This document shows positions 1-64,000 of a DNA stretch of 64,000 nucleotides, piece by piece. The position numbers were made by a program, and so were the translations under genes. The DNA lies in the NCBI GenBank assembly GCA_002368355.1, contig AP018281.1, positions 4,216,001-4,280,000 on the forward strand, written 5' to 3'. Source of the stretch: Chondrocystis sp. NIES-4102. Lineage in GTDB: Bacteria; Cyanobacteriota; Cyanobacteriia; Cyanobacteriales; Xenococcaceae. The notes beneath the pieces were generated by a model, which did no database searches, was not told the DNA's origin, and saw only the letters and a list, made by a program, of their open reading frames with translations. How positions within the stretch are numbered: the first letter of the stretch is position 1; the number at the start of each line of letters is the position of its first letter.

Positions 1-1066
1 TAGTCCCTGATAAATGAATACGCTCTTCTTTACTTGCAGGACTAGTTTTTGCTGTCGCCATTTGCTCAGTACGGGTACAATAAAAAGCGTGTTCAAATTT
101 AAGTGGTGTAATGCCTAATTCTTCAGGTTTAAACTCATCAAAAATTTCTTGAGCATCGTAAGTGCCATAATAGTCACCAACTCCCGCATGATCACGACCA
201 ACTATAAAGTGAGTACAACCATAGTTTTTGCGAATTAAAGCATGAAAAATTGCTTCTCTTGGGCCCGCATAGCGCATTGCGGAAGGATTAATTGCTAAAA
301 TTACTCTATCTTGGGGAAAATAGTTTTCCACCATAATTTCATAGCAACGCATCCTCACATCGGCAGGAATATCATCACTTTTAGTTGCGCCTACCAACGG
401 ATGTAAAAATAGTCCATCAACAATCTCTAGGGCGCATTTAATGATGTATTCATGGGCGCGATGAATAGGGTTACGGGTTTGAAAGCCCACTACAGTCTTC
501 CAGCCTCTTTTTTGGAACATTTCTCTAGAAGCTGCTGGATCTATTTGATAACTGGGGAATTGTGGATGATCTTCCCTTGCTAGTAACCAAATCGGCCCTG
601 CTAAATTTACTCCACCTTGATCGTAAACTACTTTTACTCCTGGATGTTTATCTTCTTGAGTACCATAAACATTAGCAGCTTCTAATTTTTTGTCGTAGCT
701 ATATTTTTGAGTTAATTCTAAAACTCCAATAAATTTACCGTTAGCATCATCTAAACGAATTAAACTACCTTCATTTAAAGGTTCTGCGACTTCTTCTGTC
801 ACAGATAATGTTACAGGCACTGACCAAGGTAAACCATTGGCTAAACGCATTTCTTTGACTACACCTAGGTAGTCGTTTTCTTCCATAAACCCAGTTAAAG
901 GACTAAAACCACCAATGGCAATCATTACTAAATCGGAAGTGGCTCTTTCGTCTAACTGTATTCTGGGTAATGTATCTGCTTGAGCTTGAAATTTTTGTTT
1001 TTGTTCTTCACTAACTAAACGATTTATCAATTCACCACCATGAGGTGGAATTAAATCAGTACTCAT
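1..1066 (-). CDS. sat: Sulfate adenylyltransferase (ATP sulfurylase), 3' end outside the window
   Basis: ATP sulfurylase makes adenosine 5'-phosphosulfate from ATP and sulfate, the first step of assimilatory sulfate reduction in the cytosol. Translating the minus strand from the ATG at 1066 gives an open frame of about 355 codons that runs off the left edge, so the C-terminus is missing. The start reads [17 protein letters not shown], typical of the cyanobacterial enzyme. The nucleotide-binding motif [12 protein letters not shown] and the later [12 protein letters not shown] block are both present. The family is about 390 residues long, so only some 35 residues are lost. It is divergent from the peroxiredoxin gene at 1238, and the 171-base gap must hold both promoters. 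Identity is very secure. Confidence 0.96.
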
Positions 1067-1237
1067 ATTTTCATCTTTAATTACTAGACTTGATATTGGG
1101 AGGCAAAACAAAATTAGTCAAATTTATTGGCTAAGAGTTATTGATTAACTGGCAAATCAAATTAACATATTAATTTTTTGTTATGCTCTTAGCATTACTT
1201 GTAATCTTATGTTAAGTAAATCATATTTTTGTGGATT

Positions 1238-1795
1238 ATGAAACGTTTAATTTCGATTAAATTTTGGTTGGCTATTATCCTATGTTTTTTGGTTTCGGGC
1301 TTAATTACACCTAATGCTTGGGCGATGGGAGGGAAACAACCACCCGTTAATCAACCTGCCCCTGAATTTGTTTTACCCACTAATACAGGAGATAATGACA
1401 TCGCTTTAAAAAATTATCGTGGACAATGGGTTGTGTTGTATTTTTATCCAAAAGATTTTACTTCAGGTTGTACAATCGAAGCTCGACGTTTTCAACAAGA
1501 TCTTGCAGAATATAAAGCAAGAAATGCCCAAATATTAGGAGTAAGCGTGGATGATGTAGATTCTCATGCTGCATTTTGTGACTCGGAAGGATTGAAGTTT
1601 CCTTTATTGGCAGATACGGATGGTAGTGTTAGCAAAGCCTATGGTTCTTGGTTGGGGGCAATGTCTTTAAGACATACTTATTTAATCGATCCTGAAGGTA
1701 TTTTACGCGAAACTTTTTTGGGGGTTAGACCTAGTGTGCATAGTCAAGAGGTTTTAGCCCGTTTAGATGAATTACAACAGCAACTATCAACCTAG
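1238..1795 (+). CDS. Exported BCP/PrxQ-type peroxiredoxin
   Basis: A thiol peroxidase of the bacterioferritin-comigratory-protein (PrxQ) group, reducing peroxides with thioredoxin-like donors. I start it at ATG 1238; an upstream in-frame TTG at 1229 would only add three residues before a good signal sequence. Residues 1 to about 29 are a basic stretch, a hydrophobic core and an AWA cleavage site, so the enzyme probably acts outside the cytosol (thylakoid lumen or periplasm). The peroxidatic cysteine is C78 in TSGCTIEARRF. The usual resolving cysteine five residues later is absent. Another cysteine lies at C114, 36 residues downstream, fitting PrxQ enzymes that use a helix-3 resolving cysteine. 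Length, 185 aa, is normal for an exported PrxQ. Confidence 0.9.
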   Translation: MKRLISIKFWLAIILCFLVSGLITPNAWAMGGKQPPVNQPAPEFVLPTNTGDNDIALKNYRGQWVVLYFYPKDFTSGCTIEARRFQQDLAEYKARNAQILGVSVDDVDSHAAFCDSEGLKFPLLADTDGSVSKAYGSWLGAMSLRHTYLIDPEGILRETFLGVRPSVHSQEVLARLDELQQQLST

Positions 1796-1862
1796 AGAAA
1801 CATTTTAGTGAGTAATAATAGTCTTATTATTTATTAGCAATTGTTAGTTTAATTGGACTTTC

Positions 1863-3365
1863 ATGAAGTCAATAGTTGGTAAAATTTTGTGCGATCGCTA
1901 TCGGGTTCTTGAGGAACTAAATAGAGATGATTTTAGAGGGGTTTATTTAGCGGAAGATTTAGGACAGATCGGTAAACAAAAATGTCAAATTGAGAGATTT
2001 CACCCGCAGTATGATAGTGAGATTTTAGGAAGTCAATCTTGGCAGAAAGTTTACCTCGCATTTATCGAAGCAGGCAATAATTTTAAGCATATTACCCAGC
2101 ACCCACAAATTCCCCAGCTATTGGCACATTTTGAATGCGATCGCGATTTTTATCTGGTTAATGAATTTATTGTAGGTAGAAGTTTAGATGATAAGTTATC
2201 TCATTCATTGTTAACTGAAACTGAAGCGATCGCTTGGTTACAAGAAATGTTGGAGGTGTTGGCATTTGTTCACCAAGCAGGAGTAATTCATCTTAATATT
2301 CAACCTACTAGTTTGATTGATTCGGAAGGGATAAAGTTTTTAACTGATTTTGCAGGTGTTAGAAATACAATTTTATTTAATGGTAAATGTTTTAACAATT
2401 TGGTAAATCAAGATTTTACTTCACCTGAACAATTATTAGGTAAACCTGATTTTAGTACAGATATTTATGCTTTAGGTAAAACTCTTATTTATGCTTTAAC
2501 TGGTCAAATTTTTGATTTTGTTCATGCCAAGGCTACAGAGAAGTCGCTTGATTTGATAGTTTCAAAGGATAGTAAAATTGCTACAGTTGATCTTCAACCA
2601 AGGCTTGTTGATATCCTCAATAAAATGGTTTCTCCTCAACTTTCTCAACGTTATCAATCTGCTAAAGAAGTTTTAGCCTCTCTAGATTTTGAAGATCACA
2701 ATGTAGTTGTTTTTCCTCCTGCTTTTTTAAATAATTCTTCGGCAATTCCTACAACTTATCCATTATTTAATAAATCTAAAAATAGAAATCGTAATAATTC
2801 CAAATTATTTAAAAGATGGATTGGTTTATTACTAGCTATTCCTTTTATTATTGCTTTATTTATCCTTTTTCTGGGAATTAATAATCGCGGTTATCGAGAT
2901 TTTGCCAGTTATGTTAACGAGGATTATCAATTTCAACTTAAATATCCTCAAAATTGGTCTTATCAAGAACTAAGTGATCCAATTACAGGCGGAGTAGTTG
3001 TGTTCACTTCTCCCTTGGAAACCGATGCGGATTTGTTTTTAGAAAATGTTTATATTACCGTTGAAGATCTTAGTTCTAAATCTACTACTTTAGAAGAATA
3101 TACTAAAATTATTTTTGCTCGCATACAACAAGAAAAGGGTAACGAGATTGAAGTATACCAAGATCGTAAAACTAAAATTGCTAAATTTCCTGCGCGCAGA
3201 ATCATTTATTCTCGTCAGGAAGAGGGGATTTTATTAAGGCAAATGGAAACATTTACAATTAGAAATAATCAGGTTTATATAGCTATTTATACGGCTGAAA
3301 GAGCTAAATTTTCTAAATTTTTAGATACTGCTGAAAAAATTGTGAATTCTTGGGAGATACAGTAG
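1863..3365 (+). CDS. Degenerate serine/threonine kinase (pseudokinase) with membrane anchor and PsbP-like C-terminal domain
   Basis: Residues 10 to about 275 keep the layout of a cyanobacterial Hanks-type kinase: DRYRVLEEL near the start, the SPEQLLGK and DIYALGKTL blocks around 187-206, and a C-terminal helical tail. The catalytic elements are broken. The glycine loop reads LNRDDFRG, the ATP-anchoring lysine position is E44 (CQIERF), the HRD motif is H143-L144-N145 (HLNIQPTS), and DFG is DFAG (162-165). A transmembrane helix lies at about 319-339. After it comes a roughly 155-residue domain beginning YQFQLKYPQNWS, which resembles the PsbP/Mog1-like fold. I infer a membrane-anchored pseudokinase with an extracytoplasmic sensory or binding domain. 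It stands alone, downstream of the peroxiredoxin gene. Function unknown. Confidence 0.8.
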   Translation: MKSIVGKILCDRYRVLEELNRDDFRGVYLAEDLGQIGKQKCQIERFHPQYDSEILGSQSWQKVYLAFIEAGNNFKHITQHPQIPQLLAHFECDRDFYLVNEFIVGRSLDDKLSHSLLTETEAIAWLQEMLEVLAFVHQAGVIHLNIQPTSLIDSEGIKFLTDFAGVRNTILFNGKCFNNLVNQDFTSPEQLLGKPDFSTDIYALGKTLIYALTGQIFDFVHAKATEKSLDLIVSKDSKIATVDLQPRLVDILNKMVSPQLSQRYQSAKEVLASLDFEDHNVVVFPPAFLNNSSAIPTTYPLFNKSKNRNRNNSKLFKRWIGLLLAIPFIIALFILFLGINNRGYRDFASYVNEDYQFQLKYPQNWSYQELSDPITGGVVVFTSPLETDADLFLENVYITVEDLSSKSTTLEEYTKIIFARIQQEKGNEIEVYQDRKTKIAKFPARRIIYSRQEEGILLRQMETFTIRNNQVYIAIYTAERAKFSKFLDTAEKIVNSWEIQ

Positions 3366-4222
3366 TACAGTATATTTTTATCAAGCGATCGCGCTTTATG
3401 TGTTGGAATTATATTAATGGCTTCTATTTTAAATATTTAGTTATTTGTAGATATATAGCAGCCGAAGTAAAAGTTAAAACAATGGATATTTTTCTCACCC
3501 AAAGAGGTATGATCTCGCGCAATTTATAATGCGTAAGGGAACGCATACCTAGCAGAGGCGCAAAGAGATTTCTAATATAACTAATATATCATTGTGTTAC
3601 TACAATAAAGCCAACATTTCATGATAATACAATAATATTATATATTTTAAAACTAACTATTTAGATAATATCTTGAGGGGCTAAATCTAAGTTATATTAT
3701 TTTCTAGCAAGACCAACATTCTTAGTTATATTTAAATTATAAGATAAACTTATAAAATATCAGAGTTTTCCTACAGCTTGTGCTAAAATTTTTAGCTTCT
3801 TTATTTTTAACTACAACAATATCTCATCTGTTTAATTTAATAACAACACTTGCAGATAAATATTGGTTAAAATTACTTGAAAAATTAAATATTTACTAGT
3901 TCTTTTCAAGCTAAAATCTCATCCAGCATCTCTCTTTTAAGCGACATTTTATAATTTAGTATCTTTCACCATAGCACTACATTATTAATAGCATGATTTT
4001 ATATAGCTTAATTTTCCTTCTTTAAGCAATACAGCTATATTAATGCGACAACAATACCAATAATTAGTAAATTAATATAGCAAAATTTTACTGATGTTTA
4101 ATTCTAAGAAATAAGCAAAAATATCATACCTGTCTAGTTCAACTATAAATATTTCCAACTTATTAAATTTAAAACAACTTAAAAGCCGAAGCCTAAAACC
4201 AAGGGATTTTTTCTTTAAAAGC
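3366..4222. other. Long AT-rich spacer with a small hairpin repeat
   Basis: No coding frame is supported in these 857 bases. The only structured part seen is near 3505-3570, where a perfect six-base stem (ATGCGT 3529..3534, ACGCAT 3541..3546) encloses the loop AAGGGA, followed by a relatively GC-rich tail. This looks like a small dispersed cyanobacterial repeat. The remainder is very AT-rich. It separates the convergent pseudokinase and gloB genes, so it holds no required promoter for either. Confidence 0.5.
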
Positions 4223-4996
4223 TTAAAACTGATCTTTCATTCCTCGAATACGCCCAAATACTCGCGCAGGTTCGCTCATTTTAGTTGTGGCTTGTAAAGC
4301 GGGGCTATCCCAGCGTAAAAAAGGATTAGTTTGTTTTTCAATACCTAAAAGTGAGGGAATAGTAGCAACTCCTCGACTACGAGCCTCTTGTACTGTTTTA
4401 TATCGATTCTGTAGATCTTGATTTTCTCTATCTACTGTCAAGGCAAACTTTAAATTGTTGAGGGTATATTCGTGGGCGCACCAAACACGAGTATTATCAG
4501 GGAGTTGACGTAATTTACTAATAGAATCCACCATTTGTGCTGGAGTACCTTCAAATAGTCTACCGCAACCTCCTGCAAAGATAGTATCACCACAAAACAA
4601 TTCTCCCGCTTCCTCTGCTATTGTAGGTGCAAAGTAGTACGCTATGTGACCACGAGTATGTCCAGGAACAAAAAATACTTCTCCCATTCTATTAGCAAAT
4701 TGTACCTTATCTCCTTCATTTAAGAATACCTGTTGATGGGGAATTCTACCTTTATCTACCGCACCACCATATACGCAAAGATTAGGGAAACACTTAATTA
4801 GTTGTTGATTGCCACCAACATGATCATGATGATGATGGGTATTAAAGATGGCAATTAACTGAGCATCAATCTCCGCGAGGTATTTTATCACTGGATCAGC
4901 CACTGCTGGATCAACTACCGCAGCTACTTTTTGTTGTGGATCGAATAATACAAAGATATAGTTATCAGCTAAAACAGGAAGACGTTTAATTTCCAT
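4223..4996 (-). CDS. gloB: Hydroxyacylglutathione hydrolase (glyoxalase II)
   Basis: Cytosolic metallo-beta-lactamase-fold thioesterase that hydrolyses S-lactoylglutathione to lactate and glutathione, the second step of methylglyoxal detoxification. The dinuclear metal motif is intact: [10 protein letters not shown] with ligands H54, H56, D58 and H59. The third histidine follows in PGHTRGH, the bridging aspartate in [16 protein letters not shown], and the C-terminal ligand in [14 protein letters not shown], which together are the glyoxalase II signature. Length (257 aa) matches the bacterial enzyme. The ATG at 4996 begins [15 protein letters not shown], a standard GloB start. It is a single gene, divergent from the ABC gene beginning at 5186. 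Confidence 0.95.
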
Positions 4997-5185
4997 ATGG
5001 CGATGATCTTCTGAGGATTATACTCTCGACGTTTTGGCAAAATTTTTCCATCATATTAGGGAAATATTGTTTAAATTTTAGCTCAATTCTGATTTATAAG
5101 GATTTTTATTTGATATTAAATGTCTTTATCATTGCCACATTTGCTTAATCCCAGCCATCTATAGTTATTGTTACTAGCACGAATT

Positions 5186-7252
5186 ATGTTGTATAACTCT
5201 ACTAATAAGTTTTTATTCAATTTAGTAAAAGATAGACCTATATATGTTTTCACTTGCTTGAGTCTAAGTTTAGTCAGTACTCTTTTTAATATATTAGGAA
5301 CTATATTTTTAATTGTTGGTTTGGGCTTATTCTGGCAAACTACTAAAGACTTGATTTTTAGATGGCAACCAGTAGGGATAAGATATTTTTTAAGCTGGTT
5401 ACAATCTTTTGAGGATGGGCAAAAAATATTAGTTATTGTAATTAGTACAAGTCTATTATTTGTTATTCAAAATATACTTGATTACTTAATTAAAATTATT
5501 AACATTCAGTATTTCAAAAATTTAAGCTGTAAACTACAAATAAAAAGTATTGCTTTACTTTATAAAATAGATTTTAATGCAGCTCGGCAAAATAAAATTG
5601 GAGATATTTTTTTAAAGCTGAATCGAGAACTAGAACGGACTATTTTTACAATTCAAACGGCTCAACAACTGGTTATTACTTTGATAACTATTTTATTTAT
5701 AACTATTTGGTTAAACTTGATTTCGTGGCGATTAAGCTTAATTAGTTTAATGTTAATCGGCTCATTATTTTGGATTAATTATTTATTAGCTAATTATGTC
5801 AAGAAATATAAAAGCAAGCTACCGCTAAAAGTACAACTATCTAACCGTCAGCTAAAGGATTTGATAGCAAGTATTCCTATTAGTAAGATTCTCGGTAATG
5901 AAGATCAAGAGTATCACAACATTATTCGATTAATCAAAGATAACAATCAAACACAGATACAAGCCCAGTCAGCAGTAGTAATAATTAAACCTGGATTAGA
6001 AATTAGTAATATTATTGTTATTAGTCTGTTATTATCTACAGGTTATTATTTATATGTTCAACAAAGTCTGGAATTTATCCCTATATTATTAACTTATACA
6101 GTTATTTTATTTAAACTTTTACCTTTAATCAACCAGTCAACTGATCTATATACCCAATTTAATCATAATTACCAAAGCGCGGAAATTATTAGTAGTTTTA
6201 TTAATACAGCTACTAAACAACCTATTAAATCAGGGTCAATAAATTTTGATAAATTATCTTCAGGTATTGAATTTAAATCTGTAACTTTTGCTTACGATCG
6301 CTCTGCCAAAATAGTCTTGGATAATATTAACTTGTGGATACCTCAAGGTACAACTGTCGCTTTAGTTGGTAGTATTGGTGCAGGTAAATCAACGCTTGCT
6401 GATTTATTGTTAAAATTTTATGACCCGATAGATGGACAAATTTTAATCGATAATTTAAATATAGAAAAATATAATTTAAGTAGTTTAAGAAGCAAAATTG
6501 CAATTATTAAGCAAGAAACTTTTATTTTAAATAATTCTCTATTTTATAATCTCACCTACGGGATAAATAAAATTAGTGAACAGGACTTAATAAGCACACT
6601 TAAACAAGCTAAAGCTGAAGAACTACTCACAATTTTACCTCCAGACTTAGAAACAGAAATAGGCGATCGCGGTGTGTCTCTTTCGGCTGCACAAATACAA
6701 GCAATAGCAATTATTAGAGCTATATTACGCAACCCTGAATTATTAGTTATCGATGAAATATCTAATAGTTTTGATACAATAACTGAAAAAATAATTATAA
6801 CTTCCCTGATTGAATTATCTCGCGATCGCACTACTTTAATTATTACTAATCGTTTACCTCTACTACGAACAGCTAATCAAATTGTGGTTCTCAATCAAGG
6901 TAAAATTATGGAAGTTGGGACGCATCAGCAATTATTGCAAAAGGGCGATTTTTATCATCGTTTTTATTCAACCCAGTTTAAATCTACTCCTAAATCCTTG
7001 CAACCACAGTTAGCTAATAAAATTGCCAAGAAACTAGCCCAACAAAATAATAGTAATTTATCTACAGATATTCGTAATCACCTAGATTCCCTTTTGAGTT
7101 ATTTATATATTTTTAATGAAGGTTTATTTGCCAATGATCCAGAAGAAGACAAAATTTTAGATGAATCCTATCTAGCAGCTAAAAAGATTTTAGACTCCCT
7201 CAAAGAATATGAACGTAAGATTGAGCAAGAATTAAATGATAGTGATCAATAA
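5186..7252 (+). CDS. ABC exporter half-transporter with a degenerate nucleotide-binding domain
   Basis: An ABC-B type protein with membrane domain and ATPase domain in one chain. I choose ATG 5186 (688 aa) over an in-frame TTG at 5168. Several hydrophobic helices fill residues 20-320. The ATPase domain follows at about 360-585. Walker A is canonical (GSIGAGKST 395-403), as are the Q-loop glutamine and the Walker B block LLVIDE (519-524). The signature is LSAAQ (499-503) instead of LSGGQ, the D-loop is SNSFD, and the switch histidine is N555 (LIITNRLP in place of the usual AHRLS). A charged tail of about 100 residues follows. It may form a heterodimer with a complete partner encoded elsewhere, or have reduced turnover. 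Substrate unknown; there is no obvious partner nearby. Confidence 0.82.
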   Translation: MLYNSTNKFLFNLVKDRPIYVFTCLSLSLVSTLFNILGTIFLIVGLGLFWQTTKDLIFRWQPVGIRYFLSWLQSFEDGQKILVIVISTSLLFVIQNILDYLIKIINIQYFKNLSCKLQIKSIALLYKIDFNAARQNKIGDIFLKLNRELERTIFTIQTAQQLVITLITILFITIWLNLISWRLSLISLMLIGSLFWINYLLANYVKKYKSKLPLKVQLSNRQLKDLIASIPISKILGNEDQEYHNIIRLIKDNNQTQIQAQSAVVIIKPGLEISNIIVISLLLSTGYYLYVQQSLEFIPILLTYTVILFKLLPLINQSTDLYTQFNHNYQSAEIISSFINTATKQPIKSGSINFDKLSSGIEFKSVTFAYDRSAKIVLDNINLWIPQGTTVALVGSIGAGKSTLADLLLKFYDPIDGQILIDNLNIEKYNLSSLRSKIAIIKQETFILNNSLFYNLTYGINKISEQDLISTLKQAKAEELLTILPPDLETEIGDRGVSLSAAQIQAIAIIRAILRNPELLVIDEISNSFDTITEKIIITSLIELSRDRTTLIITNRLPLLRTANQIVVLNQGKIMEVGTHQQLLQKGDFYHRFYSTQFKSTPKSLQPQLANKIAKKLAQQNNSNLSTDIRNHLDSLLSYLYIFNEGLFANDPEEDKILDESYLAAKKILDSLKEYERKIEQELNDSDQ

Positions 7253-7255
7253 TTA

Positions 7256-7864
7256 CTAATCACCCATAAACTTACTATTAATTAACCCAGTAAATTCCGC
7301 TAACAGCCAAACAATTAAAAAAGCGATCGCTAGCGTCAAGATTTTCCAAAGATCAAACAAATCTTCTGCTGTTTTTACTAATACTGTAACAGGCATGGTT
7401 ACTAAATCCCAACTATTAAAGCGTTCAAATCTACCCAAATAAATACCAAGTACGCATAAACAGTGGGCGATCGCTTGAATAACTATAGTATATTTTTTAA
7501 GTCCGTTATTTATTAGGTAATCATTCAACCAACTTAAAGATATAACATAGGCTTCAAAACCTGCAATAATAAATAAAGTATATTGGGGAATTAAAATACA
7601 AATAGTCGCCCAAGTAGGATAATTCGCACTTAATTCAATAATATGAATTGAATCTGTTAAAATGTATGAAGCATTAGGCAAAAAAGCTAAAAAGATAAGA
7701 GCAATTAACCACCAGATAAAGTTACGTTGTTGAGCAACCTTAAATAAATAATAACTAATCCCTAACGGTATAAAAGCTAAAAATAAATTCCAAGCAATAC
7801 GATTATTACTTTGGCTTAATAAATCTCCAGCTATTTTTATTACCTTAATTAGTTGTTCGTTCAT
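7256..7864 (-). CDS. DUF1361-type integral membrane protein
   Basis: A 202-residue polytopic membrane protein with about six predicted helices. The central segment FLAFLPNASYILTDSIHI, with its helix-breaking proline and acidic residue, resembles the hallmark of DUF1361 proteins, whose function is unknown. It starts at ATG 7864, three bases after the stop of the upstream small gene (7868..8191), so the two are probably co-transcribed. The stop codon lies three bases from the end of the convergent ABC exporter. No catalytic motif is visible. Family assignment is from pattern memory and moderately sure. Confidence 0.65.
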   Translation of the reverse strand: MNEQLIKVIKIAGDLLSQSNNRIAWNLFLAFIPLGISYYLFKVAQQRNFIWWLIALIFLAFLPNASYILTDSIHIIELSANYPTWATICILIPQYTLFIIAGFEAYVISLSWLNDYLINNGLKKYTIVIQAIAHCLCVLGIYLGRFERFNSWDLVTMPVTVLVKTAEDLFDLWKILTLAIAFLIVWLLAEFTGLINSKFMGD

Positions 7865-7867
7865 TTA

Positions 7868-8191
7868 CTATCTATTATGCTTATTTTCTGAATTTAATTG
7901 CTGATTTTTGCTGGGATCTTCTCCTACACGATCTTGTTCCCGACAATCTACACATTCAGCACAATTATGGGAATCTATAAAAACTTCTTCAGAATTACTA
8001 TTAGCTTCCATATTACATTCATACAATGGATACTCTTTTTTACTACTGGGAATTTCCACCGATTCTTGATTATATTCTTGGGGCGCACTAAAGACATATT
8101 CTGTCGGTTTGGCATTAAGTACATTACTATCTAAAATACCTATGCTTATTATGCCTAAACTTGATAAACTACCCAGCAATCTATAAACCAT
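7868..8191 (-). CDS. Small cysteine-rich hypothetical protein
   Basis: An unrecognised 107-residue protein. Residues 1 to about 27 form a hydrophobic segment with one early arginine (MVYRLLGSLSSLGIISIGIL), which could be a signal peptide or single membrane anchor. The middle and C-terminal parts are polar and acidic. They contain one cysteine near residue 58 and a CAECVDC cluster near residues 77-83, followed by a Lys/Asn-rich tail. The spacing recalls a metal or iron-sulfur site but no known family is evident. It sits immediately upstream of the DUF1361 gene with three bases between them, so a shared transcript is likely. An overlapping plus-strand frame here looks spurious. Confidence 0.55.
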   Translation of the reverse strand: MVYRLLGSLSSLGIISIGILDSNVLNAKPTEYVFSAPQEYNQESVEIPSSKKEYPLYECNMEANSNSEEVFIDSHNCAECVDCREQDRVGEDPSKNQQLNSENKHNR

Positions 8192-8332
8192 AATTAAATT
8201 AGTGTTTAGTTGTGATTACATTTTTCTAAGCATATTTAAACACAATAATTCTCAATGGTTAATTATTTACCCGTAGCTAATTGATAAATACTTAATACGC
8301 AATCTTTAAATTAAAACTTAATAAACACACAA

Positions 8333-8374
8333 CTAAAAAAATTGGGAAATTTCGCCTTAATTACGAAGTCTCCC
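8333..8374 (-). terminator. Rho-independent terminator downstream of psb28
   Basis: Read on the minus strand, GGGA and TTCG pair with CGAA and TCCC around a short internal loop and a nine-base apical loop. A run of seven T residues follows. It lies about 85 bases past the psb28 stop, in the correct orientation. Confidence 0.6.
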
Positions 8375-8456
8375 ATATTTCCTAAATTATCTAACTGATT
8401 CTTAACTAGATCCGAACATTAGTACTATCGACTATATAAATTAAATTACAATTTCA

Positions 8457-8792
8457 TTAATTTTTATCTAATCCTAACCCATGTTCTTCAGCATATTGAT
8501 TCATAAAACGAATAAAACGTTCCCATTCCTGAGCCGACTTAATAACCAATACAGCTTCAATTCCTCTAGCTTCGCCGTTGACAAACTTACCCTTAACCTC
8601 ACGACTAAAAATCTCTCCTTCATCGTCAATGAGATACATCCCTGTAATTTCTTCCGTACTCTCTTTACTCAAAATTTTGGGATCGGCAAAATAAAAAGTA
8701 GCTGTACCAGTATTACCAGTTTTAGAACGAGTAACTCTAATATCAGGTACTACTTCTTCCGTTACTCCACGAGCAAACTGAATTTCTGCCAT
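8457..8792 (-). CDS. psb28: Photosystem II assembly protein Psb28
   Basis: Psb28 is a small, cytoplasm-facing protein. It binds transiently to photosystem II assembly intermediates near the Q sites and CP47 and is linked to chlorophyll-protein biogenesis. The 111-residue product starts [20 protein letters not shown] and contains the [11 protein letters not shown] and [10 protein letters not shown] blocks typical of the family, with the usual length. There is no signal peptide, as expected. Start is ATG 8792. It is monocistronic, with a likely terminator at 8333..8374. An opposite-strand frame across the gene has low-complexity content and is not real. Confidence 0.95.
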
Positions 8793-9109
8793 ACTTTAAC
8801 TCCTATATTTAAACAATCTGTTAATAACTCTTAATCATCTCATAGATTTAGATCCAAAGTCTTGTGGTTTTCTTGTTCTCGAACTATTGTGATCCAAATA
8901 ACGAAGCCAGAAATGATAGCCAGTTAAGAGAATATAATAATTCTGATTGGTTTTATAGAATTGTTGACAATAACTACCATAATAAAAGAGATCAAGTCTC
9001 AGTTCCCTAATGTCTTATAAACAGTCGTTGATCAATTAATTTAGTCCTTATAAATTAACCACACAACTGATTTTGAAATCAAAAAATAATCAATTACTAC
9101 TTATTAATC
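8793..9109. other. Divergent promoter region, no other content seen
   Basis: These 317 bases separate psb28 (minus) from the exported MRJP-like gene (plus) and must carry both promoters. No repeat, RNA or small gene could be supported. Confidence 0.5.
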
Positions 9110-10231
9110 ATGAGTAAATTGACAAAAGCTATTGTTTACTCCCTATCTGTAGCAGTTATCGTTGTTTACCTATCTATTTTTGTTAAAAACCCTGCTATCG
9201 GACAAATCAAACCAATAGAAATAGTAGCCGAATTCCCTGCAAAATATCCTCCTGGTAATATCGCTGTTACCCCAAAAGGAAGACTGATCATGAGTCTGCA
9301 TCAATTTTATGGCGCACCCTTTAGAGTAGTAGAAATTAAGTCTGATGGTAATATAACTCCCTATCCTAATCAAGCTTGGAGTAGTAAACCAGATCAACAG
9401 GGAATTGGTTTAAATGGGGTTTTAGGAATACGCTGCGATCAAGATGGTATTGTGTGGATGCTGGATGGTAGTAGTGGGGAAGGACAACCTGGCAAAATTG
9501 TAGCTTGGGATACGATTAATGAGCAACTATCCCAAGTAATTTATTTACCTCAACCAATTATTAAGGATAATTCTTTATTAAATGATTTAGCAATAGATCT
9601 TAAACACAATGCTATATATATTACTGATAGTGCTAGCGGTGATAATTCTGCCTTAATAGTAGTTGATCTTAATACAGGATTTGCTCGGCGAGTGTTAGAG
9701 GGAGATATTTCAACCCGTGCGGAAGATATCCCAATGGTTATTAACCAACGTACTATTACCCTCGCAGGTAAGCCTGCTAAAGTTGGTGCTAATCCCATTA
9801 CTATTGATCCTGATAACCAATGGGTTTATTATGCACCTATGAGTAGCCATTCCTTATATCGTTTGGCAACAAAAGACTTATTAGATACATCCTTGAGTGA
9901 AGCAGCATTATCCCAGAAGATACAACGCTATGGAGACAAACCTATCTGTGATGGAATTACAGTAGATGATGCTGGTAATGTCTATCTGAGTGCTGTTATT
10001 GAAGACGCAATAGCCGTTGTAGATAAAAGTGGCAAATATCGTATATTATATCAAGATTCAAAATTGTTAAATTGGGCTAATGCTTTGGCTTTTAGTCCTG
10101 ATAATTATATTTATGTGACTGTAAATCAATTGCAAAATTCTCCCCCTCTTAATAATGGGAAAAATGATTTTCAACCACCTTTTTATTTATTAAAATTTCC
10201 AGCTTTGGCATCTGGAGAGGTTGGACGGTAG
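9110..10231 (+). CDS. Exported MRJP/yellow-family beta-propeller protein
   Basis: A 373-residue protein with an N-terminal hydrophobic signal or anchor (residues 8-25), then a beta-propeller fold. Blocks such as PPGNIAVTPKGRLIMSLHQF, LNGVLGIRCDQDGIVWMLD, LNDLAIDLKHNAIYITDS and CDGITVDDAGNVYLS are the repeating blades of the major royal jelly protein/yellow family, a relative of SMP-30/gluconolactonase. Bacterial members are uncharacterised; some are annotated as dopachrome-tautomerase-like without proof. Start ATG 9110 is the only sensible one. It is a single-gene unit. The enzymatic activity, if any, cannot be read from the sequence. Confidence 0.82.
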   Translation: MSKLTKAIVYSLSVAVIVVYLSIFVKNPAIGQIKPIEIVAEFPAKYPPGNIAVTPKGRLIMSLHQFYGAPFRVVEIKSDGNITPYPNQAWSSKPDQQGIGLNGVLGIRCDQDGIVWMLDGSSGEGQPGKIVAWDTINEQLSQVIYLPQPIIKDNSLLNDLAIDLKHNAIYITDSASGDNSALIVVDLNTGFARRVLEGDISTRAEDIPMVINQRTITLAGKPAKVGANPITIDPDNQWVYYAPMSSHSLYRLATKDLLDTSLSEAALSQKIQRYGDKPICDGITVDDAGNVYLSAVIEDAIAVVDKSGKYRILYQDSKLLNWANALAFSPDNYIYVTVNQLQNSPPLNNGKNDFQPPFYLLKFPALASGEVGR

Positions 10232-10464
10232 GTAATAATTATTTGCGCTCTTTAATGTTTATTTTTTGCTAACTGAATACCTTGGCTTTAGATATAATAC
10301 ATTGCTAATACAATTAGCTTAAGCAACATAATAAGTTATATAGCATCTTTTTACGCTTGCTTATAATTAAGATCAGGTAAGTTTGAATTTATAAACTGTA
10401 ACTCTTTTTAACTTCAAAAATTAAACTTAGTATAAGTTATTAAAAGCCTAGCTAAGACTTGATA

Positions 10465-11184
10465 TTAAATAAAGAGTAAAGGTTTATCTTTTAAAGGGAT
10501 AAAAGCTTGATGGTTAAACTTATATAAACTTGCAGGACGACCAGCACCACGGGAAACTTTTACTTTGGTATCTAATAGAATACCTAACTTTAATAGACGG
10601 GAGCGAAAATTAGAATAGTCTGAAAAGTTTTCACCTAAAATTGTGCAGTAAAGTTGATAAACTTCATTTAAAGTAAATTCCTTTGGTAAGACATCGAAAG
10701 CAATGGGACTGTATTGTAATTTGTTTTTTAGTCTATTCCAGCCATATTTTAAAATTTGATCATGATCAAAAGCCAATTTAGGCAACTGATCTACTCTATA
10801 CCAAGCAATATTATTTACTGGTTGAGCAATAATTTCTGACTCTTCATATCTAACTAACGCAAAATAACTAACAGATAAATATCTCACTCCAAAACTATCA
10901 GGATTTTCCCTCGGATCTCTACCAGGATCTCCAAAAGAATATAACTGTTCTAAATATAAGTTGTTTGCTTTTATTTTTTCCGCCAAAGTGCGATAAGCAG
11001 CATCGGTTAAAGATTCTCCCTGACGCACTAATGTCCCAGGTAAACTCCAATCATCTTTATATGGTTCTTCTCTTCTTTTTCTCAGTAAAACAAAGACACG
11101 ATTATAAGTAGTATCTACAGAAAAAATAACGTTGTCTACCCCTACTTTAAAATCGGCTAAATTTGTTGAAAAATCAGTTTTCAT
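10465..11184 (-). CDS. NUDIX-domain transcriptional regulator, NrtR-like
   Basis: Residues 10 to about 150 form a NUDIX hydrolase fold and residues 155-239 a winged-helix domain, ending GRGAGRPASLYKFN. This is the architecture of NrtR repressors of NAD metabolism, which sense ADP-ribose-type ligands. The NUDIX box is degenerate: the first glycine is T51, and the REXXEE core reads RTLAEK (65-70), losing two catalytic glutamates. That favours ligand sensing over hydrolysis. It lies three bases downstream of nadD in an evident operon, which strongly supports a role in NAD biosynthesis control. A 21-bp palindrome at 11838..11858 upstream of nadD is a candidate operator. Name withheld because it is easily confused with the nitrate nrt genes. 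Confidence 0.85.
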   Translation of the reverse strand: MKTDFSTNLADFKVGVDNVIFSVDTTYNRVFVLLRKRREEPYKDDWSLPGTLVRQGESLTDAAYRTLAEKIKANNLYLEQLYSFGDPGRDPRENPDSFGVRYLSVSYFALVRYEESEIIAQPVNNIAWYRVDQLPKLAFDHDQILKYGWNRLKNKLQYSPIAFDVLPKEFTLNEVYQLYCTILGENFSDYSNFRSRLLKLGILLDTKVKVSRGAGRPASLYKFNHQAFIPLKDKPLLFI

Positions 11185-11187
11185 TGC

Positions 11188-11757
11188 TTAAACCTCCCCA
11201 TATAAATTGTGTTCCCAAATATAATTTTTTACAGCAGGAGTAATTAAGGTTTGATCTTTCTCTAAACGGTAGGTACTAGAAGCAACTCTCGGTGCGTTAA
11301 AAGTTGCGATCGCACATCTTGCTCCTATTTGTTCTAATTCGGCTAAATCTTCGCCATTAATGTTATATCCCCGACGGGGAACTATTAATAGTTTTACCTG
11401 TTTTAATAATTCTTCAATACGATACCAATTACTTAATTGATTAATAATATCTGCTCCTACAACCAAACTAAATTCTACCTCTTCTCCCCATTTGGCTCTG
11501 GCTCTATTGACTGTAATTAATGTCCAGCGATCGCTTAACTCTGGATGTATACTGATATTTTTCCTCGATTTTAGCTCTGCGATCGCCAAGTTTAACATTG
11601 CCGTGCGATCTTTTAAGGGGGTTTGATGTTGTTTAAAAGGATTGTCTGATGCCCAAACTACCACGCGATCAAAATGTTGTGATAACCAGTTTAAAATCGT
11701 TTGATGTCCTATAGTCGGTGGATCAGCACTCGTACCAAATAAAGCGATTTGTTGCAT
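11188..11757 (-). CDS. nadD: Nicotinate-nucleotide adenylyltransferase
   Basis: NadD converts nicotinate mononucleotide and ATP to deamido-NAD in the cytosol. The N-terminal nucleotidyltransferase motif FGTSADPPTIGHQTIL (G-x4-P-x3-GH) is intact, and the C-terminal APRVASSTYRL block supplies the second ATP site (usually ISSTxIR). Length is 189 aa, normal for the family. ATG 11757 starts MQQIALFGTSADPPT. It is the first gene of a two-gene operon with the NrtR-like NUDIX regulator, three bases apart. The regulator probably controls it through the palindrome about 80 bases upstream. A NadM-type enzyme is possible but the motifs fit NadD. Confidence 0.9.
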   Translation of the reverse strand: MQQIALFGTSADPPTIGHQTILNWLSQHFDRVVVWASDNPFKQHQTPLKDRTAMLNLAIAELKSRKNISIHPELSDRWTLITVNRARAKWGEEVEFSLVVGADIINQLSNWYRIEELLKQVKLLIVPRRGYNINGEDLAELEQIGARCAIATFNAPRVASSTYRLEKDQTLITPAVKNYIWEHNLYGEV

Positions 11758-11837
11758 TAGTTAATTATAGTTATGGGAATTAATTTTATTAACTCGTTTT
11801 TTGATATACTCTTCTTATAATGGATAATATAATATAT

Positions 11838-11858
11838 TTTTGGTAGTTTTTACCAAAA
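11838..11858. promoter_or_regulatory. 21-bp palindrome, candidate operator for the NUDIX/NrtR-like regulator
   Basis: TTTTGGTA (11838..11845) and TACCAAAA (11851..11858) form a perfect eight-base inverted repeat around GTTTT. It lies 81 bases upstream of nadD and 112 upstream of the divergent oxidoreductase gene. NrtR regulators are known to bind palindromes of about this size near NAD genes. Binding here is an inference. Confidence 0.5.
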
Positions 11859-11969
11859 TAAAGTCTCGTATAAGTTGCTAAAATAACTAATATTCATTCC
11901 TATTGGGCTACGCTCACATCCATCACTTCCTTCTAAGATCCTCATCGTCTTTAAATACAGGTAAGCAAA

Positions 11970-14246
11970 GTGAATCAACCTCAGCCAGAGCCAAATGAAC
12001 CAACTACTATTGAAGAAATAGCCAACGATAACGAAATTCAAATGGGTGGAGGGTTACCAATAATTAAATATTGGGCAGAACATACCCTATCTCCAGAAGG
12101 GGTAAAATTATGGCAAACTCTACTACATAAAAGTGCTTGTTTATCCTGTGGATGGGGAACAGGAGGGCAAAAGGGCGGATTTACCAATGAAGAGGGAGAA
12201 AAACTACAACGCTGCATGAAGAGTGTTGAGGCAATCTTAGCAGAAATCCAACCACCTATTAAGCAAGATTTTTTCGAGCAGCAAAGTATAGAACAACTAC
12301 AACAATTAACATCATTAGAAGCTGATCAATTAGGTAGATGGAGTTTCCCTGTCATTTTATCGGATGACAATACCCATTACCAAAAAATTAGTTGGTCAGA
12401 AATTTATCAAATAGTAGAAGATGCTTTCAATAATACACCTGAGAGAATTGCATCCTATAGTTCTGGACGTTCTTCTAATGAAGCTGCCTTTTTACTACAA
12501 CTAATGATGCGCACTTTAGGTTCTAATAATCTTGCTGATTGTTCAGATCTGTGTCATGCTCCTTCTACAGAGGCGTTACAGCAAATGTTTGGCACGGGAA
12601 CATCCACAGTAAGTTTGCATGGTTTAAAAGAAGCAGATTGTGTGGTTTTAGCAGGTTCTAATGCTGCATATAATCATCCTCGCCTGATGAATGAATTAAT
12701 CCGTTTGCGAGATAGAGGGGGTAAGGTGATTGTAATTAATCCAGTTAAAGAAAAAGGACTGGTTAAATTTGGTTCTCCTGCTTTTCCTGTTACATCTTTA
12801 TTTACAGGTTCAGAAATTGCTTCAATTTATCTTCTGCCTCTCCCTGGAAGTGACGTAGCTCTATTTGTAGGTCTCCAGAAAGCTTTAATTGAGCAAGAAA
12901 AAGTAGATTATCAATTTCTGCAATCATATACTGAAAATTGGCAAGAAGTTATCGATGCTGCACGTTCTACACCTTGGTCAGAAATTACTGATACCTGCGG
13001 TATTCCTCAAACAGAAATAGAAACTGCTGCTAAAATGATTGCCTCTTCTTCCAAAGTTGTTTTTGCCTGGGCAATGGGTGTTACTCAACAGCAAAATGGC
13101 GTAGATAATATTATTAGTATTGCTAATACTGCTTTATTAACTGGCAATATAGGTCGTGTAGGGGCTGGATTAATGCCGATACGGGGACATTCCAATGTCC
13201 AAGGTTTTGGTTCAATGGGAGTTACCGTTAAACTTAAAAAGGAGATTCAGCAATCGTTAGAAAAACTTTTAGGTCGATCGCTTTCTCGTGTACCTGGTTA
13301 TGATACCCAAGCCCTGATTAAAGCAGCAGATGAAGGAAAAGTTGATACTTTAATTTGTGTTGGGGGAAATTTATACGCAGCTAATCCTGATTTAGGAAAA
13401 GTTAAACGAGCTTTAGGTAAAATTAAAACAATTATTTATTTAGCTACCAAACCTAATTTAGGACATTTTCATGGTTTGGCTCAACAACAGACAATTATTA
13501 TTCCCGTATTTAATCGTTTTGAAAATCCCCACAAAACTACAGTTGAATCTGGTAATAACTTTGTGCGTCTTAATCAGCAAGGGCAAACCCATTTAAAGGA
13601 CGCCGATTTAATTGCTGAGGTTGACTTTTTAACAGAACTTGCAGCCCGTTTACTGGGAGAGTATCCTGTTAATTGGCGTAAACTTAAAGATACTAAATAT
13701 GTGCGTCAGTTAATTGCCCAAACTATTCCAGGATTTGAAAAGATAGCAGATATTGATGCAACAGAAGAAGAATTTACTATTGGTGGCAGGATTTTAAATC
13801 AGCCACATTTTTCCACCCCATCGGGTAAAGCGGAGATGTCTGCAACAGCACTACCTGTATTAAGTTTACCCCAACCTCAAGAATTTGGAGTTGGCAATTA
13901 TCATAGTGGCGTAGTTGTTAGCTTAATTACAGGACGTAGTTATGCTCAACATAATACAGTAGTTTATCAACAAGGCGATCGCTATCGTCAAATGCCTCAT
14001 CGTCATTGTATCTTGATGAATCGTCATGACGCTGAAAGTGTAGGTTTTCAAGAACATCAAAGAGTTACGGTAAAAGGGAATGTTAGCCAGTTAGAGGAGA
14101 TAGAAATTATTTACGGTGAAATACGCCCAGGAGTGGCTTTAATGTTTTATCCAGAAGTAAATGTAATTTTTAATCCACCAATTGAAACCCGTTGTGGCAC
14201 TCCTGCTTTTAAAAGAGTACCTGTCTTGGTTTATCAACCAGCTTAA
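11970..14246 (+). CDS. FdhF/YdeP-family molybdopterin oxidoreductase
   Basis: A 758-residue protein of the formate dehydrogenase-alpha/DMSO reductase superfamily, YdeP-like branch. N-terminal KSACLSCGWGTGGQKGGF has only two cysteines, so the classical four-cysteine iron-sulfur site is incomplete, as in YdeP. Family blocks follow: SYSSGRSSNEAAFLLQL, VLAGSNAAYNHPRL, VFAWAMGVTQQQNG, GNIGRVGAGLMPIRGHSNVQG and, in the C-terminal cofactor domain, LITGRSYAQHNTVVYQQGDR. The start is GTG 11970; the next in-frame ATG is residue 25. Substrate is unknown. It is transcribed away from nadD, with the palindrome in the shared upstream region. A role in formate oxidation is not established for this branch. 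Confidence 0.88.
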   Translation: MNQPQPEPNEPTTIEEIANDNEIQMGGGLPIIKYWAEHTLSPEGVKLWQTLLHKSACLSCGWGTGGQKGGFTNEEGEKLQRCMKSVEAILAEIQPPIKQDFFEQQSIEQLQQLTSLEADQLGRWSFPVILSDDNTHYQKISWSEIYQIVEDAFNNTPERIASYSSGRSSNEAAFLLQLMMRTLGSNNLADCSDLCHAPSTEALQQMFGTGTSTVSLHGLKEADCVVLAGSNAAYNHPRLMNELIRLRDRGGKVIVINPVKEKGLVKFGSPAFPVTSLFTGSEIASIYLLPLPGSDVALFVGLQKALIEQEKVDYQFLQSYTENWQEVIDAARSTPWSEITDTCGIPQTEIETAAKMIASSSKVVFAWAMGVTQQQNGVDNIISIANTALLTGNIGRVGAGLMPIRGHSNVQGFGSMGVTVKLKKEIQQSLEKLLGRSLSRVPGYDTQALIKAADEGKVDTLICVGGNLYAANPDLGKVKRALGKIKTIIYLATKPNLGHFHGLAQQQTIIIPVFNRFENPHKTTVESGNNFVRLNQQGQTHLKDADLIAEVDFLTELAARLLGEYPVNWRKLKDTKYVRQLIAQTIPGFEKIADIDATEEEFTIGGRILNQPHFSTPSGKAEMSATALPVLSLPQPQEFGVGNYHSGVVVSLITGRSYAQHNTVVYQQGDRYRQMPHRHCILMNRHDAESVGFQEHQRVTVKGNVSQLEEIEIIYGEIRPGVALMFYPEVNVIFNPPIETRCGTPAFKRVPVLVYQPA

Positions 14247-14483
14247 TATTATTATGCTTCCCTGCAACAGTTAACTATTTGAATTGTAAGTGCGTATGTT
14301 GTTTTGGCATTTGAGAAAATTAATATAGACGATGTGGATTATATTTTTTAATTCCTGAATCTATATATAGATATATCAGTTTGCTATTTTTTATGGTGTT
14401 GTGTCTTAAACTTGGACGTGATGTAAGTTTATGTTGTTACTACCAGGAAGTGGAAGTATTATCTAATAAGCAATTTAATATAG

Positions 14484-14557
14484 GGCGGACGATGGGACTT
14501 GAACCCACGAATGGTGGTACCACAAACCACTGCCTTAACCACTTGGCTACGCCCGCC
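14484..14557 (-). tRNA. tRNA-His (anticodon GTG)
   Basis: The minus strand folds into a 74-nt cloverleaf beginning GGCGGGCGTAGCC. The anticodon loop TTTGTGG gives GTG, and the T arm contains GTTCAAG. The first G (14557) is position -1 and pairs with C73 (14484), the tRNA-His identity element. The acceptor stem is complete with one G-U pair. CCA is not encoded. Confidence 0.96.
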
Positions 14558-14644
14558 ACGGACAACCGTTTAAATATAATAACATCTATTGATGATTATT
14601 TGAATCTTGTCTGCCAAAAAATCTTGAAAATACTTGAATAATAC

Positions 14645-15022
14645 ATGATAGTACTAAGAAATACAGGAATAATAGGCATTATCACCCTGGGAATAAGCGC
14701 GATCGCTATTATTACTAATCCTACAGAGCAAGAGTATCAGGAATATGCTGATATGGCTCTTAAAAATCATTTTAAAAACAAGGTTTGTACTCAGGTGATG
14801 GAAGACAAAGGTGTCTGGTTAGAAAGTCAATGTCATCTTTTAATTAATATTGCAACCCCTCAGTTAGCGCGAATAGTTGCTACACAGAGTAAGCGACAAA
14901 ACTTTTTATTCTTTAGTATTTATCAAGCAGATATTCCTCTTCCTCCTCCTCTGCCTAGTTATCATTTAGACACTATTGGTATATTAGGAAACTTTTATAC
15001 ATATCAGGCTAAAAAAATTTAA
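14645..15022 (+). CDS. DUF4359-type small exported/anchored protein
   Basis: A 125-residue cyanobacterial protein of unknown function. An N-terminal hydrophobic helix (about residues 7-24) is a signal or anchor. It is followed by TNPTEQEYQEYADMAL and, near the end, NFLFFSIYQADIPL and DTIGILGNFYTYQAKK, the pattern I associate with DUF4359. Two cysteines (VCTQV and SQCHL) may form a disulfide if exported. Start is ATG 14645; a 20-base GTG- or TTG-based extension is not needed. It is transcribed from the strand opposite the neighbouring tRNA-His. Family call moderately sure. Confidence 0.7.
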   Translation: MIVLRNTGIIGIITLGISAIAIITNPTEQEYQEYADMALKNHFKNKVCTQVMEDKGVWLESQCHLLINIATPQLARIVATQSKRQNFLFFSIYQADIPLPPPLPSYHLDTIGILGNFYTYQAKKI

Positions 15023-15160
15023 GTTGCTCAATTTTTAATAATAACTTGTTGATGTTTTTCAGCACCATAAATATAGATTAATTATGACCAACTATTCGAT
15101 TGACTGTTAATATTATGTTTAATTAAACAGTAGAAAAACTATTAAAACTTGGAATTTATT

Positions 15161-15550
15161 ATGAGTCAAGAAAACGGTAAAGACGGCTTAGATAATGTCT
15201 CCACCTCCACTAATATTAGCGAGGAAGCACCTCGTACCCCTCCCTATGGAAGAGTAACACCATTAGAAAGCGGAGATAGGTATTGTATTAATAAAATTGA
15301 GATAAAACCAGGGGAACATATGAGTACCCAAATGCATTACCATCGTAGCGAGCATTGGATTGTTGTTTCTGGTACTGCTAAAGTAATCTGCAATGGAAAA
15401 GAGACATTAATTATGCAAAATCAATCTACCTATGTACCTATGAATACTACTCATCGAGTAGAAAACCCAGGAGTAATTCCTTTAGTGATGATAGAAGTGC
15501 AAAACGGCGAATATTTAGGTGACGATGATATTATTCGTTTTGATGATTAA
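15161..15550 (+). CDS. Cupin protein, mannose-6-phosphate isomerase-like
   Basis: A 129-residue single-domain cupin. ATG 15161 (MSQENGKDG) is preferred over a TTG four codons upstream. After a 30-residue disordered start come PYGRVTPLESGDRYCINK, then the metal-binding HYHRSEHWIVVSGTAKV (H-x-H-x3-E type) and PMNTTHRVENPG. These are the cupin 1 and 2 motifs of the type II mannose-6-phosphate isomerase C-terminal domain. Stand-alone proteins of this kind may isomerise mannose-6-phosphate or simply bind sugars. The gene is convergent with cutA. Confidence 0.85.
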   Translation: MSQENGKDGLDNVSTSTNISEEAPRTPPYGRVTPLESGDRYCINKIEIKPGEHMSTQMHYHRSEHWIVVSGTAKVICNGKETLIMQNQSTYVPMNTTHRVENPGVIPLVMIEVQNGEYLGDDDIIRFDD

Positions 15551-15576
15551 AGTACAATATTAAATTAGTTATATAA

Positions 15577-15906
15577 TTATAGTTTAAGGCTTGTTTGTAA
15601 CCAATTTAAATAAGATTGAGATCCAGCTATAATAGGTAAAGCAATGATTTCTGGCACTTCGTAAGTATGAAGTGTTTTAATTCTTTCAACTAATTTATCA
15701 AACTGATTAATATTTGTCTTAATTATTAATTGATATTCTTCATCTTTGTTCATCTCTCCTTCCCATATATATAGAGAAGTAACAGGAAAAATATTAATAC
15801 AAGCTGCTAATTTATCGCCTAAAAGATTGCGAGCTATATTTTCTGCTTGTAGATAAGAATTAACAGTTACTAAAACTACAGTATAGTTATTGAATTGCAA
15901 TTCCAT
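15577..15906 (-). CDS. cutA: Divalent-cation tolerance protein CutA
   Basis: A 109-residue trimeric protein of the CutA1 family, structurally similar to PII signalling proteins and historically linked to copper tolerance. The order VVLVTVNSYLQAENIARNLL, LAACINIFPVTSLYIWEGE, then EEYQLIIKT and HTYEVPEIIALPI is diagnostic and full length. It begins at ATG 15906, seven bases after the pentapeptide gene stop, so the two are probably one transcript. Its physiological role in cyanobacteria is unsettled. Confidence 0.94.
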   Translation of the reverse strand: MELQFNNYTVVLVTVNSYLQAENIARNLLGDKLAACINIFPVTSLYIWEGEMNKDEEYQLIIKTNINQFDKLVERIKTLHTYEVPEIIALPIIAGSQSYLNWLQTSLKL

Positions 15907-15913
15907 AGTTTCT

Positions 15914-16843
15914 TTAAGCCATTTGGGTTTGGTATTGATGGTAGTGATGTCTGTTTTCAGCCAAAGGTAATAAATTTTTTAGTTCTGAAATATCATCTAC
16001 AATAATATTATGTAAAATTGCTTGAGCAAAATTAGTATTATTGATATTTGCCCCTATTAAATTGGCATTACTTAAATCTGCCTGCTCAAAACAAGCATTA
16101 TTAAGATTAGCATTACTTAAATTAGCGTGAATAAGATTTCCTTCTTTAAGTCGAGCATCACTCAAGTTAGCATTCTTTAAATTGGCATAGCTGAGATTAA
16201 TATTTTTAAGTCGAGCATTAGTTAAATTAGCATTACTGAGATTAGTATTACTTAAATTGGAGCGCGCAAGTTTAGCTCTACTAAAATTAATACCAGTTAA
16301 ATTAGCACCACTTAAATCTACATCTATCAAAAATGTTTGACTAAAGTTAACATCAGTTAAACACACATTTTGTAATTGCGCTCCACTCATCCTTCCTTCA
16401 TACAAATTCGCCCAATTAAAATTAACTTTATTAAGATTAGCTTCCCTTAAATTAACTTTCTGTAATTTTGCACCACATATATTAGCAGCAAATAAATTTG
16501 AACCTCGTAAATTGGTATAGGAAAGATCTGCACCACTCAATTTGGCTTGCGTTAAATGTGATTTAACCATAAATGCCCCAGTTAAATTGGCTTTAGTTAA
16601 ATCTGCCATTTCTAAATTAGTTTCACTCATTTTAGCATAACTAAAATCTACCCAATTTAATGATGCTTGGCTAAAATTAGACTTGGTTAGGAAGGCGCGA
16701 CTTAAGTTAGCACCTATCAAGTTAGCCCCCTTGAAATTTACCCCAATTAGCATTGATTTTGATAAGTCTACGCCTCTTAGATCTACTCCTGCGAAGTCTC
16801 TATACCCCTGTTCATAAAATCTCAGTAACTGATTAGCATCCAT
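15914..16843 (-). CDS. Pentapeptide-repeat protein (309 aa)
   Basis: From about residue 16 to 275 the chain is almost entirely A(D/N)LXX repeats (for example GANLIGANLSRAF, LSNTNLSNANLTNA), predicting a right-handed quadrilateral beta-helix roughly 50 repeats long. A short helical start (MDANQLLRFYEQGYRDFAG) caps it, and a histidine-rich tail (NRHHYHQYQTQMA) ends it. Most cyanobacterial members have unknown function. No membrane segment or enzymatic domain is visible. It is upstream of and likely co-transcribed with cutA. A second, unrelated copy of the class is at 39155..39790. Confidence 0.95.
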   Translation of the reverse strand: MDANQLLRFYEQGYRDFAGVDLRGVDLSKSMLIGVNFKGANLIGANLSRAFLTKSNFSQASLNWVDFSYAKMSETNLEMADLTKANLTGAFMVKSHLTQAKLSGADLSYTNLRGSNLFAANICGAKLQKVNLREANLNKVNFNWANLYEGRMSGAQLQNVCLTDVNFSQTFLIDVDLSGANLTGINFSRAKLARSNLSNTNLSNANLTNARLKNINLSYANLKNANLSDARLKEGNLIHANLSNANLNNACFEQADLSNANLIGANINNTNFAQAILHNIIVDDISELKNLLPLAENRHHYHQYQTQMA

Positions 16844-17689
16844 ATATTAAGCTAATTTTTATTGATCTCAAGTTTACTTAAACTAATAGTGAGCTAAATA
16901 TCCTTTTAAACATTATTACTTGTAATTTAATGACTAGACAACCAATAATAATTTTTATGTTGATATGTGTATTTTATAATTTTGACTGTTATATATAATT
17001 AATTATTTTGAGTAACTTTTGATACTATTATTAACTGGGGAACTATTTAGTAAAAAATGGTTGATTATAATTTATTTGAAGAGTTTGATAGTATAAATTA
17101 ATATTTTTATCAAGCAGTATATATACTCAAAATATATGCTCATTTGATGTTTTATCTAACAAGTTAAGTTATTGACCATAAAAAGACTAAAGATTTATAA
17201 ATTTTTTAATCTATTCAACAATTTATTTAAGATATTAATTAAAAGGCATGGCGATCGCTATTTATTGAAAAATTTAATTAAATTGACAAACCCAGACTAT
17301 AAGACACTTTAAATTTTTATTAGACTTAATCTTGTTTTCCTTTTGCAATTGATTTTTACGTACTCCATTGCACTCTTTCAGATAAGAGAAATTTGTTACA
17401 CTTTCTACCCTCATATCAACTTGAGCTATATTTTTGATAGTAATTGAGTACTATTAGCTATATTTTCAATGTAGTTGTGATTAATAATTATGTAACACAG
17501 ATAACTTTGGGATTGTTGGCACTAGTAGAGACTACCAAGGTATCTGTTAAATTTGAAGCTACGTAAATTTGCTATAATACCTTGTCCAGTAAGTATTCTA
17601 ATGAGTTAAAACATTTAGACAATTAATTTTAAAAAATTTCTTTTGAAATAAATAAAGTTTGTTGTAAAATAGTAAAACTGAAAACAAAC
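16844..17689. other. AT-rich spacer, nothing recognised
   Basis: About 850 bases between the pentapeptide gene (minus) and tRNA-Met (plus). It contains one HIP1 octamer near 17250 and no convincing gene, RNA or repeat. The promoter for the pentapeptide/cutA unit should lie near the left end and that for tRNA-Met near the right end. Confidence 0.5.
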
Positions 17690-17763
17690 GGCTCGGTGGC
17701 TCAGTTGGTTAGAGCGGGGGACTCATAAGCCCTAGGTCGTCAGTTCAAATCTGACCCGAGCCA
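17690..17763 (+). tRNA. tRNA-Met (anticodon CAT, elongator type)
   Basis: A 74-nt cloverleaf starting GGCTCGGTGGCTCAG, with GCTC/GAGC D stem, anticodon loop CTCATAA, T loop TTCAAAT and a fully paired acceptor stem ending in A73. CCA is not encoded. The last anticodon-stem pair is A-G, a mismatch. The A:T-free G1-C72 pair favours an elongator; a lysidine tRNA-Ile cannot be fully excluded. Confidence 0.9.
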
Positions 17764-18127
17764 TATATCAAGATTATCGAGATATAGAATTATTTAAGTT
17801 GAAACACTAATGTTATGTGCATAAGTTAAATATTTCTTAGCCATATAGATAATCTTTCTATCAGGCGATCGCGATTAAGTTTTATAATTAAAAAGATTAA
17901 TAGCGATTGATTTCTTGTGATACGCGCCAATATTGAAGCAAGACAAGGAATATAATCCTGCTAAGAAACTGTATAGAGTTGTTCTTAGATTAAACAACAT
18001 ATCTTAAGTTGATATTTTATCCTTAAGATAAAAAATACTTACAACTGATAAAATCTTATTAAAACCGCGATCTCTGTATTTATCCTATTGCAGGAAAGTT
18101 AACTCTTTTTTTATACTTTTGTTTTAA
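17764..18127. other. Spacer between two tRNA genes, nothing recognised
   Basis: AT-rich sequence with one HIP1-like site near 17867. No gene or structured RNA could be supported. Confidence 0.45.
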
Positions 18128-18161
18128 AAGCAAAATAAAAGCCTAGCTTTTGACTAGACTT
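18128..18161 (-). terminator. Rho-independent terminator of tRNA-Glu
   Basis: On the minus strand AAGTCTAG pairs with CTAGGCTT (eight pairs including one G-U) around a seven-base loop, followed by TTATTTT. It is 19 bases beyond the tRNA-Glu 3' end. Confidence 0.75.
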
Positions 18162-18179
18162 CTATTATGTGTTAGTTAG

Positions 18180-18252
18180 TACCCCCAAGGGAATTTGAAT
18201 CCCTGTCGCCTCCGTGAAAGGGAGGTGTCCTAGGCCACTAGACGATGGGGGC
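18180..18252 (-). tRNA. tRNA-Glu (anticodon TTC)
   Basis: The minus strand gives a 73-nt cloverleaf starting GCCCCCATCGTCTAGTGG. It has anticodon stem CCTCC/GGAGG around CTTTCAC, T loop TTCAAAT and acceptor ending TGGGGGTA. In cyanobacteria this tRNA also feeds tetrapyrrole synthesis through glutamyl-tRNA reductase. CCA is not encoded. Confidence 0.96.
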
Positions 18253-18355
18253 TTAGGTGTGTTGTCAGTTTTTTTCTCACAACGTTTTTAAATATATCTA
18301 ATATTTTCGTTGTTGTCAAGATATACAATAAAATTTTTTTTGGCTAGCGCAAATA

Positions 18356-18907
18356 CTACTTTGTACCTCGCTGCATTTGTCGAAGACGTTGCTGTGCTAC
18401 AGGATCTAAAGTATGAAATAAAAAGCGACCAGAAGGTTGCTTCTTGGTCTGCCTTTTCGCTTTAGTTTTACGAGATATCTGTTCAACCTCACCTGCTAAC
18501 ATTTGAGCAGATCGCCACTCAGCACCATAACCTACGACAGTTAATTGTTGAGCGCGATCGCTAGTAGCTACAATTAAACGAGTTGATTCCTGCTGGTATT
18601 TCTTCTGATTAAATGTGGCACAAATTTTTTCAATGTAAGTATCCGCCGTCTCAGCAAAAGCCGTGTAATGTACAGATAAATCAGGAGTATATTCTATGGT
18701 GCTACGAGGAGCATCTTGATAATGAGCATCAAAAACTATCTTAGTTCGATAAGTAACAGCAGCAGCGTAATTAATCAGACATTCGATTAACTGACGGCGG
18801 GCTGTCTCTAATCCGTGGAGATCGCGACTTTGTTTTAAGTCCGACCAGTCGCCAATGATATTGTAACCATCGACAAGTAAGATTGCCTGGTGGGATAAGG
18901 GAGGCAT
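18356..18907 (-). CDS. NYN-domain (YacP/Rae1-like) ribonuclease
   Basis: A 183-residue protein with the NYN/PIN-like nuclease fold. Conserved acidic positions appear in ILLVDGYNIIGDW, KIVFDAH and IVATSDRAQQ, and ETARRQLIECLINYAA is a family helix. Bacillus Rae1 (YacP) is a ribosome-associated endoribonuclease; the cyanobacterial relatives are not well studied. The C-terminal tail is rich in Arg/Lys, as expected for RNA binding. Start ATG 18907. Single gene, downstream of the ABC ATPase gene on the same strand but about 100 bases away. Confidence 0.86.
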   Translation of the reverse strand: MPPLSHQAILLVDGYNIIGDWSDLKQSRDLHGLETARRQLIECLINYAAAVTYRTKIVFDAHYQDAPRSTIEYTPDLSVHYTAFAETADTYIEKICATFNQKKYQQESTRLIVATSDRAQQLTVVGYGAEWRSAQMLAGEVEQISRKTKAKRQTKKQPSGRFLFHTLDPVAQQRLRQMQRGTK

Positions 18908-19007
18908 TGCAAATAGCTATTTTCCAAAAATGAATAATAATATCCCCCCATTTTAAGCAAAATTGTTAACAAAAAGTTAACTTTAATGATAATAACTACC
19001 TTAAGAA

Positions 19008-19700
19008 TTATCTTTCGAGAGAGAGTAATTTTTGCTTAAGAGCCTCTGGTTCTCCTTGGGCAATAACCCTGCCCCCTTCTAATAAAAAAGCTCCATCGCA
19101 GTAATCTAATTCTTCAAGACGGTGAGTAACCCATAAAGCGGTTAAATTATGCTGTTTGACGAGATTTCTAACTTGAGCAACCAATTCTAATTGAGTGTCA
19201 GGATCAAGTAGAGCAGTAGGTTCGTCAAATAAGATAACTTGACAGTTACGAGCAATTGCTCCAGCGATCGCAATCCTTTGCTTTTGTCCTCCACTTAAAG
19301 CATGAATTGGTCTTCGCTCTAAATCTAATAGGTTTACAGCTTCTAAAGCTTCCCTCACTCGCTGTTTAACTTGAATTGGGGATAGTTTTTCACTTACCAA
19401 ACCGAAAGCAATATCCGCACCAACCGTAGGCATAACTAACTGATGGTCGGGATTTTGAAAGACAAACCCCATTTTATAAGGCATGACTATCGAGCCTGTA
19501 TCAGGAATCAATAATCCTGCTAAAAGTTTAAGTAGGGTGGATTTGCCACTACCATTATTGCCAAGTAGCATCCAAAATTCACCTTCTGGCACTTGCAGGG
19601 AGCAATTATTTAATATTATCTCTGCCGATGACCAACTAAAACACAGATCATTTACCCTAATGATTGGTGAATGACCTGACGACTCTAGGGATCTTGTCAT
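19008..19700 (-). CDS. ECF-type ABC transporter ATP-binding protein
   Basis: A 230-residue ATPase of the energy-coupling-factor (CbiO/EcfA/BioM) type, energising uptake of a vitamin or metal. Walker A GNNGSGKST, Q-loop VFQNPDHQLVMPTV (the PDHQ variant is an ECF hallmark), signature LSGGQKQR, Walker B VILFDEPTALLD and switch WVTHRLEEL are all intact. No S component or EcfT gene is adjacent, so the substrate is unknown. The ATG at 19700 overlaps the stop of the preceding UPF0367 gene by one base (TAATG), implying translational coupling. Confidence 0.9.
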   Translation of the reverse strand: MTRSLESSGHSPIIRVNDLCFSWSSAEIILNNCSLQVPEGEFWMLLGNNGSGKSTLLKLLAGLLIPDTGSIVMPYKMGFVFQNPDHQLVMPTVGADIAFGLVSEKLSPIQVKQRVREALEAVNLLDLERRPIHALSGGQKQRIAIAGAIARNCQVILFDEPTALLDPDTQLELVAQVRNLVKQHNLTALWVTHRLEELDYCDGAFLLEGGRVIAQGEPEALKQKLLSLER

Positions 19701-19975
19701 TACTTATCAGCAACAATACTGGAAAAGAAACCTGGTACTCGACCTTCTGCCATTCCACCAGACTTTTTACTTATACTGACTGCACTAATTAAATTACCTT
19801 TTACCGCCACCTTTTTAGTTTCGTCTTTATCGCAAGTCAACTCAATCACTTCACTACTATTAGAATTCATAGCTTGCAGCAGCTTTTGATATAGACTCTC
19901 GGCGGATTCTACCTCTTTGCGTTGTACTGAAATGGGTAGAGGCATATTCTGTAAAACTAGGTCAATTGTAAACAT
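19700..19975 (-). CDS. UPF0367-type conserved cyanobacterial protein
   Basis: A 91-residue soluble protein of a cyanobacteria- and plastid-associated family of unknown function. The pattern MFTIDLVLQNMPLPISVQRK, then ESLYQKLLQAM, then IELTCDKDETKKVAV and a C-terminal RVPGFFSSI matches the UPF0367 family as I recall it. I place the start at ATG 19975; a TTG four codons upstream would give an unlikely MESF extension. It overlaps the next gene by one base, so it is translationally coupled to the ECF-type ATPase. It is divergent from psbD. Confidence 0.75.
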   Translation of the reverse strand: MFTIDLVLQNMPLPISVQRKEVESAESLYQKLLQAMNSNSSEVIELTCDKDETKKVAVKGNLISAVSISKKSGGMAEGRVPGFFSSIVADK

Positions 19976-20243
19976 GAAACTTTCCAAAGACTACGACAGT
20001 TAAATTATCTGCCAGATTTACACGAATTCGCAATTTAAATTTAAATGCCATCTTTAGAAAATCTTAATTTTTTCTTTGTATTTAGCCTAGCAATATTAAC
20101 TATTTTCTTCTAAGATATGTAATATAAGTAAAGAAAAGTAAATTTTTCTCACAATTGATTTTGATCTATTATCTTAGGTGAAATCAATTAACCTGTAATA
20201 ATTCCAACGATCTGATAAATATTATTTTGGAGATTTGCTTAGC

Positions 20244-21302
20244 ATGACAATAGCAGTAGGACGCGCTCCAGCACAACAGGGCATCTTTGATGCGGTTGAT
20301 GACTGGTTAAAACGCGATCGCTTCGTATTCGTAGGATGGTCAGGGATATTATTATTTCCTTGTGCCTACTTATCAATTGGTGGATGGTTGACTTGCACAA
20401 CATTCGTAACATCATGGTATACCCATGGATTGGCAAGTTCTTATCTAGAAGGATGTAACTTTTTAACAGTAGCAGCATCAACGCCAGCAGACAGTATGGG
20501 ACATTCCCTACTATTTCTGTGGGGACCTGAAGCAGCATGGAGTTTTACACGTTGGTGTCAAATAGGTGGATTGTGGGCATTTATCGCACTACACGGAGCA
20601 TTTGCACTAATCGGGTTCATGCTACGTCAGTTTGAAATCTCCCGTCTAGTTGGAATTCGCCCTTATAATGCGATAGCCTTTTCAGCACCAATAGCGGTAT
20701 TCGTATCAGTATTCTTACTATATCCCTTAGGACAACATAGCTGGTTCTTTGCACCAAGTTTAGGAGTTGCTGGAATCTTCCGTTTCATCCTATTTGTACA
20801 AGGATTCCATAACTTTACCCTCAATCCATTCCACATGATGGGAGTAGCAGGAGTATTAGGTGGAGCATTACTATGTGCAATTCACGGAGCGACAGTGGAA
20901 AATACACTGTTTGACGATGGTGGAGAAGCAGATACATTCCGTGCATTTGAACCAACACAAGCAGAAGAAACCTACAGTATGGTAACAGCAAACCGTTTCT
21001 GGTCACAGATATTCGGGATTGCGTTTTCTAACAAACGTTGGTTACACTTCTTCATGCTATTCGTACCAGTAACAGGTCTATGGATGGCAAGTATTGGAAT
21101 CATTGGGATTGCTTTAAACTTGAGAGCATATGACTTCGTATCTCAAGAGTTGAGAGCAGCAGAAGATCCTGAATTTGAAACATTCTATACTAAAAATATT
21201 CTACTCAACGAAGGTCTAAGAGCTTGGATGTCCACTCAAGACCAACCACATCAAAACTTTGAATTCCCAGAAGAAGTTCTTCCTCGTGGTAATGCACTGT
21301 AA
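20244..21302 (+). CDS. psbD: Photosystem II D2 protein, divergent free-standing copy
   Basis: D2 pairs with D1 in the photosystem II reaction centre, binding QA and half of P680. ATG 20244 follows a GGAG site (20229..20232) and gives the standard 352 residues. Cofactor residues are kept: H117, tyrosine D Y160, H189, H197, H214, W253 and H268, plus the [11 protein letters not shown] end. Several positions that are near-invariant from cyanobacteria to plants are changed: GPEAQGDFTRW reads [11 protein letters not shown] (98-100), HNWTLN reads HNFTLN (W191F), and WLTGTT reads WLTCTT (51). It is not followed by an overlapping psbC, the usual arrangement; a terminator follows at once. It may therefore be a secondary, conditionally used D2. 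Confidence 0.95.
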
Positions 21303-21380
21303 GAAGTGAGTAAAAAATTTAGGTTTCTAAACAGTGTTTATTAGTTAACCTTTGAATAAATAAATTCAGACCGTAAGTAG

Positions 21381-21411
21381 ACCCCTCAATTGCTGAGGGG
21401 TTTATTTTATT
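21381..21411 (+). terminator. Rho-independent terminator of psbD
   Basis: ACCCCTCA (21381..21388) pairs perfectly with TGAGGGGT (21394..21401) around ATTGC, followed by a T-rich tract. It lies 80 bases past the psbD stop and shows that psbD is transcribed alone. Confidence 0.9.
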
Positions 21412-21536
21412 TATCTTATATTTACAAGAATACAATCTAGACTATGATTTTTAGCTACTCCACGATAGGCTAGATAGTAAGAAATTTAATATTTAATTAT
21501 TCTTAGTTTTTATTAGTACAGGATAGATAGTGAATT

Positions 21537-22460
21537 GTGCCAAAGCAAAAAGCCGGCATTGTTTATAACAATATAAAGCCTATAGCTTGCAAAATTGCTT
21601 CAGAAATTGAAGATCAATTAACTACTGCGGGCTGGGATGTACGGATGACCACAGGAGTAGGAGGCATATTAGAATATTCGTCCCCTACCAGTCCTGTCTG
21701 TCACACTCGAATTGAACAGTTAACACCTCCCAACTTTGATCGCGAGGTACAATTTGCCGTAGTTTTAGGAGGAGACGGTACAGTTTTATCTGCTTGTAGA
21801 CAATTAGCCCCTTATGGTATTCCGTTACTAACTGTTAATACTGGTCACATGGGCTTTTTGACCGAAACATATTTAAGTCACTTGGAAGAAGCAATAGAAC
21901 AATTACTAAGTAAAGATTATAAAATAGAAGAACGTTCTATGCTTACGGTGCGAGTTTTTCGGCAGAAAAAATTAATCTGGGAAGCATTGAGTCTTAATGA
22001 AATGGTACTACATCGAGAGCCATTGACAAGTATGTGCCATTTTGAAGTAAAAATTGGTAAACACGCTCCTGTGGATGTAGCAGCAGATGGCATTATTATA
22101 TCAACTCCTACAGGGTCAACTGCTTACTCATTGAGCGCAGGCGGGCCAGTAGTAACCCCAGAAGTTCCAGTTTTACAGTTAGCCCCAATTTGTCCCCATT
22201 CCCTAGCTTCAAGGGCATTAGTATTTAGCGATCGCGAATCTGTGATGGTTTTTCCAGCTACCCCTAATAGAATGGTAATGGTAGTAGATGGTAACGGCGG
22301 TTGCTATATTTCTCCTGATGATTATATTCAACTAGAAAAATCAGTTTATACGGCTCGTTTTATTCGTTTGCGATCGCCTGAATTTTTTCGCGTCCTTAGA
22401 GAAAAGCTTGGTTGGGGGCTACCTCATATTGCCAAACCCACCTCAGTCGAGCTTCCCTAG
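21537..22460 (+). CDS. nadK: NAD kinase
   Basis: Phosphorylates NAD to NADP using ATP or polyphosphate, supplying NADP to photosynthetic electron flow. The catalytic [14 protein letters not shown] is at 78-91, and the substrate-binding [20 protein letters not shown] and VDGN blocks follow. Length, 307 aa, is that of the cyanobacterial form. Start is GTG 21537; no better ATG lies upstream before the psbD terminator. The following response-regulator gene starts 47 bases later on the same strand, so they may be co-transcribed. Cyanobacteria often carry two NAD kinases; which one this is cannot be told here. Confidence 0.92.
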
Positions 22461-22507
22461 CTATAAGTATTGTTATCAGTATAGATTAACTCTCAGGAGT
22501 TGAAAAT

Positions 22508-23188
22508 ATGGCTACTAATCTTAATTACCCCATTCTTTTGCTCACGGATAGTATATTTTCTCAACAAGCTAGTTTAGATTTACAAGCTGCTGGGTATCAA
22601 CCTATTGTTGAAAAGGTACAAAAAGGCTGGAAAAAGCTGAGTGTTTATGTACCGAAAATGGTAATTGTAGATCGAGTCTTTACTGGTAAATTAGGTTTTA
22701 ATTTATGTCGTGAGTTGAGAAATACAGGCGAAAGAATTCCTTTATTATTGTTGGTAGATCAGGAAACAGTTGAGGAAAGGGTAGCTTGTTTAGAGATAGG
22801 GGCAGATGACTATTTATTAAAACCTTATCAAAAGGAGAAGTTATTAGAACAAATTAACTTTTATCTCCAACCTACAGTTGATGTCCCAGGACAATTAAGA
22901 TTTGGCGAATTAATATTAGATTTAGGTACACGTCAGGTAATTAGAAATGAACAAATTATCGACTTGACTGTTAAAGAGTTTGAACTCTTAAAATATTTAA
23001 TGTCTAATCCTCAACAGGTGATGACTAGAGAGGAAATTATTGAAAATGTCTGGGGATATGATTATCGAGGTGAATCTAATGTTATAGAAGTATATATTCG
23101 CTATTTAAGACTTAAAATGGAAAGTCATAATCAAAAAAGATTGATTCAAACTGTACGAGGTATTGGTTATGTTTTACGAGACTCATAA
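22508..23188 (+). CDS. OmpR-family response regulator, NblR-like
   Basis: A 226-residue regulator with an N-terminal receiver domain (about 5-120) and a C-terminal OmpR/PhoB winged helix (about 130-225, containing TVKEFELLKYLMSNP and RGIGYVL). The receiver is atypical: the acidic pair near the start is TD (LLLTDS), while the presumed acceptor aspartate is in VIVDRVFTGKLGF. Weakened receivers of this kind resemble NblR, the phosphorylation-independent regulator of phycobilisome degradation under nutrient and light stress. I therefore call it NblR-like, not proven. It sits 47 bases downstream of the NAD kinase gene with an AGGAG site before ATG 22508. Confidence 0.8.
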   Translation: MATNLNYPILLLTDSIFSQQASLDLQAAGYQPIVEKVQKGWKKLSVYVPKMVIVDRVFTGKLGFNLCRELRNTGERIPLLLLVDQETVEERVACLEIGADDYLLKPYQKEKLLEQINFYLQPTVDVPGQLRFGELILDLGTRQVIRNEQIIDLTVKEFELLKYLMSNPQQVMTREEIIENVWGYDYRGESNVIEVYIRYLRLKMESHNQKRLIQTVRGIGYVLRDS

Positions 23189-23242
23189 ACCTAGGTGCAA
23201 AAAATAAATTGATTTTTAGCGTTTTTAGTTAATTTGCTCTTA

Positions 23243-23770
23243 ATGAACTTTAAAGGAAATTTAAGTATCATAATATTAGTTTTACTATCCAGTTGTACCC
23301 CCTTTGCTGCTGGTTGGAAAACTATTGCCGATGCTTCTGCAGAAATTAAACAGGGTCAAATGTTGCCAATAACTGCTATAGCCGAGATGGCTGGTCATCA
23401 AATTAAATTGGAAGTAGCAGAAACTCCAGATCAACAAGCAACAGGTTTAATGTTTCGTGAATCTTTAGCAAGCGATCGGGGAATGTTATTTCTTTTTAAA
23501 GAAAAACGTGTTGCCCGTTTTTGGATGAAAAATGTACCTATATCATTGGATATGATTTTTTTGGATGGGTCTCGTATTGCTGGGATTGCCAGTAATGTTC
23601 CACCATGTAAAGCTGAACCATGTCCTGTATATGGCCCTGAGACTAATTCTAGTCAATTAATATTGGTTGATAAAGTTATTGAATTGCGCGGAGGTACAGC
23701 TAAAGAATTAGGGCTGAAAATTAATGACACAATTAATCTCAAGTTACTTAAATCGTCAACAGAAATATAA
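23243..23770 (+). CDS. DUF192-family lipoprotein
   Basis: A 175-residue protein from ATG 23243 (a TTG three codons earlier is less likely). The first 18 residues form a signal peptide ending in lipobox LLSSC, with C18 the likely lipidated cysteine. The DUF192 domain follows from about residue 50: LEVAETPDQQATGLMFRESL, GMLFLFKE and FWMKNVPISLDMIFLD, then CKAEPCPVYGP. Function of DUF192 is unknown. It probably faces the periplasm or thylakoid lumen. It follows the response regulator by about 55 bases on the same strand. Confidence 0.88.
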   Translation: MNFKGNLSIIILVLLSSCTPFAAGWKTIADASAEIKQGQMLPITAIAEMAGHQIKLEVAETPDQQATGLMFRESLASDRGMLFLFKEKRVARFWMKNVPISLDMIFLDGSRIAGIASNVPPCKAEPCPVYGPETNSSQLILVDKVIELRGGTAKELGLKINDTINLKLLKSSTEI

Positions 23771-24157
23771 GCTAGGCAAAAATACTTATGATGGTCGCTG
23801 ATGAGCAATATTCTTTGGTATTAACTAATGTTAATTATATTTCTATCAAGGGATAGAGCCTATCAATTAAATATAAGTATTAAGTTATTTACATTAGTAA
23901 ATTTCAGTTATTTTACATAACAAACTGTGTCATTATATAAATCTATAAGTTTTTTTAAATTGAAAACTTAATAAGATCTGTTAAGAGTAGAGATTAAAGA
24001 TTTCAGCCAATTGTGATCTAAAACACGGGCAAAATTTTAAATACATCTAATAATAGTGAAAATTAATTTTTGAGAAATATAATATTACTTATTATTATCT
24101 CAACAAATAATATGATTTATGACTTGATACTATCGATTTAAACAAAGGTATACAGCA
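23771..24157. other. AT-rich spacer, nothing recognised
   Basis: 387 bases without a supportable gene or structured RNA; probably holds the promoter of the small gene at 24158. Confidence 0.45.
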
Positions 24158-24367
24158 ATGAAGCCAGCCATATACGCCAAATTCATTAAATTTTTAAAAG
24201 AAGAATTATCTCTTTCTAACGATTCAATAGAGATAGTAAATAAGGCAGTGGAGGAGCAACCTGCCCCCATACCCATGATTCTTTGGCAATATGGATTAAT
24301 AACTTTGGAAGAATTAGATCGTATTTACGATTGGCTTCACAGTAAAACCAAGTTAGATTTGGGATAG
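24158..24367 (+). CDS. DUF2949-type small protein
   Basis: A 69-residue soluble, helical, cyanobacteria-specific protein. The pattern FIKFLKEELSLSNDSIEI followed by PMILWQYGLITLEELDRIYDW is what I recall for DUF2949. Function is unknown. No cysteine or metal site is present. Start ATG 24158 has a purine-rich AAAGG nearby. It converges on cinA with four bases between the two stop codons. Confidence 0.7.
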   Translation: MKPAIYAKFIKFLKEELSLSNDSIEIVNKAVEEQPAPIPMILWQYGLITLEELDRIYDWLHSKTKLDLG

Positions 24368-24371
24368 ATAA

Positions 24372-25628
24372 CTAACTGTGACTTTGGCTTAAACTTCGTC
24401 GTAGGAGATCGAGGGCGGAACACGAGCTTAAATAGCGTACAAGTTCTCTACCTCGCTTCTGACCTAAGAGACATTTTTTAACAATAGCTTGATTATCGGG
24501 ATTGGCTATAGCAATATAAACTAAACCAACTGGTTTATCAGGTGTATCGCCACTAGGACCTGCTATACCTGTAATACTAATACCCCAATCTGTTTTAAAA
24601 CGCTCTTTGACTCCCAATGCCATTTGTTGAGCAACAATTTCACTTACTGCACCATGTGTTATTAAGTCTTGAGAGTCTACATTTAATAATTGTTCTTTGA
24701 CTTGATTGGCATAGGCAATTACTCCCCCTAAAAAATAACTAGAGCTACCTGGAATATCAGTTAGCATTGCTCCCAAACCACCGCCTGTACAGGATTCAGC
24801 TACACTTAAAGTTTGTTGAGCATCATCTAAAAGCTTGCCTACTACGGAAGCTAAGGTTTCATGATCACTGCCAAAATAATCTAAGCCTGCAATATTTTTA
24901 ATTTCTGTAGCTACTGGGTCGATCATGGCTGCTGCTTCTGCCTTGGAAGGGGCTTTAGCAGAAACTCTTAAACGAACCTCTCCTTTGCCCGCATAAGGAG
25001 CAACAGTAGGATTGCTAGAATCAAATAAATGAGCCACTTTTTCAGCTAAGGCAGATTCACCAATACCCCTAAAACGCATCATCTGACTATAAATGATATC
25101 CTTACCCCAACCGAGAGTTTTCAAAAATGGTACTGCTGTCTCCTCCCACATATAATACATTTCAGAAGGAACACCAGGAAAAGTTAGAATAGTGATGTTC
25201 TCTTTGGGTTGCCAGATAATACCAGGGGCTGTACCTTTTGGATTTGGTAAAGTTTTAGCACCTTGGGGTAATAGTGCCTGTTTACGGTTACTAGGAGTCA
25301 TCTCGCGTCCAACGGAGGCAAATTTCTGCTCAATATCAGCCAGAATATCTGGATCTTCCCACAGGGGAGTATCAAAAAAACTAGCAATAGTTTCTGTGGT
25401 TAAATCATCTGGAGTCGGGCCCAAACCGCCAGTAAAAATGAGAATATTAGAGCGTTTAATAGCAGTCTCTAAAATTTGATGAATACGCGCTACATTATCT
25501 CCAACAACTGTTTGATAGTAATGGGGAATACCTAAATTAGCCAATTCTTTAGCTAAATACTGAGAATTAGTATTTAAAATATCCCCTAAAAGTAATTCTG
25601 TCCCAATGCAAATAACTTCCGCGCTCAT
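24372..25628 (-). CDS. cinA: CinA-family protein (competence/damage-inducible; nicotinamide-nucleotide amidase domain)
   Basis: A 418-residue protein with an N-terminal MoaB/Mog-like domain (MSAEVICIGTELLLGDILNTN, TGGLGPTPDDLT, FPGVPSEM) and a C-terminal PncC-type nicotinamide-nucleotide amidase domain (VAESCTGGGLGAMLTDIPG, GVIAYANQVKEQLL, GISITGIAGP). The full-length protein acts in pyridine-nucleotide recycling, hydrolysing NMN and possibly ADP-ribose, and is linked to competence in some bacteria. Start ATG 25628. It is 19 bases downstream of the WecA/MraY-type transferase gene on the same strand, suggesting a common transcript. Confidence 0.93.
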   Translation of the reverse strand: MSAEVICIGTELLLGDILNTNSQYLAKELANLGIPHYYQTVVGDNVARIHQILETAIKRSNILIFTGGLGPTPDDLTTETIASFFDTPLWEDPDILADIEQKFASVGREMTPSNRKQALLPQGAKTLPNPKGTAPGIIWQPKENITILTFPGVPSEMYYMWEETAVPFLKTLGWGKDIIYSQMMRFRGIGESALAEKVAHLFDSSNPTVAPYAGKGEVRLRVSAKAPSKAEAAAMIDPVATEIKNIAGLDYFGSDHETLASVVGKLLDDAQQTLSVAESCTGGGLGAMLTDIPGSSSYFLGGVIAYANQVKEQLLNVDSQDLITHGAVSEIVAQQMALGVKERFKTDWGISITGIAGPSGDTPDKPVGLVYIAIANPDNQAIVKKCLLGQKRGRELVRYLSSCSALDLLRRSLSQSHS

Positions 25629-25647
25629 TAATCGATCTAATTATTTA

Positions 25648-26715
25648 CTATTTACGAATGTCTCGCAAAACTTGCAAAACTTGCCACATTTGCCAACTCA
25701 ACAACATTGTCGCACCAATAGCGTATCCCCAACCACTAGGAATATTAGAAAATCCTAGAGCTAAGCTGCCCACCCAAACAGTCAAACTATAGATAAATAG
25801 AACAGTTCGGCGTTGAGAAATACCAGATTTTAATAACCAATGATGAAGATGACTTTTATCAGCTATAAAAGGAGATTTACCTTTGCTAATTCGCGATAAA
25901 ATCACTGCCGACATATCTAAAATAGGGACTGCCAAGATTAGGTAGGGTAATAAAACAGCCGTGATTGCGGTAGTTTTAACTAAGCCAATTACCCCAACGG
26001 CAGCCAGGGTAAAGCCCATAAAATATGCACCCCCATCCCCCATAAAGATTTGAGCAGGATTGAAGTTATAGCGCAGAAAGCCTAAAGCTCCGCCAGCTAA
26101 AGCAGCAGCAATTAAACCAGCAGCAGGTTGATTCATAAATAGGGTTACTACCAGCATCACAAAGGCAGCAATGCCTGATACGCCAGCAGCTAAACCATCA
26201 ACACCATCAATCCAATTGATCGCATTCGCCATACCTACTAACCAAACAACGGTAACAGGTAGACTGAGCCAATATATTTTGACTAAAGAGTAAGTAGAAT
26301 CGGAGTAAAAGGGAATAGACAAAAATTCTATTTTAACTCCCAAATACCAACACCCCGAAGCTACGGCAAGCTGCATAAGAAGACGTGAGACAGGAGTAAG
26401 ATTAAATAGATCATCGGCAAAACCAATTCCAAAAAATAAGATGCTGCCAATGATTACTACCCATAATTCCCTAACTTTTACTGGGTCAAAGGCGTTAAAA
26501 CCTCCCAGAAGCCAAACAATGCTTAGAGCAGTCATTGTACCTGCAAAAATTGAAACCCCGCCAACACGAACAACGGGGTCTTTATGAATCTTCCTGGCAT
26601 TAGGCTGATCTACTATACCTAACTTTAGACCAAGGGTTTTAACGTCAGGTATAGTCCATAACACAAAAGTTACAGAAACTAGAAAGGCAATCAGATGATA
26701 CAGTTGAACAGGCAT
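25648..26715 (-). CDS. Polyprenyl-phosphate GlcNAc-1-phosphate transferase (WecA/TagO/MraY family)
   Basis: A 355-residue integral membrane enzyme with about ten helices. It transfers N-acetylhexosamine-1-phosphate from a UDP sugar to undecaprenyl phosphate, starting O-antigen, exopolysaccharide or wall-polymer synthesis. Conserved cytoplasmic motifs are intact: GFADDLFNLTPVSRL, NAINWIDGVDGLAAG, FMGDGGAYFMGF and the histidine motif SHLHHWLL. The last two features favour the WecA/Rfe/TagO branch over MraY. Start ATG 26715. Likely co-transcribed with cinA. Confidence 0.91.
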   Translation of the reverse strand: MPVQLYHLIAFLVSVTFVLWTIPDVKTLGLKLGIVDQPNARKIHKDPVVRVGGVSIFAGTMTALSIVWLLGGFNAFDPVKVRELWVVIIGSILFFGIGFADDLFNLTPVSRLLMQLAVASGCWYLGVKIEFLSIPFYSDSTYSLVKIYWLSLPVTVVWLVGMANAINWIDGVDGLAAGVSGIAAFVMLVVTLFMNQPAAGLIAAALAGGALGFLRYNFNPAQIFMGDGGAYFMGFTLAAVGVIGLVKTTAITAVLLPYLILAVPILDMSAVILSRISKGKSPFIADKSHLHHWLLKSGISQRRTVLFIYSLTVWVGSLALGFSNIPSGWGYAIGATMLLSWQMWQVLQVLRDIRK

Positions 26716-26830
26716 CTGAATTTAAGATTTCTCAAACAACTAAAGAGAGTATAAACTGTGCTTTATGATAATGCACAAAGACGAATCTCGGCATAATTAA
26801 AGATGTTTGTTTGTGTTCTTAATCTGAGTT

Positions 26831-28114
26831 TTAGATTTTAGCTGGTACAGGAATTTCTAAATAAGGATAAAGAGGAAAGCGATCGCATAAGGCTGCTACC
26901 CTACGTAGACAATCGTTTTGCGTTTCTGACGCTTCTGGATTTAGTAGTTTGTCGGCAATTATATTAGCAATTTCTTGAAATTCTGTTGTACCCATTCCTC
27001 TAGTAGTCATGGCAGGAGAGCCTAAACGTAAACCACTGGTAACAAAAGGTGATTCTGGATCAAAAGGTACAGTGTTTTTGTTAGCGGTGATGTTAATTTG
27101 ACTAACTAAAGCATCTGCTTTTTTCCCTGTCATTTTAATACTTCGCAAGTCTACTAAAATTAGGTGGTTATCTGTACCATTGGATACTAATTTAAAGTTG
27201 CGTTGTTTGAAAGCTTCAGCCATAGCCTGAGCATTAGCAATTACTTGCGCACAATAGGCTTTAAATTCTGGTTTAAGAGCTTCCCCAAATGCTACCGCTT
27301 TAGCTGCGATCACGTGTTCTAGAGGGCCTCCCTGAGTACCTGGAAAAACCGCCTTATTTAATTGTTTACCTAGTTCTGGATCACGGGTTAGTATTAACCC
27401 TCCTCTGGGCCCACGCAAGGTTTTGTGTGTAGTAGTAGTTACCACATCACAATAGGGAACAGGATTAGGATGATTTCCTGTTGCTACTAAACCTGCTATA
27501 TGGGCAATATCAGCTAGTAGGTATGCACCAACTTCATCGGCGATCGCTCTAAATTTGGCAAAATCTATAGTACGTGGATAAGCGGAATAGCCACAAATGA
27601 TTAGTTTAGGACGTTCTTTTAAAGCTAAGGCGCGAATTTGATCAAAGTCTAATTGTTCGGTTTCTTGATTTACACCATACTGAACTACTTTAAACCATTT
27701 ACCCGAAACATTTACTGGTGATCCGTGGGTGAGGTGTCCACCGTGGGATAAATCCATACCCATAATGGTATCCCCTGGCTGGAGTAAAGTTAGGAATACC
27801 GCAAAGTTTGCCTGTGCGCCAGAGTGGGGTTGTACATTTGCCATCTCAGCCCCAAAGAGTTGTTTAGCACGCTCAATTGCTAATTGTTCTGCACGATCTA
27901 CAAATTCACAACCGCCATAATAGCGTTTACCTGGTAAACCTTCAGCATATTTATTGGTTAATACCGATCCTTGAGCAGCTAAGACTGCAGGGGAAGTAAA
28001 GTTTTCACTGGCAATTAGTTCTATGTGCGATCGCTGACGTTTTAGTTCTAAATCAATGATTTCTGAAATTTCTGGATCTGTTTGAGCAAGAAAGTCTAAA
28101 TTTGTTTGTGTCAC
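26831..28114 (-). CDS. glyA: Serine hydroxymethyltransferase
   Basis: Pyridoxal-phosphate enzyme interconverting serine and glycine with tetrahydrofolate, the main source of one-carbon units and part of photorespiratory metabolism in cyanobacteria. The PLP lysine lies in [14 protein letters not shown]. The N-terminal [14 protein letters not shown] and the block [15 protein letters not shown] are standard. Length (427 aa) is typical. The start is GTG 28114. The frame is complete with no missing motif. It is a single gene; the adjacent transferase gene begins 115 bases away. Confidence 0.96.
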
Positions 28115-28525
28115 TGTTTGATTCTGTATTGGTATTGATGGATCTTTTCTAATGCTATCTAATTCAGTGACTACTGAAAACCACTAATAAGAACCTATTT
28201 TATATGATGCTATCGGTTTTACTATATCTTACTGAGTATTGCTGATCGGTAATTTAGAATTTTTTCGTTACTGTTATGGTTTTTTATTGGTTAACTTACA
28301 CTAGCAAATACAAATTTTTGTGACTAATATTTTGAGCAATCTTAATGATCATTTTGATAGATAAATTTAGAGATATTTCAATCTCATTTTTTACTCTTTA
28401 AATAATATCTTGTTTGGTTAAAATAATAACAATCAAGGTTTTACTATAGCTGTTAAGCTAGAGGTTAAATTAAATAATTAAAGAAAGCTTAAAATTTTTG
28501 AGAGAGATTCTGGAGGATTAACAAG
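28115..28525. other. Divergent spacer between glyA and a small Cys protein, nothing recognised
   Basis: AT-rich sequence that must hold two promoters. No glycine riboswitch-like or other structured element was found. Confidence 0.45.
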
Positions 28526-28720
28526 ATGATAGTTATGATTGCAGATGAACAAATTTTATCAGCTAAACAAGTTTGTCGGAATTGTCTTATGGCAGATCAA
28601 AGTGGTCTACCTCGTTGGCATGGGGAGGAACTCCACTGTGGTAAAGCTTTACAAAAAACGTCAAAGCAAGCTACTATTTATCGATGTCAGATGGGTTTTG
28701 ATGTAACTCAGGTGGAATAA
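28526..28720 (+). CDS. Small four-cysteine (zinc-ribbon-like) cyanobacterial protein
   Basis: A 64-residue protein that is too short for confident family assignment. A strong GGAGG site (28512..28516) sits nine bases before ATG 28526; a second ATG is three codons in. Cysteines C17 and C20 (CRNC) and C38 (HCGK) and C54 (YRCQMGF) have the spacing of a small zinc ribbon, with HCGK resembling a knuckle. Such small proteins are widespread and uncharacterised in cyanobacteria. No partner gene is adjacent; AT-rich spacers flank both sides. Confidence 0.75.
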   Translation: MIVMIADEQILSAKQVCRNCLMADQSGLPRWHGEELHCGKALQKTSKQATIYRCQMGFDVTQVE

Positions 28721-29125
28721 GTATTAATTAATATGGCTGTAATTATATATCAGCTATTAAATATAATGGACAGTTTAAGTGGTTGTTGATTAGTTTTAGA
28801 GGATTTTCTGATGTATTGATAGCATCATATTAGAAGATAAGTGAGCATAATTATTTTGATATAAGAATTTATCCGCGATCGCAATTAGCCAAAGTGTAGA
28901 ATAGTTTAAATCTTGAGCTTGTAACTTTTATGTTTAGTTGATTTAAATATAATTTTTGATATTAAGTAGTATCAAATACCCGAAAAATCAAGATTATTTA
29001 TGATCATTAATTCCTCTTCATACTTGAAATTTGAAAATAGAACCACAAATGAAAAATAAATACGCTATCGTAAAAGTTAAAATGCTTAAGTACGTATATA
29101 TTTTTTAGCTACAGGAGATAATTTA
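28721..29125. other. AT-rich spacer, nothing recognised
   Basis: About 400 bases with one HIP1 octamer near 28875 and no supportable gene or RNA. The promoter of the Tic20-like gene should be at its right end. Confidence 0.45.
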
Positions 29126-29611
29126 ATGGTCTGGCGAGGTTCAACAGATTATAAAGACCGTTTTTTTGGGGCAGCAGTTTATCTTTTTGCTCTTTACGAC
29201 GCATTAGGTTTAGGAGTAGCTTTGCCTGCACAAATCCCAGCTTTAATTCCTTTATTTAATCTATTACAGTTGTTATTATTACCTAATAGTCTTATTTATG
29301 GACTATTTAGTGGTTTCCCTTTAGGACTGGGTGGTTTAATTATATTTTTTACTCTATATTTAGCAGTTGTACAAAATCATAAAATCGCCTATTTCATTCG
29401 TTTTAATACTTTACAATCAATTTTAATCGGTATTTTAATAGCTTTAGTTCAAATTGTTCTACAAACTTTAAGTGGACTAAGTTTGATTGGTAGTGTGCTT
29501 TTTTTTGTAGCAATTGGTGCTTGTTTCTATTGTATAGTGCAGTCTATCTTAGGTCGATATCCAGAAATACCTTCAATTTCTCAAGTTGTATATACTCAAC
29601 TTCCACGGTAA
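29126..29611 (+). CDS. Tic20/Ycf60-family membrane protein
   Basis: A 161-residue membrane protein with four predicted helices, opening MVWRGSTDYKDRFFGAAVY and containing FIRFNTLQSILIGILIAL, the conserved Tic20-like helix. In chloroplasts Tic20 is a core of the inner-envelope import channel; cyanobacterial homologues (Ycf60) have no settled role. An AGGAG ribosome-binding site precedes ATG 29126 at a normal distance. It stands alone, convergent with the fumarylacetoacetase-like gene. Confidence 0.86.
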   Translation: MVWRGSTDYKDRFFGAAVYLFALYDALGLGVALPAQIPALIPLFNLLQLLLLPNSLIYGLFSGFPLGLGGLIIFFTLYLAVVQNHKIAYFIRFNTLQSILIGILIALVQIVLQTLSGLSLIGSVLFFVAIGACFYCIVQSILGRYPEIPSISQVVYTQLPR

Positions 29612-29817
29612 ATTATGCTTAGTCAATAGTTTTACACCATTGAAATTAACACTTAGGGGACGAATCATAAATTAATTAATGCAGTTAATAGTTGATTGTC
29701 CCAGTTAATTTTGATAGAAATAATTTTAGTAGTTATATTACTATTTCAATTATTCGATAAGTGTTGATTAACTATTACCTAATTATCCATAACCCAAACC
29801 CTAAAGATAACTGCTAC

Positions 29818-30597
29818 CTAAAGTACCCTACTAATAACTTGATTAGACAAGCAGCCAATTCCTTCAATTTCTATGCGTACTGCATCTCCTGGCTGCATCG
29901 GCCCTACGCCTTCTGGTGTACCTGTTAAAATAATATCCCCTGGTATTAAAGTCATTATTTGAGAGATATAGGAAACCAAGACATCAGGTTTAAACACCAT
30001 ATCGTTAATCGAAGCAGATTGCAGAGGACTATTACTATTATTTAAAAATGTCTGTATTTTTGCCTCTACACCTAATTCTCGGACAATCCAAGGCCCTAAA
30101 GGACAAAAAGTGTCAAATCCCTTAGCACGTGTCCATTGAGAATCCTTTTTCTGTAAATCCCTAGCTGTGACATCATTAGCAATTGTATATCCCCAAATAC
30201 TTTTAGCTGCTTGATCTTGGGTAACATGGCTACAGCGATCGCCTATTATTAGAGCTAATTCTCCTTCATAATCAACTCGTTGAGATTGTGCAGGATAGTT
30301 AATGTTTTGCCCATCAGCAATAATAGTAGTTGGTGGCTTAAGAAATAATAATGGCTCTTGGGGTACTGGTGTTCCCATTTCGGCTGCGTGTTTGAGATAA
30401 TTTTTACCGACTGCGATAATTTTGGAAGGAACACAGGGAGCAAGTAATTGATATGTCTCAAACTCCTGTTCAATATCTGTTAATTGTCCACCTAACCACG
30501 GTGGAGCATCATAGACAATTACACTACGATTTGCCTGTAGTAAGCCATAATATATTTGCTCACGATTAGTTTTAATGCGTACATAGCGTTGTGCCAT
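29818..30597 (-). CDS. Fumarylacetoacetate hydrolase-family protein
   Basis: A 259-residue FAH-superfamily enzyme. Typical residues are seen in KIIAVGKNYLKHAAEMG, VDYEGELALIIGDRC (metal-binding glutamates), YTIANDVTARDLQKKDSQWT, RAKGFDTFCPLGPW and LTGTPEGVGPMQPGD. Members hydrolyse or decarboxylate 1,3-diketo acids such as oxaloacetate or 2-hydroxyhepta-2,4-diene-1,7-dioate. The substrate cannot be predicted. Start ATG 30597. It is a single gene, divergent from rpsF. Confidence 0.91.
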   Translation of the reverse strand: MAQRYVRIKTNREQIYYGLLQANRSVIVYDAPPWLGGQLTDIEQEFETYQLLAPCVPSKIIAVGKNYLKHAAEMGTPVPQEPLLFLKPPTTIIADGQNINYPAQSQRVDYEGELALIIGDRCSHVTQDQAAKSIWGYTIANDVTARDLQKKDSQWTRAKGFDTFCPLGPWIVRELGVEAKIQTFLNNSNSPLQSASINDMVFKPDVLVSYISQIMTLIPGDIILTGTPEGVGPMQPGDAVRIEIEGIGCLSNQVISRVL

Positions 30598-30780
30598 AAC
30601 AATATAGAGCTTTAAAAATAATGATCAGGTCAAGATTAAACTTAATTTTAATTTAATCCGTTACTAGAAATTCAAAATACTGGTAATTGTGCCTCAACTA
30701 ATAGTAAGATTGTAATTCCTTGCTACTTTGGGGTCTTGTCAAGATCCGAAGCAGCCATATTGTCCATAAGGAGAATAATA

Positions 30781-31131
30781 ATGAGCAATAAATATGAAAT
30801 GATGTACATTCTGCGTCCTGATTTAGCGGAGGAGCAGGTCGAGGAAGCTGTAAATAAGTATAGAGACTTTCTTAACGAAAACGGCGCAGAGAATTTAGAA
30901 ATACAAGTCAAAGGTAAGAGAAGACTTGCTTACACAGTGGGTAAATATCTAGATGGTATTTATGTACAGATGAATTATCAAGCAGATGGTAGTCAGATTG
31001 CTGCTTTAGAGAGGATGATGCGCTTGAGTGAAGATACTATTCGTTATCTAACTATTAAGCCCAAAAAACGCGCTATGGTAGCAGCAGAAAATGTGGCAGC
31101 AACACCTATAGTTGAACAAGAAGAAGATTAA
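30781..31131 (+). CDS. rpsF: 30S ribosomal protein S6
   Basis: S6 binds the platform of the 30S subunit with S18. ATG 30781 is chosen because AAGGAG lies directly upstream and [15 protein letters not shown] is the universal S6 start; an upstream ATG would add a spurious 15 residues. The 116-residue protein ends with a short acidic tail (VEQEED). Blocks [13 protein letters not shown] and [10 protein letters not shown]-like sequences are conserved. The stop codon overlaps the convergent MOSC gene stop. The usual ssb and rpsR partners are absent here, as is common in cyanobacteria. Confidence 0.96.
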
Positions 31132-31988
31132 CTTTGATCTCTTGCTCTAATTACTTCTAAGCGATCGCCTACTTTAATTACTCCCTCATTTTGGGGAATC
31201 ATATTTTCACCAAACATTACCCCTTGTTCACTTAACTGTCTAAAAGTTCCTAGTGTATTAAGGGGTTCTTTTAATTGATTTTTTGTTCCTTGTGTTTGAT
31301 CGATAGTAGTAATAATACAGCGACTACAGGGTTTAACTACAGTAAATTTTACTTCACCAATTTGAATAACGCTCCAAGTATCTTCTATAAAAGGATCACA
31401 AGTTTTGACAACGATATTAGGACGAAAACGATTCATAGGAATTGCTTCTTTTGTTTGCTGTTGAATTTCAATGATTCTTTGATTTAATTCATCAAGGGAA
31501 GCAGTACTAGTGAGCATTACAGGATAATTATCGGCAAAAGTCAAGGATTTAGCCTGATTACTAGAATATTTATGCTCTAATAACCGTGGGTGTTGAGGAG
31601 ATTGTCTAACTAAACGACAAACTTTAGTAGAATCTAAGTCTAGTAACTGGTGAAACCATTGAGCAACTTCATCACCTTGATCTATCGCCAGCAAGCGATC
31701 GCCCCAAATTTCTACAGTGATTAGATTTCCAGTAAAAATAGGGGTAAAAGTAATAGGCGCAAGGCTTTCATCTTCTAACTTCAAGCTAATATCAGACTCA
31801 TTTATTGCCACCCTGACTTTGGCTAATTGAGGAAATTGTCTTTGAGTTATAAATTTGCCACTCCCAGAGACAAGCATCATTTCCCGATCTCTGAACAAAC
31901 CTTGAGTTGTGACTTTTGCTTGCTGTAGTTCAATTCCCTGACAAGATTTAAGAGGATAAACACACAGTTGCGAGACAATCATAAGCAT
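31128..31988 (-). CDS. MOSC-domain protein (YcbX-like)
   Basis: A 286-residue protein from ATG 31988 (ATG 31982 is equally possible; an upstream TTG would add eleven residues). The N-terminal MOSC beta-barrel domain ([16 protein letters not shown]) precedes the MOSC sulfur-carrier domain with [10 protein letters not shown] and the cysteine-bearing [12 protein letters not shown], as in YcbX and the molybdenum-cofactor sulfurase C-terminus. YcbX-type proteins reduce N-hydroxylated compounds with molybdenum cofactor. The ferredoxin domain of YcbX is absent. The stop codon overlaps that of rpsF on the other strand. Confidence 0.88.
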
Positions 31989-32228
31989 TGATAACTTGGC
32001 AAGAATTGGGCTGATAATCAAGAAACGGCGATGGGCTTTGTCTTTATTGTTTCCATATAATACTTAAAATTAAAATTACAGTATTAGTTTGGTATGAATT
32101 ATAGTTATTCTCTATGTTTTGTAAGGCAAAATTTCCGATTCGTCCACTTTTATCTTGATATTTTTTAGAGATATTCTGATACTGATTAATTAAATACCTC
32201 TTCCTAATACGCGATCGCACTGCTTAGG

Positions 32229-32843
32229 TTATTGGATTTCCAATAGTTTATGGGTTTGCAAGCTCATCCGCCATTGGGGATTTTGAAATATGTAATTTAA
32301 AATTAATTTTTGACTTTGAGGCGAATTCCATTCTGGTTGTAAATAACAGAAGGCTGTTTTTGGTACTAAAGCTGCTTGTTGTTTAGCCCACTGGAGATCG
32401 TACTCGTTAGTTATAACTACTTTTAATTCTTTAGCATACTTATAAATACTCTTGTCAGGGGCTTTAAACTGTTTAGGAGAAAATGTTATCCAGTCGAAAT
32501 CTCCACTTAATGGATGTGCGCCTGAAGTTTCTAAGTGAACCTGCATACCTGCATTATGTAATTCTGTGGTGAGGGGATATAAATTGTGCATTAATGGTTC
32601 ACCTCCTGTAATGACTACAATTGCAGGATTAACTTGCTTGGCTATTTTGCTTAATTCCTCAGTCGATTTGAGCGGATGGCGTTGAGCATTCCACGAGTGT
32701 TTTGTATCACACCACGGACAATGAACGTCACAACCTCCTAAACGAATGAAAAAGGCACTTACTCCTGTCCAATACCCTTCTCCCTGAATTGAATGGAAGG
32801 TTTCTACAATTGGGTAGGTGATAGCTTGAGTTGTAGTATTCAA
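32229..32843 (-). CDS. queE: 7-carboxy-7-deazaguanine synthase
   Basis: Radical SAM enzyme converting 6-carboxy-tetrahydropterin to 7-carboxy-7-deazaguanine in queuosine biosynthesis. The C-x3-C-x2-C cluster motif is C38, C42, C45 (GGCDVHCPWCD). The Mg/SAM block ITGGEPLMH follows, and FHSIQGEGYWTG opens the protein. Start is TTG 32843, with a stop codon a few codons upstream and no methionine before the core motifs, so an unusual start seems real. Length (204 aa) is normal. It is divergent from folP. Queuosine partners are not adjacent. Confidence 0.93.
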   Translation of the reverse strand: MNTTTQAITYPIVETFHSIQGEGYWTGVSAFFIRLGGCDVHCPWCDTKHSWNAQRHPLKSTEELSKIAKQVNPAIVVITGGEPLMHNLYPLTTELHNAGMQVHLETSGAHPLSGDFDWITFSPKQFKAPDKSIYKYAKELKVVITNEYDLQWAKQQAALVPKTAFCYLQPEWNSPQSQKLILNYIFQNPQWRMSLQTHKLLEIQ

Positions 32844-32957
32844 AGTTATATATTAGTGAGGAAAATCTAAATTGATTACAATAGTATTTTGATTTTAAGC
32901 TGCTATTAGTTCTGTAGTACTTAATTATTTTACTTTATTAAAATTATTTTACAGATT

Positions 32958-33803
32958 ATGTCTTTAAAAATCCGCAATCATAATTTTAATTGGGGAGAAA
33001 AAACCTATTTAATGGGTATTCTTAATGTCACTCCTGATAGTTTTAGTGATGGTGGAAAATTTAATAGTTTAGATGCTGCTCAAGATCAAGCTCGAATGAT
33101 GATCAATCAGGGAGTAGATATTATTGATATTGGGGGAGAATCTACCCGTCCGCACGCTCAAGCAATATCCGTAGAGGAAGAGCTAAAAAGGGTAATACCT
33201 GTGATTCAACAGTTACGTAAAGAATCCAATATACCCATATCAATCGATACAACTAAATCAATTATTGCCCAAAGTGCGATCGCTGCAGGAGCAGATATAG
33301 TTAATGATATTTCTGGAGCAACTTTTGATCCTCAGATGTTAGCAACAGTGGCTCAATTAAATGTCCCAATTATTTTGATGCACATTCGCGGTACACCCAA
33401 AACTATGCAAACTTTAACTGATTATCAAGACGTAGTGGTCGAGGTTAAAGATTTTTTAGTTGAGAGAGTTGAGCAAGCTATTGCTTATGGTATTGCAAAA
33501 AATAAAATTATCATTGATCCTGGTATTGGCTTTGCTAAGACTGCTTGCCAAAGTTTAGAACTACTTCAACGTCTTGGTGAATTTCAAGCCTTAGATTTAC
33601 CCCTTTTGGTAGGTGTATCGCGAAAAAGCTTTATGCGCCCAATTTTACAAAAAGAACAACCATCAGATCGAGTTTGGGGTACTGCTGCTGCTTGTTACGC
33701 TGCGATCGCCAGAGGTGCAGATATTTTACGAGTTCATGATGTGCCAGAAATGTATGATATTTGTCGCGTTGCCGATGCAATTGAACGTAATTTTGTTGGA
33801 TAA
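32958..33803 (+). CDS. folP: Dihydropteroate synthase
   Basis: Condenses 6-hydroxymethyl-dihydropterin pyrophosphate with p-aminobenzoate in folate synthesis. GILNVTPDSFSDGGKF and DIGGESTRPHA are diagnostic, with ISIDTTK, DPGIGFAKT, GVSRKSF and LRVHDVPEM completing the TIM barrel. Length, 281 aa, is standard and there is no fused partner. Start ATG 32958 follows an A/T-rich leader with a weak ribosome-binding site. It converges on the 410-residue unknown protein. Confidence 0.96.
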   Translation: MSLKIRNHNFNWGEKTYLMGILNVTPDSFSDGGKFNSLDAAQDQARMMINQGVDIIDIGGESTRPHAQAISVEEELKRVIPVIQQLRKESNIPISIDTTKSIIAQSAIAAGADIVNDISGATFDPQMLATVAQLNVPIILMHIRGTPKTMQTLTDYQDVVVEVKDFLVERVEQAIAYGIAKNKIIIDPGIGFAKTACQSLELLQRLGEFQALDLPLLVGVSRKSFMRPILQKEQPSDRVWGTAAACYAAIARGADILRVHDVPEMYDICRVADAIERNFVG

Positions 33804-33843
33804 TTTAAACTATAGATTAAAACGAGTTTTACTTTTCTACCTT

Positions 33844-35076
33844 CTATAACTTATGGTTGATACTACCAACTTCCACAGGCTGTTCTATAATTGGTTCTAA
33901 GAGTAAATAACCTTCTACTAATTCTGATTCTGATATATCAGCGATCTGCTGCTCAAAATCAGACGGCTTGAGCTTTTGAGATTCTAAAAGTGCGTATTGT
34001 GTTGTATAACTTTCTAATACCGAGCTTCTCGCTAGTATATTTCTTAAGGCAGGAATAATTACTTGTTTTTCTTTGTCTAAACCCACTCCTATTTTCTTAT
34101 TGAGTCCTGAAGACTGATTGACGAAAAAACCGCCACTGTACCAATGTTCATTCATGTTCAGTCTAAGTTCATCAATCCAGCATAACCCTTTGTTTTGATC
34201 ATAAGTAAAATCTAACCATTCAACTAACTCGGTTATAGATATGTCATAAGCAAAATCACTAGCTAGAAATCTTTCTGGATATATTCCTATCAACATTGTT
34301 TTGGCAATATGACGACTTTGGGCTTGCCAAAATAAATTGATTTCTTCCATTTCTTTACAAGCTATATCCATCATGCCCAATTCAGCAGTACATCTAACCT
34401 GAGCTAATCCAGTTAAGGAAAAATATTCTTCGTATGTCATTGCTGTTTGAATCTCATTGGCTTCAGCTAGAAGTTCCCGATAACGCATATTGATCTCAGC
34501 AAAAACATTTCTAGAATTATGTAAAATTATATGACGATGTTCTAAAGCAGTCTTATTGTCTATCTTTAATAAAGCATTCAAAGCAGCATATAGTCTTGCT
34601 CTCTCGTTACTCTCCAAAAAATATCTGATAGCCTGAACGTCTTTTTGAATACTCTTAAGCCGATCATCAATAATATTAAGTTTTGCGTTCATCGAAGCAA
34701 AGCCAACACTACTTACTGCAAGACCTAAACCAGAAAGAAATGCCGTCCCTGTGGCAATATTAAGAATTTGCTGAGTAATTTGAGATTGTGAGCTTATCTG
34801 CCCAGATATTTGCATCAATTGATGAGTATTGAACCTAGTCATATCTTGAATTTGACCAAGTTGAATATTAGCAACAATACCTGGAATAAAACTCATTCCA
34901 GGGATCATGCCAAGGGGACTAAAAGCAGTAGGTATCAAATGTTTAATTATTTGTCCTGCATGAGGTGTGCCTGGTGCCCAGCGAATCACTCCACCGTACA
35001 GCTTATACTGACCTGTAATTAATCCAAAAACAGTGTCAAAAGGAATACTTCTAGTAACTGCCCATCCAGGTATCAT
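33844..35076 (-). CDS. Unrecognised 410-residue protein with hydrophobic hairpin and coiled coil
   Basis: I do not recognise this family. Residues 1 to about 50 contain a Gly-rich beta-like segment (YKLYGGVIRWAPGTPHAGQ). Residues 50-75 (FSPLGMIPGMSFIPGIVAN) and 108-132 are hydrophobic; the latter (GTAFLSGLGLAVSSVGFAS) resembles an inserted hairpin. A helical coiled coil follows at about 133-175 (KLNIIDDRLKSIQKDVQAIR). The rest is mostly helical and soluble, with several cysteines and conserved-looking aromatic positions. A membrane-inserting or pore-type protein is possible but speculative. It is followed on the same strand (transcription upstream) by a coiled-coil gene at 35212..35577, 135 bases away. 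Start ATG 35076. Confidence 0.6.
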   Translation of the reverse strand: MIPGWAVTRSIPFDTVFGLITGQYKLYGGVIRWAPGTPHAGQIIKHLIPTAFSPLGMIPGMSFIPGIVANIQLGQIQDMTRFNTHQLMQISGQISSQSQITQQILNIATGTAFLSGLGLAVSSVGFASMNAKLNIIDDRLKSIQKDVQAIRYFLESNERARLYAALNALLKIDNKTALEHRHIILHNSRNVFAEINMRYRELLAEANEIQTAMTYEEYFSLTGLAQVRCTAELGMMDIACKEMEEINLFWQAQSRHIAKTMLIGIYPERFLASDFAYDISITELVEWLDFTYDQNKGLCWIDELRLNMNEHWYSGGFFVNQSSGLNKKIGVGLDKEKQVIIPALRNILARSSVLESYTTQYALLESQKLKPSDFEQQIADISESELVEGYLLLEPIIEQPVEVGSINHKL

Positions 35077-35211
35077 GCTCTTTCTTTAGGTATTGAAAAT
35101 TCTTTTACTCACAGATATTATTCCCACAGTGGATTAATAAAATTACAAATAAAAATTAATCATCTTAAACTAATAGAGCGATATCCCACTTTTTCTCGAC
35201 ATACATAAGAT

Positions 35212-35577
35212 TTACTCGTTATCTATTTCTCCAAATAAATGTTGAATAATACGACGAGTTTCTAGTTTAATACCATCTACTTGAGTCGCAATGAACTCTC
35301 GATGCTCTCTACCCTCAATTATATATTGCTCCATTCTCTCTTCTAAACGGGCGATCGCAGTAGCATTTCTCTTAGTTAATTGTTCTGTCTGTTGTATGCT
35401 TTCTCTATTACTCTGGGCTAAAGATAAAGCTGCTTGAGCAACAGTAGCTAATTGTTCGATACTTTGTCTTTGTTGAGCTATAGCTTGATTATTTTCTGCG
35501 ATCGCTCTACTATTTTCTTCTACTAATGCCTCAATTCTCTCAAGGCGATCATTATTATATTGGTTAGCACTTGTCAT
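35212..35577 (-). CDS. Small coiled-coil protein
   Basis: A 121-residue soluble protein that is almost entirely heptad coiled coil (residues about 8-105; IEALVEENSRAIAENNQAIA, IEQLATVAQAALSLAQ, LEERMEQYIIEGREHREF). It has an acidic end. Proteins of this sort are common and variable in cyanobacteria; the function is unknown. It is on the same strand as, and upstream of, the 410-residue unknown gene; the pair could be functionally linked. Start ATG 35577. Confidence that it is a real gene is moderate, from its length and coherent coiled-coil pattern. Confidence 0.7.
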   Translation of the reverse strand: MTSANQYNNDRLERIEALVEENSRAIAENNQAIAQQRQSIEQLATVAQAALSLAQSNRESIQQTEQLTKRNATAIARLEERMEQYIIEGREHREFIATQVDGIKLETRRIIQHLFGEIDNE

Positions 35578-35646
35578 TAATATACTGTTACCTACATTCC
35601 ACCTACTTAGGTTAATTATCTTATATTTTTTAAACAGATAAAATTC

Positions 35647-36519
35647 CTATTGCTGTTTCATCCAATCAATACATTGCTGCATTTGTTCTTTAACTGTATT
35701 GACATCAGCATGATAACGACGACCATGACCAGGTAATACCCATTCAAAGGAATATTGAGCCAGTTTTTCCATCGATTCTAACTGTTGTGTCCAAGAATAC
35801 CAGCAATAACGACGAAAAGCATAAAGTTGCTTGAGATAGGGCGACCAAGCTAAATGATCACCTGTAAATAGGAATTTATTTTTATATAGTAAAACGGTAT
35901 GCCCTTTAGTATGTCCAGGGACAGGAATAATTAAGACATCTGGATCTAATTCTACTGTTTCTCTACCAGATAATTTGATTTCAACAGTTTGAGTAGATGG
36001 TTGAAGATCATCTTGGTGTAAAATGCGCTGACAATGGAAATGTTTTTTAAACTTTTGATGATCCGCCACATCATCTTGATGGGTAAGATATAAGTATTTT
36101 AACCCACCTAACGCTTCTAACCTTTTTACAAGCGGTGGAGTAAAGCGAGGGGAATCAATTAATATATTACCTTCAGGTCTTTGAATAAAATAACTTGCAG
36201 CCCCATAAGAAGCTTCAGCATGATATCCACAATGATAAACATTATCCGCTATGGGTATGGGAAAAGTTTGTTGAACTTGCTTGATTTCCTTTGGCTTTTC
36301 TACTGTACCAATTGAAGCCGTGGGACAAGATAAAAGAGCTTGCATTGCCAACAGTTTAGACTCATCTGTAGTTGGTTGTTGGTAAACTGCGGACTGGGAT
36401 GCTTGACGATTAAATACTACTGCTGCCATCCACCGACAAGTATCGCAATCAATACAGCTAGAATCTACATAGAAATTTCCTGCTACATTCTCTGCTCTTT
36501 TTTGCTGTAAGATAGCCAT
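35647..36519 (-). CDS. Ferredoxin-domain/metallo-beta-lactamase-fold fusion protein
   Basis: A 290-residue protein. Residues 15-75 form a small ferredoxin-like domain with cysteines C22, C25, C28 and C65 (CIDCDTCRWM, CPTASIG), as for a [4Fe-4S] cluster. Residues 85-290 form a metallo-beta-lactamase fold with GHTKGH, FTGDHLAW and LPGHGRRYH. The first metal motif is unusual: THQDDVADH in place of THxHxDH, so metal binding may be altered. Proteins of this architecture are widespread in cyanobacteria and uncharacterised; a redox-linked hydrolase is an inference. Start ATG 36519. Confidence 0.87.
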   Translation of the reverse strand: MAILQQKRAENVAGNFYVDSSCIDCDTCRWMAAVVFNRQASQSAVYQQPTTDESKLLAMQALLSCPTASIGTVEKPKEIKQVQQTFPIPIADNVYHCGYHAEASYGAASYFIQRPEGNILIDSPRFTPPLVKRLEALGGLKYLYLTHQDDVADHQKFKKHFHCQRILHQDDLQPSTQTVEIKLSGRETVELDPDVLIIPVPGHTKGHTVLLYKNKFLFTGDHLAWSPYLKQLYAFRRYCWYSWTQQLESMEKLAQYSFEWVLPGHGRRYHADVNTVKEQMQQCIDWMKQQ

Positions 36520-36644
36520 ATTTTTTTCCTAGCCTTTGAGAGAAAGGAGATCGAGCAGGTTAGCTTCAATCTCCTTGGCTATATTTATTTTAGCGTTAGG
36601 TAAAGATTAGCTTAATTAAACTTAACTAGTATTTTGGTTAATGG

Positions 36645-38198
36645 TTAACTTGCAATACTTTTAGCCTTGGGACGGTTCGCCATATAATTAGCTAATTGAG
36701 TATTAATTTGTTCTTTAACAATCAGACGATACTCGATAAAGTGTTCTAAGTAAGCACAAAGAGTTAAATATATCTCCAACTGACGAGGCTTCTTAATTAA
36801 CACTTGAATCAAATTACGCCAAAATAACCAACGAGTTTGAGCTATAACGCCTTGTTTCCAAAGTATTAACCCTAAGGCACGAATAGACTTCCAGCTAGCC
36901 CGTTTTGTTTTGGCATTTTTAGATTCGCCCAATTTCATATAGTAGCGAAATACACGCTCTAAATAGGTAGCAGGGTCATAAAGTTGCCAAAAAGCATTAA
37001 CATATTCTGTGGCAATTTCTTCTATCGCTCTTGTTGGCACGAAATTCATCAAAGTGGTTTGATTGATATTAGCACTAGAGTTTAATAACCTGCCTTCAGA
37101 TTCTAGCCGATGCCATAAAGCAGTACTCGGTAAAGCCTGTAACATACTAAACATAGCTAAGGGAATTGCGGTTTGTTCGACAAATTGGACAATGCGATCG
37201 CCAGCTTGGGGTTTTTCGCCATCGAAACCAATAATAAATCCTGCCATTACCTGCATTCCTGCTCTAGTAATTTTATCAATGGATTCAGTTAAAGGATCGC
37301 GAGTGTTTTGGAATTTATTGGTGAGGGTGAGACTGTCTTGATCTGGGGTTTCTATCCCCAAAAATACTTTTTTAAAGTTACATTCCACCATCAATTTCAT
37401 TAATTCGTCATCTTTGGCTAAATCAACCGAGGCTTCAGTAGTCAAACCAAATGGATAATCTTTTTCTGCCATCCAGACTTGTAATTCTTGAAGCAATAAT
37501 TTAACGTTGCGCTTATTGCCAATAAAGTTATCATCCACCATAAATACAGCCCCGCGCCAGCCCAAATCATAGATACACTGTAATTCCGCAAGCAATTGTT
37601 GGGGGGTTTTTGTACGGGGTTTACGACCATAAAGTACAATAATGTCGCAAAATTCACACTGGAAGGGACACCCACGGGAAAATTGCACTGACATATTATC
37701 GTAGGCGTTTAAATCTAGCAAATCGTAACGAGGTATGGGGGTTTCTGTCACCGCAGGTTTTTCTTCGGAGCGAAATATCCCACTGCGATCGCCACGTTGA
37801 ATTGCTTCAACAAACATCGGTAAGGTGATTTCCCCTTCATCTAAAATTAGAAAATCTGCTTCGGCTGCTTGAACTTCATGGGGAGAAGTTGTAGCATAAG
37901 GGCCACCAATAGCCACTAGTTTATTTCTCTCTTTGGCAGCAGCAATTTGAGCTAGAATATCCTGTTTCTGTACGATCATCCCAGAGATTAAGACCAATTC
38001 TGCCCAATCCCAATCTGCTTCTGTAATCTCTTGAATATTGTGATCTACTAGTTTAAATTCCCAAGCTTGGGGCAAGATAGCTGCTACTGTAATTAAACCT
38101 AAAGGCGGTAGGAGAGCTTTACAGTCTACTAAAGCTAGAGTCTTTTCAAATGACCAAAAGCTTTTTGGGAAGAGGGGGTATAACAATAAAACCCGCAT
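36645..38198 (-). CDS. B12-binding radical SAM protein (HpnP-like/DUF4070 group)
   Basis: A 517-residue class B radical SAM protein. An N-terminal cobalamin-binding Rossmann domain (MRVLLLYPLFPKSFWSFEKT, then PPLGLITVAAILPQ) is followed by the cluster motif C177, C181, C184 in SRGCPFQCEFCD. The C-terminal part has LPSTALWHRLESEGRL and a helical tail resembling DUF4070. The closest characterised relatives include the hopanoid C-2 methylase HpnP; without comparison I cannot say whether this is one. ATG 38198 is used rather than a TTG five codons upstream. Single gene. The long spacer to its right is AT-rich. Confidence 0.86.
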   Translation of the reverse strand: MRVLLLYPLFPKSFWSFEKTLALVDCKALLPPLGLITVAAILPQAWEFKLVDHNIQEITEADWDWAELVLISGMIVQKQDILAQIAAAKERNKLVAIGGPYATTSPHEVQAAEADFLILDEGEITLPMFVEAIQRGDRSGIFRSEEKPAVTETPIPRYDLLDLNAYDNMSVQFSRGCPFQCEFCDIIVLYGRKPRTKTPQQLLAELQCIYDLGWRGAVFMVDDNFIGNKRNVKLLLQELQVWMAEKDYPFGLTTEASVDLAKDDELMKLMVECNFKKVFLGIETPDQDSLTLTNKFQNTRDPLTESIDKITRAGMQVMAGFIIGFDGEKPQAGDRIVQFVEQTAIPLAMFSMLQALPSTALWHRLESEGRLLNSSANINQTTLMNFVPTRAIEEIATEYVNAFWQLYDPATYLERVFRYYMKLGESKNAKTKRASWKSIRALGLILWKQGVIAQTRWLFWRNLIQVLIKKPRQLEIYLTLCAYLEHFIEYRLIVKEQINTQLANYMANRPKAKSIAS

Positions 38199-38829
38199 GG
38201 TATTTTGCCTCAAATGAACAATTTAAAGTTATTTAAGCTTATCTTGTTCAATATAGTTAATATCGTTAAAGATTTATGAATTTTTTACTTATACACTAAC
38301 AGGCAATTATAGATCTTAAAAAAACCTTATTTTTTAATTAGCAAAAATATTAACTAATATTAAGAAAAATCATAGTAGAATAGTAATTTATTCCCATTAA
38401 AAATATTTTAATGGCTATATTTATCTGTATTTTTACTTAAAAAAGGTAAATAAACCATAGGGATCAGTAGAATCTCTGATGTTAGCCTTTGAGTGAAATC
38501 ACATAATAAAGATATTAGGTTCAGTGGTTAGATAAACTCATAAAAAGGAAATAAATTTAATTAATTACTGTGTCTAAATTTATTTTAATGAATTCTTAAA
38601 AAAAAGGTAAGTATACTCGTTTTTTAGGAAATTATTTTAATATAATTTAGGGATCAAGCTAAACACAAAACAGCGTTATATATAAACGGCTTTTTTGGTA
38701 ATTTTAGTTGATTACTCAATTATTTTTTGTTTCCTTTAGAATGAATAAGATGATAACTGCTTAATCTAAAGAAATTTTTAGAAATATAGTATGACCTGCC
38801 GAAATATTAGTTAATTAAAGACTCAAATA
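38199..38829. other. Long AT-rich spacer with a shared upstream element
   Basis: These 631 bases lie upstream of both the radical SAM gene (minus) and the first DUF1830 gene (plus). The clearest content is at 38454..38486, where ACCATAGGGATCAG and GTTAGC resemble the block upstream of the second DUF1830 gene (43226..43251). No gene is seen. Confidence 0.4.
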
Positions 38830-39108
38830 ATGATATCTCCCTTAACTCTTCCCACTCCAACACCTGTACTGTGCTGCTATATTAATGCTACTGCTCATAT
38901 AGAGATCGCTCGGATCACTAATATTCCCCATTGGTATTTTGAAAGAGTTGTATTTCCAGGACAGCGTTTAATTTTTAAAGCACCAGTGACAGCTAAATTG
39001 GAAATTCACACAGGTACAGCTATAAGCTCAATCTTGTCCGAAACTATTGAATGTCAAACACTTCAGTTAACTTCAACCTTTTCTAACTATTCCAATACTG
39101 TAGCTTAA
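38830..39108 (+). CDS. DUF1830 protein, copy 1
   Basis: A 92-residue cyanobacteria-specific protein. The family pattern is clear: CCYINATAHIEIARITNIP, then HWYFERVVFPGQRLIF, then LEIHTG, ISSILSETIECQTL. The cysteine pair CC near residue 15-16 and C77 are retained. It is a probable soluble small beta protein of unknown function. A paralogue with the same blocks and a longer tail is at 43309..43665. Start ATG 38830. It is the only gene between two long spacers and its upstream element resembles that of the paralogue. Confidence 0.83.
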   Translation: MISPLTLPTPTPVLCCYINATAHIEIARITNIPHWYFERVVFPGQRLIFKAPVTAKLEIHTGTAISSILSETIECQTLQLTSTFSNYSNTVA

Positions 39109-39154
39109 CAGTATACTTAAGCTAAACATAGCAATATCGCTCTCTAGTTGAATC

Positions 39155-39790
39155 CTAATTAAGAGCGATCGCTGTGCCTAATACACAAGCTCTTTCTAAG
39201 TTTGCACCTTCTAAATTACTTCCTTCTAATTCTGCACAAAGTAAATTTGCTCCCGAGAGATTTGCTCCCGATAAATTCGCTCCCCGCAGATCAGCCTCTT
39301 CTAAGTTTGTCTCGCTTAGATTAGCTCCCTGGAGATCAGCCTGCATTAAATTAGCCCCTTTGAGGTTAGCACTATTGAGATTAACGCCTCGTAAATCTGT
39401 CCCCCTCAAATCAACTCCCTTAAGATCTACGCCAGTTAAATTAGCCCCACTTAAAAATGCGCCTGATAAAGAAGCTTGAGCAAGTTTCGCCCCCATCAAG
39501 TTTGCCCCTCTCATATTACTACCCCGTAAATCAGCACTGCTAAGATTAGCCTGCATCAAATTACTACCTAGCAAATTAGCTCGTAAATCAGCCATTTGAA
39601 AATTTGCTCCTAACAAATTAGCACCATCTAACCTTGCTCCTCTAAGATTAGATCCTGAAAAATCAGTACCGACTAAATTTGCTCCAGCTAAGTTTATCTT
39701 TTCTAATTGACAATTGCTCAAATCTTCGTCTTCTAAATCTACTCCTGCAAAGTGTTTTTGTTGTCCTGCGCGAATTATATCTACGGTCAT
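39155..39790 (-). CDS. Pentapeptide-repeat protein (211 aa)
   Basis: Residues 15-200 consist of A(D/N)LXX repeats (GANLVGTDFSGSNLRGARL, GANLSGANLSGANLLCAEL), predicting about 37 pentapeptide coils of a beta-helix. There is no signal peptide or partner domain. Function is unknown, as for most of the class. It begins at ATG 39790. It lies 69 bases downstream of the DICT/HD gene on the same strand and may share its transcript. A frame on the opposite strand is a repeat-generated artefact. Confidence 0.95.
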   Translation of the reverse strand: MTVDIIRAGQQKHFAGVDLEDEDLSNCQLEKINLAGANLVGTDFSGSNLRGARLDGANLLGANFQMADLRANLLGSNLMQANLSSADLRGSNMRGANLMGAKLAQASLSGAFLSGANLTGVDLKGVDLRGTDLRGVNLNSANLKGANLMQADLQGANLSETNLEEADLRGANLSGANLSGANLLCAELEGSNLEGANLERACVLGTAIALN

Positions 39791-39859
39791 TAGCTATATA
39801 ATTTAAGTCTGATTTTAAATATTAAAAAGTCTAAAGCCAGTAAGCTTTAAACAGCTAGA

Positions 39860-41236
39860 TTAAAAAGATCTAGTTTGACTAACGATAACATCACTAGAAT
39901 TTACTAGCCACATACCTGTAGCCATTTTTGGTTGATATGTTTCTAAAGTCATACCCTGCTGCATCCCCATAACCAATAAAGACAAAGCATCTAATAACTT
40001 TGGATCATACCTTTTTCCTGCCAAAGCTTGACAATCCGCCAATGCCTGAGTAACAGGATTTTTATCAACGGAATACTGCCTATAAGCCTTCATTTTTTGC
40101 TGAAAATCTGCCAGTAAACAAATGATCCGTGATTCCAAAGGAATTTCATCATAAGCCAACCCTGCTGGTACTCCAGATCCATTCCAAGCTTCTCTTTGAT
40201 GAGTCAAAATATAAGAAATTGCTTGTAATTGTGGCATCACTCGCAATACTGAGGCTTTAGATAGTGATTTGCCTGTTGTTAGAGCTTCCTGCTGTACCTG
40301 AGAATGCTTACTGCGTTCTTTTGTAACATCTGGTAAACCAATCCGATGTAATAAACCAGATAAGTAAAGTCTTTTAGCTTGCCAAGCTGGTAAATCTAAT
40401 AACTGTGCCATAGCCTCTGCCATTGTAGCTACTTCCGAAGCTGCCTTTGGATTACTAACATCGGTAATATCTAATAATTGTGCCATCCGCAAAAAAGCCT
40501 GCATTTCATTAGAGACAATGTTTTCATCTAAATCTTGGCTACCAGTAAAGTTAACAGCTTGGACGGCGGGTTGATGCAGATTTGCTTGGGAGTCTTGCAG
40601 ATACTTAACAACTTGAGCGACAACCGCATCTAGATCATCTCTTTGTCTATTTGCAGCTTCCGCCGTCATCCTAGCTACCTTCTCAGTCAGTAATTCCGCT
40701 AACTCTGGTTGATATTTACTTATATGATCAATCGCTAAACCAACGGTTTCATGCACTAATTCTGGTTCAAATGTCCAAAAACCATAGAATTTACGCTCTA
40801 AATCTTCTTTTGGCTGATTCGCACCATAGTCTGCCTCAGTTAATTCCTGACATAAAACCATTGCTGTATAAGTAGGAGAAAGAATCATTAAATGCCACTC
40901 TTGAGATACAGGATCATCAGACTCAAGATGCACTAAAGATACATTCTCTTTCTGGCTGGTAGGATGATTTTCAAAACCTCCATCAGGAGTTGCCATGATC
41001 GCAACGTGTTCAGATTTCTCAGCTAAATATTTATATCTTTCTGCTTCTTGTAAATACCATTTACCTCGCTGAAAAGCCGTTACCATTAAAGGCTTACTTT
41101 GAGAATCTAAAATAAAGTCTTCTAAAGCATGACACAGTGCCACCAGAGTATTTTTATAATACACTCCAAAATTAAGGGGTCGTCTACTGCCTTTATGAGC
41201 CTCATGTAATCTTTGTAGAATAGAACCTTTCAGCAT
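39860..41236 (-). CDS. DICT sensor with degenerate HD-GYP-like domain
   Basis: A 458-residue protein with an N-terminal DICT-type sensory domain (about 1-170; SILQRLHEAHKGSRRPLNFG, WYLQEAERYKYLAE, FYGFWTFEPELVHETVGLAI). A helical HD-type domain follows (about 245-425). In it the metal HD is H297-R298 (GLLHRIG), and the GYP motif reads GVP (355-357) in HQREAWNGSGVPAGL. Loss of the HD aspartate and of the GYP tyrosine makes cyclic-di-GMP phosphodiesterase activity doubtful; it may bind nucleotide or act as a scaffold. DICT domains are known to associate with cyclic-di-nucleotide output domains. Start ATG 41236. Confidence 0.85.
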   Translation of the reverse strand: MLKGSILQRLHEAHKGSRRPLNFGVYYKNTLVALCHALEDFILDSQSKPLMVTAFQRGKWYLQEAERYKYLAEKSEHVAIMATPDGGFENHPTSQKENVSLVHLESDDPVSQEWHLMILSPTYTAMVLCQELTEADYGANQPKEDLERKFYGFWTFEPELVHETVGLAIDHISKYQPELAELLTEKVARMTAEAANRQRDDLDAVVAQVVKYLQDSQANLHQPAVQAVNFTGSQDLDENIVSNEMQAFLRMAQLLDITDVSNPKAASEVATMAEAMAQLLDLPAWQAKRLYLSGLLHRIGLPDVTKERSKHSQVQQEALTTGKSLSKASVLRVMPQLQAISYILTHQREAWNGSGVPAGLAYDEIPLESRIICLLADFQQKMKAYRQYSVDKNPVTQALADCQALAGKRYDPKLLDALSLLVMGMQQGMTLETYQPKMATGMWLVNSSDVIVSQTRSF

Positions 41237-41321
41237 AATGAGAATAAAAAAGATGGTATTTATATTATTGGTGCAAGCAGAGTCTATACACCGTATGGTA
41301 AATTAGTACTATATTTGAGCG

Positions 41322-42893
41322 TTAAGCAGTTTCAGCTAATTGTCCCTGCTTTGATTGTACACGGGCAGATAACGCTTCTTCTAGAGTGGCTTTACCTAAC
41401 TTATCTTCTAGAATTTGCATAACTTCCCGACCGAAATCATTAGGATTTTGTTTCCAGGCTTGCAAACAAACTTCACCAAAGAAAGAACCATAGGGTTCTG
41501 GATTCCATAAAAGTTTTTTAGCTGTCCAAGGCATCAAACTCATAGGATTGTATCCAGGTTTGAGAACCTTCTGGTCGAAAGCATATTGTTCTAAATGAGT
41601 ATGGGGCTGTAAGCCAATAAAGAAAATTGCAGGTTCAACCTTATCTGCACCAAAGATAGCTTCTAACTCGCGATGATAAGCAATAGTTTGTCTAATTGTT
41701 TCATCGGTTTCGTCAATCACATTAAAGGAATAGTTTACTGATACTAAATCATTAAAACCAGCAGCTTTAAGATCACGACAATTTTGCAAAACTGTACGCA
41801 GATTGTAGCCCATACGCATCTTACGAACTAACTCTTGAGAACCGCTAGTAATGCCAATTTCAAAGTAGTTCATTCCTGTTTTTACCATCAAATCGGCGAG
41901 TTCTGGGGTAATATTATCGGCGCGAATGTAAGCTGCCCAATGAATATCTTTCATCCCTGAATCTACAATTTTTTGTAACAATTCAATGGCATCAGGTATA
42001 TACTTTTTAGCTGGAATAAACTGGGCATCGGTAAACCAAAAGTTACGGATACCTCGTTCATAAAGCTGACGCATTTCTTTAACTACTTCATCAGCAGGGT
42101 TAATTCTTACCTGTTTCCCTTCCACTACGGTATATACACAGTAGCAACAGTTATGGGGACAACCTCTTTTTGTTTGGACACCAATGTAAAAATCATTTTC
42201 TTGGAGATAGTAAGCAAATTCTGACCAAATAGTAGCTATATAGTCATAATTGCAAGCACTTTTCTCCATTGGAGTCGGCCATTCGTGAATTAATCCTTCT
42301 CTAATGTTGTTTTCCCCAACTACATAGCAACGTTCGTCGCGAAACTCTTGATTTTTAAGAATTTTCTCTAATAGTTGTTCTCCTTCACCGACGGATACTA
42401 TTGTTCCTTTGGGTAACTGATTTTGTAATTGTTCATAAAACACACTTACAGCACCACCACCCACTACTGTTGAAGCGTCGGGACAGTATTTTTTAGCTCT
42501 TGCTAATCCTCGCTTAATTAAGGCTGTATTACGCCATAGTTCCCCATAGTAGGCTGTGGCTACTTTAAACCCACCTAATGCACCTCTTAATTTAATTAAG
42601 GGATTTTTGGCATAGTAAAATTCAAAAGCGTTTTGTAGAGGGTTACCACCTCGACCTCCAACAGGGGCGTATATCTGAATATCTCGCCAAGAGAATATTA
42701 ATAAGGAAGGTTGGAATTGATCAATACACTGATCTAAGGCGCGGTAATAGTCTAAAGGTGGAACAGTACCTAAATCAAAAATCTTTTGCTCTACATCAGG
42801 AAATAACTTGTGAACATGATCGGCAAGATATACTACGCCTATGGGAAAAATTGGATTACAAGGAAGACGAACATAAAGAAGACGATTAGTCAT
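41322..42893 (-). CDS. B12-binding radical SAM protein, photosystem II high-light acclimation type
   Basis: A 523-residue protein from ATG 42893 (a TTG nine codons upstream is less likely). The N-terminal cobalamin-like domain (MTNRLLYVRLPCNPIFPIGV, SWRDIQIYAPVGGRGG) is highly characteristic of the cyanobacterial group annotated as photosystem II high-light acclimation radical SAM proteins. The cluster motif is C245, C249, C252 (RGCPHNCCYCVY). The C-terminal portion includes IGLQPHTHLEQYAF. The reaction is unknown. Single gene, 86 bases from the DICT/HD gene on the same strand. Confidence 0.87.
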   Translation of the reverse strand: MTNRLLYVRLPCNPIFPIGVVYLADHVHKLFPDVEQKIFDLGTVPPLDYYRALDQCIDQFQPSLLIFSWRDIQIYAPVGGRGGNPLQNAFEFYYAKNPLIKLRGALGGFKVATAYYGELWRNTALIKRGLARAKKYCPDASTVVGGGAVSVFYEQLQNQLPKGTIVSVGEGEQLLEKILKNQEFRDERCYVVGENNIREGLIHEWPTPMEKSACNYDYIATIWSEFAYYLQENDFYIGVQTKRGCPHNCCYCVYTVVEGKQVRINPADEVVKEMRQLYERGIRNFWFTDAQFIPAKKYIPDAIELLQKIVDSGMKDIHWAAYIRADNITPELADLMVKTGMNYFEIGITSGSQELVRKMRMGYNLRTVLQNCRDLKAAGFNDLVSVNYSFNVIDETDETIRQTIAYHRELEAIFGADKVEPAIFFIGLQPHTHLEQYAFDQKVLKPGYNPMSLMPWTAKKLLWNPEPYGSFFGEVCLQAWKQNPNDFGREVMQILEDKLGKATLEEALSARVQSKQGQLAETA

Positions 42894-43308
42894 AGTTAGA
42901 GTAATTGTTAAGTTTGGCAAATTTTATGAGTTTCAAGAGGGTTTTAGGGAACTTTCAGAGTAAAAAATATTTTATTTATATAACTTAACTTTAGCGATAA
43001 TACTTAAGACAATCAACCAAATATCTGAAAATATATAAGCAGTTAAGAAGTATCACTGATTGAAAAATAAGATTTTAAAGGGGATTAAGATATTTAAAGA
43101 AAGATTAAACTTTCCACTTGTGTAAAGCTGTGATACCAAAGCTAAAATCTTGCTGAAGAAATCTTAACCCTCAAAATAATGTCAATGAAAGATTATATAA
43201 ACATTCATTGGTAGCTAGTTTTACAACCACTAGGGATCAGAGAATGTTAGCTTGTATAGAATAATAGAAAAATTATTTTACACAATCCAATTCTCTTCAA
43301 TAATAATC
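42894..43308. other. Divergent spacer with DUF1830-associated element
   Basis: AT-rich spacer between the radical SAM gene (minus) and the second DUF1830 gene (plus). The block at 43226..43251 (ACCAC, TAGGGATCAG, AGAATGTTAGC) is shared with the region upstream of the first DUF1830 gene. No other gene was seen. Confidence 0.4.
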
Positions 43309-43665
43309 ATGGCTCAAATATTAGATCCCTTACCGAATGATAAAAATGGTAGCATCCTTTGCTGCTATGTGAACGCCACTAGTCAAATTCAGATTGCCCG
43401 CATTACTAATGTTCCTAATTGGTATTTTGAAAGAGTTGTTTTTCCAGGACAACGATTAGTATTTGAGGCAGATGAGAAGGCTATTTTAGAGATTCATTCT
43501 GGCATGATGGCTAGTGCAATACTTTCTGATACTATTCCTTGTCAAAAATTGGCTTTACAGAAAATCGAACCAGAGCCTAAAGAAGATAAAGACACAGCAG
43601 CAAGAAATGGGGTTAATTCTAAACCAAGTAGTGAAGTTGTAGCCTCAGTTAATGTGGCTGTATAA
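43309..43665 (+). CDS. DUF1830 protein, copy 2
   Basis: A 118-residue cyanobacterial DUF1830 protein. I start at ATG 43309; an upstream in-frame codon at 43252 would add a 19-residue stretch that does not fit the family. The family blocks are CCYVNATSQIQIARITNVP, NWYFERVVFPGQRLVF, LEIHSGMMASAILSDTIPC. An acidic, disordered tail of about 40 residues follows, absent from copy 1. The two share a duplicated upstream element. Function is unknown. A good terminator follows at 43695. Confidence 0.85.
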   Translation: MAQILDPLPNDKNGSILCCYVNATSQIQIARITNVPNWYFERVVFPGQRLVFEADEKAILEIHSGMMASAILSDTIPCQKLALQKIEPEPKEDKDTAARNGVNSKPSSEVVASVNVAV

Positions 43666-43694
43666 CTTGTATTGCTTAAGATTAAAAATAGGTA

Positions 43695-43725
43695 AAGGGG
43701 GTTAAGCAGACAACCCCCTTGTTTA
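43695..43725 (+). terminator. Rho-independent terminator of the second DUF1830 gene
   Basis: AAGGGGGTT (43695..43703) pairs perfectly with AACCCCCTT (43712..43720) around an eight-base loop, followed by GTTTAT. It lies 29 bases past the DUF1830 stop. Confidence 0.85.
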
Positions 43726-43791
43726 TACTGAGAAAAAAAGGTATAACCGCTTGAAGAGAAATAAATCAAATTATATTTTAGGTAGTAAACT

Positions 43792-44232
43792 TTGGATTTA
43801 CCATCTTTTCTGTGGCTGTGGAAAATCGCTGCTTGGGCAATGGGAGGAGCGATCGCCTTTTATCTATTTTTGTTGTTATCTGGATCTTGGATGTCGGTAG
43901 GTCGTATATCTAGAATAGGTTATCCTCTTTTGTTGCGAAATGCCCATTATGTGGGCGGAATTATTATTATATTTTTAGTTTTCTTACTACTGGCGATTGG
44001 TGTGGTGGGGACTGTCGGATATTATGGTAGTTTGGGGCATTCTTCCCATTTGTGGGCAGGTTTATTGGTTGTTTGGTTGACTACCCTGTCCGCTTGGAGT
44101 GCTAATCAAATAACTGGGGGTAATAGTTGGGCGCGATCGCTACATATTACTATTAATGCTATTTTATTATTTGGCTTAGTCTACGTCTCTTGGACAGGGT
44201 GGGAAGTTGTGCAGAAATACCTTAATCAATAA
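43792..44232 (+). CDS. DUF4079-type polytopic membrane protein
   Basis: A 146-residue protein with four or five predicted helices, four histidines (HYVGG, LGHSSHLWAG, SLHITINA) and the pattern GTVGYYGSLGHSSHLWAGLL followed by WLTTLSAWSANQI. I associate it with DUF4079; the histidines suggest possible heme ligands as in cytochrome b-like proteins, but this is speculation. The start is TTG 43792: using the next ATG (codon 17) would truncate the first helix. It converges on glgA. Confidence 0.72.
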   Translation: MDLPSFLWLWKIAAWAMGGAIAFYLFLLLSGSWMSVGRISRIGYPLLLRNAHYVGGIIIIFLVFLLLAIGVVGTVGYYGSLGHSSHLWAGLLVVWLTTLSAWSANQITGGNSWARSLHITINAILLFGLVYVSWTGWEVVQKYLNQ

Positions 44233-44311
44233 AGAATTGGTTAATTAGCCAGTAGATTATTATTCCTTTTGCCATTTAACCAACCTTAACTGATATCAGG
44301 GGTAATATTAG

Positions 44312-45787
44312 TTATCTACAACGAACATATTCATAAACACTAAGATATTGTTTACCTGCATTATTCCAGGAGTAATCGTATTCCATACCTTGCTGGATTA
44401 ACTGCTCGAATTCTTTGGGATAATCGTAATATAAACCGATCGCTCTTTCCATAGCTGATTCTAAAGCATGGTTATCCATTTGATAGAAAACATATCCATT
44501 GCGTTTTTCTGGTGCATGATTTTGATCATAGTCGCGATCAAATACCGTACTTAATAACCCTCCAACACCACGGACAATTGGCACAGTCCCATATTTTAAG
44601 CTAATCAACTGTGTTAGCCCGCAAGGCTCAAAATTACTAGGTACTACAAACATATCAGCCCCAGCATAAATTAAATGGGCAAGTTCTTCATTAAAGCCGA
44701 GTTCTAAATGTACGTTGGGATTATCATTTAAGAAATGTTTTTCGTGCCAAAAACGACTATTGATATCGGGTGAAGTGGCTGATCCTAAAAGAACAAACTG
44801 TGCATTATGAGCTAAAGCATAGTAAATGGCATGATGTACTAAATGAACACCTTTTTGTTCATCTAAACGACCAATATAAGCAATAATCGGTTTGTCACCA
44901 TCTTCTAGTAGAAATCTTTCCCGTAAAGCTTTCTTGTCTTTGGCTTTATTGGATAAATTATCTAGATCATATTGAGTAGGAATATGAGTATCTATTTGAG
45001 GATTCCAAAGATTATAATCAACACCATTGAGAATACCGTTAAACTTGCTCTGATGAATCTCTAGGGTATGACCTAAGCCATATCCAACCTCTGTAAAACG
45101 GGCTTCCCAAGCGTGGTGCGGAGAAACAGTGTTGACATAATTAGCGTAGACTATCCCCCCTTTCATCATATTGAGGGCGAAGGGATTAAAGTTATCTTGC
45201 AGGCGATCGTAATTGAAATAATACTCTGGTCTATTTAAACCTGTTGCCTCTAAAATATTATTAGTGCAAATACCCTGATGTCTGAAATTATGAATGGTAT
45301 AGCAAACTCGCTGACGATCCATACCATAATACTGATACATTTCATAGAGCATCACAGGAATTAAACCAGTTTGCCAGTCGTGGCAATGAATAATATCAGG
45401 ACGTTTATTACTTTTTAGTAGAAATTCCATTGCAGCTTTACTAAAGAAAGCAAAACGCATTGGATCATCATGACCACCGTAGACATAACCACGGTTAAAA
45501 TATTGATCTTGGCTTTTTGATTGAATAAAGAAACATAATCTACCGTGTACCCAACCACAAAAAACGTCACATTTAATTTCCCCACCATACCAAGGTACAC
45601 CTAAATCTCGATAGGCTTCGTGTAATCCCCAGATTTGGTCATATCTCATGCAATCATACATCGGCAGAATTAATTCTACGCAGTTACCACGAATTTCTAG
45701 TTCTCTACTTAGCCCATAAACTACATCTCCTAAACCACCAGCCTTGATTACAGGAGCGCATTCTGAGGCTATCTGCACGATGTACAT
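44312..45787 (-). CDS. glgA: Glycogen synthase
   Basis: GT5 enzyme that extends glycogen or starch-like glucan from ADP-glucose. The KXGG motif KAGGLGDVVYGL is at 15-26, and the C-terminal ADP-glucose site SNFEPCGLTQLISLKYGT and the GRLDEQKG loop are intact. Length is 491 aa, normal for the cyanobacterial GlgA2-like group; which of the two paralogues it is cannot be decided. Start ATG 45787. Single gene; the long spacer upstream is full of small repeats. Confidence 0.95.
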   Translation of the reverse strand: MYIVQIASECAPVIKAGGLGDVVYGLSRELEIRGNCVELILPMYDCMRYDQIWGLHEAYRDLGVPWYGGEIKCDVFCGWVHGRLCFFIQSKSQDQYFNRGYVYGGHDDPMRFAFFSKAAMEFLLKSNKRPDIIHCHDWQTGLIPVMLYEMYQYYGMDRQRVCYTIHNFRHQGICTNNILEATGLNRPEYYFNYDRLQDNFNPFALNMMKGGIVYANYVNTVSPHHAWEARFTEVGYGLGHTLEIHQSKFNGILNGVDYNLWNPQIDTHIPTQYDLDNLSNKAKDKKALRERFLLEDGDKPIIAYIGRLDEQKGVHLVHHAIYYALAHNAQFVLLGSATSPDINSRFWHEKHFLNDNPNVHLELGFNEELAHLIYAGADMFVVPSNFEPCGLTQLISLKYGTVPIVRGVGGLLSTVFDRDYDQNHAPEKRNGYVFYQMDNHALESAMERAIGLYYDYPKEFEQLIQQGMEYDYSWNNAGKQYLSVYEYVRCR

Positions 45788-46591
45788 ATTTGTTTTCCTC
45801 GCTTAATAAAACTTTATATTTATCTATATTTTATTTTAAGATCCTATAGCACAAATTTAGTTTACGTGGACAAAATCGGCAAAATCTCAAAAATATTATT
45901 TAAATTAATCAGGAATAGTAAGCGATCGCGCTTGTTGTCAAAATTTATACCTATAGTAATATGAGATGATTAAAGGACATTTTTGATCTTTGGGCTTCTT
46001 GGCGCATATGCGAAGCGGTATCCTTTAGGATTCGCTCTTTGTCGGAAACCAACAAGACCGCGATGCACCGCTTTTAGCTTTGGGCTTGATATTATTCTTG
46101 TTGAGTAGACTCCGTTACAAATGAATTAGTTATTAGCTATTAGCTTTTAGCCTTTAAATAATACTGACTCATTACTCTTTATTTACTACTCCTAACTACC
46201 CACTACCTACATTGTCCCCTTGTGGGATTAGCTCCGCTTATCCTTTAGGGCTACCTACTACCTCTCTCCTGTCTCCTGTCTCCTGACTCCTGTCTCCTGA
46301 CTACAACCCAAATTCTCAAGCAACTAATCTTGCACGGCTATAGTTTAACCATACAGTAAGGCTTATTGGGGCAAATATTATAAAAGTAAGTGGAGTAAAT
46401 TATGATCATCAAGAGTGTTTTAAAGGGATTTTCTTGAAGTTGCCAGCTTTATTTTATATTTATTGATAATAGTAATAAGGTTAAGTAATTATATAAACAT
46501 TTATGTGAAGGTAGATGCTAATGCAGGGAAGAAATAATTGTGTAGATATAATTAAATCCTTCCCTACTATTTAAATGAAATTTTATTTGAA
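45788..46591. other. Repeat-rich spacer with hairpins and short tandem repeats
   Basis: An 804-base spacer upstream of glgA. It includes a CGCATATGCG palindrome near 46001, a GCGAA to TTCGC hairpin containing ATCCTTTAGGAT around 46009-46035, another CTTTAGGG block near 46235-46255 and the heptamer array listed separately. No gene was supported. These are the kind of small repeats scattered in cyanobacterial genomes. Confidence 0.55.
46265..46299. repeat. Tandem heptamer repeat (five units)
   Basis: Five consecutive seven-base units, four TCTCCTG and one ACTCCTG, run from 46265 to 46299. This matches the short tandemly repeated repetitive (STRR) class known in filamentous and other cyanobacteria. 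Confidence 0.85.
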
Positions 46592-46789
46592 TTAAATTCC
46601 CAAGTCAGTTCCTTCGATTGTTATAGGTTCAATTTTATAGAAGCCTGAAGTATCATCAAAACCCAAAAGTGGTACACCTGGAAAAATATCAAAAAGATTA
46701 CTAAAAAAATTTCCCATATCTTCAGGCTCAATATTATTAGGTTTGGCTTCTGTAACTTCAGTTGGGAAAGATAAGTCTTCAATTTTCAT
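46592..46789 (-). CDS. Small orphan protein with leader-like N-terminus
   Basis: A 65-residue acidic protein starting MKIEDLSFPTEVTEAKPN, resembling the MKIxDLxF start of small cyanobacterial precursor-like peptides. The rest (FFSNLFDIFPGVPLLGFDD, then FYKIEPITIEGTDLGI) has aromatic and aliphatic residues and no cysteine. AGGATTAG precedes ATG 46789. There is no modification enzyme or transporter nearby, and no double-glycine cleavage site. It may be a real small gene or a peptide precursor. Unrecognised; confidence that it is translated is moderate. Confidence 0.55.
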   Translation of the reverse strand: MKIEDLSFPTEVTEAKPNNIEPEDMGNFFSNLFDIFPGVPLLGFDDTSGFYKIEPITIEGTDLGI

Positions 46790-47192
46790 AATCTAATCCT
46801 ATGTTTTAAATAGTTAAACAACTTGTATATCTAAATATGATTAATCAATAGAAAAAATGCAGACTTATTTATTCAACTTTTTAAATTGTGCTTATTTTAT
46901 ACTTATTAGGATGGGCTAAAATATAGCAATAAAATGATAGATTAGGATATTTGTGACATTTCTATGTCCCCCTTTTAGGATAAACTTCTTGGCGACAAGC
47001 TCAATATCAATTGTCTTAACCTTGGGGGTCATCTACTATAAAATCTATCGTTAAAAATAATTTTAATAAAACCTTTACCCCTTTAATAAATAAAAGGAGT
47101 GGTTAAATCTAACTTATATAATAGACACTGTTAGTAAAATATAATCCGTTACTATTTAGTTTATTTTTAGCCAGATAACAAGATTGAGAATA
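46790..47192. other. Spacer with paired GC blocks and a possible gene remnant
   Basis: Between ribBA and the small peptide gene. CCCCC (46968..46972) and GGGGG (47024..47028) flank an inner GACAA/TTGTC pair, giving a possible nested hairpin. On the minus strand the same stretch can be read as an ATG frame of about 38 codons (MTPKVKTIDIELVAKKF at the start). It may be a short remnant of a larger gene. Neither interpretation is secure. Confidence 0.35.
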
Positions 47193-48863
47193 CTAATTGC
47201 TAAAACTATAAATAGTTTGACTTTCCAAAGCCTGAATAAGTTGAGAAGGTTTTCGATCTCGACTGAAATTCTGACGATCTAACTTAACTTGTAGTCCCAT
47301 CATCGGATCATCGCCAGGTGCAAGCAAAAACTCTACACAATCAATATCTTGCCAGGTTGTTAGGGTGTCTAAAATTTTAATAAGACTGATCAAATAAGGA
47401 TGATTACCATCTTTATACCAATCTACTTTGGCTGCGTGAGGCTGATCTAAACCTAGATGAAAAATTAAGGAGGAATTACTAAATAAAGCGATCGCAATTG
47501 GTCTTGCTTCTTCCTGGACTAATAAACCTGATTCTTGAGCAATATAACGTATTTTATCTAGTTTTTCATATTGTACTTCAGGTGCGACATTTGGCTGCTG
47601 CCAGGATACAGCTACAGTTGCTAAATAGGTTTGTAACAATAAATGACCAAGTTTTTTAGCCTTAGTAGCTAAATATTCAGAATTATAGTCAGTAGCTTCA
47701 ATTAATAATGGCAAGCGATCGACGATTTCCAACCCATAACCTTTTAATCCAGCTATTTTACGGGGATTATTAGTAATTAGGCGAATTTGTTTTACCCCTA
47801 AATCATTGAGAATTTGCGCTCCCATGCCATAATCTCGTAGATCTGCGGGAAAACCGAGTCTTTCGTTTGCTTCCACCGTATCAAGACCAATATCTTGCAA
47901 AGTATAAGCCTTAAGTTTATTAACTAAACCAATACCTCGCCCTTCTTGACGTAAATAAACGACTACCCCTAACCCGTTAGCTTCGATCATCTTAAGGGCA
48001 GCTTGTAATTGCATCCGACAGTCGCAACGCATCGAACCCAAAGCATCCCCCGTTAAACATTCCGAGTGCATCCTCACCATTGCTGGTTTGGCTGTTAGTT
48101 GTGCTAAATCCCCTTTAACAATGGCTAAATGTTCAGTATTATCTAGGGTGTTGCGATAGGCGTAGATTTGAAAATTGCCAAACTGACTAGGAAATTGACA
48201 TACCGTTTCACGATAAACAAAGCGATCGTGTTTGAGACGGTAACTAATTAAATCAGCAATACTAATTAACTTTAAATTATGTTCACGAGCATATTCTACT
48301 AATTGTGGTAGTCTTGCCATCGAACCATCGGGGTTTTGAATTTCACAAATTACCCCCGCAGGATAAAGCCCTGCTAATCTTGCCAGATCAACTGCCGACT
48401 CCGTATGTCCTGCCCGTTTTAAAACCCCACCCACCCTAGCACGTAAAGGGAAAATATGCCCAGGGCGAACTAAATCATCAGGTACACTAGCAGGATTAAT
48501 TGCTACTTGTATAGTACGGGCGCGATCATCGGCGGAAATCCCTGTAGTGACTCCTAACTTAGGCGCAGCATCGATACTTACAGTAAAAGCGGTTTGGTTG
48601 CTATCGGTATTTTTCTTTACCATCAGGGGCAAATCTAAAGCATCGAGACGATCTCCTGTCATTGCTAAACAAATTAATCCCCTAGCTTCCACTGCCATGA
48701 AGTTAATCATACTAGGGGTTGCAAACTGTGCTGCACAAATTAAATCGCCTTCATTTTCGCGGTTTTCATCATCTACAACCACTATTGAACGACCTGCTTT
48801 GATATCAGCTAAAGCGGAATCGATGGAATCAAAAATAATCGAATTAGTTGGAGGCGTTTGCAC
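47193..48863 (-). CDS. ribBA: Bifunctional DHBP synthase/GTP cyclohydrolase II
   Basis: Bifunctional enzyme feeding riboflavin synthesis. The N-terminal third forms 3,4-dihydroxy-2-butanone 4-phosphate (VVDDENRENEGDL, GVTTGISADDRARTI, RAGHTESAVDLARLAG). The central part is GTP cyclohydrolase II, with zinc cysteines in ECLTGDALGSMRCDCRMQLQ and RQEGRGIGLVNKL. A C-terminal extension of about 150 residues is typical of the longer cyanobacterial form (556 aa here). Start is GTG 48863, giving MQTPPTNSIIFDS. Single gene, opposite in direction to the GH57 gene. Confidence 0.95.
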   Translation of the reverse strand: MQTPPTNSIIFDSIDSALADIKAGRSIVVVDDENRENEGDLICAAQFATPSMINFMAVEARGLICLAMTGDRLDALDLPLMVKKNTDSNQTAFTVSIDAAPKLGVTTGISADDRARTIQVAINPASVPDDLVRPGHIFPLRARVGGVLKRAGHTESAVDLARLAGLYPAGVICEIQNPDGSMARLPQLVEYAREHNLKLISIADLISYRLKHDRFVYRETVCQFPSQFGNFQIYAYRNTLDNTEHLAIVKGDLAQLTAKPAMVRMHSECLTGDALGSMRCDCRMQLQAALKMIEANGLGVVVYLRQEGRGIGLVNKLKAYTLQDIGLDTVEANERLGFPADLRDYGMGAQILNDLGVKQIRLITNNPRKIAGLKGYGLEIVDRLPLLIEATDYNSEYLATKAKKLGHLLLQTYLATVAVSWQQPNVAPEVQYEKLDKIRYIAQESGLLVQEEARPIAIALFSNSSLIFHLGLDQPHAAKVDWYKDGNHPYLISLIKILDTLTTWQDIDCVEFLLAPGDDPMMGLQVKLDRQNFSRDRKPSQLIQALESQTIYSFSN

Positions 48864-49327
48864 TACAAAAATCTAACAAAAATGATTAATTATTAGAATA
48901 GTTAGTATTTGCTATGTTTGAGTATGATTTTTAATTTTGTTTGCTCAAATTAGACAAATCCAAGAACTTATAGCTATATTATTACGGTTTCATACTTCAA
49001 ATTAGCAATACCAAATATTCATTGGTCTACTTAAACAATTGTAACTTTTTTCTTTCTCAGTTTTTGCCTAGCCTATTAAATATTTTTGAGGCTTATAATG
49101 TTTAATTCGTATCAATAGTTTACGTTTGTTAAACAAAATGTTGATTTAACTTACAAAGTAGTTGATCTTAGAAGAACATGAGTTTAAATAGATTACGTAC
49201 AACTCCGCTACATTTGAGTGCAATTAATTTTTCAACTATCCTAAATTGTTGGTCTTAACCACAATTTTTTCACCTCAAGCCTCAATAAGTGCCTTAATTT
49301 TTCACCTAATTGTTAGAGATTTTTCTT
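48864..49327. other. Divergent spacer between ribBA and the GH57 gene, nothing recognised
   Basis: AT-rich spacer of 464 bases. It must hold the promoters of both genes. No FMN-riboswitch-like or other structured element was seen upstream of ribBA. Confidence 0.45.
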
Positions 49328-51928
49328 ATGGTATCCACAGCATCGAGCAAAACAGTTAATAAATCTGCGAAAACGACCAAAATAAAACCAGATAAACTCA
49401 AAAATGCTCAAGGGGTTTATATTACTGTTCATGGTCATTTTTATCAGCCACCCAGGGAAAACCCAGACCTCAACACCATTGAAAGACAACCAAGCGCGCA
49501 TCCATACCACGACTGGAATGAACGCATCCATCATGAATGTTATCGCCCCAATGCTTTTGCTCGTATTCTTAACCATAAACAAGAGTTGGTTGGGATCGTT
49601 AATAACTTTGAATATCTAAGTTTTAATATCGGTGCGACTTTAATGTCGTGGTTGGAAAAATATGATACCGAAGTTTATCAACGCATTTTAGAGGCGGATC
49701 ATAAAAGTTGCCAAAGACTAAATGGACATGGCAATGCGATCGCGCAAGTATATAATCACATTATTTTGCCTCTGGCTAATGAGAGGGATAAAATTACTCA
49801 AATTCGCTGGGGTAAAGAAGATTTCCGCTCGCGTTTTGGCAGAGATCCCGAAGGAATGTGGCTTGCAGAAACTGCCGTAGATTACCCAACTTTGGAGGCT
49901 TTAATTGCTGAAGGAATAAAATTTATTATCCTTGCACCTTCCCAAGCAGAAAAATGTCGCCCTATAACTAGCGATGAGTCGAAACAGGTAAATTGGCAAC
50001 AAGTTGGCGGAGCGCAAATTGATCCTACTCGTCCCTATCGTTGTTTTATCAAGAGTGAAAATAAAGGGAAACAGAGCGATCGCTATATTGATATTTTCTT
50101 CTATGATGGCCCTATTTCTCGCGATCTCGGTTTTAGTGATCTCCTAGAGTCTGTTGATAGCCTCGCTGGTAGATTTGGACAAGCAGTAAAGGGCGATCGC
50201 CGTACTTCTCAGTTAATCAGTGTGGCGACTGACGGTGAAACTTTCGGACATCATAAGAATGGTACGGAAAAATGTATTGCCTATGCCTTAGCTGAACAGT
50301 TTGCACGCTATGGTTGGACAGTAACTAATTATGCTCACTATCTCAGTATTTGTCCCCCTACCTGGGAAGTAGTTTTAAAACCTGTAACTGCTTGGAGTTG
50401 CGCTCATGGTGTAGGGCGTTGGCAAGATGATTGTGGTTGCGCTAGCGGTGGTGGTTGGCATCAAAAATGGCGCAGACCTTTACGAGATGCTCTAAATTGG
50501 TTAAGAGATCAATTAGTTACAGTTTATCAGGAAGTAGGAAGTAGATTTTTTAACGATCCTTGGCAAGCTAGAGATGAATATATTCAAGTTTTAGGCGATC
50601 GCTCTATTGCTAATGTTTCTAACTTTTTACAACGTCATCAGTTAACCGAATTATCTGAGACAGAAAGGATTGATGCTCTACGTCTATTGGAAATGCAGCG
50701 TCACGCCCTATTAATGTACACAAGCTGTGGTTGGTTTTTTGAGGAATTATCTCGTCCTGAAGGGGTACAAATTCTCCGTTATGCAGCCAGGGCTATAGAA
50801 TTGGCAGGTGAGGTAGCAGGAGTTCATTTAAAGGCTGAATTTATCAAACGTTTGGCGTTAGCTCCTAGTAATGTCAATATTTTTGGTCATGGTAAAAAAG
50901 TATATCAGGAACTAGTGGCAACATCCCAAGTAAGTCTAGAACAGGTAGCTGCTCACTATGCTATTAGCTCCTTATTTAGTAATTACGCCCAACAAGAACA
51001 TCTTTACTGTTACGAATTTGAACAGCTAGATTATCAAAAACAGCAGATGGGAACTTTAACCTTATCTGTGGGACAAATACGTTTAACTTCAGAGATTACC
51101 TGGGAAAGCCAACATTTTGTTTTTGCAGTGCTACATTTAGGAGGCTGGGATTTCCACTGTTGTATTACTAGCTTTCATGGTCGTTTAGCTTATGCAGAAT
51201 TAAAACAACAGCTATTTACTGATATTAAACAAGCCAGTGCTGCTAAGGTTATTTTAACCATGAATCGTTTTATGGGTGAACGTTCCTTTAATCTCCAGCA
51301 TTTGTTTGCCGAAGAAAGACACCGCATCATTAGACTACTAACAGCTAAAACCAAAAAGCATTTAGATCAGTTATATACTCAGGTATATCGCGAAAACTAT
51401 AGTATGTTGGCAGCTTTTCAACGGGAAGGATTACCATTTCCCCAAGAATTAAAAGTAGCTGCGGAAGTGGCTTTGTCTTGTCGATGCTTAGAAATAGTTA
51501 ATGATTGGCAAAAGGCGATCACACAACCCCTAATTATGGATAGCTATTTGGCAGAATTAAGTGCTATAGCTACCGAAGCGAATCATTTACAATGCCAGTT
51601 AAATATAGCTGAAGCAAAAACTATTTTAGAACAAACAATTGTCAGCCTATTATGTCAGTTATTATATGACGGCAATGTAACAGACTTAGATGCAGATATA
51701 GCCAGAATAGAAACGGCGATCGTCCTGGGAGCACAATTGCATTTAAATTTAGGATTAGATCGCGCTCAAGAACTCTATTTTAATTGTTTGCATCAACGTA
51801 TTTTGCCTAACTGTCTTTATACTCAATCTAATCTTCATCATGGTTGTCCTTGGAATATTATCGAAATTAAACAGTTATTACGACTAGGTAAGAAACTGGC
51901 GATCGATGTAAGTTGCTGGCTTGATTAA
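49328..51928 (+). CDS. Glycoside hydrolase family 57-type protein (DUF3536)
   Basis: A large protein of 866 residues from ATG 49328 (an upstream codon at 49310 is less likely). Its early block VTVHGHFYQPPRENPDLNT matches GH57, followed by the GH57-like ISVATDGETFGHHKNG, with a catalytic-region glutamate/aspartate context. The C-terminal half contains DUF3536-type segments. GH57 enzymes are alpha-amylases, branching or transferase enzymes, so a role in glycogen/glucan metabolism is plausible given glgA nearby. The exact activity is not predicted. Confidence 0.88.
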   Translation: MVSTASSKTVNKSAKTTKIKPDKLKNAQGVYITVHGHFYQPPRENPDLNTIERQPSAHPYHDWNERIHHECYRPNAFARILNHKQELVGIVNNFEYLSFNIGATLMSWLEKYDTEVYQRILEADHKSCQRLNGHGNAIAQVYNHIILPLANERDKITQIRWGKEDFRSRFGRDPEGMWLAETAVDYPTLEALIAEGIKFIILAPSQAEKCRPITSDESKQVNWQQVGGAQIDPTRPYRCFIKSENKGKQSDRYIDIFFYDGPISRDLGFSDLLESVDSLAGRFGQAVKGDRRTSQLISVATDGETFGHHKNGTEKCIAYALAEQFARYGWTVTNYAHYLSICPPTWEVVLKPVTAWSCAHGVGRWQDDCGCASGGGWHQKWRRPLRDALNWLRDQLVTVYQEVGSRFFNDPWQARDEYIQVLGDRSIANVSNFLQRHQLTELSETERIDALRLLEMQRHALLMYTSCGWFFEELSRPEGVQILRYAARAIELAGEVAGVHLKAEFIKRLALAPSNVNIFGHGKKVYQELVATSQVSLEQVAAHYAISSLFSNYAQQEHLYCYEFEQLDYQKQQMGTLTLSVGQIRLTSEITWESQHFVFAVLHLGGWDFHCCITSFHGRLAYAELKQQLFTDIKQASAAKVILTMNRFMGERSFNLQHLFAEERHRIIRLLTAKTKKHLDQLYTQVYRENYSMLAAFQREGLPFPQELKVAAEVALSCRCLEIVNDWQKAITQPLIMDSYLAELSAIATEANHLQCQLNIAEAKTILEQTIVSLLCQLLYDGNVTDLDADIARIETAIVLGAQLHLNLGLDRAQELYFNCLHQRILPNCLYTQSNLHHGCPWNIIEIKQLLRLGKKLAIDVSCWLD

Positions 51929-52839
51929 AAATCTCATAATTGGCAAGAATTTATTTCAAGGCTTGATCTGATCCTGCGTTACTTTTACGTGGGATTTTTT
52001 CTATTTATAGCCTTACAAGATTAGTTTGGAAGGATTCGGATGCTTATCCGCTATAGGGTGTAGTCGCGGAGTGGGTAGTAGGTAGGGGGTAATAATAATC
52101 AGCGATCGCGCTAGCAATTAAAAAATAAAAGCTAACAGTTAAAAACTCAAAAATGTCCTATCACTCTCCAGTATTGCTATATAGGTTATTCAATACTACT
52201 CAAACTATTGCCCAAAACAGATGGAATGGATTTTGGTAAAAATGCTATCAGCTTTTCAATGAAGAATTTAATAAATTAGTCAATGTAATAGATCAGCTTG
52301 AACTAGAGTTTATGCAAAAAATACATATTAATTATGCAACAAATTAAAAATTCTCAATATTATGTAACAAAAGACACAAAAAGTTAACTATTTCAATGTG
52401 ATTCTCTTATTTAGTATTTACACATAGCAGTTACTAAATATTTGGACTAAAGCTATTTGTCATACTGTTATCCCTAAAATAAAGTGCTTATGAATGATGT
52501 AAAGCTATAGTCTGTATCAATCTGTTTGCAAAAATATTATCTCACAAGCCAATTTAAATAAATTACATGGGAAAAAACGTGAATAAGTTTTATCAAATTA
52601 ATTCCCACATTATCTAAATTATCTTGGCTTTATTACTAACAATAACAGTTTTCTAAATCCCAAACTTTATAAACATCTGCGCGTAATCTTACCAACCTAA
52701 ATCATCAGATGTTTATCGAATAGGCAGTTTGATAACACCCCCAAAATACTGCTTATCCAACAACATGAGAATTTAAGCAACTCATAGCAAATTCTCAGAA
52801 CTAATACCTATTTTTCTTGTTTGTAAATTACCATCTATC
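51929..52839. other. Long spacer upstream of nrtA
   Basis: These 911 bases precede nrtA. A repetitive stretch near 52060-52130 (GTAGTAGGTAGGGGG) is followed by HIP1. The promoter of the nrt operon should be in the right half. A perfect NtcA palindrome (GTA-N8-TAC) was not found; the nearest is GTATTTACACATAG at 52414..52427. No gene is seen. Confidence 0.4.
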
Positions 52840-54180
52840 ATGTCAAAATTATCTCGTCGTAAATTTATTATTACTGCTGGTGCAACTGCTGCTGGTACTC
52901 TTTTGATGCACGGTTGTAGTTCATCTACAGAAACTACAGAAGAGGGGGCGCAATCTAATAGTAATACTCAACCTACAGCGCAACCAGTAGTTAATTTAAG
53001 TCCCGAAGAGACACCAGAAGTTACCACCGCCAAACTTGGATTTATTGCCTTAACTGATGCTGCACCTTTAGTAATAGCCTCAGAAAAAGGAATCTTTGCG
53101 AAATACGGAATGAGTGAGGTTGAAGTTTTAAAACAAGCTTCTTGGCCCGTAACTCGTGATAATTTGGAACTAGGTTCAGGTGGGGGTGGTATTGATGGGG
53201 CGCATATCCTTAGCCCAATGCCCTATTTAATGACTTTAGGAACAATCACCAAGCAACCTGTACCTATGAATATTTTAGCCAGGTTAAATACTAATGGTCA
53301 GGCAATTTCTGTTAGTAATGACTATCAGGATTTAAAAGTAGCTATAGATAGTTCCAAAATGAAAGATGTATTTACTAAAGCCAAATCTGAAAATGAAGAA
53401 CTAAATGCAGCTATTACCTTTCCTGGTGGTACACACGATCTTTGGATGCGTTACTGGTTGTCTGCTGGGGGTATTGATCCCAATAATGATATTTCTGTAA
53501 TTCCTGTACCACCTCCTCAAATGGTTGCCAACATGAAGATAGGAGGCATGGAGACATTTTGTGTGGGTGAACCTTGGAATGCTCAATTAGTTAACCAAAA
53601 ACAAGGTTATAGTGCTTTAGTTACAGGTGAACTTTGGAAAAATCACCCAGAAAAAGCCTTTGCTATGCGGGCTGATTGGGTAGAGCAAAATCCTAAAGCT
53701 GCTAAAGCCTTAACCAAAGCAGTTTTAGAGGCTCAACAATGGTGCGATAAGCCAGAGAACAAGCAGGAAATGTGCGAAATTGTTTCTCAGGATAAATGGT
53801 TTAAAGTTCCTGTAGAAGACATCATTGGCAGATTAGAAGGAAAAATTGATTACGGTGATGGCAGAACAGTAGATAATCCTGATATTTCAATGAAATTCTG
53901 GAAAGATAATGCTTCTTTTCCTTATAAGAGTCATGACTTATGGTTTTTAACTGAAAATATTCGCTGGGGTTATATTCCTGCTGACACGGATACAAAAGCG
54001 TTAGTGGATAAAGTTAATCGTGCTGATATTTGGCGAGAAGCTGCTAAAGCGATTAAAGTTGCGGATGCTGAAATTCCTCAAACTGATTCCCGTGGGGTTG
54101 AAACTTTCTTCGATGGGGTTAAATTCGATCCTGAAAATCCCAAGGCTTATTTAGATAGTTTGAAAATCAAAAAAGCTTAA
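52840..54180 (+). CDS. nrtA: Nitrate/nitrite-binding lipoprotein
   Basis: The substrate-binding component of the NrtABCD importer, tethered outside the cytoplasmic membrane. Residues 6-7 are the twin arginines of a Tat-type signal (SRRKFI), and the lipobox LLMHGC has lipidated C26. A low-complexity Ser/Thr/Gln linker follows. The core contains KLGFIALTDAAPLVIASEKG, EVLKQASWPVTRDN, GGGIDGAHILSPMPYL, FCVGEPW and SRGVETFFDGVKFDPENP, much closer to NrtA than to bicarbonate-binding CmpA as I remember those sequences. Length (446 aa) fits. First gene of nrtABCD; a 90-base gap separates it from nrtB. Confidence 0.94.
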   Translation: MSKLSRRKFIITAGATAAGTLLMHGCSSSTETTEEGAQSNSNTQPTAQPVVNLSPEETPEVTTAKLGFIALTDAAPLVIASEKGIFAKYGMSEVEVLKQASWPVTRDNLELGSGGGGIDGAHILSPMPYLMTLGTITKQPVPMNILARLNTNGQAISVSNDYQDLKVAIDSSKMKDVFTKAKSENEELNAAITFPGGTHDLWMRYWLSAGGIDPNNDISVIPVPPPQMVANMKIGGMETFCVGEPWNAQLVNQKQGYSALVTGELWKNHPEKAFAMRADWVEQNPKAAKALTKAVLEAQQWCDKPENKQEMCEIVSQDKWFKVPVEDIIGRLEGKIDYGDGRTVDNPDISMKFWKDNASFPYKSHDLWFLTENIRWGYIPADTDTKALVDKVNRADIWREAAKAIKVADAEIPQTDSRGVETFFDGVKFDPENPKAYLDSLKIKKA

Positions 54181-54270
54181 TTACTAATCTTTTAACCAAT
54201 GGTGGGCAATGCTCACCTAAATATATAACTAGCTCTACATTGACATCTTTTTCTTCACTTATTCTTCACT

Positions 54271-55113
54271 ATGACAGCTAATTTTGGTAATTCTCTAAAA
54301 AATTCTAAAAAGTCTAATTTCCTAACTTCCTTAATTAAAAATCCACCCAGAAAAATATTAGCCCCAATATGTGCAATTCTTTTTATCCTGACATTGTGGC
54401 AGGTTTTATGTAGTGGGGAAGATGCCAATTTACCCAGCCCTATTAAGACTTTTCAAGACACTTCTAATTTAATATTCGATCCATTTTTCGATAATGGCGG
54501 TACAGATAAAGGGTTGTTTTGGCAGATTATAGCCAGTTTACAAAGGGTAGCAGTTGGTTATAGTTTGGCTGCTATTGTCGGTATTGGTTTGGGAATTTTA
54601 ATTGGTTCTAATGCTTTTATGTATGATGCAGTAGATCCAATCTTTCAGGTATTAAGAACTGTACCACCTTTAGCTTGGTTGCCGATCGCTTTAGCTGCTT
54701 TTAAGGAAGCTAACCCCTCTGCAATTTTTGTAATTTTTATTACGGCAATTTGGCCAATCATTATTAATACTACGGTAGGGGTGCAGCAAGTTCCACAGGA
54801 TTATAAGAATGTCGCCAAAGTATTACATTTATCTGGATTTAAATATTTTTGGGAAATTATGTTTCCTGCTGCTGTTCCTTATATTTTTACAGGTTTAAGA
54901 ATTGGTATTGGTCTTTCTTGGCTTGCCATTGTAGCAGCAGAAATGCTAGTTGGTGGTGTTGGGATTGGTTTCTTTATCTGGGATTCCTATAACAGTTCTC
55001 GCTTGAGTCATATTATTGTCGCTTTGATTTACGTCGGTGTTGTGGGTCTGATTTTAGATCGCCTAGTAGCTTGGATTGCTTCTGTAGTAGTGCCTTCAGA
55101 ACAGCAACAATAG
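54271..55113 (+). CDS. nrtB: Nitrate ABC transporter permease
   Basis: The membrane channel of NrtABCD, 280 residues with six predicted helices. The ATPase-contacting EAA loop follows QQVPQDYKNVAKVL, with PPLAWLPIALAAFKEANPSA and IGLSWLAIVAAEML as conserved helices. The first 40 residues are cytosolic and basic. ATG 54271 starts MTANFGNSLKNSKKS. It follows nrtA and precedes nrtC by 64 bases. A related permease is at 58802, which belongs to the second module. Confidence 0.93.
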   Translation: MTANFGNSLKNSKKSNFLTSLIKNPPRKILAPICAILFILTLWQVLCSGEDANLPSPIKTFQDTSNLIFDPFFDNGGTDKGLFWQIIASLQRVAVGYSLAAIVGIGLGILIGSNAFMYDAVDPIFQVLRTVPPLAWLPIALAAFKEANPSAIFVIFITAIWPIIINTTVGVQQVPQDYKNVAKVLHLSGFKYFWEIMFPAAVPYIFTGLRIGIGLSWLAIVAAEMLVGGVGIGFFIWDSYNSSRLSHIIVALIYVGVVGLILDRLVAWIASVVVPSEQQQ

Positions 55114-55177
55114 ATAAAACCTAAAACTTTGTTCCTTAATTAATTGATCATTACTCATTACTGATTATTCAAAAATC

Positions 55178-57181
55178 ATGACGGCATTTCTTGAAGTAGA
55201 CCACGTAGATAAGGTATTCCCACTGGCTAATGGTGGTCAATATATCGCCTTAAAAAATATAAATTTAGAAATCAAACAAGGGGAATTCATTTGTTTATTA
55301 GGACATTCTGGGTGCGGTAAATCTACTCTACTAAATATCGTTGCAGGTTTAGATCGACCCACTCAAGGCGGAATCATTTTAGAAAACAAGCAAGTTCAAA
55401 AGCCAGGACCCGATCGCATGGTAGTCTTTCAAAACTATTCTTTATTACCCTGGAAGACAGTTAGACAGAATATTGCTTTGGCGGTAAACCAAGTTTACGG
55501 TGATAAATCAGTCCAAGAACGTAATGCCATTGTCGATCAACATATTGATCTGGTTAATTTACGTCATGCTGTTGATAAAAAACCTAATGAACTATCAGGA
55601 GGTATGAAACAACGGGTGGCGATCGCGCGGGCTTTGGCTATTCGTCCTAAATTACTCTTACTTGATGAACCTTTTGGGGCATTAGATGCGCTGACTAGAG
55701 GCAGTTTACAGGAACAGTTGATGAAAATCTGCCAAGAACACCGACTTACCTGTTTAATGGTCACCCATGATGCGGATGAAGCATTATTACTAGCAGATCG
55801 AATTGTAATGTTAACCAATGGGCCCCAATCCCATGTAGGTCAGATTCTGGAAGTTCCCATCCCTCGCCCCAGACAACGTTTAGAAGTAGTTAATCACCCT
55901 AGCTACTACTCCCTAAGAGGAGATATTGTTTATTTTCTCAACCAACAGAAAAAAGCTAAAAAACGTCAAAGTAAAGCACCTGCAATTATATCTGGTCATG
56001 GGCTAGAAAAAATTAATTTAGATATTGGTTTTGTTCCCCTAACCGACTGCGCCCCCCTGATAGTTGCTAAAGAAAAAGGCTTTTTTGCCAAAAACGGTTT
56101 AACTCAAGTCAATTTAGTTAGAGAATCCAGTTGGAAAGCGATCGCTGATGGTATAACTAGCGGTCATTTAGATGCAGCCCAGATGGTGGCTGGAATGCCT
56201 TTATCTCTATCTTTGGGTATGGGTGGTAGACCAGTTGCACCCACAGTTACCGCTTTAACTTTATCCCGTAATGGTAACGCTATCACCTTAAGAAAAAGTT
56301 TTTACGAACAAGGAGTGAGAAATTTAGCCGATTTTAAAGCAGCTATTAATCAAGATCAAGATCAGGTTCATACCTTGGGTATGGTACATCCCTCCTCAAT
56401 GCACAATCTGATGTTGCGTTATTGGTTAGCTTCAGGCGGAATCGATCCCGATCTCGACGTTAAACTTACTGTTATTCCACCACCACAAATGGTAGCTAAC
56501 CTCAAAGCTGGAAATATCGATGGTTTCTGTGTGGGTGAACCTTGGAATTCTCGCGCTGTTTATGAAAATCTTGGTTTTGTTATTGCTACCGACTTAGATA
56601 TTTGGCAAAGTCACTTAGAAAAAGTTTTAGGAGTGCGGGAAGATTGGGCAAATAAATATCCCGAAACTCATATTGCTTTGGTAAAATCCCTGATCGAAGC
56701 TTGTGAATATTGTGATGATCGTCGTCATCGTGAAGAGATTCTACAGTTAATCTGTCAACCGCAATATGTAGATTCCGCCCCAGAATATACTCGTCCAGGT
56801 TTTATCGATCCCTACCATCGAGGTACAGGCGAACCACCCCAAACTCTACTCAAATACAACGAATTTTATATTGATAAAACTAATTTTCCCAGTCGTGTTG
56901 AAGGACTATGGATTTTAGTGCAGATGGCGCGTTGGGGAATTGTTCCCTTTCCTCGCAATTGGATTGAAGTTTTAGACCGTGTTAGAAGGAATGATGTTTA
57001 CTCTGAAGCAGCCAGACAGTTGAATTTACCAGGTTTAGAACCAGAAAGACATTCTTTTAAATTATCCGATGGTAGCATCTTTAACCCCGATAACCCGATT
57101 GAATATCTGCAAAATCTCAAAATCAAACGGCAAATCAAGATAGAGGAAATTGTTCTCGATCCTTTGGTTTACCGTCGCTAG
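55178..57181 (+). CDS. nrtC: Nitrate ABC transporter ATPase fused to a substrate-binding-like domain
   Basis: NrtC joins an ATPase (about 1-255) with an NrtA-like domain (about 275-655) that senses nitrate and restrains uptake in the known cyanobacterial systems. Walker A GHSGCGKST (42-50), signature LSGGMKQR (139-146), Walker B LLLLDEP (159-165) and switch H197 are intact. The C-terminal half carries GFVPLTDCAPLIVAKEKG, FCVGEPW and IPPPQMVANLKAG, but no signal peptide, so it stays in the cytosol. Length 667 aa is normal. Co-linear with nrtB and nrtD. Confidence 0.95.
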   Translation: MTAFLEVDHVDKVFPLANGGQYIALKNINLEIKQGEFICLLGHSGCGKSTLLNIVAGLDRPTQGGIILENKQVQKPGPDRMVVFQNYSLLPWKTVRQNIALAVNQVYGDKSVQERNAIVDQHIDLVNLRHAVDKKPNELSGGMKQRVAIARALAIRPKLLLLDEPFGALDALTRGSLQEQLMKICQEHRLTCLMVTHDADEALLLADRIVMLTNGPQSHVGQILEVPIPRPRQRLEVVNHPSYYSLRGDIVYFLNQQKKAKKRQSKAPAIISGHGLEKINLDIGFVPLTDCAPLIVAKEKGFFAKNGLTQVNLVRESSWKAIADGITSGHLDAAQMVAGMPLSLSLGMGGRPVAPTVTALTLSRNGNAITLRKSFYEQGVRNLADFKAAINQDQDQVHTLGMVHPSSMHNLMLRYWLASGGIDPDLDVKLTVIPPPQMVANLKAGNIDGFCVGEPWNSRAVYENLGFVIATDLDIWQSHLEKVLGVREDWANKYPETHIALVKSLIEACEYCDDRRHREEILQLICQPQYVDSAPEYTRPGFIDPYHRGTGEPPQTLLKYNEFYIDKTNFPSRVEGLWILVQMARWGIVPFPRNWIEVLDRVRRNDVYSEAARQLNLPGLEPERHSFKLSDGSIFNPDNPIEYLQNLKIKRQIKIEEIVLDPLVYRR

Positions 57182-57245
57182 TCCCATTTTTCATTTAAGT
57201 CAGAATCTTGTTTAGTCCAAAACATCCATAACCCAATCTAATATC

Positions 57246-58088
57246 ATGCAAACATCCAACAGCACCATATCCCAACATATTTTTACTAAAGATACCGCTA
57301 ATTTCCTAGAGTTTGACGGCGTTGCTAAAATTTATCCCACTGCTAAAGGTAATTATACAGTTCTAGAAGATGTTAATTTAACCATCAACGAGGGAGAATT
57401 TATCTGTCTCATTGGTCATTCTGGTTGTGGCAAATCAACACTTTTAAGTATGGTATCGGGATTAAATAAACCGAGTTTAGGGGAAGTACGCCTCAAAAAC
57501 CAACCTATTGTCAAGCCAGGTCCCGATCGCATGGTGATCTTTCAAAATTATTCCCTTCTGCCCTGGAAAACTGCCTATGAAAATGTATATTTGGCTGTAG
57601 AACAAGTTTATAAACATAAATCTGTCCAAGAGAAAAAAGATATTACCCTAGAACATCTAGAACTAGTAGGCTTAGGGGAAGCGATGAATAAAAAACCTGC
57701 CCAACTTTCGGGGGGTATGAAACAACGGGTGGCGATCGCTCGTGCCTTGGCTACTCGTCCCGAAGTCCTCATTATGGATGAACCCTTTGGGGCTTTAGAT
57801 CCTATTACTAGGGAAGAAATGCAGGAGGAATTACTCAAAATTTGGCAAGATCATCGCTGTACAGTTTTAATGATTACCCATGACATCGATGAAGCCCTAT
57901 TTCTTAGCGATCGCTTGGTGATGATGACCAATGGGCCCTCTGCTAATATTGGCGAAGTTTTAGATATTCCTTTCCTGCGTCCGCGCAACCGTCAAAAAAT
58001 TATGGAAGATCCACGCTATTTTGAGTTGCGTAACTATGCCCTAGATTTCCTCTTCCGTCGCTTTGCCCACGATGACGCTTTGGAATAG
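57246..58088 (+). CDS. nrtD: Nitrate ABC transporter ATP-binding protein
   Basis: The second ATPase subunit of the importer, 280 residues without a binding domain. Walker A GHSGCGKST (57-65), signature LSGGMKQR (154-161), Walker B VLIMDEP and switch MITHDIDEA are all intact. N-terminal 20 residues are a variable extension. It closes the nrtABCD operon, 65 bases after nrtC. Immediately downstream an A-rich stretch and then a c-di-AMP-type riboswitch precede the next transcription unit, so nrtD is probably the last gene of its transcript. Confidence 0.93.
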   Translation: MQTSNSTISQHIFTKDTANFLEFDGVAKIYPTAKGNYTVLEDVNLTINEGEFICLIGHSGCGKSTLLSMVSGLNKPSLGEVRLKNQPIVKPGPDRMVIFQNYSLLPWKTAYENVYLAVEQVYKHKSVQEKKDITLEHLELVGLGEAMNKKPAQLSGGMKQRVAIARALATRPEVLIMDEPFGALDPITREEMQEELLKIWQDHRCTVLMITHDIDEALFLSDRLVMMTNGPSANIGEVLDIPFLRPRNRQKIMEDPRYFELRNYALDFLFRRFAHDDALE

Positions 58089-58185
58089 AAAAACAATTAG
58101 TTTTAAATTTGAAAAAAAAAACAGCACGATTGAAAAACGATTGACGCACAACATAAGTCTATACTATAATTAAATGTAAAATTTA

Positions 58186-58340
58186 AGAGTTCAGTCAGCC
58201 AAATTTTATCGTTTAGTTTAAATCATAAACCAGACAATAAAAACGGGGAAACCAATTTTGGGGCTTATTTCTACGAAAAATAGAAAGGGACATCTCTCAG
58301 TCCTAGCCCGTCAGCTAACCTCGTCGGCATTGAGAGGAGA
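58186..58340 (+). ncRNA. c-di-AMP (ydaO/yuaA-type) riboswitch, copy 1
   Basis: A conserved aptamer in the leader of the second ABC module. Blocks match the known ydaO class: ACGGGGAAACCAA followed by TTTTGGGGCTTA (58243 onwards), GGGACATCTCTCAGTCC (58288 onwards) and CCCGTCAGCTAACCTCGT (58307 onwards). The loop CTCTCA (58294..58299) can pair with TGAGAG (58331..58336), mirroring the known pseudoknot between the P-loop and the 3' tail. Copy 2 at 62629 shares 19 identical bases at the 5' edge and nearly the whole 3' core. It lies 142 bases before the SH3-like gene. No clear terminator follows, so translational or downstream control is possible. Confidence 0.85.
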
Positions 58341-58481
58341 TTGAAGAGGCAAAATAAATATATTTAATATTTTATAGTTCTCATCAGTATCCTTGGTTAC
58401 TAACTGCTCTATACATAAATTCAACCAAACTTGCTAATGGTAAGTTGCGGTTATAGCTAGTTATCAGGAGAATCAAATATA

Positions 58482-58706
58482 ATGTTTAACTTGAGCGATC
58501 GCGTTCGCAATCAAATCACAGCAGATATCGGTATTGTTGTAGGTTATGGATATTATTTAGCCAACAATAATTATTCCCCAACAATTAAAGTCAGAATTAC
58601 CAGCCCCACGACAACTACAAGCGCAACTGTAGAAGATATATTTAGTAATTGGTGTTTTTACCCAAAAGAAGACAGCAAATACGCTTCAACGCTGATACAC
58701 TGCTAA
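58482..58706 (+). CDS. Small SH3-like protein
   Basis: A 74-residue protein beginning MFNLSDRVRNQITADIGIVV, with YSPTIKVRI and EDIFSNWCFYP later. The pattern resembles small cyanobacterial SH3/KOW-like domains seen in several regulatory or accessory roles. A GGAG site (near 58468) precedes ATG 58482. It is the first gene after riboswitch copy 1 and precedes the permease by 95 bases, so it is probably co-transcribed with the ABC module. Function unknown. Confidence 0.7.
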   Translation: MFNLSDRVRNQITADIGIVVGYGYYLANNNYSPTIKVRITSPTTTTSATVEDIFSNWCFYPKEDSKYASTLIHC

Positions 58707-58801
58707 ATTTAAGCGGTTATAAGCATAGGTATTAAGTCATCAAAAGTTGAAGACAACTAAGCTCGAATAGAACATAAAAATACCATCACTACAACACATT
58801 A

Positions 58802-59635
58802 ATGAATCTATCTACTTTTGCCCTAGCTAGTCAAGCTGCGTGGAAACAAATCAAACCAATAGTTATAAGAGACACATTCCTATTTCCTTTAGCAGGTTTT
58901 GCTGGGTTAATTGCCATCTGGTGGGCGATCGCTTTATTCCGTCCAGAATTAATGCCAACTCCACCACAAGCACTAATGGAAAACCTTGATTACATTCTCC
59001 ATCCATTCTATCGTCGGGGTCCTGGAGATCTGGGGTTAGGATGGTTACTACTTGCCAGTCTGAGAAGGGTAATTATTGGCTTTCTGCTTGGGGCGATGGT
59101 AGCAATTCCTGTAGGATTTCTCATTGGGATGTCTCGCCCTGCCTTACTCGCAATTAATCCAGTAATTCAAGTCCTCAAGCCCGTTTCTCCCCTCGCTTGG
59201 CTACCTATTGCCCTAGCTATTTTTAATATTGCCGATCCGTCAGCGATTTTCGTAATTTTTATCACTTCTCTGTGGTCAACGATTATCAATACAGCTTTAG
59301 GAGTATCTAGCGTCCCCAAAGATTATCAAGATGTAGCCCAAATGCTAGAAATGCCAGCTTGGAAAAAAATCATCAAAATAATTTTACCTGCAAGCTTACC
59401 CTATATCTTTACAGGGTTACGTATCAGTTTAGGAATTGCCTGGTTAGTAATTGTTGCCGTAGAAATGCTTACAGGGGGAATTGGGATCGGTTTCTTTGTC
59501 TGGGATGAATGGAGTCGTCTTAACCTAAGTTCAGTATTTTTAGCCGTTTTTGTCATTGGGGTAACTGGTTTAATTCTTGACTATCTTTTAGGGATAGTGG
59601 AAACATTGATAACTCATCGTCCTGCCCGATCCTAA
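58802..59635 (+). CDS. NRT-family ABC permease of the second module
   Basis: A 277-residue permease of the NrtB/TauC family with six helices. Conserved sequences include SPLAWLPIALAIFNIADPSA, SSVPKDYQDVAQMLEMP and MLTGGIGIGFFVWDEW. It is clearly homologous to NrtB but distinct. A SBP gene follows at 23 bases and an ATPase at 48 after that. The substrate may be nitrate/nitrite, cyanate, taurine/sulfonate or bicarbonate; the sequence alone does not say. The transcript probably starts upstream of riboswitch copy 1. Confidence 0.9.
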   Translation: MNLSTFALASQAAWKQIKPIVIRDTFLFPLAGFAGLIAIWWAIALFRPELMPTPPQALMENLDYILHPFYRRGPGDLGLGWLLLASLRRVIIGFLLGAMVAIPVGFLIGMSRPALLAINPVIQVLKPVSPLAWLPIALAIFNIADPSAIFVIFITSLWSTIINTALGVSSVPKDYQDVAQMLEMPAWKKIIKIILPASLPYIFTGLRISLGIAWLVIVAVEMLTGGIGIGFFVWDEWSRLNLSSVFLAVFVIGVTGLILDYLLGIVETLITHRPARS

Positions 59636-59658
59636 TTAAGATAATCTCAAGTATTAAA

Positions 59659-61059
59659 ATGAATCACAAAATCAAACGTCGAGCCTTTTTACAAGGTTTA
59701 GGGACGAGTGTTTCCGCGATCGCTTTATCTAGCTGTGCTGTCAGTGGAAGTAAAGCACCCAAAACCCTATCGGCAGAAGCCTTAGCAGTCGAACCAATAG
59801 TTAAACCCGAAAGCTTAGAAAAACCCAACCTCACCATCGGCTATGTCCCTGTTAATGATTGCGCCCCATTTGCGATCGCTTGGCAAAAAGGTTTTTTTCG
59901 TAAGTATGGTTTAAACGTAACATTAAGTCGCGAAGCCAGTTGGGCAAACTCCCGTGATGGGGTGATCTTTGGTCGTTTAGATGCCTCCCCCGTAGTTTCA
60001 GGGGCTGTAATGAATGCAAGAGCAGGTGCAGAAGGCGCGCGTCATGCCCCGTTGTGTGCTGCTATGACTATTCACCGTCACGGTAACGCGATGACTATGA
60101 GTAAGGAACTTTGGGATGCAGGTATTCGCCCTTGGCAAAGTTATCAAGGAAATTTAGAACAATTTGGGCGTGATTTTGATGGTTATTTTCGTCAAGCTCC
60201 CCCAGAAAAGCGATCTTTAGCAGTGGTTTTAAGTTCTGCAATATATGAATATTTTGTGCGCTATCTCATCGCAGCTACAGGCTTAAATCCAGATGAAGAG
60301 TTTCGCATTATGATTACTCCCCCACCCCAAATGGTTAGTAATATGCGTATTGGGGCAATGCAGGCTTATATGGTGGCAGAGCCTTGGAACACTAGGGCAA
60401 TTTCTGGTAATGAAGGTATTGGCTTTACTTTCGCCCAAGGGAGAGAAATTTGGCGCGGACATCCCGATCGCGTTTTGGCGGTAATGGAATCTTTTATTAA
60501 TGAAAATCCTAAAACCTATCGTTCTTTAGTTAAAGCGATGATCGAAGCTTGTCAATATTGTAGTAAGCCAGAAAATCGCCCAGAAGTAGCTAAAATTCTT
60601 TCAGAACGTTCCTATACTGGGGCAAAGCCTAATATAACTAGTGCTGGCATTGTCGGTAATTATAATTATGGTGGTTTTGATGATCAACAACGAATTGTTA
60701 ATGATATAGCTACAACTATCTTTTACGATTTACCTACGGAAGTTTCCAATATTCCTTACGACCATTCCACCTTTTTATGGCAGTCGCAAAACCTTTGGTT
60801 AATGACTCAAGCAACACGTTGGCAACAAATTGAGAAGTTTCCTAAAAATGCCGAGGAAATAGCTCGTACAGCTTGGCGTACTGATTTATATCGCCAAATT
60901 GCTGATGAGATGGGTATTAAATGCCCTACGGATGATTATAAAGTCGAATCTGCTGAGGCATTTATTGACGGGCGATCTTTTGATCCAAGTGATCCTGTTG
61001 GTTATCTTAATAGTTTTGAGATTAGAGCTAAAGCACCTCGTTCTTTTTTTATGTCTTAA
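59659..61059 (+). CDS. NRT-family substrate-binding lipoprotein of the second module
   Basis: A 466-residue binding protein with a twin-arginine start (KIKRRAFLQG), lipobox ALSSC with C26 and a Ser/Pro linker. The core contains LTIGYVPVNDCAPFAIAWQKG, MVSNMRIGAMQAYMVAEPW and RTDLYRQIADEMGIKCP, similar to NrtA yet changed at many positions. Compared with NrtA the stretch around residues 95-190 has different lengths and substitutions. It ends RAKAPRSFFMS. The gene order permease, binding protein, ATPase differs from nrtABCD. Substrate unknown; cyanate (CynA-like) is one candidate. Confidence 0.88.
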   Translation: MNHKIKRRAFLQGLGTSVSAIALSSCAVSGSKAPKTLSAEALAVEPIVKPESLEKPNLTIGYVPVNDCAPFAIAWQKGFFRKYGLNVTLSREASWANSRDGVIFGRLDASPVVSGAVMNARAGAEGARHAPLCAAMTIHRHGNAMTMSKELWDAGIRPWQSYQGNLEQFGRDFDGYFRQAPPEKRSLAVVLSSAIYEYFVRYLIAATGLNPDEEFRIMITPPPQMVSNMRIGAMQAYMVAEPWNTRAISGNEGIGFTFAQGREIWRGHPDRVLAVMESFINENPKTYRSLVKAMIEACQYCSKPENRPEVAKILSERSYTGAKPNITSAGIVGNYNYGGFDDQQRIVNDIATTIFYDLPTEVSNIPYDHSTFLWQSQNLWLMTQATRWQQIEKFPKNAEEIARTAWRTDLYRQIADEMGIKCPTDDYKVESAEAFIDGRSFDPSDPVGYLNSFEIRAKAPRSFFMS

Positions 61060-61107
61060 GTTTTTGCTCAGATAAATATTATTTAAATTTTATATAGGAG
61101 TTGTTCA

Positions 61108-61935
61108 ATGTTTTATTCCACCAGCACAAATGTCGGCAATACTTTAGTAAATCCTCGTCAAGATGAATTTTTGGTTATTGAAAATCTAATTAAGGCTTAT
61201 CCAAAACCTGATGGGGGAAGAACAGTAATCATTGATGGTATAGATTTAACTATTGGTGCAGAAGAATATATTTCGGTAATTGGTCATTCTGGTTGTGGTA
61301 AATCTACCATGCTGAGAATCATTGCAGGTTTAGATAAACCCAGTGCAGGTAGGGTAACTCTAGAAGGGAGAGAAATCAAAAAGCCAGGTGCAGAAAGAAT
61401 GATGGTTTTTCAAAATTACGCCCTTTTGCCTTGGCTAACAGTTAGGGAAAATATTCGCCTTGCAGTCGATGAAGTGTTAAAAAAAGCTACTCGTGCTGAA
61501 AAAGTAGATTTGATTAATGAACATCTAGCGATGGTAAATCTCACCCAAGCTGCTGATAAATATCCCGATGAAATTTCTGGGGGTATGAAACAACGAGTAG
61601 GAATTGCGCGCGCTTTAATCACTCGTCCTAAAATGCTATTGATGGATGAACCCTTTGGGGCTTTGGATGCACTAACTAAAAGGAAATTACAAGCACAAGT
61701 GTTAGAAATTTGGGAAAACCATCGCCAAGCAGTCATGATGATTACCCATGATGTGGATGAAGCAATTTATATGTCTGATCGCATTATTTTAATGACCAAT
61801 GGCCCAGAAGCCAAAATTGGACAGATTTTAAATGTGCCTTTTCCCCATCCCCGCGATCGCCATAAAATTCTTAAGTCTCAAGAGTATTATGATTTACGTA
61901 ATCAGGCTTTAAGTTTTCTTGAACAATATCAATAA
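61108..61935 (+). CDS. NRT-family ABC ATP-binding protein of the second module
   Basis: A 275-residue ATPase close to NrtD. Walker A GHSGCGKST (59-67), signature ISGGMKQR (156-163), Walker B MLLMDEP and switch MITHDVDEA are intact. A ribosome-binding site AGGAG precedes ATG 61108. It is the third component of the second ABC module, 48 bases behind the binding protein gene. A small exported protein follows 57 bases later and may belong to the same transcript. A single ATPase gene suggests a homodimer. Confidence 0.92.
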   Translation: MFYSTSTNVGNTLVNPRQDEFLVIENLIKAYPKPDGGRTVIIDGIDLTIGAEEYISVIGHSGCGKSTMLRIIAGLDKPSAGRVTLEGREIKKPGAERMMVFQNYALLPWLTVRENIRLAVDEVLKKATRAEKVDLINEHLAMVNLTQAADKYPDEISGGMKQRVGIARALITRPKMLLMDEPFGALDALTKRKLQAQVLEIWENHRQAVMMITHDVDEAIYMSDRIILMTNGPEAKIGQILNVPFPHPRDRHKILKSQEYYDLRNQALSFLEQYQ

Positions 61936-61992
61936 GATGCTTACTATTAATTTACTAGCCTCAAACTTATATGTTTTTAGCTTTTTTGCACT

Positions 61993-62484
61993 ATGGTAAA
62001 AATCTTGTTGTCTTTGCTGATTTGTTTGATTACTACTTTTAATTTTTTAATTGAGCCTGTGGCTGCCAAATTAATTACCCAAAATGATCCAGCAATTTTA
62101 GTTTGTTTTTCTGGTGGTCAAGAAATTGCTAGAAAAACTGTTGTTGCAGGTCCTTTTGCTGATGAGTATAAATTTGCTCACGAGGTTAAAGTAGTAGATT
62201 CTATGGGAGAACATCAGTTAAATTTTGCAGGGGGACTTTGTATTATTGACCAAGGTGCAGCAACTATTAAAAATAAACTAGAGTTAAGCGATCGCCTTGT
62301 TTGTTATTCGGGTGCAAAACCAGTAGTTAATTTTGAGGTTTATGGTGCTGAAACTACCGTTGATGAATATCTCGAAGGTAGAACTTTTGTAGCTAAGTCT
62401 ACGGGAGGTAATCTTAATTCAGATTCGCTTCATCGTTATTTGATCTTCGGTGGTGGGGCTTGTTTGGGATCGGAAATAGAATAG
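61993..62484 (+). CDS. Exported protein with internal duplication
   Basis: A 163-residue protein not recognised as a known family. Residues 1-25 are a signal peptide (basic start, hydrophobic core, VAA cleavage). The mature part appears to be two copies of one module: LVCFSGGQE and GGLCII in the first half (C38, C83), then LVCYSGAKP and GGGACLG in the second half (C104, C157). The matched cysteines suggest one disulfide per repeat. It lies directly downstream of the second ABC module on the same strand and could be an extracytoplasmic accessory or reporter of substrate. Start ATG 61993. Confidence 0.75.
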   Translation: MVKILLSLLICLITTFNFLIEPVAAKLITQNDPAILVCFSGGQEIARKTVVAGPFADEYKFAHEVKVVDSMGEHQLNFAGGLCIIDQGAATIKNKLELSDRLVCYSGAKPVVNFEVYGAETTVDEYLEGRTFVAKSTGGNLNSDSLHRYLIFGGGACLGSEIE

Positions 62485-62628
62485 GTATTTCTCGCAAAAG
62501 TTTCTTAATTTATAGTATTTAAAATATCGCGATCGCAGCTAATTACATCTCGTCAATCATCTAAAAAAATATATGAACATGATTGACAAATTATTAATAT
62601 TAATTTAGAATAATGTCAATTTAATATT

Positions 62629-62784
62629 AGAGTTCAGTCAGCCAAATCTTGTAGTTAAGTTGGTAATTTCAAGCTTGACTTTAGAACGGGGAAACCAAAA
62701 TTGGGGCTTATTTTTATGAAAAGGTAAAAATGGACATCTCTCAGTCCTCGCCCGTCAGCTAACCTCGTAGGCATTGAGAGGAGA
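62629..62784 (+). ncRNA. c-di-AMP (ydaO/yuaA-type) riboswitch, copy 2
   Basis: Nearly the same aptamer as copy 1. The 5' edge (19 bases from 62629) is identical, then ACGGGGAAACCAA with TTGGGGCTTA, GGACATCTCTCAGTCC (62732 onwards) and CCCGTCAGCTAACCTCGT (62751 onwards) are present. CTCTCA (62738..62743) can pair with TGAGAG (62775..62780). It precedes the transporter gene at 63299 by about 515 bases, with a terminator-like hairpin at 63156 and a decayed palindrome in between. The class binds c-di-AMP and usually turns transport or osmolyte genes off. Confidence 0.85.
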
Positions 62785-62810
62785 TTGCAAGAGTAGCATA
62801 TGAAAGTATA

Positions 62811-62883
62811 GTTACTAAAGATAATTTTCCTTAATTAATAACTGCCCTCTACGTTTAGATCATTGGTTACTAAAGGTAATTTT
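62811..62883. repeat. Pair of 18-base direct repeats in riboswitch-2 leader
   Basis: GTTACTAAAGATAATTTT (62811..62828) and GTTACTAAAGGTAATTTT (62866..62883) differ at one base. They lie just downstream of aptamer 2. A shorter related block GGTTACTAA is found after aptamer 1 near 58396. Meaning unknown. Confidence 0.6.
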
Positions 62884-63155
62884 TTATTGAATTACTGTGG
62901 TAAAACAGGAAACCCAAATATTATGTTGGAAATTATATTTATGCTTATAAAACTTTCAAAATCATCTGATAGTAAGATATCAGCATTTTAAATAGTTTAA
63001 AAGTTAATTAATTAAGTTAGTTATTAAGCTTGAGTTAATCTAAATTTAGAGCGAAATTCTTAGATAAATAAGAATCAATACCTTATCTTATCAATTATTG
63101 TTAGATGATTATCCATAAATAATCAACAATTGCAGTATCCAAAGCAACTTAAAGA

Positions 63156-63187
63156 CAGCCAGTAGTTAGCTACTAGACTGCTTTTTT
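63156..63187 (+). terminator. Terminator-like hairpin in the leader of the ion transporter gene
   Basis: AGTAG (63161..63165) pairs with CTACT (63170..63174), and CAG/CTG closes the stem outside an internal loop. The hairpin is followed by six T. It lies between riboswitch copy 2 and the transporter gene, so it could be the switch-controlled terminator, though it is 372 bases past the aptamer. Confidence 0.55.
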
Positions 63188-63226
63188 CGTGCAAGCTAAT
63201 GGCGAACTATTATGTAAGCCCTTTGG

Positions 63227-63268
63227 GTGAACAGTACCCCGCCCGTGAAGGACGAGGCTTGCGTTCAC
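63227..63268. repeat. Decayed long palindrome upstream of the transporter gene
   Basis: Outer arms GTGAAC (63227..63232) and GTTCAC (63263..63268) enclose an inner stem CCCCGCCC/GGACGAGG with two C-A mismatches and loop GTGAA. The GC-rich loop looks like a decayed transposon end of IS200/IS605 type or a REP-like element. It is 30 bases from the transporter start, so it could also be in the mRNA leader. Confidence 0.5.
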
Positions 63269-63298
63269 TTCGTCAATATTTTAAATAATAACAAAAAT

Positions 63299-64000
63299 AT
63301 GGAACTAACATTGACTAACTTACCAGCTATAGTAGCAGCCTTTACCTTTACGGCAGTAATCATTGCCATCCTCACAGAAAAATTACATCTAACCGTAGCA
63401 GCCTTTCTTGGCGCACTAGTTCTAGTATTTACTCATGTAATGACTTTAGGTCAAGCAATTGGCTACATTAATCAAAGTCATGCCACATTGGCTCTATTTT
63501 TTGGAGTTATGGTTTTAGTTAGAGCTTTTGAGCCGACTAATATTTTTGCATATTTGGGTACACAGATGGTTGTGCTGGCAAAGGGAGAAGGAAAAAGGTT
63601 AATTTTAACAGTCATTGGCATAACTACAGTCATTTGTTCTGTATTACCTAACGCTACAACAGTCATGCTCTTAGCTCCATTGCTACCGCCTATCGCGCAG
63701 GAAATTGGGATAGATTTTGTACCATTATTGATTTTGATGGTTTTTGTAGCTAATAGTGCGGGACTTCTGACTTTAGTAGGAGATCCTGCAACTTTTATTG
63801 TGGGGGATGCGGTTAATCTTAGTTTTAACGATTACCTAATGAGATTAAGCTTAGGTGGCGCGATCGCAGTAATATCTATATTAGCTTTAGCACCTATTTT
63901 ATTTCGTGATATCTGGAACAAAAAGCTAGATGACATGAATACATTGCCTCATCCTGAAATTAATCATCCAAGAGTACTAACGTTAGGTGGAATCTTAGTT
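63299..64000 (+). CDS. ArsB/NhaD-type ion transporter, 3' end outside the window
   Basis: A polytopic protein of the ion-transporter superfamily (SLC13/ArsB/NhaD). 234 codons are visible from ATG 63299 and no stop is reached before the right edge. Blocks LHLTVAAFLGALVLVFTHVM, NATTVMLLAPLLPPIA and VANSAGLLTLVGDPATFIVG are conserved in this group, with the substrate helix motif SNAAT-like variant (LPNATTVMLL) and GDP. Members export arsenite or exchange Na+ and H+. Its position behind riboswitch copy 2 suggests control by c-di-AMP, which is known to regulate ion homeostasis. Confidence 0.88.
   Translation, partial: MELTLTNLPAIVAAFTFTAVIIAILTEKLHLTVAAFLGALVLVFTHVMTLGQAIGYINQSHATLALFFGVMVLVRAFEPTNIFAYLGTQMVVLAKGEGKRLILTVIGITTVICSVLPNATTVMLLAPLLPPIAQEIGIDFVPLLILMVFVANSAGLLTLVGDPATFIVGDAVNLSFNDYLMRLSLGGAIAVISILALAPILFRDIWNKKLDDMNTLPHPEINHPRVLTLGGILV

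Follow-up and report, generated by a model that had tools for sequence, protein, structure and literature searches.

The locus described here lies in a window of 64,000 nucleotides, by which we mean the whole stretch of Chondrocystis sp. NIES-4102 DNA that was analysed. It holds an nrtABCD operon and, on the same strand, a c-di-AMP riboswitch aptamer (aptamer 1), a 74-aa ORF, the permease, binding-protein and ATPase genes of another ABC importer, the gene of a 163-aa protein, a second riboswitch aptamer (aptamer 2), and a permease gene of the CitMHS type that continues past the end of the window (Table 1). Neither the nrtABCD operon nor aptamer 2 had been mentioned in the preliminary description of this DNA. 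Three tRNA genes are also present in the window, at 14484-14556 (−), 17690-17763 (+) and 18180-18252 (−). Past the window, the CitMHS gene is followed by the gene of a sodium/hydrogen-exchanger family protein with a Usp domain (L033:10852-13005), which is of the CPA2 type with a score below the NCBIfam cut-off, and then by that of a CorA protein (L033:13571-14707), so that one meets an ion-transport island there.

Table 1. Features of the locus, in coordinates of the window.
Feature	Position	Strand	Basis or remark
nrtABCD operon	52840-58088	+	NrtA, NrtB, NrtC, NrtD
NrtA	52840-54180	+	627 bits against 2G29 (solved nitrate protein), 419 against CmpA
NrtB	54271-55113	+	NCBIfam
NrtC	55178-57181	+	NCBIfam
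NrtD	57246-58088	+	Pfam ABC_tran and position
Promoter-like site TTGACG-18-TATAAT, upstream of aptamer 1	58141-58170	+	11/12 consensus positions
c-di-AMP riboswitch aptamer 1	58186-58340	+	RF00379, 5′ box, fold
Predicted hairpin directly 3′ of aptamer 1	58334-58394	+	MFE fold, z-score −0.90
74-aa ORF	58482-58706	+	no Pfam or NCBIfam match
ABC permease, NtrB type	58802-59635	+	TIGR01183, 236.3 bits (cut-off 209.05)
Substrate-binding protein, NMT1_2 family, third NRT-type clade	59659-61059	+	Pfam, tree, pocket W-N-Y-R
ABC ATPase, NtrCD type, 275 aa	61108-61935	+	TIGR01184, 363.2 bits (cut-off 291.8)
163-aa protein, no family assigned	61993-62484	+	homologue adjoins CitMHS in G198
Promoter-like site TTGACA-17-TAGAAT, upstream of aptamer 2	62583-62611	+	11/12 consensus positions; count not above shuffles
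c-di-AMP riboswitch aptamer 2	62630-62785	+	RF00379 match 62662-62788
CitMHS/ArsB-type permease, 449 aa	63299-64000, continuing past the window (L033:9300-10649)	+	Pfam and NCBIfam searches

When the whole 64 kb was searched with the Rfam model RF00379 (gathering score 38), aptamer 1 was matched at 58218-58344 on the forward strand with 65.5 bits (E 6.2e-13), and aptamer 2, also on the forward strand, with 64.6 bits (E 1.1e-12). Both matches span the whole model (1-134/134), and the genome of 5.0 Mb yields no further RF00379 match at E ≤ 0.001. The proposal of a ydaO/yuaA-class riboswitch at 58186-58340 is thus confirmed by the model search. The two pseudoknot strands noticed at the same time, CTCTCA (58294-58299) and TGAGAG (58331-58336), can both be read from the sequence, and the corresponding strands are also present in aptamer 2. 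The two aptamers share 79% identity in an alignment of 165 columns. The MFE fold of aptamer 2 pairs the pseudoknot strands with each other, unlike the P1 fold obtained for copy 1.

Regarding the boundaries of aptamer 1, the Rfam 5′ end is misregistered, the long P2 being misaligned by the model. In the MFE fold of 58190-58339, P1 is formed by GCC 58198-58200 with GGC 58326-58328 and is accompanied by a long P2. A 5′ box (GTCRGCYHART), which 62 of the 75 ABC-module leaders contain, begins at 58194 in aptamer 1. Since both P1 and the 5′ box start upstream of 58218, the true 5′ end of aptamer 1 lies near 58186-58194, and 58186-58340, the interval originally given, is a better boundary than that of Rfam. 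Among the 62 box-bearing leaders, the Rfam start trails that of the box by at least 10 nt in 31.

The non-standard P1 pairs in the Rfam 5′ alignment might be taken to mean that the aptamers are chance or decayed matches. This is exceedingly improbable in view of the E-values of both copies, the re-registered P1 and long P2 of copy 1, the intact pseudoknot strands, and an orthologous aptamer position that is kept in 74 of 87 relatives (see below). Aptamer 1 is an ordinary c-di-AMP riboswitch, with ligand binding itself predicted from the sequence. It resembles the rest of its class in the whole-model match above gathering, the pseudoknot strands and the position in a leader before transporter genes, but differs in the long P2 that shifts the Rfam 5′ boundary, in the NRT-type ABC target, and in that no intrinsic terminator is seen. 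The genome encodes one gene with a diadenylate cyclase domain (PF02457), so c-di-AMP is presumably made in the host itself.

A promoter-like site precedes each of the two aptamers. Because the counts of such sites are not above those in shuffled sequences (2 observed vs 3.2 in shuffles in the scan of the aptamer 1 region), we regard both sites as suggestive at most. As for the expression platform, no terminator-like site was found between aptamer 1 and the genes, terminators are not in excess in the leaders of the relatives (5 of 75 vs 6.7 expected), and RNAalifold, run on the 75 leaders, predicted no shared structure 3′ of the aptamer. The MFE hairpin test, on the other side, was passed by 53 of 75 ABC leaders, 11 of 35 CitMHS leaders and 17 of 37 others; it says little, because 50 of 75 downstream control stretches pass a looser form of it. 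At the hairpin site, a CTGA..TCAG motif occurs in 43 of 75 leaders compared with 1.7 by mononucleotide shuffle (the window has TTGA), and covariation of this motif could not be shown, because its inner pairs are in register in 143 of 258 cases vs 145 of 258 when slid by one. Known c-di-AMP riboswitches mostly reduce expression upon ligand binding, and by analogy, binding of c-di-AMP should lower the expression of the genes downstream.

These downstream genes include all the components of an NRT-type ABC importer, namely a permease, an ATPase and a binding protein of the NMT1_2 family, in accordance with the first description of them and with the Pfam and NCBIfam searches. The binding protein starts with a twin-arginine and a lipobox-like motif, as judged by eye; its nearest solved relatives are CmpC/NrtC, CmpA and NrtA, and its AlphaFold model has a mean pLDDT of 53.5. 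The 275-aa ATPase contains ABC_tran only, without the C-terminal regulatory domain of NrtC. We propose that this complete importer, from permease through binding protein to ATPase, is encoded by one operon with aptamer 1 in its 5′ leader.

The 74-aa ORF had been called SH3-like, a label for which neither Pfam nor NCBIfam gives any support. Distant homologues of this ORF follow riboswitches in the sister genome G198 and in Pleurocapsa CCALA 161; in G198, the homologue is located between a c-di-AMP aptamer and CitMHS, and the ABC module is on another contig (L034:5994-6296, L188:994-1296). In the window, the permease starts 457 nt after aptamer 1, with the 74-aa ORF in between, and this gap counts against the operon reading. 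One may then ask if aptamer 1 controls the 74-aa ORF only, with the ABC genes under a promoter of their own, since the ORF is the first gene behind the aptamer, and its distant homologue in G198 follows a riboswitch with CitMHS next. However, in 61 of 75 leaders the aptamer and the refined permease start are 73-145 nt apart, a distance into which a further gene would hardly fit, and control restricted to the small ORF is quite unlikely. Control of the whole importer operon by aptamer 1 is the reading that we retain.

The link between aptamer and importer was also checked in the reverse direction. Relatives of the binding protein were ranked in 388 genomes of the class, with at most four candidates per genome, and the 87 best-ranked rows of this longer ranking were taken as clade members, with the lower rows excluded. 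In 74 of these 87 best-ranked members, an RF00379 aptamer closely precedes the module in the same orientation, and the permease gene separates it from that of the binding protein, so the position of the aptamer in a leader before a same-strand gene is conserved. In two others (G127, G263) the aptamer is further upstream and a glycosyltransferase gene is situated between it and the module, and in four (G198, G123, G051, G177) the upstream region is cut by contig ends. In the remaining seven (G199, G007, G151, G108, G136, G178, G275), which count against our interpretation, no RF00379 was found upstream, longer stretches included; the contig of G007 extends just 1.3 kb upstream of the module. 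The 75 leaders used throughout include one with an aptamer from outside the 87 (G029, L206).

For comparison, 30 control loci obtained with an NrtA query, including two distant relatives (L226, L227), were scanned with an aptamer-core pattern rather than with the covariance model, and none of them contained it; the same pattern recovers 64 of the 75 model-confirmed leaders. Among the best 80 of 273 named loci, permease and ATPase genes of the window type accompany the binding protein in all 80, an aptamer is found upstream by the pattern in 70, a Usp-like gene follows the ATPase in 34 (its likeness to the cluster CL0 described below was judged by eye), and CitMHS is near the module in 29. The named loci include those of Pleurocapsa (91% identical), Nostoc, Calothrix, Scytonema and a Microcystis MAG. 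The pairing of this riboswitch with such an importer had been considered unusual, a view that cannot be upheld when 74 of the 87 best-ranked members have an aptamer before the module. A literature search, covering titles and abstract openings and not extending to the earlier gene lists of the class, returned nothing that joins an RF00379 riboswitch with an NRT-type transporter. What is new is a conserved third NRT-type lineage that is usually under this riboswitch, and not the control of a nitrate importer by a riboswitch.

When 86 binding proteins were placed in a tree, the clade members grouped together and were separated from NrtA, from CmpA and from the NrtC/CmpC regulatory domains. The tree is from a quick search with long-branch warnings, 17 identical rows having been dropped to leave the 86, and its groups were labelled by the best-scoring anchor. 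Support for the clade is 100 (30 rows), or 94 when the long-branched outlier row L226 is included, and that for the NrtA group is 49. Within the nitrate/bicarbonate (NRT) family, the importer is a third lineage in cyanobacteria.

To compare the pockets, we used the columns of NrtA positions 102, 155, 196 and 269, with K269 placed at HPEK by residue numbering. The clade has W-N-Y-R (31 rows, with Tyr in 30 and Arg in 30), NrtA has W-Q-H-K (24 rows, with His at 196 in 21 and Ser in 3), CmpA has W-N-Q-E (9 of 9 rows), and CmpC has W-N-H-K (8 of 8), as does NrtC for the most part (14 rows). We take W102 and Q155 to be functional residues of the nitrate site of NrtA. PMC8786288 describes K269 and H196 as balancing the charge of nitrate in NrtA, with CmpA using calcium instead.

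The module is related to two known systems and distinct from both. Like NrtABCD (2G29, 8W9M), it comprises a permease, an NMT1_2 binding protein and an ATPase of the same families, and it keeps W102, but the nitrate-site residues Q155, H196 and K269 are replaced by N, Y and R, its ATPase is a single plain one lacking the fused regulatory domain of the NrtC type, and it is under riboswitch control. With CmpABCD (2I48, 9U9Z) it shares the family and the Asn at position 155, but the Glu at the K269 position and the Gln at 196 are Arg and Tyr in the clade, and there is no CmpC-type fusion. A basic residue is kept at 269, which suits an anion. That this residue is kept and the rest of either site is not argues for, but does not prove, an anion other than nitrate or bicarbonate, or a related small solute, as the predicted substrate.

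These residues also bear on whether the module could be a true nitrate, nitrite or bicarbonate importer, in which case c-di-AMP would directly control nitrogen or inorganic carbon uptake. The permease and the ATPase do exceed the NCBIfam nitrate cut-offs, calls that count against our interpretation, the nearest solved relatives of the binding protein are the nitrate and bicarbonate proteins named above, and the module is located behind nrtABCD. Yet the replacement of the three nitrate-site residues holds in at least 30 of 31 rows per column, the Gln and Glu of CmpA are absent, the genome already has NrtABCD and a further A-type/C-type pair at C1:661614-665906, and none of 107 sampled aptamers has a gene of the nrtABCD or cmpABCD type as its nearest recognised gene. 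We thus consider such an importer unlikely. Within the nrtABCD operon itself (52840-58088), no Rfam family was matched, so no riboswitch is present there. Of the earlier suggestion of a nitrogen- or anion-family importer, the relatedness to the NRT family stands; nitrogen or bicarbonate as the substrate finds no support, since the pocket lacks the residues of NrtA and CmpA, and an NrtABCD operon adjoins.

The NMT1-like family also serves sulfonates and taurine, and it is conceivable, if rather doubtful, that the module imports an organic sulfonate, taurine or another zwitterionic osmolyte, with c-di-AMP limiting the uptake of compatible solutes. In favour of this idea is the glycosyltransferase encoded between aptamer and permease in G127 and G263 (L348:585-1907; L349:2410-3705 (−)), whose closest solved protein, with 459 bits, is Tll1590, which we take to be a sucrose-phosphate synthase. 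However, this glycosyltransferase is under all NCBIfam cut-offs among the matches listed, the best being MshA (282.1, cut-off 462.5), with the sucrose-phosphate synthase domain at 119.7 (cut-off 576). The range of the family, exemplified by NrtT in PMC5623697, also favours an osmolyte, as does the statement in PMC3766115 that many different transporters, possibly all with a part in osmoregulation, are under the ydaO-yuaA riboswitch. On the opposite side, the SsuA-family model gives the binding protein 29.6 bits against a cut-off of 163.5, and the basic residue and the tryptophan of a small-oxyanion site are kept in the clade. For the reading that we prefer, the cargo would most likely be an anion or a small osmolyte other than nitrate or bicarbonate.

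We have also looked at the targets of these aptamers across cyanobacteria. RF00379 is present in 196 of the 388 genomes of the class, as surveyed with stricter filters, and 107 RF00379 loci from 100 genomes, taken from the score-sorted matches listed, served as the target sample. The nearest recognised gene is the module permease for 32 aptamers, CitMHS for 35, a gene of the 74-aa type for two, a lone ATPase for one, and another gene for 37. The two 74-aa-type cases are that of the window, with the module next, and that of G198, with CitMHS next; altogether, 33 of the sampled aptamers stand before the ABC module (that of the window via the small ORF) and 36 before CitMHS. A Usp-like gene of about 200 aa (cluster CL0) is among the first ORFs in 29 of the 37 other cases, and a Pfam search with one similar protein (L314:8523-9338) gave Usp as the best match, at 20.6 bits with a cut-off of 24. 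This Usp-like family is a third frequent riboswitch target in the sample. In G164, a cobalamin riboswitch (L203:1592-1789) was found close to the c-di-AMP aptamer.

The gene after aptamer 2 belongs to the CitMHS family and has a c-di-AMP riboswitch upstream, in which it resembles slr0753 of Synechocystis. Slr0753 is presumably a CitMHS-family protein, and the comparison is one of family, not of sequence orthology; a difference is that the CitMHS permease of the window is paired with an ABC module. In PMC10117731, with reference to earlier papers, slr0753, a putative chloride efflux transporter, is reported to be controlled by a c-di-AMP riboswitch, so aptamer 2 and the CitMHS gene seem to repeat a known arrangement; the mutants behind the assignment are recounted in PMC9896922. 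Aptamer 2 would control the neighbouring CitMHS permease, apparently of the same family type as Slr0753, and the two riboswitch units may together form a c-di-AMP-controlled cluster for ion and osmotic balance. The preliminary description had instead seen a fit to c-di-AMP in carbon and nitrogen signalling. The other targets in the sample of 107 aptamers, CitMHS and the Usp-like genes, suit ion and osmotic homeostasis better, and we favour this role because of the Slr0753 case, the glycosyltransferase in G127 and G263, and the above statement of PMC3766115 on osmoregulation.

Taken together, the evidence makes it probable that aptamer 1 leads the operon of a third-lineage NRT importer for an anion or small osmolyte, not nitrate or bicarbonate, and that this unit, together with aptamer 2 and the CitMHS gene, constitutes a c-di-AMP ion/osmotic cluster. 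A role of c-di-AMP in potassium balance is known. Only tentatively, we suggest that the third NRT-type importer takes up an anion, which might be chloride or some other counter-ion of potassium, and that its level is set by c-di-AMP riboswitches jointly with that of a CitMHS putative chloride exporter, which would amount to an anion balance at the RNA level matching the potassium role of c-di-AMP.

If our interpretation is correct, a widely conserved transporter whose permease and ATPase are of the NCBIfam nitrate type carries something else, and the riboswitch would offer a handle on the substrate of this importer. Besides cation and osmolyte balance, c-di-AMP would then also govern an anion importer, and this would help to explain the few target gene families that the riboswitch has in the phylum, as seen in the sample of 107 aptamers.
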